DNA of 43,001 nucleotides from Spirogloea muscicola (Eukaryota; Streptophyta; Zygnematophyceae; Spirogloeales; Spirogloeaceae): positions 403,852 through 446,852 of the forward strand of contig WELB01000082.1 of NCBI GenBank assembly GCA_009602725.1. Direction: 5' to 3'. Below are positions 1-43,001 of this stretch, in pieces. Position 1 is the first letter of the stretch. Each line of letters begins with the position of its first letter. A program made the translations under genes and the position numbers. The notes under the pieces are model-generated. The model was not told the origin of the DNA. It searched no databases and saw only the letters and a program-made list of their open reading frames with translations.

Positions 1-156
1 GCCTCGGCGCGGCCGCCGCCGAGGGGCCAGCCGCGCCTGCGAGCGCGCCGCCCGCGCGGCGGCGGGAGGAGGCCGTGTTGTGGCGTGCACACGGAGTGGT
101 TCCTGCCGGGCGGGCCTGCTGGCGGAGGAAGCGTGAGTTGGCCGCGCGTCGGGATC
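1..156 (+). promoter_or_regulatory. GC-rich leader upstream of the ligase gene
   Basis: This is a very GC-rich stretch rich in GCC/GGC runs, lying directly before the first ATG of the HECT ligase. No TATA-like box is visible. It is probably 5' untranslated sequence or core promoter, inferred from position only. The window starts inside it, so the full promoter is not seen. Confidence 0.35.
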
Positions 157-3100
157 ATGAAGGCCAAGAAGAAGAGGGGCGTTGAGCCGGTGAGGGAGAA
201 CCCGGCGCCTTGTGCTGCCCTTCTACGTATCGTCCAAGTCAATCTGTGGCGCACGTCGTGCATGCACCACATGCGAGCTTGTCCTGGCAACGCACCTCTG
301 GCAGCTCGGGGCCAGGAGCGGGGTCGCCTGTGTTGTGCTCCAGCGCCGCTTTTCCGCGCGAAGCTCAGCGGCGAAGTCTTGCACCGTGCTCTGGTCTCCT
401 TAAGCCCATGAAACAAGTGAGAGGTCTGGGACGAAGCAGCACCACCTGCTCTGTATGCTGACGGCCTTGTCGGTCTCCTTGCTGGTGAAGCCTGCTAGAG
501 TGCGGGCAATCATAGACGAGATCACAAGCACACCTCTGGAGAAAATCGAGGTACCTCTGGCTGCCCTTCGGTTGGACAATGAGAAGGTATGCTGTTTCTC
601 TCCATAATTGTACGAGTATGCGTCAGTTGCAGATAAGGGCTGCCCTTGGCAAAGTAGGCCCCCCTTGTCAAGAGAGTACATAACATCAATCGTGAGGCTC
701 CTCGCTCGTGACCTCGTTCACTCTCCCTTGCAATTGGTGGAGTGGTGTGGTGCCCGGCAGCCCTCTTGTGTGCCTGGTGTTCGGGGCCTGGGTTTCAGAG
801 TCGATGTTTGCGCCGATGTTGCTTTATTCAATCACAACGGAAGACCGATTGTTTGTTTGTACCTTTTAGAAAGAAGCACTCAATTAGCACTCAATCACCT
901 GTCTTAGAAAAGCACTTGCAAGAGAATCGTCTGCTGTCATTGCAAAAGAGAGATGTAGGAACCCTCAAAGCTTGAAGGGTGAGGAGATCAAGAAGAATGC
1001 AGCAATCTGACAGAGCTTGCTGACAGCCCTTTTCTCCTGGTCTCATGTATTGGCAGGGTGACTTCAACCATTGGATCGACTTACTGAACCATTTTGATGC
1101 GTTTTTTGAGGTTCATGTCAAGCCAAGGGCAGACCTGCATTTTGACAAAAGCCCTAGAGCCACTGAGGTGCACAGAGTGGATGGTCCATTTCCAACAGAA
1201 GCAGTCCTGCAGATACTGCGGGTGACCAGGCTCATCCTGGAGAATTGCGTCAACAAACACTTATACAATTCATGCGAGGTGAGAATAAATCCTGGGGTCC
1301 AAGGTTCGGCCAAAATAGAAGCCATGTACACCTTCCTTAGACGTAATCGATATGGGGTTGTTTACCTTTGTCGAGGGGCTGTACAAATTAATTGACCAAA
1401 TTAACCATTGGCAAGCTCCCACTTGGCGCCTCCGCTTTGTTATCTATCTGCCTATGTGATAGACCAATCTCCTGACTACTTCATATCGTGCAAATGACAT
1501 CAGCTGATATTGACATTGGGTGGTGGTGTTGCAGCATATGTCTTTGCTACTGGCATCTACAGATGTCAGAGTTGTACTAGGAGCGCTTGGGGTTTTGGCA
1601 GCCTTTGTGCGGAAGCCATTTCACCCAAGCAGGAGCCTTAGGTGGTCTGGAGAGCCGGGTATCAATGCTCGTCTTTTCTGCCTCTCACAAGGCTGGGGAG
1701 GGAAGGATGAGGGAGTGGGGCTGGTTGCCTGCTCAGTCGAGGGAGCGTGCAGTGCAGAGGTGCAGCAAAGAGCTTCTACCTTACACTTTGAGCTTTATTC
1801 AGAGGATGGCAGCAGAAGTGCTGAAGAGGCAAAGAGCAGGCCTACTCTTGGTCGACAGGTCATTCACATGCCAGCTGTGCATGAGAATGTGCACACTGAC
1901 CTGGAGCTTCTGGAGGAGCTGGTGGCAGCTCATCACGTTCCATGGAAGCTAAGATTTGCTCTGCTGACGCAGCTGCGATTTGCAAGAGCCTTCACGTCTT
2001 TGGGAAGCAGGCAGGACTATGTCCGGGTGCGGCTCTTGGCCTTCACGGTCTTGCTGCAGTCCAATCCCGACCACCAGGATCTGACAACCTTCTTCACAAA
2101 TGAGCCAGAGTTTGCTGGTGAACTGGTGATGCTGGTGCGTCTGGAGACAGTGGTGCCGGAGGACATCAGGACACTTGCCTTGCGAGCCTTGGCAGCACAA
2201 GCGCAGGACCGCTCAAGGCAGTCCACAGTGCTGACGGCAATCTCTGCTGGTGGCCACCAGGAGATCTTGCCAAGCCTCATGCAGAGAGCCATCAGTTCAG
2301 TTGCGGCAGGTGACTCCGGGGGGTGCTCCGTCCCTTTTGTTGAGGCGTTGCTGGCGCTGGTGACGGCTCTAGTGTCCGGCTCTTCCGGATGTGCTGCTCT
2401 GAGGGAGGCTGGACTTGTCCCCACCCTGCTACCGTTGCTCAAGGACCTCAAACCCTCCCACACACACATAGTCAGCTCTGCAGTCCACATCTTGGAAGCC
2501 TTCATGGACTTCAGCAACTCGGCTTCATCGCTCTTCCGAGACATTGGGGGCCTTGATGACACCATTGAACGGCTGAAAGCAGAGCTCAGCGTATTTGAGA
2601 GAAGGATTGCCGAGGCAGATTTGCAATCCATGGCTGAGCCCCAGGCTATGGATAGCGGCTCCTTGCCAGGCAGAGGCAAATCCCCTATCGGGGAGGGCAG
2701 TGACGCGCCTGTGCAGGGCACAGCACCTTCCACTGACGTCCTCGTGACTTCCTCACAAAGATTGCTTCTCAAGGCTTTGCTGAGGGCGATTGCTCTCGCA
2801 CTGTACACACCAGGTAGCAATGCGAGATTGCACGGCCCTGAGGATCACGCACTCCCAGCGTGCCTCAGCACAATTTTCAGGCACGCGAAAGAATTTGGCG
2901 GTGGCGTATTCTCCCTAGCTGCTTCCGTCATGAGTGACCTGATCCACCATGACCCAACCTGCTATCCTGCCCTTGACGCTGCAGGGCTGCCAAGGGCTTT
3001 CCTCAATTCCCTTTCCGCAGGTAACATGGAAGACTGTCTACACCTTCTCGCTGCGTTCGAGCTCGCCAGCTGTCTTCCATGTCTTGTGCTCGGACAACTG

Positions 3101-6100
3101 AGACCGAACTTGTAAATTGTACCTGATGTGCTTGCAGTCTGTGTCTGTCTGTGAGTATGTGGAAGCCTGTGCAATACCTCTATACCTCTGTATTTCACAA
3201 TCTCTGAGTAGTCGGAACACTGTGGTAGTCACAGTGTCCATATGGTCAAGAAGAGCGTGACTATTCATTATAGTTTCTTATGAGATTGCTCCATAGTCTC
3301 TCATGAGATTGCACGTGTACCTTATGTGCAGGTATCATGCCATCTGCCGAGGCAATCTGCTCTGTGCCAAATGCTCTCATTGCTCTCTGCTTGAACACCT
3401 CAGGGCTTCAAGATGTCCAAAGTGCAGGTGCCCTGAAATGCTTCATTCCCGTCTTCACCAACAAGCAGTACATGCGGGCTTTGTCAGGGGAGACGCCCTC
3501 TGTGCTAGGTGCAGGACTGGAGGAGTTGATGCGGCATGTTCCGAACTTAAGGCCGAACGGCATTGATATGAGCCTGGACATCCTGAGGACAATCTCAAGC
3601 ATTGGTGGAGCGATGCCAGAGGAGCCAGAGGAGCTGCAGAGCTCAGATAGGCCGCCAATGTCAGCAGATCAGGAGCAAGGCGAAGGCGTTAGGCTGCAGG
3701 GGGACATGAGTGTAGAGGATCCAAGGGGGCTGGCAGACCTGACTGATGCTGAAGGCATTGCTGTGCACAGCGCTGAAGTTGGCACGTCCAGTTCTGAAAT
3801 CCCTGTTCCAATGGAGACTGACCATGAGGAGAGGGGTGAGCAGGGCCAGCGTGGGACGGAGAGTGCAATTGATGGAAGCGCAGCTCCACTGGCTGGTCCA
3901 TCTTCTGCCACAGCTGCAGTCATGATACCTCAGCTGGATGGGGCAGAGCTTGAGAGCTTCCTGCTAGAAGCCATCAACAATGTCACACGACTGCTGGACT
4001 CCATGTTGGCCAACGCACACAGCAGTCGCTTATTCATTGAGCGGAGGGGCGTCGAGGCACTTTTGGGCCTTTACACATTGCCTGCCTTGCCGGTCAGCTT
4101 TGGAGGGTCGGCCACAGCACATAGCATGTCTGTCACCCTCCGCTCGTTCTCACCACAGCACTCAAGTCAACTCGTGAAGGCCGTCTGTTCGAGAATGCGG
4201 CAGCAGCTAAGGTCAGCTACGGAGCTTGCGACAACAACGTTGACAGCTGGCACATATTTTATCGACCTGGAGGCTTCGACTCGAGCAAAGCTGGCCAAGT
4301 CACTAGCAGCAGCAGAGTGCTTGCTCGCATTGGCAGCTGTACTGGTGAGGAGTTCGCCAACCATGCTGACTGAGATGGGCAGTCATGATGTTGAAGTCTT
4401 GGGGCATGCTGGCCAGCTTCAGCGACAGATTCAGTGGCAACTGGCCATGGCAAGCGACAGGAAGGAAGAGGTCAAGAAGGAAGAGGGGGAAGTTGCAGCT
4501 GCTGGGCTAGGAATTCCAAATGTATCAGCTGAAGGGGATGAGGAAGCTGGTGGGACGACTGCAGCAGTGCAGTTCGCGGAGTCCAGAGATGGAGGGTCGG
4601 CTGCGGGTGCAGGAGAAGATGGTGGTCAGTGGGCAATGGATGTGGACTTTCTGAACATGACTGGCATCGATGGGGCCGGAGATGGGCTGGCCATCCGGCA
4701 CAACAGGCAGATGGTCAGGCGTCGCCTCGATGAAGGGGTTGCAGCAGCAGTTGCCATCAATCATGGTGGTGGTCGGCGGATAGCTCGAGTGTCCCGCCAT
4801 GTGGACGCAACACAGGGCGACCTAGAAGCGAGCACTGCTCCTCTGCAGAGCGAGCTGAGCAAAGGCAAGCCACAAGAAATTGTGCAGGTGGACATGCTGG
4901 GCCGGCTGGTTGGTGCTGCACGACTCCTGTTTGTAGCACTTAGTAAAGCAATGATTGTACCGTCTCGACGTCGGTGAGCCACCTGTACTGGATTGTGGTT
5001 CTTGCATGCCATAAGTGGGATGCACCTGCCTGTGTAGCTTATGTCATTGCAAGTCCAGTAGTTGCTCACATGGTCCTCACTTTCAACAATACAAGCTGGT
5101 GTCCTTCTATCAGCAAGATTCCTGCTTTCATGTTTCTTGCGTACGCTGGAAATTTTTACGTCTTCACTAGTTTCTGTGCTATTTTACAGAGAGGACATTG
5201 TCTCCTTGAGCCAGCCAGCTAAGGCAATGGCAGTTGCTCTTGCGAAGTTGCTGCAAGAAAGTCTGGAATTCCAGGACAACATGGCAGGTACTGCTGCCAA
5301 GCAGTGGAAGTGTGGCATTGGAATGGGAACATGGTTATCTATCATATGTTATATTGATTCTTGATATTTTTTTGGAAGTAGTTGACAGGCATGTGTTTCA
5401 AGAATATGGTGGAGGAGTCAGAATATGCATAGATCTGCTTCCACTAAGCCATGCACTGCAGTGTGCACGCCCTGCTGGGTTGAGGAAGAGCAGCCTAGTG
5501 TCATCTTCAGTTGGTCACGATGTGAACTTTGTGTTGGGTAATCTGAGCGCTTGCTTGCTGAACAGGCGGGCAACTATCAGACACTTTTGTCAAGTGTCAC
5601 TACATCGGGAGGGTTGTGGACGACATCACGGCGGTTTTATTTGATAACAGGCGCAGGTTATGTAATACTGCCATGCTTGGAGCTCTCTATGGCCATGGTG
5701 CTGTGAAGCAGCTGCTCAACCTCTTCCGAGCTACCAGTCAACTGCTGTGGAATCATGGTACTCTGCTTTCACAACAGCTCAGCTGGCAGTCTGCAGAAAT
5801 GTGCTAAGGTGTGATGCAATGTAGCAGTTTGATTGGTCTCCTTGTACAAGTGAGCCTGATGTGCTATGGCTAACTTATACTATCCCTCTGTGGCAGGTGG
5901 AGGCAGCAGTTTGGTGCAAGTTGGACATGATGGAACAAATTCATGTCCTCCATGGCTGATTCACGGGCTTCGCAGCTTTGCCAGACTCTTTGAGCAATTG
6001 GTGGCGTCTACCCTTGTCTTGGGACAACCAGCTTCAGCTGCCTTGTTGGTGCAACCCCTGCCAGGATCAATCATGACGCTGCCCAAGGATCCAGAGGCTG

Positions 6101-9100
6101 TCATGCTGATGTTGCAGGTTTGTACAAACGGCTGATACGGTACTGTATGGCTATTGAGACACTTACCAGTCTTTTTGCATCATGTGACAGTTCCCTATTG
6201 ACTTATACCGTCTTAATATAGACCCTTGTTCTGTATATTGATTTTGATTCTTTAGTATTTCAAATCTTAGCTATTGAACCTTCCAAGCATCTGAGCTGAC
6301 TGTGTTGTCTAGGCAAGCCGATCGATGACATCGTGTGGGTGGACTCGTGGACCTTAGAGTTGTGGGTTGTGTGGGCAGGTGGAGATCCTGGAGGCTGTGA
6401 TGCCCATGTGGACGCACCCCTTCTTCCACAATTGCCCGCCCAGTCTGGTGGAGTCTGTGGTAGCAATCATTACGCACGTCTACCGAGGCTCAGCGGAGGG
6501 CAGTGCCACCAAGAGTGGCAGTACCCCTGGCGGGTTCCACATTGCTCGGGCGCCCATCGTTCCTCCCAACGAGGCTTCCATCTCAGTGATTGTAGAGATG
6601 GGTTTCCCACGAGAAAGAGCTGAGGAGGCCCTGCGAAGAGTTGGGACCAACAGTGTTGAGATGGCCATGGAGTGGTTATTCTCCCATCCAGTAGGGGATA
6701 CAGATAGTGCCGGCGGCGCGGCAGCTAGGGTAGCCGAAGATGACGAGCTTGCGCAGGCCCTGGCCATGTCAATGGGCACTGTGGACGAGCCGCAAAAGGA
6801 GAAGGTGGGCAGCACAGGCAGAGACCAGCAAGCCGAGCAAGGGAAGAGCGATGAGGTGGCAGACTCAGCTGCAGGAGGTCTGCCCAAAGGCCCTGGGACT
6901 GAAGATATGGTGGCAATAGTGATAAACATTCTGAGGGAGTCAGACACGCTCGCTTACCCCCTGACGGATCTGCTAGTCACTATGGCAGCCCGGAAAGACA
7001 GGGAGGAAAAGAAATCCATCATTGGCTGCCTGTTGGAGAGGCTACAGGACTGCAAGGTGCCCACAGCCAGCTCCGAGGCAGCGGCAATTGCGCATCTGGT
7101 GGCGCTCTTGCTCAGCGAGGATGGCACTCTGAGGGAAGTTGCAGCGCAGGCTGGCCTCGCAGGGGTGGTCCTTGACCTCGTGGAACAATATGTGGAGCAG
7201 GGCCAATTAGCGTCGGGCTGCAATGCTACGGTCTTGAAGTGGATCTCCTCCCTGCTACTGGTCATTGATACCATGCAGCAGTTTAAACTGAATCTGCCAG
7301 AGTCGCCAGCGCCTGGTGCTCAACCATCAGAAGCTCCTCAGGCATTGCTGGGCAAGGACGCAGGGCCCTCAATGCCTGCCAATGATGCAGGGGACAAGGT
7401 GCCGTTTGCGAACGTCCTCGGCCAGCAGACAGGGTACCTTACAGATGCGGAGCAGTGGAGAGCGATGGACATATGCTGCCGACTCCTCAAGAAAAATCTG
7501 CCAGGCTCCGTGACACAGGCTGTTCTCCAGGCATGTACACGGCTCACCAAATCGCACGCTGTGGCAGTAAAGTTCTTGGAGAGCGGAGGATTGACTGCAT
7601 TGCTGGCTCTGCCCACCTTTAGTCTCTTCCCTGGCTTCGAGACGGTGGCTTCAGCTGTGGTCAGGCACCTGCTGGAGGACCCATTGACGTTGCAGGTTGC
7701 TATGGAGGCGGAGATTCGGCACACACTGACATCTACGCTGGCAAGGCAGAATGGTCGCATTCCACTGAGGATGTTCCTGACGGTAATGGCTCCTGTCATT
7801 GGAAGAGAACCGTCCGTCTTCATGCAGGCAGCAATGGCCGTCTGCCAAGTGGAGGTTGTTGGTGGAAGGCCAACAGTGGTGCTGGTTGCACCAAAAGGAG
7901 AAAAGGAGAAGGACAAGGAGCGAGAGAAGGACAAGGAGAAGCCAAAGGGAAGGGAAAGAGAGAAGGGCATGCAGGGGAACGGTGAGGGGACCACATCCAC
8001 GGCTGCAAGCGACGAGAGGACTGCAAGGGCCAAGGAACATGGTGAAGCCACCAGCTCGCAGCAACCGGGCAAGCAGCCTAGGAGCCACAGGAGGGTGCCA
8101 CACACCTTTTTGCAGGTTGTGGACCAGCTGTTGGGGGCCATCAAGCAGTCGCCTCTGCCAAACATAGGCGGGCAGCCAGAGCTGAGTAACCTGCCCGAGG
8201 AACTAGCAACAGCCATGGAAGTGGATGAGGTGTGCACCACTGCACCTGCCAGCTTGGGGAAGGGCAAAGGCAAAAGCAAGGTCTGGGTGGGCATTGGAGT
8301 TGAAGAGGACAAGCGAGCCCCGCCAAAAGTGGTCTTCATTCTGAAGCTGCTGACTGAGGTCCTGCTGCTCTACTCCGCTGCGGCTCAGGTTGTGCTGAGA
8401 AGGGATACAGAGAGCTGCCAAGCAGGAAAACAGGGGCTTATAAATCATGTCCTCCACAGCCTTGTGATAGCCGAGCCCAAGGACGAGGGGGAGGAGAAGT
8501 CGAACCAGGTGGAGAAGGTGGCGGAGAAGGCCCAATACTTCATCCTGTCGCTCTGTGCCAGGTCAGGCGAGGGGCGACGTCGGGTGGTAGCTGAGATCGT
8601 GAGAGCACTCAATGAGGAGGTGCAGATTGTGCAGCAGATGCGAGGCAGCGGCTGCCTGGTCTCAAATCGCAAGCTACTGGCCCTCATTGACCTGACGCAC
8701 CGGCTCCTGCCAGTCCACGCAACAGCTCTTGGTGCCAGTCAAGGCAACCTATTTGCAGCAGACATGGCAAAGACTATGACGGAAGCTGGGATGGTGCCTG
8801 CCCTGACAGGCATCCTCCAGGTCTTGGACTTGGATCATCCGCACGTGCTGAAGCTTCTCAACAACCTCCTGAGGTCCCTGGAGGCACTCACGCGTGTCCA
8901 GCTCGCAGAGCCCTTGCATGTCCTGGGTAGGACGTCTGCTGCACCTGCTCCTGCTGCTGAGTTGCCGGCGGAGGCGGATAATGCCACTGGAGCCAGCAAC
9001 CTGGAGGCAAGTCCCAACCAGAGGGTCGAGGGATCTCAACCATCAGCTGATGATGTGATGCAAGAAGGAGGAGGGCAGGCCGAGATTTGGCAAGGAGGTG

Positions 9101-12100
9101 GCCTACATAGTGCAGGTCATGATCATCATGAGGAGGGCGTGGAGTCTCTGCGAGAAGCAGAAGCAGATTTGGGAAGTGTAAGAGCACGCGAGAGGGAAAG
9201 GGAGGAACTCCTGCGGGAGGAGTACATGCTGCAGCAACAGGCCAGTGCTGAGGAAGCGGAGGAGGAGATGTTGCGGGAGGCAGCTGAAGACGCGACAGAT
9301 CTTGAAAATGTTGCTGTTTCCATGACTTTCAGAATGGAGCATGACCTTGGCAGGGAGGAGGAGGATGATGAGGACGATATGGACGGTGAAGGGGGTGGAG
9401 AGGACCACGACGACGAAGATGACGAAGAGGATGAAGACGATGAAGACGACGATGAGGACGAGGAAGACGAGGAGGGGGAGGATGTGGAGGTGTGCCTCTT
9501 CATGACCAAATTGGCATACTTGTCATTTCCACAATCACACATAATAACCTCTTCTGTGTGGCTGGCTTGCTTACATGTCCCCCTTTGCCATGTTCCTCCA
9601 GGGAGAGGAAGGTATTCCTGGCTCTCCACCTGAGACGGACGGGGAGGATCACGAAGACAACCATGGTTTGGATGACTACGAGAATGATATTGTAGAGGAA
9701 GAAGAGGAGGATGCGGAGGAGGAAGAAGAAGAGGAGGAAGAAGAGGAGGAGGTGGAAGGTGAGGGGGAAGAGGGGGTGCAGGGTGGAGAGAACTTGGAAG
9801 ATGAGCGCGTCATTGAGGTAAGATGGAGGGATGGCTTGACGGGTGTCAATCATGTGCAGCTGCTGGGGCAAGCTGCAGCAGGTGGCCTTCTCGACATCCC
9901 AGGCATGGCCACTGGCGCCGCCTTTGAGAACATCAATGACATCTTCAGCAACCTCGTTCGGTCAGAGAGGCGGAGGCAGAGCGGTTACCGTGCTTTCTCG
10001 GGCTCGGCGGGAGCTGCCAGTGGAACTGGGGCTGTAGGCAGCGGAGACGCTGGCGGCGGAGCCAGTGGCGATAGAAGTGCCTTCCCTCACCCCCTCCTTG
10101 CCCGACCACGCATCTCTCTCAACAGAGGTGGCAATGAGGCTGGAGCAAATCAATGGGCTGGCCTGGCAACGGCAGACCGGGAGTCTTTGCTGGCTGGTGG
10201 AGGGCCATCAAATGGACTCGGGGATATAGCGCACTTCTTACTCTACGAGGGGGGAGGTTTGGCAGTACCCAACAGCACCGGGGACCGCGGTGCTGAGCTG
10301 GCAGAGCAGATGAGAGCAGCAGCAGATGGCGATGGCTTGCTGTTTCCCAATGACAGGGCTGGCGGCGAGCTCCACTCGCTTGCTGACTTCTCATTGTTGG
10401 AGCCGTCCTCCTTCGTGGTTGGCGGCAATGGCAGCAGACAGGCCCACGCCCTGTATCGCCACCACCACCATAACCGCAGCCACAGAGCAGATGTACCTGG
10501 TGGAAGGCTCACGTGTTGGACGGATGATGGGCAGCCCTGGAGAGACGGGCAATTAGCTGCGCGCATGGCGCAAGCTATTGAGGAACAATTTGTGGACAGG
10601 ATGAACCCACAAACAGCTGCTAATGCCTCAGCACAGCCGACCGCTGGCCCACCTGATGCAGTCGCTGTCACGCATGGCGTTGCAAACGAGGTCGCGACTG
10701 AAGTCACTGCAGCCACAAGCAGCGGGCACTTGCGGGAGCCAGTACAAGAATCACCAATATTGGTAGAAAGACCTGTGGGAGGAAGCCCTGCTGAATCTGA
10801 TGTTCAGATGGGAGGAGGACTCGGTGCTGCAAGCCAGGACAGTGGTGGTAGCGCAGCAACTGTGGGCGAAAGCCTTCGAAGTTTGGAGGTGGAGATTGGA
10901 AGCGCTGACGGCGACCCAGCACAAGCTGTGGGCCAGGAAGATGCTGTCCCTGGCAGCTCCTCTAGTGCTTCAGCCATACCAATGGAAGAGGTCTCACCTC
11001 CTGCGGGCTTGCAACCTGTTCCTGAGCAATGCCAGCCTGTTCAACAAGCAACAGTGGCAACAAGCATATCGGAGGGTCAGGCATCAAGGCCCCCTGCAGA
11101 TAGTAGTGCCGAGGGTGGTGGCACTTCCACAGAGCTAGCTCATATGGCAGCTAGTGTTGCAAGAGAGGCCAGTGCTCCAGCTGACGAGCAGGAGATGCCA
11201 AATGCTGCTGCTGATGGTACTCAGGTCTCTGTAAGAGGAGGTGGCATAGATCCCACTTTTCTTGAGGCCCTTCCAGAGCAGCTCAGGGCTGAGGTTTTAG
11301 CATCCTCCAGCACAGCGACTAGGAATGTTGCTGCCGCTGTTGCAGGCATTGCTGGGGCCTCGGAAGGGCTTCCACCACGCGAGGAGGGTGAGGAGGAGCT
11401 TGATCCAGAATTCTTGGCTGCTCTACCACCAGATATTCAGGCCGAGGTATTGGCGCAGCAGAGAGCTAGGCGGTTGATGCGAGCGCATGCTGCTGCGGTG
11501 GAAGGACAGCCAGTGGACATGGACTCTGCGTCCATCATTGCAACTTTTCCTACTGAGCTTCGGGAGGAGGTATGGTGGTTCACCTGATTGTATGTCCTTC
11601 AGCGAGCAGACCAACTCGCATAAGTGAAAAGGACATGCTAATGCAGGTAAAGCTCACTGTGTCAGATAAAGAAGTCACAATATTATTTATGTGTTTGCAA
11701 AGGCCTCATTGAAGCACTTGCAGATAGTTGAGCGTGTCTGCTTTGCCTGTATTTTGTTTGCAGGTCCTGCTGACCTCCTCCGAAGCGGTGCTAGCGGCTC
11801 TACCACCCGCTTTGCTTGCAGAGGCTCAGTTGTTGAGAGAGAGGGCCATGAGCCAGTATCAGAGGCAAGGCCTCTTCAGGCGGCAAGCCATCTCCCAACA
11901 TCACAATCGCCTCCAGTCACGTGCTCTGGAGACCGCAGGGGTGGTCGCTGCAAGTTCTGATAGTGACATTCTCACTGCAAGATCACGGGGAGCCTATCCC
12001 CAGTTGGGCTTGGGAATGAAGGGAGGGGGAAGATTGAAGGAGATAGAGGGCCCTCCACTGTTGGAAAGGTCCGCAATTGAAGCGCTGATTCGACTGCTGC

Positions 12101-15100
12101 GACTTGCTCAGGTCAGGAACTGGCTCGCAAGAGGCACTTGAATTCCTCTTGTGGCTTGACTGACACTCGATACTTTATGTGTGCTTTGCCTCCTCAACAC
12201 ACTGCTGTTACAAGTTGCTGAACATGGCCCATGAATAGCTATACCATGAAAATCTATGGCAAAGACTGAAAGATGCACGTTTGTTCTTGCAGCCTCTTGG
12301 TAAGGGTCTGCTCCAGCGCCTGCTGCTAAATTTATGTGCACACAGCAGCACACGTGTCACTCTTGTCCACCTCCTGCTGGAGATGCTTCAGCAGAGAAGT
12401 ATGAAGGATGACCCTGGTGCAGAGAAAAATTCACAAGCAAGGCTTTTTGGGTGCCAGTCAAATGTGGTCTATGTCCGCCCCCAGCTCTATGAAGGTGCGC
12501 TCAAATGATTAACTAGGGTCTTGTGATTCTTCATGAAGCCCCAATCCGGCTAATTACGGTTTTAGATCATGACACCAAGAAATTCTGAGGATGGGCACAG
12601 GTTGTGGTGCTCTCTTGTGTCACTTATTGTTGACCAAGGTCCATTGCATCCCCAGTTGTTGGTCAATTCCAGGACGCACAGAAATTTGTAGCTTCACTAA
12701 GCGTGGTCAAGACTGGATAATGCAGCTACTTGACTTCCAGAGCTTTCGCAAACTCATGCTTGTTCTGAGTTGCATGTGGGTACACACGCACACATGGCTG
12801 CATGTTGCTGCCACTGAGATTGCAAAGCACTTCTCTTCAGGTCTGCCGCCCCTTGTGTCGCGACGTGTGCTGGATATCCTGGCATACCTGGCCAGGCACC
12901 ATCCCAAGGTAGCTCAGCTTCTGCTTTACCTGAGCCCCAGCTTGCCAGAATCACCCTCAAGGAAGGCGGCAGTTGAAGGAAGAGATAAAGGAAAGGCAAA
13001 GGCTACTGAAGGACAAGCAGCTGAGGAAGAACAACGTGACAATGACGACCAAATTCCAGTTGTCCTCCTCTTTAAGCTGCTTCGACAGCCTATGTATTCC
13101 CAGAGCAGCAGCCATCTGGAACAGGTGCTACTTCATGCTTGCTGTGTGTTTCTTTCCAGTATTTTAGTGTAGTGATTTGACAGCTACTCCTCGAACACGA
13201 GCTAAGCTGATACATGGGGACCTTGTCAGGTTATGGCCTTGGTTGAGGTGGTTGTGAAGAGCGCAGGAACAGAGATTGGCGCTTCCTCCACTTTGCAGAC
13301 AAAGCCCAAGCCTGCTCAGAATGCATCCAGTACGGCACCGCCTGCGGATCCTCCAGGCCCCGTGCCAGATGCTGCTGCAAATGCAGGCCATGAGGAGCCA
13401 AGGGTGACGTCTGCAGAACTCCAGGCCGCCTTTGGCAGGGAAACTATAGCCTCAGCCGCCTCAGCTGCAGCTGCACCCAGTAGTCTGCCAGGAGCCTCTG
13501 CAAGCGGACCAGGACCTGAACCGCAGGAGGAGGACAAGGAGGAGATGGAGGAGACTGAGCCTGACCCTGCAGGCACTAGAATCACAAAGAATACGGAAGC
13601 AGTGGCAGTGCTGGCTACAATCCCAGAGTCTGAATTGCGATTACTCTGCAACCTCTTGGCTCAGGAAGGGTATGCAAGATGCTGTGCATTTTGAACTCCC
13701 TCAGCAACCTCTACATGCACCACCTGTTGACTGTCAATTTCTGGAGCCCTGGTAGTGAGTAGGTTGCTTGCTTGACAGCCTTATTCACCATGAACGTCAT
13801 GGAACTGCTGGAAATCTGTCCCTTTCCTCACTTCAGTGCGTTATAATGGTGCCAGGCTCACAGAAGCGGCATATACGAGGGTCGCGTCGGTGGTCAAGTT
13901 GCTGGCAGAAGTTGTTGTCAGCCACAGGCGCTCCTGCATGGAAGAGCTGTCCAACGTGGGGCGCCAGCTCAGCAGGCCAGCGTTGGCCGAGCTCCAGCAA
14001 TTTGCCAGTGAAGTTGCACCTGTGGCCGTGAGCACCATGTCTGGCGCAGCACTTCTGCGAGTCCTGCAGGCCATCAGCACCCTCATCTCCCTCCCTCAAC
14101 CGGTTCGCTCATTGGCCTGTCCTTCCATTCCGTGGCCTTCGCAAAGCTATAAGGAATGGATCCCTTCATGTGCGAAGTTTACAGCAGTTGACTGAGCTGA
14201 GGGATCATTCACTGACTTGGCCCTTTGTCGGGCACTTGCAGAATGAGAAGACTGCGAAGGAGGAGGCGGAGGCTCGTGTTGTTGCCGATGCAGGCCTCGC
14301 ATTGGCCAGGGAGCTCAACCTGGCACTTGAGCCCCTTTGGCAAGGCCTCTCGCATTGCATTGCCACCATTGAGAGCCGCATGGCCTCCCTACCGGCCGTG
14401 TTGCCAGACTCCTCACAGAATGCAGAGGCGCTTGCGGTGGCTGGTGGTGCTAGTCAGTTGCCACCCTTGCCTCCAGGGACCCATAAGGTGCTGCCGTTTG
14501 TGGAGGCCTTCTTTGTCCTCTGTCACCAAATGCGGGCTGCAACAGGCAGCAGCTCCTCCATGCAAGCGGCACCGAGCACCACCAAGCCCACTGCCGAAGT
14601 CGATGATACAGCAGCCGACGAGGCAAGGAGAAGCTCGACGGAGCCGTCCACTTCAGCGTCGTCGTCAATGGCCGGTGCAAGTCAGTTGATGAGGACCCAA
14701 TCATCGATTGTAGAAAGCGAAGGAGAGCAAATGGGAGCCAGATTTGCTGAGAGGCACAGGAAGCTGATGAATGCCTTTGTGAGGCAGAACCCCTCCTTGC
14801 TTGAGGGCTCCCTGGACCTGCTGCTCAGAGTTCCTCGCTTGCTCGAATTTGACAACAAGCGGCAGCACTTCAGGTCAAGGATCAAGCTCCAGCAGGAGGG
14901 ACAAGCGCAGGGCCCTGGCCACTACAATGGGACACTGAGGATCTGCGTGCGAAGAGCTTATGTCTTGGAAGACTCCTACAATCAGGTGCAATATCCAGTC
15001 TGCTTCATCCTGTCTCCTCCTTAGCCTTCAATTGAGAATTCATGGCGCTCTTGCAATTGAAATTGTTTCTCACCAGCTGTATCTCACAAAGATACGCATG

Positions 15101-17512
15101 AGCTATTCTGATTGCTTTGCACGGGCTGCTCTGCAGTTGAGAATGAGAACTCCTGAGGAATTGAGGGGCCGACTCACTGTCCAGTTCCAAGGGGAGGAGG
15201 GCATCGATGCTGGGGGCCTCACCAGAGAGTGGTATCAGCTCCTGTCAAGAGTAATCTTTGATCGGGGTGCACTTCTATTCACCACCGTGGGGAATGACGC
15301 CACGTTCCAGCCTAATCCAAACTCTGTTTACCAGACCGAGCACCTTTCCTATTTCAAGTTTGTCGGCCGTGTGGTAAGTCACAGACCACCACTTCCTGTC
15401 TGGACATGCATGCAGCAACCAAGTGGTAAGTTATTGATAAATTTGCAGCACTGCCGGTGTGATTACATTGCTCAGCAGTATCTCTTTCGCTTTTGTGTAT
15501 GCCAGGTTGCGAAGGCTCTCTTTGATGGGCAGCTTCTAGACGTCCACTTCACACGTTCCTTCTATAAGCACATATTGGGTGCCAAAGTCACCTATCACGA
15601 GCTTGAAGCAATCGACCCGGACTATTACAAGAACCTGAAGTGGATGCTAGAGGTAAGCGAGCACAGTTTGTCGCGGACCGTTTTCTTCGATGCCATGGAT
15701 TGGTGCTCCTTGAGCAGAGCATCCACTGGAAAGATCCTATCTGTAACGTTGAATTGACGTAGGATTTCTGGTGAGATGCAGAATGATGTGACAGACATAC
15801 TAGACCTGACCTTCAGCGTGGATGCTGATGAAGAGAAGCTCATCTTCTATGAGAAGGGCAAGGTACAAATTCCTAGGCAACATCTCAGTTCCTCCATGCA
15901 TGAGCTTCTTTCACATAGTTCACGCAGAGGTCATGCAGCAGGTATAGGCAATGCAGTCCTGGATCAAGCTGCCAGCAGAGGCTGCTTTTGCGCTGAGACC
16001 ACCGCTGGATGTGTCGTGTCTTATGACCAAGTAATATATATGACCACTCGCTTGATAATAAACAAGAAGATATTGACAAATCAAGTTGTGAATTTCAAGA
16101 GCAATCAGCTTGCATTGCCATGGACATTCATTTGGCAGCGCACTCGCCAGAACAACCTGGCAGTGATCTGAGATGAGTGTGGAGTCTGCACTGATGCACA
16201 CAGAGCATCTTCCTTGTACCAACTCGTGCAGGTGACAGATCACGAACTCATGCCAGGTGGCAGAAATATCAAAGTCACGGAGGAGAACAAGGCCGAGTAT
16301 GTGGATCTCTTGGCTGAACACAGAATGACCACTGCAATCAGGCCTCAGATCAATGCCTTCCTGGAGGGCTTTCAAGAGTTGATCTCAAGGGATTTGATCT
16401 CCATCTTCAATGACAGAGAGCTGGAGCTCCTCATCTCGGGCCTCCCTGAGATTGACGGTGAGGCAGTAGCCTGAAGCTCCGTAGGTAGAGAATCTAGGTA
16501 GAGAAACCACCTGATATCGACGATGAAGCGTTTTGTTCAGAAAGAGCCGCTGCATGACGGTCACGTGCAAGTAACTGTCATGGAGGATGGCAAGTGACAT
16601 TGTCAACTGCATCCCTTTTGTCTGTGACAGTTGAGGACCTACGAAACAACACAGACTACACTGGATACACCAGTGCCTCGCAGGTTGTGCAGTGGTTTTG
16701 GGAAACTGTACGGAGTTTTGGCAAAGAGGATTGCGCGCGCCTGCTGCAATTTATAACGGGCACGTCCAAGGTTTGTGGCTTGAGTATCCAGGATTTGCTA
16801 GTATGAGGAAGGCATCTATGTGATGGGGGTCCTTGACAGCAGCAACACGTCTAGCATGCAGATCGGACAGGGTGTCAGCTTGGTCAGCCAATGCCAGTTG
16901 TAACATTCTGCAGAGACAGCAAGCTTTGAGCACTTCTTGAGAGCCGACTTCATCACATCGCAGCCGATGATAGTGCAGATGTCTCGCACCTTACGTTGCC
17001 TGCATCTGCACTGTTGTGCTTCCCTACCCTTCTTCAGGTGCCCTTGGAGGGCTTCAAGGCACTGCAAGGCATCTCAGGACCCCAGCATTTCCAGATTCAC
17101 AAGGCTTACGGTGCTCCAAAGCGCCTACCTTCAGCCCACACATGGTAGCGACTACATCTCCTCCTTCTTGATTGATTGGGCATATATTAAAGATGAAGAG
17201 GCCTCCTTCTCAGTGCAAAATTGACATCTGAGATGTACATGCAGTGGTACATAGAAGTCCAGCTTTACTTCACAGATGATGTCTTGTTCAGAGACCCTTG
17301 ATAGAAGCAGTGCAAAGCTTAGACATGTCTTGCATGTGGCTAGTAGGTTTGCCAACCTCAGTCATGTCTGCAAGTACTGACGTCTCATCTTACTCATGCT
17401 TTTTTGCAGCTTCAATCAGTTGGATCTCCCTGAGTACACAAGCAAAGAGCAGATGGAGGAGCGCCTATTGCTTGCCATTCACGAGGCTAACGAGGGCTTT
17501 GGATTTGGCTGA
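157..17512 (+). CDS. UPL1: Giant HECT E3 ubiquitin ligase, UPL1/UPL2 type (23 exons, 4,124 aa)
   Basis: The HECT E3 accepts ubiquitin from an E2 on a cysteine and passes it to substrates. Exons: 157-189, 491-586, 1057-1278, 1535-3020, 3332-4973, 5190-5287, 5566-5757, 5897-6117, 6379-9489, 9602-11569, 11764-12111, 12293-12494, 12841-13124, 13230-13669, 13856-14102, 14242-14985, 15137-15373, 15506-15652, 15782-15862, 16232-16457, 16631-16770, 17038-17144, 17410-17512. The summed length is 12,375 nt, an exact multiple of three. Visible in order: an armadillo-like DUF908/DUF913 N-terminal region ([10 protein letters not shown] matches plant UPLs); a UBA at about 1394-1434 ([17 protein letters not shown]); a UIM at about 1450 ([12 protein letters not shown]); a Lys/Glu-rich run at 1835-1861; a long acidic tract around 2320-2420; ubiquitin-binding UBM repeats at about 2917 ([17 protein letters not shown]), 2968 and 3013; and a C-terminal HECT from about 3765. 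The catalytic Cys is C4091 ([14 protein letters not shown]), 33 residues from the end, as in Arabidopsis. Plant UPL1/2 are about 3,660-3,680 aa, so this one is longer, mainly in low-complexity linkers. The start MKAKKKRG matches the basic plant N-terminus. Introns over 300 nt (1, 2, 4, 12, 19) hold nothing recognisable. Confidence 0.95.
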
Positions 17513-17586
17513 CACACTGGAGGGGTATTCCACTGCCAGGAGAATAGTCCAAGTTACAGCAGGAGAGCTGGTCAACCCAGCGCCTT

Positions 17587-17591
17587 TGTAA
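17587..17591 (+). terminator. Possible TGTAA polyadenylation signal for the ligase gene
   Basis: TGTAA lies 75 nt after the stop codon. This pentamer is the polyadenylation signal of many chlorophyte algae. It is also a frequent chance word, and only two of the four complete genes here have one close by, so support is weak. Confidence 0.3.
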
Positions 17592-18439
17592 TCGGAGGCC
17601 ACATTGTCACTTACCAGCGTAGGCTTACTTCTAGACGTTAGTTGGTTGAATGTAGATGCTGCATCTGACATTTGCAGGTTGGATGGCCTGTCAGACAATG
17701 TTAATGGGGCTGGTGTACTATGGCTCATATGAACCGTAATTTTCTCCGCCTCAATTGGCATGTGGTTGTGGTTGGTGGCACGCACTAAACTCTATGTCCA
17801 GTAGACAATTTGACGAACTGCTTGCCATTTGCACACCGAAATGGTGGCTCACTGGCTCCGTTTTGTCAGATGCTCTGTTGATTGATTGGCAGATGCCATG
17901 AAGGCAAGCTGCAAAGCGATGGCACGCAAGACTACCCAGCTGGTTCACTAACAAGATAGCGAGATTCTCGAGGCTCTCTAAGCCACATGTTTACATTCAG
18001 CAAAACCCTTGGGATTAAACTGCACAGAGTAGTTCAGACGTATATTGCCGGTGTCACGGTAGCAGGGAGGCAGCTGCTGCCCATCACAAGCCCCAACTCC
18101 AGTGCCGGTTTCGGAGCCTGGACATGCGGGCAGGCTTAGCAGGGCTCAGGGATTGTTGGGCTCACCCTGCTCGAGGTTTCTGGGGCCAAGATGTCTGGCG
18201 TACTAGGCTCAGAGGGAGGGAGGGAGGGAGGGGGGGTTATATGTCAGCTTCTGCATCCCAGGACATTGCCGTGAATTTGCAGGTAGGCTGCCGCATAGCT
18301 GCTGCCTCTGGGTTCTGGCATGCCAATCACGATTTTACGGCTGCCAATCATTCTAGCTTGGGGTAATGACTAGGAACTATCTGAGCACCCACTTGCAGTA
18401 GCCACTGGAGTAGCTGCATGATTTGCGCTACAGCGGTCC
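17592..18439. other. Intergenic spacer, no gene recognised
   Basis: No open frame here resembles a known family, and no tRNA or snRNA-like structure was recognised. Apart from the G-rich run at 18211-18235 the sequence looks unique and unremarkable. Confidence 0.5.
18211..18235 (+). repeat. GGGA microsatellite with potential G-quadruplex
   Basis: About four GGGA units are followed by a run of seven G. Four or more G-triplets within 25 nt satisfy the usual intramolecular G-quadruplex pattern on the plus strand. No function is shown by the sequence. Confidence 0.6.
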
Positions 18440-19230
18440 CCTTCGGACATTGGCCATTCCTTTTGGGCTGGCTTTTCACAGCTTGTCTTTCTGACTTGTG
18501 GTTGCTTACTACAGATCACTTTGTGACCATCTTCAGTGGTACTTGTCTGTGTGGTATAGCGCTTTCCAGCCCCTTCAGACCTTGTCGATTCTCTCCGGGC
18601 TGGCTTACACAGCCCTCCACCCCTTCGAACTCGCGGTTACTAAGAGCCCCCTTGCTGCCGGCTTGGCAATTAGTACCTTGCTTTTTGCGCCGTCCGGCCC
18701 CTCCAGACCTTGTCTCATTCTTTTGGGCTGGCCTCTCACAGCCACCAGTCATTTGGAAGCGCTGTTCTCCTTGTACTTGGCCACTCAGGCCCTGCATCAC
18801 GTTTACACACTCATTCCTTCGGAAGAGCTCACTCTCACAGCCATCGGCGCGTGTGTTCAGCTCATACACCTGTTGGCAGAAGGGCTTCAAGTGTGCTGTA
18901 CGGAACTTGGCCATAGATTGTCGGCCTCAACGTGTTGACTGAGCGGGTCGGCTTATCCATGTCTTTGGGCTGGCCTCTCACAGCCACCAGCCAATTGGGC
19001 CGCGCTTTCTTTGCTGAGCAGTAGGTGACGTACATCAAACGACGTGCATGGCTTTATACTTCTGAGATGGCGCTTCTGGCCCCTTCGAACTTTGCCCTTT
19101 CTTTGTTCGGGCTGGCTTATCACAGCCCTTGCCCCCATCCATCGTTCGGGCTGAGCTTCTCACAGCCACCGCCGTCAATCCGGAAAGCGACTTTTCCCCA
19201 ATGGGAGAGCCACTTCTCCTTTGTACTTCG
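18440..19230 (-). repeat. Degenerate tandem array of the dispersed GGGCTGG...CACAGCC repeat
   Basis: The core reads, in plus orientation, CCTTGTC-ATTCTTTTGGGCTGG followed by CTCTCACAGCCACCAGT. It recurs near 18452-18482, 18572-18615, 18700-18757, 18953-19010 and 19077-19173 (two cores close together), with a weaker match near 18787-18846. Spacing is roughly 130 bp, and the spacers also resemble each other (for example 'CCCCTTCGAAC' and 'TGTACTT' words), so the unit is about 130 bp. The same core occurs in the opposite orientation at 30541, 31201 and 32510. The array ends about 200 bp before the proteasome gene. There are no terminal inverted repeats or coding capacity that would identify a transposon. 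Confidence 0.75.
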
Positions 19231-19370
19231 CCGCTCGGGCCTCCCATCACTCAGCACTCGCCTCCTACATTGAGCAGCTGCCTCGGTATTCTGGGTTTAG
19301 GCACAGACGCTCAGCTAGGGGGCCCCGCCCGCCCTCGCCGTGGTCGAACCTCCGGCCGCAACTCGCGGCG

Positions 19371-19373
19371 CCA

Positions 19374-19410
<37 letters not shown>
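19371..19410 (+). repeat. CGG trinucleotide run in the PBA1 5' leader
   Basis: An almost pure (CGG)n tract ends 12 bases before the PBA1 start codon. It is probably transcribed as 5' untranslated sequence. Such runs are difficult to sequence and assemble, which matters because an unresolved base lies 60 nt downstream. Confidence 0.8.
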
Positions 19411-19422
19411 ATACGTCGCGCC

Positions 19423-19522
19423 ATGGAGGGCTGGCAGGGCGAGGGCGAGCCCGTGACGACGGGGGTGANCTCATACACGCCCTGAATCTCGTCTCAGTTA
19501 CCACCGCCGCCTCCGTCGCCGC

Positions 19523-19553
<31 letters not shown>

Positions 19554-21490
19554 ATCGGGGGAGAGCCCCGCCTGACGGGGGCGCGGCGGCCATGAGCTGG
19601 GCGCTGCGCAGGCACGTACGTCTCCAACCGAGCGTCAGACAAGATCACGGCGCTCACCGACAATGTCTACCTCTGCCGCTCGGGCTCGGTGAGCGGCAGA
19701 GCCGCCACGCCGGCGCCCGCAGCGCTGCACTGCGCTGAGCCCACGTCTGCGATCGGCAGCGTGCCTGCAGCGAGAGCGGCCGCCGTCGCCGCCGCCTGTG
19801 TGCGGCGGACTGGGCGCTGAGGCAAAGCGGCCTCCACTGCCTTGCTGCGCGGCGCGCTCCCAGGCAGCGGACACGCAGGTCGTCTCGGACTACGTCCGCT
19901 ACTTCCTGCACCAGCATGTGTGCGCGCCCAGTGCTCCCCTTCCCACCTCCCTCCGCAGCAGCCTTCACGTCTCTGTCCTCCAGCGCTTGCCTTCACTTAG
20001 CTGCGGCTTTGGCTTTGGCTTTGGCTTTGGCTTTGGCTGTGGCTTCAGCGGATTGGTCCCAGGGTGTCCAGCATGTGCTTGCTGTGTGAACATCGCCTGA
20101 CTGTGGCCATGCAATGCTAGCTCAATCGCTGCCGCAGCCACTGGTCGTCGAGGCCCGCCATAGCCCACTCGCTGCGAGCTCCATGTGCTGCCGCAGTCGT
20201 CGAGGCCCTCCTTGATCGGTGCATAACTGGCAGTGATAGCTCGCAGCTCGCAAAGTACTCCTGCATTTGCTTCACCCTTCTGTTGCCGCTTGCACCACAG
20301 GATTGAGAAGGGAGCGCCTGCGGACGTTAAGACGGCTGCCAACCTCACCATGCAGCTGGCATATAACAACAAGGTTGGAGTGACAGTCTTGGTCCCATGT
20401 TGAGCACGTCTTGAATGTATCTGTTGCGCATAGCGTGTATGCAAGACTGTTGTTGAAGGCTGCAGTCCCCTCTGGCACTCTATCTTGCTCTTCTTTCACT
20501 GCGGAGGCACTCTATATCGCTCTTCTTTTGTTGCCGACTGTGGTGTCTATATCCCTCCGACCCACCTTGATTGCACGTACTGCTCACCAGTGTGGGGCCT
20601 CGGAGAGCTTGTACTCTGGACCACCGCTCATCACTGCAAAAGCTGAGCTTTACGGATGTGTTGCAACATGCAGAGCATGCTGATGGCAGGCATGATTCTG
20701 GCGGGGTGGGACAAGCACGAGGGCGGTAGCGTGTACGGCCTACCCATTGGCGGCACGCTCCTCCGCGTTCCCTTCACCACCGGCGGTCCGCTCACTCCTG
20801 CTGGCTGCGACTCGGTCTGCTTTGTGCGGTGCATCAAAGTGTGTTGAAGTCCAGCAAGCTGGAGCAGGTATCTCACGGGGCCTTTGGTCCACCAGGTCGC
20901 AAACTGATAAGCAGCAGCCGTCACGATCAGGGTCTGGGTCGAGCTACATCTATGGCTTCTGCGACCAGGCGTGGAAGGAGGGGATGATGCGTGAGGAGGC
21001 TGAGGTGGGCCCTTCGCTGTCTAGCTCTATGGACTTTCTCTCTCATGTAGCATCCAGCATCTCAGTGCTGACCACCACAGGCAGCAGCACTGGGGTTTGG
21101 GACGTGCTATAAATTAGTTGCTTGGAGCAATCAGCCTATGGCAACAGGGCAGAGCCATCAGATTGTTGCTCTCTCACCCACTGTCAATCTGCGCAGGCTT
21201 TTGTCATAAAGGCTGTGTCGCTGGCCATGGCGCGCGATGGGTCAAGCGGCGGCGTTGTGCGCCTCATTACAGTGAGTTGTGCTTTCACAGAACCTGGATC
21301 AAATCATTGCAGAGAGGACCACCCCTAATTTGTTGTGGTGGCGTACGTGTGACTTTGTGTCCAGGTAAATGAGGAGGGTGCATTCCGCAGATTTGTATCG
21401 GGAGACAAGCTGCCACTCTATCATGAGGAGCTGGAGCCAATTGCGTCCCTCCTAGTCACCAACAGTGATGGCGTCCCCACAAACGCTTGA
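19423..21490 (+). CDS. PBA1: 20S proteasome subunit beta-1 (beta type-6), catalytic-threonine exon not found
   Basis: This subunit supplies the caspase-like site of the 20S core. Exons seen: 19423-19464 ([14 protein letters not shown]), then 19612-19688 ([17 protein letters not shown]), 19864-19919 ([18 protein letters not shown]), 20301-20373 ([20 protein letters not shown]), 20674-20785 ([12 protein letters not shown]), 20931-21004 ([16 protein letters not shown]), 21197-21271 ([17 protein letters not shown]) and 21365-21490 ([14 protein letters not shown]). From 19612 onward the phases agree and the sequence follows plant PBA1 closely. The family has TTIxxVxYxGG and LGADSRTST between the first two exons, starting with the N-terminal nucleophile Thr exposed by self-cleavage. 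No frame in 19465-19611 encodes this. Phase arithmetic calls for a missing exon of length 3n+1, about 67 nt. A lone N at 19469 marks the place, so a collapsed assembly is more likely than a dead gene. The 3' end is supported by a TGTAA at 21542. Confidence 0.88.
19469..19469. other. Ambiguous base N at a probable assembly gap
   Basis: The N falls within the expected donor of PBA1 intron 1 (GTGAN). The conserved next exon is absent from the following 140 bases, which are mostly (GCC)n. The single N may stand for a gap of unknown length. Confidence 0.6.
20003..20040 (+). repeat. GGCTTT hexamer repeat in a PBA1 intron
   Basis: About six tandem copies of GGCTTT lie in the intron between PBA1 exons at 19919 and 20301, ending in the variant GGCTGT-GGCTTC. 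It is a simple microsatellite with no evident role. Confidence 0.85.
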
Positions 21491-22826
21491 CATGATGCCT
21501 CTTGGCACTTTTCACCGCTGCCGCGTATAATACACAGCCAATGTAAATACCAAATTCATGTCAGTCTGGATTCAGATTACTAGGTGTTAGGCCTGATCTT
21601 GTGGAGAGTGGCCAGTGTCTCTCTCTCATCAGCAGAAGTCCAAGATGACAGATCATTTGTCGTCCCTCTGCGTAAACCCAGCAGTGACTTGTCAAAACAC
21701 GCCGCAGGGATGAATTTGCATGTGCTAGTGCTGCTCCATCAGAAAAAGCTCGCTTAGGTCATAGCCATGGCAATTTCATCAGGGTAGATATACCTTGAGT
21801 CTGCATAATCTTCAGATGGGTGGCAATTCAGCCGCAGCAGATATCGCAGCAAATATTGGCCATTGATGTATGCAAACTGCAGTGCAAGCTGGGGTGGCAC
21901 TGTTGTACGCCAGAAGTCCAAGACACTTCTGCGCTGCTACATGCAGCTGCAGAGCCCATCATGGCTGGAATTCATCTTGATCGTGATTACCCTGCTGCTG
22001 CAGGCGGCTGGCTTGAGTAGTGAAGGTAATGAAAACAAAAGGGCAGAAACATTTTCCAGGTCCGCAGGCCTCACCACCATGAGAACCGGAGTGGACATTC
22101 TAAGTGATAGTACATCAGCAAGCTGAGTGATGCTGGCAAACAGTATCACGTATGAAATGAATCTGCTCCTTCGTCAGGCTTTTCTTCTTGTGTTGAATGG
22201 TCACCATGTGTTGTGCTGCAAATCAGCAAGTAACCCTGCTAGTACAGGATTATCAAGGTTGCAGGAAAGGTGATAGCCAGAAGAATCACAGAGTCAATTA
22301 CATGCAAATGTTGGGCCACATGCGCAGTCATCTTCAATAATCATAGTGGAGTATATGAGTACACTGGCGACCATCTGAGCCTTGCAAGGCAGTGGCTGCA
22401 TGTCAAAATGGGGCGCTGTGTCCCCTGCAGACTCCACTTGCAGCAAGACTTAGGAGGTCCACTATAAGTTATCAGATCACTGTCACTCTGCAGGAGAGCA
22501 CGTGACCTTCTCTCCAGCCTGAGCCAGATTTGTTGTTAATGCACGCATACCACGAGCACAAGCTGCCACTGACCTCGCACCTCCAGCTATGCACAGTGAA
22601 ATACCTCGGCGTTGTGAGGTCGTCCTCCAAACCTCCCTTTTGCATTCAAGCCACGGCCTTAGCGACACTAGCTTTTGAGAAGTCCCTACTTACTGCTCTC
22701 ATTGGACTTCAGACTTCTAGGCAACCGAATATCCTCTGACAAGCAAGACCTCATCAAGTGCCTCAGCTGCAAAGGTGGTGCTGATGAAAGTTGCCCTGTA
22801 GAAAGAACTGGCCTAAGTTGGTTGGA
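21491..22826. other. Spacer between convergent PBA1 and H+-ATPase genes
   Basis: This contains the two 3' untranslated regions, including a TGTAA at 21542-21546 that suits PBA1. No open frame resembles a known protein, no repeat of the dispersed family is present, and no RNA gene was recognised. Confidence 0.5.
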
Positions 22827-25800
22827 CTAGACGGTGTAAGCCTGCTGGATTGTGTCTATGTCAATGTTCTTCAGCTTCACGACCGACTCCACATGCCCCT
22901 TGAGAGTGTGGGCCTCCCGCAACCTACAGATTCAAGATTGGCATTAGCAGATTGAGATGGAAGCAAAGAGGTCACTATATGCACATCTGTTGCACATACT
23001 CTTTGTTGCTTGCAAACATCATGAAAGTGCTGACCTTGCAATCTCAGCACGTCTCTTGGCTGAATCAGCAGCCTCTGAGAGGTCCTTGAAGCTGCCTCTC
23101 TCGGAAGCCATCTTTGTGTCAGCAGGGTGCAGGCCATGCAGCGTGCGCTGAGCTGTGGCCCAGGCAGCTTGCCTCTCCTGCCTGCCAAAGTCCTCCTTGC
23201 CAGACAGCGCAGTCTGCAAAAGCACATCCTCATGTCAGGCTGACTTCAGCCTAGGTGCAGCGACGAGACAACACAGGCCTGCTGACACATGCACACAATT
23301 AGGCAGCTTGACATGCAACATTACTGGTTGACTCGCATACTCCCCAACTAAAGGAGTGTGCTAGAAAGGCTGCACCATACCCTGTTGCCATGGACCAGCT
23401 CCCAAGCCTTGCCGCTGATGGCATAGCGGACGGCAAACTTGAACAAGTCCAATGGCAGGAAGAAGACTATGTTCCAGAGCCAGATTACTCCAGCCCAGCC
23501 CCAGCCAACGCCTTCGATGTTGGCAAAGTCCCAATTGGCATATACAGTAATCAGGGTTGCAATCTGCACCATGTCAACAATGTGGCCCTTAGTCAGCTGC
23601 TACAAAATGCACAAGTATGTCTTCATCTTTTGCTACCCTGTCGTGTGTGGATAGGGCATTGCATATGACAGTGCACCATTGCACCAAGCACTTTTGTCTT
23701 TGCTGCGCTGCTACTAATCTCCTCTGCTGGAAGTCAACACATTCAGGAACGTATACAATATATGCTCTGCTCAAAGTGCTGCTAAGAAGGAACCCTCCTG
23801 CACAGAAAGACATGATCGTATGGTGGTATCAAGAGAGGCACAGCTCAATGAGGACATGAGGAAAAGGACCCACCAGTTGGGCTACAACAAAGGCACCTAT
23901 CAACAACAGCCCGGGGCGCTCCATGAAGAACCACTTCTGAGAACGAGTGATGAAGATGAGAGCCTGGCTGACGATGCTAACTTGCAAATACAGCACAGAG
24001 TTCAGCTGGTGATTGGTCTTGGCCAAGCGGTGAGGATTGTCATGACTGCGGTGGTGGATATCCCTCAGACCAAACGATCTCTGCACATTAGAGAGCAACG
24101 ATCAGTATAAGGAACAATCAACCTATGGACTATTGCTGATGACAGCAGGTACTTAAGGTGGGCTGCTGTGCTTGATAATGTGCTGTATTTAAAATCATTG
24201 ACCCTCACCTCAAACCATCTTGTATCATGCACCAAGTAGAAGAAAATGACTGTCACAATGGCCATATATGTTCCAAACACAACGCCAGTAGCAAAAATCT
24301 CTCGCAACTTCCAGCTGTCAGGCTGAGGGGATGGCAGTACACGATCCTTGGAAATTGTCAAGATGGTTCCTGCACAGAGCATGTTCCAGTTCAGAAACTC
24401 ATGGCAGGTTCAGACTATCCACTCACATTTGAACAAATTGAGGCAAGCAAAGAACAGATTCATTGTGCACAGCCACACTTACCATCATTGAGAATAGCGA
24501 TGATCAGCACCATGAATGGAGAAAAGTCAAACTTCCAGATCAAAGCAATCAACAGGAAACCGAGCTGCAACGACACAACTGCTGCATCAGTATTTGCCCT
24601 TCTAAGGTTATTGACTCCTCCAACAGCAGCACGAGGAGCTCTCACCACTGACATCAAGTTGCAGACGGCAGATCAAAGTGCTTAAGACCAGCTCAGACGT
24701 CTTACCACAATACGGATTGTGATGGAGACAGCATAAATCTGCACATAACATTCAGGGCAGACAGAGATAAGTCAGCTCATCGCCTTGACCAACATCAGGT
24801 GACTACAGAAGGCAGCTTGTGATTGTAATCAAGCGTCTGCTACATCTTTCAAGGACCACACACCGTGTAATTCTTCATCCTCTGAAAAATGCAGCGGCTC
24901 GTCAGCACGGCGTGGATGATAACACTCAGTCCTGGCTCTGTGAGCACAATATCAGCAGCACCGCGGGCAGCATCGGTTGCATCAGCAACCGCAATGCCGA
25001 TGTCCGCCTTCTTCAGAGCAGGGGCATCATTGACACCATCACCAGTCATGCCAGTGATGTGTTTGCGCTCTTGAAGTTTTGCAACTATCTCGTATTTGTG
25101 CTCTGCGGGACAAAAGCCGAAACAGGTCAGCTGCTGCTGGCTGGCACCAAACCGCTGCCGCGCATGCGAATAAGCAGCCAGCGAGGTCTCAAGTCAAGAG
25201 GACAGTCCATCACTGACCTGGAAACACGCCAGCGAAACCATCTGCTTTCTCGATGAGCTCCGGAATAGGGAGACCGACGAGAGCAGGGTCTTTATGATTG
25301 CCAAGAAGGGAGGATGATGGATACATGTTGGTGCCCATGCCAAGTCTACGTCCAGTCTCTTTGGCAATGGCCAATTGATCACCTAGTGGGCAAAGGGTTT
25401 GATAGTGATGGGTTCACCAAAGTATGCCAAAGACTGGCCCATCATCTTCAAATGACATGCTGCAGCCTCTAGGTGCAATGTGTGATAGCAGCAGGGTACT
25501 ACCAACAACAAACAACATTCCCCTTTGCACATCATGTTCAGCAGCTTCATCTCCTCTGCAAACATCATTCCACCTGCCATCTTGACCAATACCCTATAAT
25601 TTGACAATTACCTGTTATCATCTTGACATTGACACCCAATGTCAATGCACGGCGAATTGTCTCCCCACTATCATGGCGAGGAGGATCAAAAAGTGGCAAT
25701 AGGCCGACAAATTCCCAGGGGCCACCAAGGCTCTCTTTCACGCCTTCAGGTACATCCTGAAGTGACAGCCATGAGCTTTCAGCACACCACAGAAGGGGCC

Positions 25801-28800
25801 TCCAAAGCATTCAGCACACTGTAGAGAGGGCATTGAAAAGGCCCCATGCCAATCAACGCTGTTCCGTGCATTATTCACGCATTGCTTAGAGCACACCACT
25901 ACCTCCATAGGCTAGGATGATGCTGATTAAGAGCATCAGCTTCTGAGAGCCTCTGCAAGCTCTCACTGACCTGTCTAGCAACAGCCAATGATCGGAGCCC
26001 GCGTTCAGCAAACTTGTCGATTGTCTCATGCACTTGCTTCTCAAATAATGCCTTGTTTGGACAAAGCTCCAGAATCTGAACGTGCACACATGAACGTCCG
26101 TCTGTGAATGACAGTCAAGAGCCGCGTATTTGCTCTGTATTTGTTGGCATGGCAAGATGCAAGAGCTACAAAGGAGCCAACAAAGACAGGTACATAAGAC
26201 TAGGTTCTGGCACGGAGTTAGAAGCAGCTATTTAACCTGCTCTGGGGCTCCTTTGGTTGCTCGGAACATCTTGCCATCTGGAGTCGTGTAGGTCAGCGCA
26301 GTTCGCTTGTCAGTAGGATTGAAGGGCAGGAAATGTACTTCTGTGATCCCAGCGCGCGCCTGCAACCATATCTTGCTCATCAGAGGTGCCAAGTCTGCTC
26401 TTCGCGCATGCATTGCAGCTCCTGAGTAGCGATGAACACCTGGGAGGACACAGCTTGTACACAAGGACATGCACTTTGAAATCGCAAGTCAGGGCCCACA
26501 AGTGTCCGTGATCAGGCAAGTCCAATAAAACTTCGAAGGGGCTAAAATCCAGGAGAAATCAAGGAAGATTCAAAGAAGCAGGGTGGATTTTACCTCAGCA
26601 GGGTCAGATAGCATGCCGACAATGCAGGCATCAATGGCATCTTGATTCTCCACGCGAGATGCTCTGGCGGCGGTTAGCAAGACATACTCTTGGTCGATTC
26701 CCTTGGCGTAAACCTGTCAACAGTACAACACATTCAGAATTTACTGGAAGGTTCCTATGAGTTGTTTGTCCTTGGCTAGATCAAATGCAACCTTGCTGCG
26801 CTGTCAGATGCAACAAATCATCACATGACCTTCAGATAGAGATACAAGGTGAAAGTTCAGGTGTGTGTTGGAGGTTGCCAGCTACACGGACTGTCATGTG
26901 TTGCAGAATTGGTGATGTTTTGAGCTTACTTACCTCAACCAAGCTCTTGTCGACCGTCAGCTTGTTCAAAGTCAGCGTTCCTGTCTTGTCACTGCAAAGG
27001 ATGTCCATGCCGGCCAGCTCCTCAATAGCTGTGATTCGCTTTGTAATAGCACCCTGCAAAAGGTGAAAATGGACTCCTCAGACAATACATCCCTAAGTGG
27101 CAAATAGTCTATTACCAGGTCAAAAGGCTTCCTAAGAAGGTTCTTCAAGTGGCGACAACACACAATCAAAGACTCATACGAGCATACACCCTTCCCAGCT
27201 GTATTGCATTATTAAACACGTGATTGGCTTGCAGGTACAAAGGGCCTGTATAAAGGATGGGCTGCCTCCTTGCAATCCCATAGCAGCTGACTAGAGCAAC
27301 ATCACTCTTCAAGATGCATGCTTGATAGCCAGTAGAAATAATGATTGCATAAACAAAGTCGTCTGATGAAGATTAGTACCTGCTGTGACAGCTTGTGGGA
27401 CCCAATGGCCATCGTGACAGACAACACTGTTGGCATAGCAATAGGAATGCCACCAATGAGTAGGACCAGAAGATTGTCAACACCATCACGGTATTTCCTC
27501 TTCTGGATGGGATACATGACAATAATCTCAATAATAATACCCAAGGCAATAGAGACAATGCAGAAACTGCCAATGGCTGTAAGAACCTGCATTTGCCAAC
27601 GCACAACTCAACTTGTCAGTTGTATTCTGTCCCCAACTTTCTGAATGAGCGACCATATTAGCAGAAGTCAGCCATAGTTTTGTGACATACAGGCTTCACA
27701 TATCAGATAAAGCAACCAACATGTGGAAGGTAACAACGAATCTCACTTTCTGGAAATGACCAACGTTATTGGTACTGTCAACCAGGTGAGCTGCCTTTCC
27801 AAAGAAGGAGTGTACTCCAGTGGCAATGACAACGGAGTCTATTTCTCCTTGCTTGCAGGTAGAACCTGAAAACACCTCGTCTCCAGGCTTCTTGGTGACT
27901 GGAAGAGACTCACCTGTGAGCGCCGACTGTAGATAGGAAACGCCACAGCTCAAAACTCGTCAGAACAAGTCAGTCCTGTCATGTTACTTGTTGTGAACAT
28001 GTCTTCAGTTTCTTTCCTTTAGCAATTGCTTGCAAGCGATTGAGACTGTGCAGACTGTCAAGTAAAAATTTATCTTTACCTGATCAATCTTCAGAGGATC
28101 ACCCTCGAGAAGGCGACAATCAGCTGGGATCACGTCACCAAGCTTGATGCTTATGATGTCGCCAGGTACAAGAATGGATGCATCTTGCTCTTGCCACGTT
28201 CCATCCCGAAGTACCTGCAGGTAACAGGTGTACTGGAGATCAGGATTTCAAGCTCTCAGCTGTACGAGCATGAAACATTTTGGCAAGATTCTCCCAAACT
28301 CTACATACTTGCTGAGAGGTAATACATACCTTGCATTTAGGATTCAACCTGGCCATAAGTGCTGCAGCAGCATTGCCTGCATTGTTCTCTTCGACAAAGC
28401 TGATTGTGGCATTGCAAATCAGAAGGAGGACTATTCCAACAAAATCTTCCCAATCAGGAGGTCGCCCCTGCAACCACGAGATACAGCAGGTTGTCAGTGC
28501 AGCCTACCAACCAGCGCACAAAACCTCCACCATGTCTTGCCTTCTTGAATCAACAACTTTGATGAAAGAGCTACATGCAGAAAGCTTTCAGTGAATGTTG
28601 CATCCTCATTGATGTATACAGCAAATACAGCGTCATACAGCATCTGCACTGAATGAACTCAATGTTACTATCTACAAGTGCTTTCTTTCTCCTCCCATGC
28701 AGGCATACAGACGAAGGCGGGACGGCAAGGTCAGAAGATCAGAAGTTGCGGCTTCACCTGACCATTAGCCAATGCAATGGCTATAATGGCAGCCATCTCC

Positions 28801-29641
28801 ATGACCCAAGACAGGGGATTCCACATGAATCCGAGGAACTTAAGAATCTTGTTTTCCTGCAGATGAAAGTATACCATTCACCTCAGGACAGCTTCGTGGG
28901 TGAAACCTTGTGATGACTGATCCTTGCATCTTGACACCAGCGCCAACGTGTACAGAAGCTGAGACTCTCCAACCGACAAGAGAGCCGCAAGAAGCTCTTC
29001 ACGCTGACGAGCGTCCTTGAGAGACCACGATTGTCACAACTCCAGTTCCCCTTAACATAACAAGAACCATCCACAATATCTTCAGCAAGCTTGCTTGCTT
29101 ACCTTCTTCTCCTCCAGCTTGTTGGGTCCAAAAATGGCCAGCCTCTCCTCGGCTTCATGAGTTGTCAGACCTGAACGAGAACATCTGAGCTGCTGGAAGA
29201 CCTCCTCCATGGGAATGTGCTCCTGCCACAGGAACAAAGGAAGGGAGACGATGTCTAAGTGCCGGCATCGAAGGCGCTCTGACTGGCCAGCTTTTGAGGT
29301 TCTCATCTGGCTACTGAAACTTTGATAAAGTCCGTCGGCATCGCGAGCCCATGACCAGTTGCCAGGAGCACAATATTATACGAGCGAACTGCCTCTGAGA
29401 ATCATCCTTGCTGCCGCGCTCCGGCAGCAAACAGCAGGTTGCAAAAAGCGACAAGCCCGGCCTAGAGGGCTTTAGTATTGTCGAGTTTCCAAGCGCACGG
29501 GGAGCAGGTGCTGCCGTTAGCGTCCCAGCGGCCTACGCAGGCAACCACAAAAGCGAGGCTCACCAGGTCCACCGCCTCCTTGCTGATGGCCTGGAGGTCG
29601 CCAAGGCCGCCATTGGCCTTGCCCGCGCCGTCGGCCGCCAT
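22827..29641 (-). CDS. Plasma-membrane H+-ATPase, plant-type P3A pump (21 exons, 971 aa)
   Basis: The pump exports protons with ATP and energises the plasma membrane. Exons in coding order: 29641-29564, 29222-29103, 28856-28758, 28467-28330, 28214-28080, 27926-27747, 27586-27380, 27053-26934, 26713-26594, 26359-26237, 26075-25971, 25756-25612, 25382-25218, 25102-24864, 24738-24706, 24564-24483, 24369-24209, 24080-23874, 23563-23381, 23213-23035, 22923-22827. They sum to 2,916 nt in frame. Motifs: [20 protein letters not shown] near the N-terminus; actuator TGES at 194-197; phosphorylation motif [11 protein letters not shown] with D341; KGAPEQ in the nucleotide domain; [19 protein letters not shown] hinge; M6 proton-site Asp D696 in AILND. 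The C-terminal regulatory domain is plant-like ([36 protein letters not shown]) and ends AYTV, so the penultimate residue is Thr970, the 14-3-3 docking site of land-plant pumps. The M7-M8 loop is about 10 residues longer than in Arabidopsis and His-rich. The start at 29641 was chosen to match the short plant N-terminus; the frame stays open upstream in GC-rich DNA. Plant pumps are about 950 aa. Confidence 0.96.
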
Positions 29642-30460
29642 GGCGGCCGCCGCCTTCGCCGCAGCGGCGGAGGTCGGGGCAGGGACAATGATTACGCAGC
29701 GCGAAGCGCAGGCGACGGAGGAGCCTATAGCTATGTACTCCAACCCCACCACGGTCGCCCCTCCCTCCTCCCGCCCCACCTCTCGCCGCCGGCCACTTCT
29801 GTCGTTGACCACGGCCCTCCCTTGGGCCCGCCCCACCCCCCGCGGCCTCCTCCCTCCTGGATCCGAGATGGGGCGATCGGCGCGGCCCACTTCACGGCGC
29901 CGTCAAGGGCCCCGCTCCAGCCGCCGACCCGACTGCCGTTACGAGTGTCCTGGCGGACGCCGTCACGGGGTGATATCCCCGAGGGACCCGCCCCCGGCCA
30001 GGCCCGCCGCTTCCCGGCGGGGTCCCGTTCCCACCACAGGCGGGTTGCGCCCGTCCGCGGGCAGGGTTCAGCGCCCCGTCCTCTGCGGGCACAGGAGAGC
30101 TAGGCGCGGGGCGGGCCCGCCCATCAGAGCCCCGGGCCGCCCAACCGGGTCTCCGAGAGCCGGCGCTCGGCCTAATCGGAGCGCTGCGTCCAAGGGCTCT
30201 CCTCTGCGGGGCTGGGCGGAGGGCCGCCCCGCCGCGGGCCCCGTGTGAAGGGAGCCCGCGGGCGGGCGAAGGTGGGCCACGCACTCCGGGGTGGGGCTCA
30301 GGGGGGGGCGGCCCCCCGCCTTCCCCGCCCCGGCCACTGCCGCCCTCTCCCCATTGCCCGCCGTTGCGGCGCCGTGGCGGTCGGCGGCGGAGAAAGAGCT
30401 CTCGCGCATGGGGCGCGTGAAATGAAAGGGAGGCCAAATTCGAGCCCAACAATCCTGGGG
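29642..30460. promoter_or_regulatory. GC-rich region upstream of the H+-ATPase gene
   Basis: This is the most GC-rich part of the window, with long C and G runs. It lies between the pump's start codon and the repeat-bearing spacer. It probably includes the pump's 5' untranslated region and promoter, which is inferred from position alone. Long open frames here on both strands look like by-products of few AT-rich stop codons and match nothing recognisable. Confidence 0.4.
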
Positions 30461-30540
30461 TAATAAGCTTGCTAAGGGGGTCTCCAGCACTCGCAAGTGA
30501 ACAAAGTTTGACAAAGCATGGTCGAGGCCATCAAGCCAGC

Positions 30541-30600
30541 TCGGCCAGATTAACTGGTGGCTGGGAGAGGCCAGCCCAAAAGAGTGGACAAGGTCTGAAG
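30541..30600 (+). repeat. Dispersed repeat, copy A
   Basis: A 60-bp copy reading CGGCCAGATTAACTGGTGGC, then GAGAGGCCAGCCCAAAAGA and GGACAAGGTCTGAAG. It is the reverse orientation of the array at 18440-19230 and nearly identical to copy B. Confidence 0.9.
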
Positions 30601-30841
30601 GTCGAGGGGGGTCGCCCCGCAGCCTCCGAGCGTCCAATCCCCGGGGCGAGCCAGCGGCCCCTAAAGCCACGCCGTTGCCGTCGCCCGCGGAAGAAGGTTC
30701 TTGTGCAGCTGCGCCCACCAGTTCTACCGTCCCGCCGATCGTCATCAGCGCGCGCGGCCGCTGCGCCGGTCGGGCCGATTTCACGTGGAAGCTTTCGCAA
30801 GAAGGGGGCGACGGTTGTGGAAGAAAATTAGGACCAGCCCG

Positions 30842-30874
30842 AGAAAAAGAAAGTGCTCGCCCATAGAGAAGAGG
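30842..30874 (+). repeat. Second block of the dispersed repeat (AGTGCTCGCCCA motif)
   Basis: GAAAGTGCTCGCCCATAGAG followed by AAGAGGGG. Related blocks occur at 32578-32597 and 32708-32741, each near a core copy of the dispersed repeat. The full element is therefore probably longer than the 60-bp core, with variable sequence between the two blocks. Confidence 0.65.
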
Positions 30875-31079
30875 GGACATCGGGCCCCCCTTCGCATCGT
30901 CGGGCGCCCTCTTCGTCTTGGCGGCGCTTGGGTCGGTGGTTCCTCCGGCCCCGTGTTTGTTTCCGTGCTCTTCCCTGCCTCACACTAGCAACCGTTCGTG
31001 CCAGCCACTTGCGTAGCTGCGTGTTATTGGGGACTTTTCGACATCTTTGGGCCTCGTACATTGGAAGAGCTGTTTTTCG

Positions 31080-31113
31080 GACCTTGTCCAAATCTGCCCT
31101 TTCACAGCCATGG
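31080..31113 (-). repeat. Diverged inverted copy of the dispersed repeat
   Basis: ACCTTGTCCAAATCTGCCCT then TTCACAGCC. It resembles the orientation used in the 18.4-19.2 kb array, especially the variant near 19090. It lies about 100 bp from copy B, which has the opposite orientation. The match is partial. Confidence 0.45.
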
Positions 31114-31200
31114 CCCCCTTTTGCGAAGAACCAAGTTCACAGCTACCGCTTTGGAGAACTTTTCTCCTTCTTCTACGATGGCTGCTGTAAAAAAGCAAGC

Positions 31201-31260
31201 GCGGCCAGATTATCTGGTGGCTGGGAGAGGCCAGCCCAAAAGAATGGACAAGGTCTGAAG
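31201..31260 (+). repeat. Dispersed repeat, copy B
   Basis: A 60-bp copy beginning GCGGCCAGATTATCTGGTGG and ending AATGGACAAGGTCTGAAG. By eye it differs from copy A (30541-30600) at only three positions, which suggests recent spread or ongoing gene conversion. Confidence 0.9.
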
Positions 31261-32509
31261 AAGTGGTGCTCCGTCCTCTAGCGTCCAGCGCCCAGCTGGT
31301 TCACGTGCATCGTCGTAGTCGGAGGGGGCAGCTTGAGGCATACTAGCATACGCAGACATTGTTTGCATGTCGCAGGCAGCTTTGCAGCGCTCCCAGGCTG
31401 TGGCCAGCCATCAGCATGCTGGTTTGAAACATGCCATGGCACTGGCTTCCAGTGTGGTGCTCCGGCTCCCCAAGTCAGCATTATCTGATCTGTATGTGCT
31501 CATTTTGTGGTTGTCAAATACTCCCATCACTTGTACTTCCGCTGTCATCTTAGCCCTTGTTAGCCAAGTTGTTTGCTCTGTGTAGCGCCATGCTTTGCTC
31601 TACAGTGTACTAGCTTCTGAACAGTGTACTAGCTCGGCTTGGTCTTATGTATATTCTACGCGCACCGCGTGCCTTCCTTTCTTTCTCCATTGAACAAGTC
31701 CCGGCTGTCAGTCCGTCCAGCTTATGATTGCTGGCCAGATATTGCGTCATTGCGTCTCGGCTAAGGACAATGTTCTCGCCTAAATAAGTCCTCACTTGCT
31801 TGGTTTGCTCGCTGAGCTTTATTCATCCTCTTGTGAGGCAGGCCGCGAACAGCCACTGCTCAGTCTCCTTGCAGCGACTGGCCGATTCTCTTATGGAGTC
31901 CTCTTCGCACCTCGTGGTGCACTTAGCTTTCTTCTGTGCCCTGAAAATATTTACTCCCACCTTTTCACAATTTTGTGCCACATGGACCACTGCCATATGT
32001 TACTCATCCACGGGCCATGATGGCCTCTTCCCTTGGCGAGGGGGCAACCTCACAAACTACATTGACTGATAGACTGAGAGAAACATTAAAGTCTCAGGGA
32101 GCAGTAGCTGCAGAAGAAGCTCAACCAGGGGTTTGCCTGTAGTAGGCTGCGCAAATTAAAAATGCGGATCAACATGTTGCTAGCAAGAGACTTCGGAGGA
32201 CATTAAATAGCTGAGCATCAGTCTAAGATCGCGAAGTCTATCCAGCAGAAAAAGCACTGCAGTCGCTGAAGATATTTGCATATCCTGCTAGCCGAATGAT
32301 ACTGGTACCAACATTCTTCTACCATTCTGATCGCTATCAGAGTGAAATTTCCCACAGTATTCCTTGCCCTCAGAGTAAGCTGTTCAACGTGGTCTACTCT
32401 ATCATTAGTCACAGAGCTCCAGTGCATCAATTCTGGCCCGTCAGGCCTCTAATTGGAAGGCGACATCTAATTGGAAGGCAATGGCTGTGAGCCGGCCACG
32501 AAAAGTTAC
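31261..32509. other. Spacer, no gene recognised
   Basis: Only short direct repeats are visible: ACAGTGTACTAGCT at 31602-31615 and again at 31621-31634, and TCTAATTGGAAGGC at 32448-32461 and again at 32466-32479. No coding frame resembles a known protein and no RNA gene was recognised. Confidence 0.5.
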
Positions 32510-32569
32510 GCGGCCAAATTGACTGGTGGCTGTGAGAGGCCAGCCCAAAGGAATGGACAAGGTCTGAAG
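32510..32569 (+). repeat. Dispersed repeat, copy C
   Basis: A 60-bp copy beginning GCGGCCAAATTGACTGGTGG and ending AATGGACAAGGTCTGAAG. It is more diverged than A and B in its left half. The AGTGCTCGCCCA block follows within 10-30 bases. Confidence 0.88.
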
Positions 32570-32738
32570 GAGCAGAAGAAGAAAGTGCTCGCCCACTGTT
32601 TGTTTTGTTGTTTTGGTTAAGATGGATGGCGCAGAAAGCAGGGTACTAAGTGCCAAGTGCGAAAAGCACGAGACCACTCTCCGGGACTTCTGCAAGTGGC
32701 CAGAGAAGAAAGAAGAAAGTGCCCGCCCATACAGAAGA

Positions 32739-32779
32739 GGGGCTGGCAAAGCCAGCCCAAAAAGAATGGACAATGTCCA
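32739..32779 (+). repeat. Dispersed repeat, copy D (partial)
   Basis: GGGGCTGGCAAAGCCAGCCC followed by AAAAAGAATGGACAATGTCC. It keeps the right half of the core, with GGTCT altered to TGTCC, and is preceded by the AGTGCCCGCCCA block at 32708. Confidence 0.75.
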
Positions 32780-33341
32780 AAGCCAAAGAAAGAGGTGCCG
32801 AAAAAGGACTACACCTCAAAACACTACAAAGACAAGACGATGCAGAGGGAAGCGAGTGAGCAACATCAGGTCGGAGTAGCTCGCTGCAAGGAAAGAGGCA
32901 CTCCGCCAGAGAGAGAGAAGGCGTGCGGTGCGCATGAAATAAATGAAAGGATGGCCAATTCAAGCCAATACACTGTTCAGGCAAAAGCTAGTGCACACTC
33001 AGGATAACCAGAGGGCGCCATTCCCTCTGACGAACGACCTCGCTCACTGCGCCGCGGTGAGCGAGGGGCTTGGTCGCTTGCTCTTACGCTGGCCCCCCTT
33101 CCAGGCTATGCACGACGTGCAGATGTGTCCGGCTGAGATGGGCCTGCCAGGTGCATAGCTGTCGTTCTTGCGACGACGCATTTCGGCCTGTTCGCAGCGT
33201 GCTCAGGCTAATGCTTTGCACCAGAAAGCTGGGCGAGCTCTAGTCGGTAGCAGACGGGCTTCGTATCTGCCATCCAGTATTCAGGCATCGATCAGCGACC
33301 CTTATTCATTGACCCGTGGTTACTGATCGGCTCTAGCAAGG

Positions 33342-33360
33342 AAAAGAATGGACAATGTCC
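33342..33360 (+). repeat. Dispersed repeat, copy E (fragment)
   Basis: AAAAGAATGGACAATGTCC is shared with copy D and is the shortest fragment of the family seen. It lies about 365 bp before the start of the NAC-pseudokinase gene. Confidence 0.6.
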
Positions 33361-33725
33361 GCAGGCCTCAAAAGGCCACAAAACGGTGCCCAGTCAGAGC
33401 GGCCTCACCCGGTGGTCACAAGGGGGGCCCCCGGCTATAGACGACGGACTCGATCACGCGCAGGGCGGGGCGGAGGTGGCGGAAGATTCCCCGCTTGGCT
33501 GCGCGGCGAGGCGAAGGGCAGGGGTCCTTGCACTTGGCCGTCCCGCTTGCCCGCCCCGCCGGCCCGTGGCATGGCCGCGCTGCCCCCGCCGCGCCGGCAA
33601 GCGGGACACAGCCTCCCGCCGCGCGCCTGAGAACGCCGCCGCCGCCGCCGCCGCCNCGGCTGCTCTCCGAGTCCAGGCGGTGCTGCGCCTGCCGCTCGCT
33701 GCCGCCGTCGCCCGGGCAGGCCACG
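33361..33725 (+). promoter_or_regulatory. GC-rich leader of the NAC-pseudokinase gene, with an N at 33656
   Basis: A GC-rich stretch with a (GCC)n run interrupted by an ambiguous base at 33656. By position it is promoter or 5' untranslated sequence. The frame of the first exon is open upstream through the N, so an earlier start cannot be excluded. Confidence 0.4.
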
Positions 33726-36700
33726 ATGTGGAGCGGCCTGGGCCAGGGCGTGAGCGCCAAGCAGGAGTACCCCGGCGCCGTCGCCATCCCGGGCGCAACG
33801 CATGACCATGCCAAGGGCGAGCGCGTGGCCACTGTGGCCTCCATGCTTGGCGTGTCGCTGGATGACGACTGCGCCCAGGGCATGACCGTGGATGACACTG
33901 CAGACCCTCCTCAAGAGGATGACAGGCCAGGTGCTGCAGCTCATCTCCAGAAGCTAGCGCTCAGCCTGGCTGACTGACTTGACTTGCGCTCCTGGTTGGC
34001 TCAAAAGCTGGCCGCGAATCTTGCATGCTTCAGCCTTGTCATGAAACGCTGCATTGCACCACAGCATGAATAAGACAGTCATAGCAAACCGCACGACTGC
34101 AGCGTTTCACCACTGCTGAACGACCTTTGCCCTTTGAAATCATACAGAACCGCGCATGGGCATAGTGGAGAATTGGATGGATTTTCCAGGTGCATCTCTT
34201 CACTTGCTAAGGGGCCATACACCGACTTGCAAGTTTAGGCTCGGGTCCTCAGATTTACGCTTCACTGCAGTACTTGGTACTGTGCTCCACATTTTCTCGT
34301 ACCTCAACAGCTTGAACGGCTTGCCTGTACATCACAATACAAGAGGGACTGGAAAGGCTGTATTTTGCTTTAGTTGACAGGCTGCTGTCAACTGTGCTTC
34401 CTTGTGCTGCCTTGCCAGGTGTCTAACACGTTGCTGTATTGCAGAGATGGGCGTGGGTACAGATTTCAGCCACGACTTTGTGAACGGCAGTGGACCCCTC
34501 CAGATTCCCTTTGAACATCGCCAGGGAGGGACGTTCATGGAACCATGCCTTACAGAGCAAGGAAGTGGCCTTGCGTTTGGGCAGACACTGCCGGCGCCTC
34601 TCCAGGTATCCTCGCCCTCATCATCTATCTCTGGTAGAATGATAAATCACATACAGCACTACAAGGGCAGATTGACAGCACGGGGGATGTCAGCTCTGGA
34701 GTGATCACTTGACAAGGAAAAGTAGGGTATAGATGTGAATGTTTTTACACTGGATGATCGAGTACTGAGGGAAGAGCCTGACCATTAATTTACGCGGAAT
34801 ACCTGCTTGTGGCTGATGATACGCTGAGACTGTTGCTATGCCAACATGTGTAGAACCCCACACACCCAGTGAGCTTTGGCAACCACCTGGAGCTGCCGTT
34901 CTTGACATACATGGCGCGTACAGAGAATCAGATTGCGGCTCAGCGTCAGCTGCTCGACTTGGCATGGTGCAAAGCCCGGCACTGCTGCTTTTTGCACGTC
35001 TCAATCTTTTGCACATCCATTTGACTTTCACAGCTGTTGGTTGTGCTGCTAAGAAGAAGGTTTCTCCAGGAAGGTTGCCCTATTGACCTGCAGCCCGCTG
35101 TATTTGCTGGCAGCAAGGAGCGCGATGAGGCCCTTGCGCATGCCAAGGCTACACTCATGAAGGCCGAGAGACTGGAGGCCTTGCTGATGGCTCAGGCTGG
35201 GGATCCTAGCAAGATGCTGGCCAATGTGAGCCCGCATCTTGATGTAGATTTGTGTGAGCTTTCATATCAGGAACATCAGATTGGTCAACTTGCAGGTGGC
35301 TGTTCAGTGTCCTTGTGTTACTTCATTCTCATGATGCTGGGGCTGTGTTGCTACCTCTCTGCAGGCTGCATTGCCTAAGGGCATCCGCTTCACCCCAACG
35401 GAGCATGAAGTATTTGAGTGGCTGTGGCGTAAGATTGAGGGCATGCAGGCAGGTGCCAGTGAGGCAGAGTTGAATCAGTACCTTGCGTATCAACTTCGCA
35501 AGATATCGGATCCTGATGGTCTCATCCCTGAAGTGGATCTGCTTGCAAAACCTCGTCCGTGGCTCCTCCCAGGTATGTGTTGGGCAAGCTCTCCTTCTAC
35601 TCATGAACAATCTCGGATAAAACCTCTCTTTCAAATCTCAGAGCAAGCACCAGTGCTGAAATGCACAAGCAATCATGAGGCCAGAGCTGATTTGTCAGTC
35701 ACTCGCGTTGTCCTTTGATGCAGGCTTGTTCATAGCACCAGTGGATAAGGGGATGCTGGGGTTGGTGGGCTACTTTTTTGTACGGCCGCAGTATAGGACT
35801 GGTGAAAAGCGCAGGCGACGAGAGTGTGCGCTGGGCCTTGGTGATACCAAGCCTCCGTGCTGGAAGGAGAGTTGCCAGGCGACCAACTTCAATGAGCTCC
35901 TGGTGCGCTAGCTGCCCCCTCTGAGATGTCGTCTTGGGCTGGCTGTGCAGGCTTAGATGACCAAATCAATTATATTTCTTCTGCTTGGAGGTTGTCCTGC
36001 TTCACACCTGGTCGCAGACTTGGACAAATCTAGCACTTCTTTACCCGAGCATGCATGGTAAGCTTTGCAAGGGACGTCATTTGGAAAAAGACTTTCTTAA
36101 TGGTCACCTCGTTGGTTGGAGCTTCCTCTGCAGCCCATCTATGGTACGAGGCCCGAGCGGCGCATGTTTCGTTTCAAGCAGCCGGGGGCAAGGGAGGGCC
36201 CTGCCGAGGCCAAGGAGAAGTGGAAGATGTACGAGTACACGCTCAAATCGGATGTGGAGATGCTGGAGGACGAGCGAAGTGGCCGCAACGCATGGGTGAT
36301 CTGCAAGGTTGTGAGGGAGGATGTGGAGGACATGAGCCTAGTGGAGCGGCAGGGTGTTACCAATGGCAATGACGGCGCCCAGGGCTCCGGCTCAGGCTCC
36401 CCAGGTGCAAGCCACGGGGGTAATCCATATTCTGGTGGGGGCACCTCGCATGCCAATCTTGGTGGAGGAGGCTATGGCCACGGAGGCTATGACGGCAGCA
36501 ATGGTGGTGGGGGCAGCAGCGGCGGCAGAGGGTCATCGCCGTCGCCCTCCAGAGGCTCCTACTCGGGCAACTACCAGTCGCTGCAGCTGCAGGCTGTGCC
36601 GTCAATCGCAGTACCGAAGGCTGGCGTATCCACTGCTACCAGTGCGAGTAGCAAAGGCAAGGGGGTCCTGGGTGTCACGGTCCTGGATGCTGTGGTTGAG

Positions 36701-38353
36701 GACTTCTTTGTCCGCCGGCTCGCTGACAGGGAGCGCCAGGAGAGGCAGCTTGTGGAGGGCATCCGCATTGGCCAGACGGCGCCTGTGGAGGAGGAGGACG
36801 AAGTGGAGGGCGAGGAGGGCGTTGTGGAGGAGGAGGATGATGTCGTGGGCAATGTGGAGGTGGAGGTGGTTGCCAAGGTTGCAGCGGAGGTTGAGGAGGA
36901 GGGACAGGAGGAGGAGCAGCATGTGTCGAAGACGAGGGGCAAGCCGACGGCTGTGCAGAGCTTGCCCGGCGTTGTGGCCGCTTTGGGCGAGAACATGCAG
37001 AGCAGCCTGCAGCTGAGTGGCGTGAGTGGCGCCGGCGGCCGAAGTGGCGTCAGTGGCAAGGCTGGCAAAGGGGGCCAAAGTGAGGCCAAGCGGAAGCTTG
37101 ACGACTTGAGCAGCCCCAAGGAGAGCCCCCTCGCCGGCAGCCCTCCGGAGAAGAAGGGCCTTGAGAAGGACTTCATCACAGCCAACTTTGGTGGCTCTGA
37201 CCTTGACCTTAGTCAGCTGAAGGCTCTTGGGAAGGCCGAGGATGTCCACCGCAATTTCTTACCAACGGCGCAGATGGTGGAGGTGTGGAACGTCGAGCAG
37301 AGCGATGTCAATCATGTGGAGAGTGCGGCCCTGGCTGTGAAGATCAGTATGCTTGAGGAGCCCGCGGCTGAGGTGGATGAGAGCAAGGTCTTAGCACTTG
37401 CAGCGGAGCCAGCAGTGTCCGAGCAGGACGCCTATGGGTGCCCTTTGTATGCCCTTGAGGATCTCAAGTTTGCGACGGCTGACTTTGCCAACAAGATTCT
37501 GGAGGATGCTGAGTATGGCAATGAGTACCTTGGCACACTGAACGACGGCAGTGTTATTGTCAAGAAGTATGGCACGCGGATAAGAGCACCAGGGGCCGCG
37601 TCTAGCATCTCGCACCTGGCATCGCTGAAGCACCCTGCCATCGTCCCACTCATGGGCTGCTGCCCTGCAGAGGGCTGCCTTATGTATAAAGCCGTGCAGG
37701 GCGGCAGCCTTCAGGAGCACCTCCGAGCCCTGGACTGGCGCAAACGGCTCACGATTGGGGCGGAGATTGCAGAGGCCTTGGCATACCTGCACTCGCGCTC
37801 TCCGCCAGTGCTGCACCAAAAGCTGAAGCCATCCAGTGTACTCCTTGTGCATACGCCGAGCCAGCTGAGCATGAGCGGATCCAAGCTCGTGCCCCAGCAA
37901 GAGCAGCTGAGCAAGTTGGCTTTCATCGGCCCGGTTGATCTTGCAGCAGTCACATCACCAGCAGCCGGTCGGGCTGGGATGCAGCTTGGAGGCCGAGGAG
38001 CTTCGGTGTCTCCTTATCTTGATCCTGACACACCCAGGACCGGCGTATTTGGCCCCGCATCGGATGTCTATTCGTTTGGCATCATCCTCCTGCAGCTGCT
38101 GACTGGTCTGCCTCCAACTGCTGCTCTGGGAGCCATCCAGCGGGCCGTCTCGGGAGGTTTGGAGAGCAAGAGCCTGGCGAGTGTGTTGGACAGGGAGGGC
38201 GGAGAGTGGCCAATTGCGCAGGCTTTCAAGGTGGCGGTGCTTGCACTTGAGTGCACGCACATGAACCCGTGCGACAGGCCTGATCTTGCTCTCCATGTCC
38301 TCCCAGTCTTGCAAGAGGTAATATCACTTGGCCACATGCCTTTTGAAGCATGA
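33726..38353 (+). CDS. NAC-domain protein fused to a U-box/RLK-type pseudokinase (about 1,080 aa)
   Basis: Exon model: 33726-33930, 34445-34605, 34854-34966, 35060-35225, 35365-35572, 35724-35902, 36134-38353; the third and fourth exons are tentative, the last three firm. The NAC domain (about 218-403) shows subdomain A (LPKGIRFTPTEHEVFEWL), B (DGLIPEVDLL), C (GYFFVRPQYRTGEKRRRR, WKES), D (RRMFRF, KWKMYEYTL) and E (NAWVICKVV). NAC domains dimerise and bind DNA. Then come a Gly/Ser-rich stretch (about 450-490), an acidic Glu/Val run (about 562-610) and a basic AKRKLDD site that could aid nuclear import. The C-terminal 300 residues follow the plant U-box-kinase/RLK fold: PLYALEDLKFATADF, HPAIVPLMGCCPAEGCLMY, WRKRLTIGAEIAEALAYLH, SDVYSFGIILLQLLTGLPP, CDRPDLALHVLPVLQE. 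The beta-3 Lys is kept (VIVKK, about 821). HRD reads HQK (about 905), DFG reads FIG (about 941) and the Gly-loop lacks its pattern, so catalysis is unlikely. No U-box follows. The kinase may instead bind a ligand or a partner kinase. An alternative last intron (donor at 38317, acceptor before 38562) would end the gene at 38591. Confidence 0.82.
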
Positions 38354-39762
38354 AATGAATAAGCGTTTGGTCATCTGTGTCAATAAGAAGCACTGCTGTT
38401 CGTGCACATTGTGTTGATGTAGATACAGCAGTAGATGCATTCCTTGTCTCAGACTTCTTGAAAGCAGAGAGTACTCTGAATAATTACAGAGCTGGTATTT
38501 GGTCATGAGAGGGCTTGCAATACTTAGTTCCTGCAGCATTGCTTTTTCTGCTTCTGAGCAGGTAAAGGAATTTGCGGGAGCATCATGCTGACCTAGCCGG
38601 AACGCTCCGCCAGCTATTTGGCGCTTCACTTCTGTTCAGGAGAAGGCAGGGTCTTCTTGAAAGGGCTTCCAGTCCTTTAGGATGCATTCTCCCTGCCGTT
38701 ATGGATGCAAGCAAGGCAGGCTGACATACTGCTGGCTCAGTCTTCAGTACAGCTCCTTCACACCAGTTCATATTAGCTGCCCAGTGCTTTACGACGTCTA
38801 TTCAGTATCAGTACTTCGTTCTCAGAGTCCCCAAGTACCGCAGTATTGTAGCCTAATGGAGGGCAGATAGACCTTGTAAATCGACAAAGAAAGCAGCTGT
38901 TGTGCAAGCACAGCTATGCTTAACAGTAGATTGTTGCTTTGGGCGCCTACGACCTGAATGTGTTTCTGACAATCTTGCTGCAAAGTGGTCAAGATATTGA
39001 GTTGGTAGAGGATGTCAAAAGCATAGGCCAAAGAACCTCTTTACACCTTTCTCAACCTGGAAGGATGTGGGCAATGCTATTGAAATGCTTAAGATGGTGG
39101 TAGATAATCTGAGGCGCATATTGTAAGGCGGTGTGTCGGCGATGTGTAAGAGTTATTGACTGCAAATTAGAGGCACTGATTCACAGAGCAGTAAGTCTAC
39201 TCCTGAACGTAAGACAAACTTGCTCCGAAACAAGCTGACTATTTGAACAGAAGGTTGGAGAAGAGGGCACCAAGAAGTATCACATGGGCCTGACAGAAGC
39301 ACCATGGCACCTACGAAATTCTATCCTTGAGCTTGTTAACATGATGCAAAGGTCGCCAGCAATTCATCAATCTACAAGAGCACTATCTGTGTGCATGGAC
39401 AAAACAAGAATCAGGGTCGATGCCACCATTTCTGTCAGCAAAGTGACAAAGTAGGAGTTGGGAGAAGAGGGCACAGCAACTGTAAGATCTCGTATAGGTT
39501 GACTGCAAGTGCTATAGATGCACGCTTTGTACCTTCTAATGGATGAGATTATTCTAGGTGGAGGTATCCTTGCCATGAAGGGCAAACCCCAGCGTCAGCA
39601 CTGGCAAAGTATATACAGGCTGTTATGTACCATGTCAAAGGCCTCAGAGCTGTCCCATTTTCTGACTTATTCTCGAACTTGTGGCATAAGGAACCTCACA
39701 GCAGCGATACCATACAGAGGACATGCACCAGCATCAGCTGCTGCAGACCATACATGTTACCA
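38354..39762. other. Spacer between convergent NAC-pseudokinase and threonine deaminase genes
   Basis: This holds the 3' ends of both genes. A short possible extra exon of the NAC-pseudokinase gene (38562-38591) lies here. No other coding frame, RNA gene or copy of the dispersed repeat was recognised. Confidence 0.5.
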
Positions 39763-42700
39763 TCATCTCATGAACATGTGAAAGGCCTCGTTGCCGCTCT
39801 CGTTTTCATACTCATAACCCAACGCATTCGCACTCAACTCAAAGTCCCTTGCCTCGTCGGCAGGAACTTGCAAGCCAACCAGGCAGTTGGCACCCATCTC
39901 CCCCTGTCAAGCATGGAGACAGAAGGAATATCTCTTATCGAAATATACTGTGAGCAAGCATGGAGTCAGCTCTTCAGTCCAGCTGACGAGGTTTAGGGTT
40001 GGCGACTAAGAGTGCGCATCCAGCAGTTCAACAATGTTGTAGTAAGAGCAGTAACAGCTATGTCGAAGCCAGAATTTGCAGTACTTTTATGGGGATTGAT
40101 GTCAAAGAATTGGCCACTTCATATATTAGAGCTCACCTGCGATCGATAATGGAATAGAGTAATATTCCATCTAGGGCTCAGTATCTGCAAGAACTTGGCC
40201 AAGGCGCCAGGCTTTTCTGGAAACACAAATCTGTATAGAGTTTCATTTGGTACGTCTGTTCTTCCGCCCACCTGCCGGCAACAAGCTCCTATTATCAGAA
40301 ACAGCATGGCTACTGAGACAAACATTGTCCACAGCTAAAAGCATAACCCCAGGAAGGCCTCAATGTGGTGGACCTAGAGCACCATTTAGGAGAATATGGA
40401 CTGCCCTTTCATGCAGATTTGATGCATGCAAGGGCTTGCCAGATGGCGAAGATGATCCTTGGCCAAGTCGTTGGAGGTCATGTCCACTGTCGGCAGGCCA
40501 GCTGTAATCATGCGCTCCTTGAGTGCGTCGAGCTCGTCTTGAGTGTGAACCCCCACACTGCCAGGAGCAGCCAGTCACACAATTTCTGATGGTTGTTACA
40601 CTGGTCAAGACAGAGCTCATTAATTGTCCTATTTGCTCTATGAGCACATGTCAGATCGAGAGGGTGCTCAGTCTGCACCTGTACAGGACGTGTGCCACGC
40701 GGTCGTCAGCGTAGCGGTATTTAAACTCAGTAATGCTCAGCTTCGGGCCCACCTAAGGTGGTAGGGCAGTGGCAATACTCGAATCAGTACCCGACAAACA
40801 TGTCTAGATTTTGTTGCTGGGAGCGTCTGGCCAAGACATGCTACAAGCAGGAGTTGCAGATGACATTAATAGATGTAGATTTGGAAGCCTCTTCCGTCTC
40901 CCGCATATACCATAGATGCAAAGGTCTTGAACGACCCTGGAGTCTCCGGCATGGACGTTGCGAGCACGGCTTCCCGCCGCGCCCCGACGTTCGCCAGCTC
41001 TGTGATGAGCCGCAGGCGGTCGAAATTCATGTTGGCACCGCTGGTCACGGCAACCACACTCTCGCCCTCCAGGCCATAGTAGGTGCAGTACGCTTTGGCC
41101 CCCGCTAGCGCCAGCGCCCCAGCTGGCTCTAGAATGCTCCGTGTCTCTTCAAACATGTCCTGATGTTCAAATCCGACGAGCATTCAGCGTACGTCAAGCA
41201 CCCCACAACTGGAAGTTCCTGCATACCCAATAGCAAAATGTAGATTATTGATCAACATCGTGCTAGGATCTTCTACCTTGATTGATGCGCAGATGGCGTC
41301 CCTGCCAACGAGCACGACGCCATCCAGCAGCTCTTGGCAGAGGCGGAAAGTCTCCTTGCCGACCATCTTGACTGCCACGCCGTCGGCAAAGCCGCCAACC
41401 TGCTCCAGCTGCACCCGTCGCCCGTGGTGGAGGGAGAGTGCCATGGCGTTGGCATCAGCAGGCTCCACGCCAATGATGCGCACCTGGCAGGCCAGCAACC
41501 TTTACAGTCACGTCAGGATTGCACTGGTTGTTGACGAATCTGGAGCTCGCATGTTGCCCTGATCCGGCAGCTTAGGCTGCCACTGTGAAACCATTTGCGC
41601 TCACACCCATTCGCGCTCAAAGAGGATGCAGAATCTGAGCCTCCGTTCTGTCTCTTGAGATCTCTTTGGGGAGCAGCTAGCTAGAATGGGTGACAAGGTC
41701 CAACCTCGGGCCTGAGGCGCTTGACATAGGCAGCGATGCCGGCGATGAGGCCGCCGCCGCCCACGGGCACAAAGATGGCGTGGAGGGGCCCCGGGTGCTG
41801 GCGCACAATCTCCAGGCCGACCGTCCCCTGCCCGGCAATCACGTCAGGGTGGTCGAACGGTGGAATGAACACCCGCCCCTCCTCCTCTCCCCTCCGCATC
41901 GCGTACGCCTGTGCAACCGCAGCAACCCATGAGCGCCTCCGTTTGGGGGAATGTGACACGGGGACAGAGGAGCGCTGGGACAGAGGAGCGCTGGGGCTCG
42001 AGGAGACTACGAGAGGTATTGCATCGTGCGAGTAGTATGGGCAAGTTGAAGGCCCAAAGACAGGTCCTGGTAGCGGTTTGCACATACTTTTTTGAAATGT
42101 CAGTCAGCAAAGTAAGCTTGTTCGCAGTAGATGCCAATCTGATCATCGGAGTGTGGTGGGGCACCAGGAAGAGCTTGCCTGCGTCTCGTCGTAGCTGTCA
42201 CCGACCAGCACAACAGTGGCGCCCAGGCGCTCCACCGACAGCCACTTGATCTCTGGCGTCGTGACGGGCATGGCGACGACGGCGCTGCAGCCGAGGACGC
42301 GCGCCGACAGCGCCACGCCCTGCGCGTGGTTGCCCGCCGAGGAGCAGATGACGCCGCGAGCCAGCTGCTTGGGCGGCAGCTGCGCCATCATGTTGTACGC
42401 GCCGCGCAGCTTGAACGAGAATACCTGGCGGATGCAGAGAGAGAGAGAGAGGGGTCAGCAGGACGTGTTGCAGTAGCGGCATCAGGAGGAACCTGCTCTC
42501 ACTTCTCAGCGACCTCTGTCTCAATCAACACCTAAGACCCGAAACTTGGAAATGACCGAACAAAGGACAACGAAGACTCCAACTCTCTGCTTTTGAGCTC
42601 CAGACGATCGGATCATCTGACAGCGCTGCGACGGCGGTGCCCTCTCGTCAGGCCTTACTCGGAGCGAAGGACTCTGGACGCAGTTGAGGCTGGCCTGAGC

Positions 42701-43001
42701 CCTCGCACCAGTCAGGCAGCCCACTATCGAGGGCCGCAGCCTCAGCCGGCCTGCGAGTTTTGGGCTTAGGATCGGCGCAAGGTGGGACCTGCTGCATGTC
42801 CTCGCGCTTGAGGAGGACGCGGGCGCGCACGCGCTCGCTCAGCTTGGGCGCCAGCTCCAGCGGCGACTCCATGGCCACGTCGTAGACGCGCGACGTGAGG
42901 ATGCGGCGCAGGTAGCCCATGGCCGACAGCGAGGGGTCCGGCGGGCAGGCCGCCGCCGCCGCCGCCGCCGCCGCCGTCGCCTCACCGCGCGCCCCCACGA
43001 G
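39763..43001 (-). CDS. OMR1: Threonine deaminase (biosynthetic threonine dehydratase), 5' end outside the window
   Basis: The PLP enzyme converts threonine to 2-oxobutanoate, the first step of isoleucine synthesis, in plastids of plants. Exons in coding order: >43001-42789, 42424-42179, 41908-41705, 41483-41277, 41159-40911, 40752-40679, 40557-40440, 40271-40137, 39903-39763; phases close throughout. About 527 residues are visible. Motifs: [20 protein letters not shown] at the start of the catalytic domain; [10 protein letters not shown] with the PLP-binding Lys; [29 protein letters not shown] phosphate-binding loop; [12 protein letters not shown]. Two C-terminal ACT-like regulatory regions follow ([36 protein letters not shown] with [12 protein letters not shown]), the feedback-control module of the biosynthetic enzyme rather than the catabolic one. 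The Ala-rich N-terminal part in view, encoded by a (GCC)n run at 42949-42976, probably belongs to a transit peptide; the true start lies beyond the window. Introns 2 and 7 appear to use GC donors (42178 and 40439). Confidence 0.93.
42436..42452 (+). repeat. AG dinucleotide run in threonine deaminase intron 1
   Basis: About eight AG repeats lie just upstream (in coding orientation) of the acceptor of exon 2, read as CT on the coding strand. It probably serves as the polypyrimidine tract of that intron. Confidence 0.7.

Follow-up and report, generated by a model that had tools for sequence, protein, structure and literature searches.

A NAC domain joined to a pseudokinase-like domain in a three-copy gene of the alga Spirogloea muscicola

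The locus and its gene model

The window considered here is a stretch of 43,001 nucleotides, contig C82 403852-446852 of the Spirogloea muscicola assembly (153 Mb, 471 contigs). It carries a gene that can be modelled on the forward strand at 34447-38353, with five coding exons, GT-AG borders and matching phases, and whose spliced product is 965 aa long. The kinase part of this gene has two further near-identical loci in the genome, on contigs C57 (92%) and C291 (91%), and its NAC exons have matching further loci on the same two contigs. Across the DNA of the entire gene the identity is 92% to C57 and 91% to C291, and the 3' flank at 39200-43001 (3.8 kb) is collinear too, with 86% identity on C291 and 84% on C57. 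These triplicate blocks would fit the whole-genome triplication that has been reported for Spirogloea muscicola, a zygnematophyte (PMC10487979). The features of the gene, in positions of the window, are the following.

34447..34605, + strand: exon 1, residues 1-53, with the proposed start ATG; open frame and GT donor identical in all three copies, start codon inferred
35094..35225, + strand: exon 2, residues 54-97, acceptor uncertain; acceptor AG missing at the exact site in the C57 copy
35365..35572, + strand: exon 3, first part of the NAC domain (LPKGIRFTPTEHEV ... PWLLPG); AG/GT borders and length identical in all three copies, Pfam NAM match on the spliced protein
35724..35902, + strand: exon 4, middle of the NAC domain, with the basic run KRRRR (possible nuclear signal); AG/GT borders and length identical in all three copies
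36134..36328, + strand: first stretch of exon 5, which completes the NAC domain (up to about residue 291)
36329..37414, + strand: linker (about 362 residues) with a Gly/Ser-rich beginning, an acidic part after it and, ahead of the kinase fold, a stretch of better conservation; dN/dS 0.26-0.30, one 3-nt gap
37502..38287, + strand: putative pseudokinase domain, residues 683-944; Pfam PK_Tyr_Ser-Thr
37820..37822, + strand: codon of Lys789, at the site of the HRD catalytic Asp (HRD to HQK); alike in all three copies
38351..38353, + strand: stop codon

Exon 5 (36134-38353) is a single open frame of 739 codons plus the stop, and it contains RRMFRF, KWKMYEYTL, NAWVICKV, SDVYSFGIILLQLLTG and RPDLALHVLPVLQE, just as an earlier note on this DNA had described. 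The same note had begun the gene at 35365; the exon at that position is retained as exon 3, while the start of the gene probably lies at 34447. Because the acceptor of exon 2 is weak, its AG being absent in the C57 copy, and because the start codon is a proposed one, residues 1 to about 97 are less certain than the remainder of the protein.

NAC and kinase-like domains in one reading frame

A Pfam search of the spliced 965-aa protein returns three matches, each over its cut-off. PF02365 (NAM) covers residues 130-263 (E=1.7e-9; 38.7 bits, cut-off 27) and PF07714 (PK_Tyr_Ser-Thr) covers residues 683-944 (E=8.8e-14; 51.9 bits, cut-off 23.1), whereas the third, PF00069, reaches E=2.3e-12. Judged by these scores, both domain matches are far beyond chance. 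The earlier note had staked its proposed fusion on such a profile search, and both the NAM and the kinase match emerge above cut-off. Neither NLR parts nor an EF-hand are found by Pfam on the 965-aa protein.

The end of the NAC domain and the entire kinase-like domain are held together by exon 5, so that their join is independent of splicing, as had been argued before. Pfam also finds the NAM and kinase domains in the C57 and C291 copies. An artefact of assembly or annotation is ruled out, since three contigs carry the identical join, and the fusion of a NAC domain with a kinase fold is real at the DNA level. The joined frame is probably translated as one polypeptide.

A divergent NAC domain

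The NAC domain of the fused gene is divergent. Its NAM scores are nearly the same in the three copies (38.7, 38.6 and 38.9 bits; cut-off 27), and when the genome is searched exon by exon for NAM at E<=0.001, the fusion locus is not among the matches. A single-sequence comparison of the NAC part with the PDB matches NAC structures weakly, with a best E=0.0074. The start motif LPxGxRFxPTxxE, which belongs to the dimer region of NAC domains, is present as LPKGIRFTPTEHE in an alignment with the NACs on C16, C63 and C50 of this genome, and the end motif W-MxEY ... WV-CKV is also kept. The DNA-contact motif of NAC domains, WKATGxD, is not: the fused gene has CWKESCQATN where the C16 and C63 NACs have YWKATGKD, and DNA binding by the divergent NAC part is therefore uncertain. 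The basic run KRRRR lies at residue 195, in the middle of the NAC domain.

A global profile comparison, built on very thin alignments, places the C16 NAC at Prob 92.0, the C50 NAC at 46.2 and the C63 NAC at 38.4. Kinship with the GTRKRR-type NACs, of which the one on C50 is presumably SOG1-like, was considered, and no subfamily claim is made, the canonical C16 NAC having scored better.

The nearest relatives of the NAC part belong to a second NAC-like gene trio on C80, C49 and C48. Their identity to the fused gene is 52-64% over the two 3' NAC exons and about 32% over the 5' exon, and they contain the same unusual KRRRRECALG...CWK stretch. Among the best candidates listed, no kinase match falls at these paralogues. 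The final frame of the C80 sister encodes 282 aa and has no Pfam match, and the spliced sister likewise has none at E<=1; that it is a NAC is concluded from the 52-64% identity which its two 3' exons share with the fused gene. As the nearest NAC paralogues lack a kinase match among those candidates, this NAC subfamily does not need a kinase in general. The kinase is more likely to have been gained by the lineage of the fused gene than lost by the sister.

A kinase fold related to U-box kinases

Comparison of the kinase part with the PDB yields 407 distinct sequences at E<=0.001, the best of which is the SYMRK kinase (E=2.1e-21). The structure predicted for this part from a single sequence has a mean pLDDT of 37.6 and is unusable, so that the assignment of a kinase fold rests on sequence profiles.

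Within the genome, the best single-exon relatives are found on C266 and C122, with 38% identity and about 104 bits, compared with 34 for the next. Both genes encode a kinase followed by a U-box, the latter detected as PF04564 in C122 (E=5.6e-12) and by tblastn in C266. The kinship to plant U-box protein kinases, which we take to be the group named RLCK-IX, is expressed here as pairwise scores. Twenty loci were examined, several of them overlapping. Scored against the fused kinase, the 11 with a U-box reach 94-161 summed bits and the nine without one 48-89, the exception being the gene on C404, whose two overlapping loci give 119. The contrast is rough, since a U-box may be missed in loci of about 3 kb. 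No U-box follows the fused kinase: over the 4,648 bases 3' of the window gene tblastn has no U-box match with E<10, and downstream of the C57 and C291 copies it gives just matches with E of at least 4.6. A hidden U-box past the stop is rejected on the grounds that none was found in 4.6 kb. The kinase region is interrupted by an intron in C266 and C122 and by none in the fused gene; a processed copy or an intron loss could explain this.

The hydropathy of the protein was scanned as a 19-residue Kyte-Doolittle mean, for which 1.6 is the usual mark of a membrane span. No membrane anchor precedes the kinase, the highest mean over residues 1-653 being 1.53, and a receptor kinase with a membrane anchor ahead of its kinase is thereby ruled out. 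The sole window above 1.6 sits within the kinase part (1.73), while the U-box kinases on C266 and C122 peak at 1.32. The RLK/U-box type proposed in the earlier note finds support in that the nearest kinases in the genome are U-box kinases.

Loss of catalytic residues

Alignment with the C266 and C122 kinases places changes at most catalytic positions, and the three copies agree in these losses. The glycine loop, GEGTFG in C266 and C122, reads EDAEYG or EDAAYG in all three copies, with the first and second glycines lost and the third kept. The Glu of helix alpha-C is Ser in all three, and HRD is HQK, in which the SYMRK alignment agrees. The Asn of HRDxKxxN is Ser or Thr across the copies. The DFG-like DVG has become PVD or PID in each copy, the DFG Asp corresponding to Pro in the C266 alignment (to Phe in the other register, by eye). 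The VAIK position, which bears on nucleotide binding, is occupied by Lys in the SYMRK alignment and by a gap in the C266 alignment. The kinase fold seems to be that of a pseudokinase, and, as it is degenerate at most catalytic positions, phosphotransfer by the fused protein is unlikely. From the agreement of the three copies it follows that the catalytic losses probably predate their separation.

It is highly improbable, on this evidence, that the kinase joined to the NAC domain is active and phosphorylates, at promoters, either the NAC part of the same protein or its partners. Catalysis is known from some kinases that lack canonical residues, the kinase profile match is clear and the SYMRK alignment retains a Lys at the VAIK place, but all three copies have replaced the HRD and DFG Asp, the alpha-C Glu, two of the loop glycines and the Asn of HRDxKxxN. 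The view of the kinase as a functional signalling enzyme finds no support in such a pattern of replaced residues.

Selective constraint across the three copies

Exons 1-4 are of equal length in all three copies and have no gap in 678 nt; exon 5, counted to the position of the stop in the window, measures 2,220, 2,220 and 2,218 nt. The end of the C291 copy has a 4-nt and a 1-nt gap; the frame of this copy changes some 11 codons short of the end, and its exon-5 frame comprises 759 instead of 739 codons, 20 more. Without these last 11 or so codons, exon 5 has no stops and a single 3-nt gap, located in the linker, over 2,187 nt. The introns of the three copies contain 22 gaps in 1,009 nt, 17 of which are not multiples of three.

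Constraint on the encoded protein was assessed by a neutral test in which the observed base changes were placed randomly within each segment in 2,000 simulations, for the window-C57 and window-C291 comparisons. The linker shows 35 amino-acid changes where 51.4 are expected and 36 where 49.1 are expected, and the kinase 23 (40.5 expected) and 30 (48.9 expected); for both segments, no simulation out of 2,000 is as low in either comparison. For the NAC segment, zero and one of the 2,000 simulations are as low as observed. The linker is uneven in this respect. Its start (residues 292-380) is weakly constrained, with 111 and 28 of 2,000 simulations reaching the observed value, its middle (residues 381-560) is under no clear constraint (102/2,000 and 221/2,000), and its end (residues 561-653) is constrained (0/2,000 and 15/2,000). 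Among the three copies, dN/dS is 0.04-0.06 for the NAC domain, 0.26-0.30 for the linker and 0.21-0.27 for the kinase; for the N-terminal 97 residues it is 0.31, 0.89 and 0.28 in the three comparisons.

The gap pattern, together with the constraint over NAC domain, linker and kinase, favours one chain. It is unlikely that the locus instead makes two products, with one transcript for the NAC part that stops in the linker and another, kinase-like one that begins within exon 5: the frame of about 740 codons is unbroken in all three copies, and the linker has no frame-breaking gap and is constrained overall, even though its middle is the least constrained part and internal Met codons are in frame.

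The same data bear on whether the kinase half is a relic, a chance fusion drifting without a role. The lost catalytic residues, the changed C-terminal end of the C291 copy and the sister NAC trio, which shows no kinase among the best candidates listed, are all compatible with drift. A relic is nevertheless very unlikely, given a kinase dN/dS of 0.21-0.27 and amino-acid changes fewer than in any of the 2,000 simulations in both comparisons. The pattern of substitutions indicates that the pseudokinase domain has been held by selection since the copies parted, and the three retained copies are good material for asking whether selection holds this half of the protein.

A possible built-in binding module or switch

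The explanation that we regard as reasonably probable is that of one soluble protein of 965 residues, composed of a NAC domain, a linker and a U-box-kinase-derived pseudokinase that acts as a binding or switch module. A single gene would be transcribed and translated as one soluble chain, with the divergent NAC domain near its N-terminus, followed by a long, low-complexity and partly acidic linker and by a C-terminal pseudokinase that would stem from the U-box-kinase family and miss its own U-box. The basic run KRRRR may bring the protein into the nucleus, where the NAC part could bind DNA or partner NACs, as a NAC dimer, and the linker is possibly activating. The pseudokinase would then be a switch that binds proteins or dimerises, adjusting how active or stable the NAC part is or where it is placed, and the switch might be set when a partner binds, such as a ubiquitin ligase of the U-box family or an active kinase. 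Phosphotransfer of its own would not be expected.

A different use of the same architecture would be that of a decoy or bait, in which the pseudokinase mimics a U-box or receptor-like kinase and catches a partner or an attacker, and the NAC part reports it. The kinase part shares the ancestry of a signalling family and looks catalytically dead, yet it is held by selection. WRKY transcription-factor domains fused to immune receptors have been documented (PMC4350883), and plant pseudokinases have been reported to act in immunity or to bind a transcription-factor subunit (PMC6634424, PMC9532615), the latter in the case of NIPK (PMC9532615). However, the locus has no link to immunity and Pfam shows no NLR parts, which makes a decoy distinctly unlikely.

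A second candidate join is found on C404, where another NAC precedes a coiled coil and a kinase of U-box-kinase origin, and the splice phase allows one frame. The HRD of this kinase reads HRA, and no U-box was seen. With the triplicated window gene and the C404 gene as its two instances, a standing class of NAC regulators in this lineage, gated by a built-in U-box-kinase-derived pseudokinase and joined more than once, can be suggested as a speculative and rather doubtful extension.

If the window gene is made as one chain, as in the preferred explanation, it would be a transcription factor equipped with a kinase-shaped binding module of its own, found in an alga whose group is the closest to land plants. 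It would be a testable case both of a signalling fold reused after catalysis was lost and of a NAC family rebuilt outside land plants.

Comparison with known systems

NAC proteins usually end in an activation region or a membrane anchor. The fused protein differs from such NAC transcription factors in having a C-terminal pseudokinase in this place and an N-terminal extension of about 97 residues. With the U-box protein kinases, which consist of a coiled coil, a kinase and a U-box, it has in common the ending LD..GxWP...A.KVA..AL.C......RPDL; in contrast to them, it lacks the U-box, has most of its catalytic residues changed and carries a NAC domain in front.

In the literature searched by titles and abstract openings, no description of a NAC-pseudokinase was found, and among relatives sought in viral and prokaryote sequence collections, none of the 65 and 406 pattern matches was confirmed. 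A study that includes Spirogloea in its set gives 209 Pfam combinations unique to Zygnematophyceae, and its tables may already contain the NAM-kinase pairing (PMC11096116). Passages of this study and of two others contain no NAC-kinase pairing (PMC11096116, PMC11289646, PMC12820192).

The earlier note knew of no established class of NAC proteins with a kinase fold. Plant annotations do contain NAC-kinase chimeras, however; both kinase-NAC and NAC-kinase-EF-hand proteins appear in the list of Mohanta et al. 2020 (PMC7147800), and the pairing therefore has precedents. In the passages describing them, those chimeras are entries of a domain scan, listed without a test of conservation or transcripts (PMC7147800), whereas the fused gene has no EF-hand, a kinase that looks dead and three conserved copies. 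A further parallel is AtWRKY19 / MAPKKK11, which joins WRKY to MAPKKK and, like the fused gene, combines a plant transcription-factor domain with a C-terminal kinase domain in one protein (PMC4350883). Unlike the fused gene, it consists of WRKY and NB-ARC parts with a MAPKKK-type kinase, and it is described as the sole member of its group (PMC4350883).

A second NAC gene beside kinase exons

A NAC gene other than the fused gene lies on contig C404 of the genome assembly (locus L050, 1427-5540). Downstream of it, in the same orientation, lie exons for a coiled coil and a kinase. These exons share ∼85-87% DNA identity with loci of U-box kinases on C18, C26, and C11, and the HRD motif of the kinase reads HRA. 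No match to a U-box was found within L050. A single NAC-kinase frame could be spliced from a GT donor at 3370/3371 to acceptors before 3463, 3481, or 3508 (L050 coordinates). No kinase sequence was seen in the 4-5 kb downstream of the copies of this NAC on C264 and C21. The C404 arrangement may constitute a second, unreplicated join of NAC and kinase, or possibly just two neighboring genes.

Other features of the window

Window 41681-42103, minus strand: open frame that includes a 22-residue protein stretch and resembles a PLP-dependent threonine dehydratase.

The region holding this frame is present in three copies in the genome. Elsewhere, ∼140 bases at window 18628-18776 recur on dozens of contigs with ∼79-93% identity (best 37 of 2,574 candidates scored) and form an interspersed repeat.

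Other NAC genes in the genome

Many weak NAM-like exons (27-37 bits) are grouped on few contigs, C21, C264, C348, and C9, perhaps because divergent NAC genes have expanded specifically in this lineage. Two further NAC genes, L060 on C50 and L061 on C73, both carry HLPAGVKFDPTDQEL at their start. The C50 gene contains VGTRKRRRI and RWHKTGKTRPV further along its sequence, resembling the SOG1/SND2 type.
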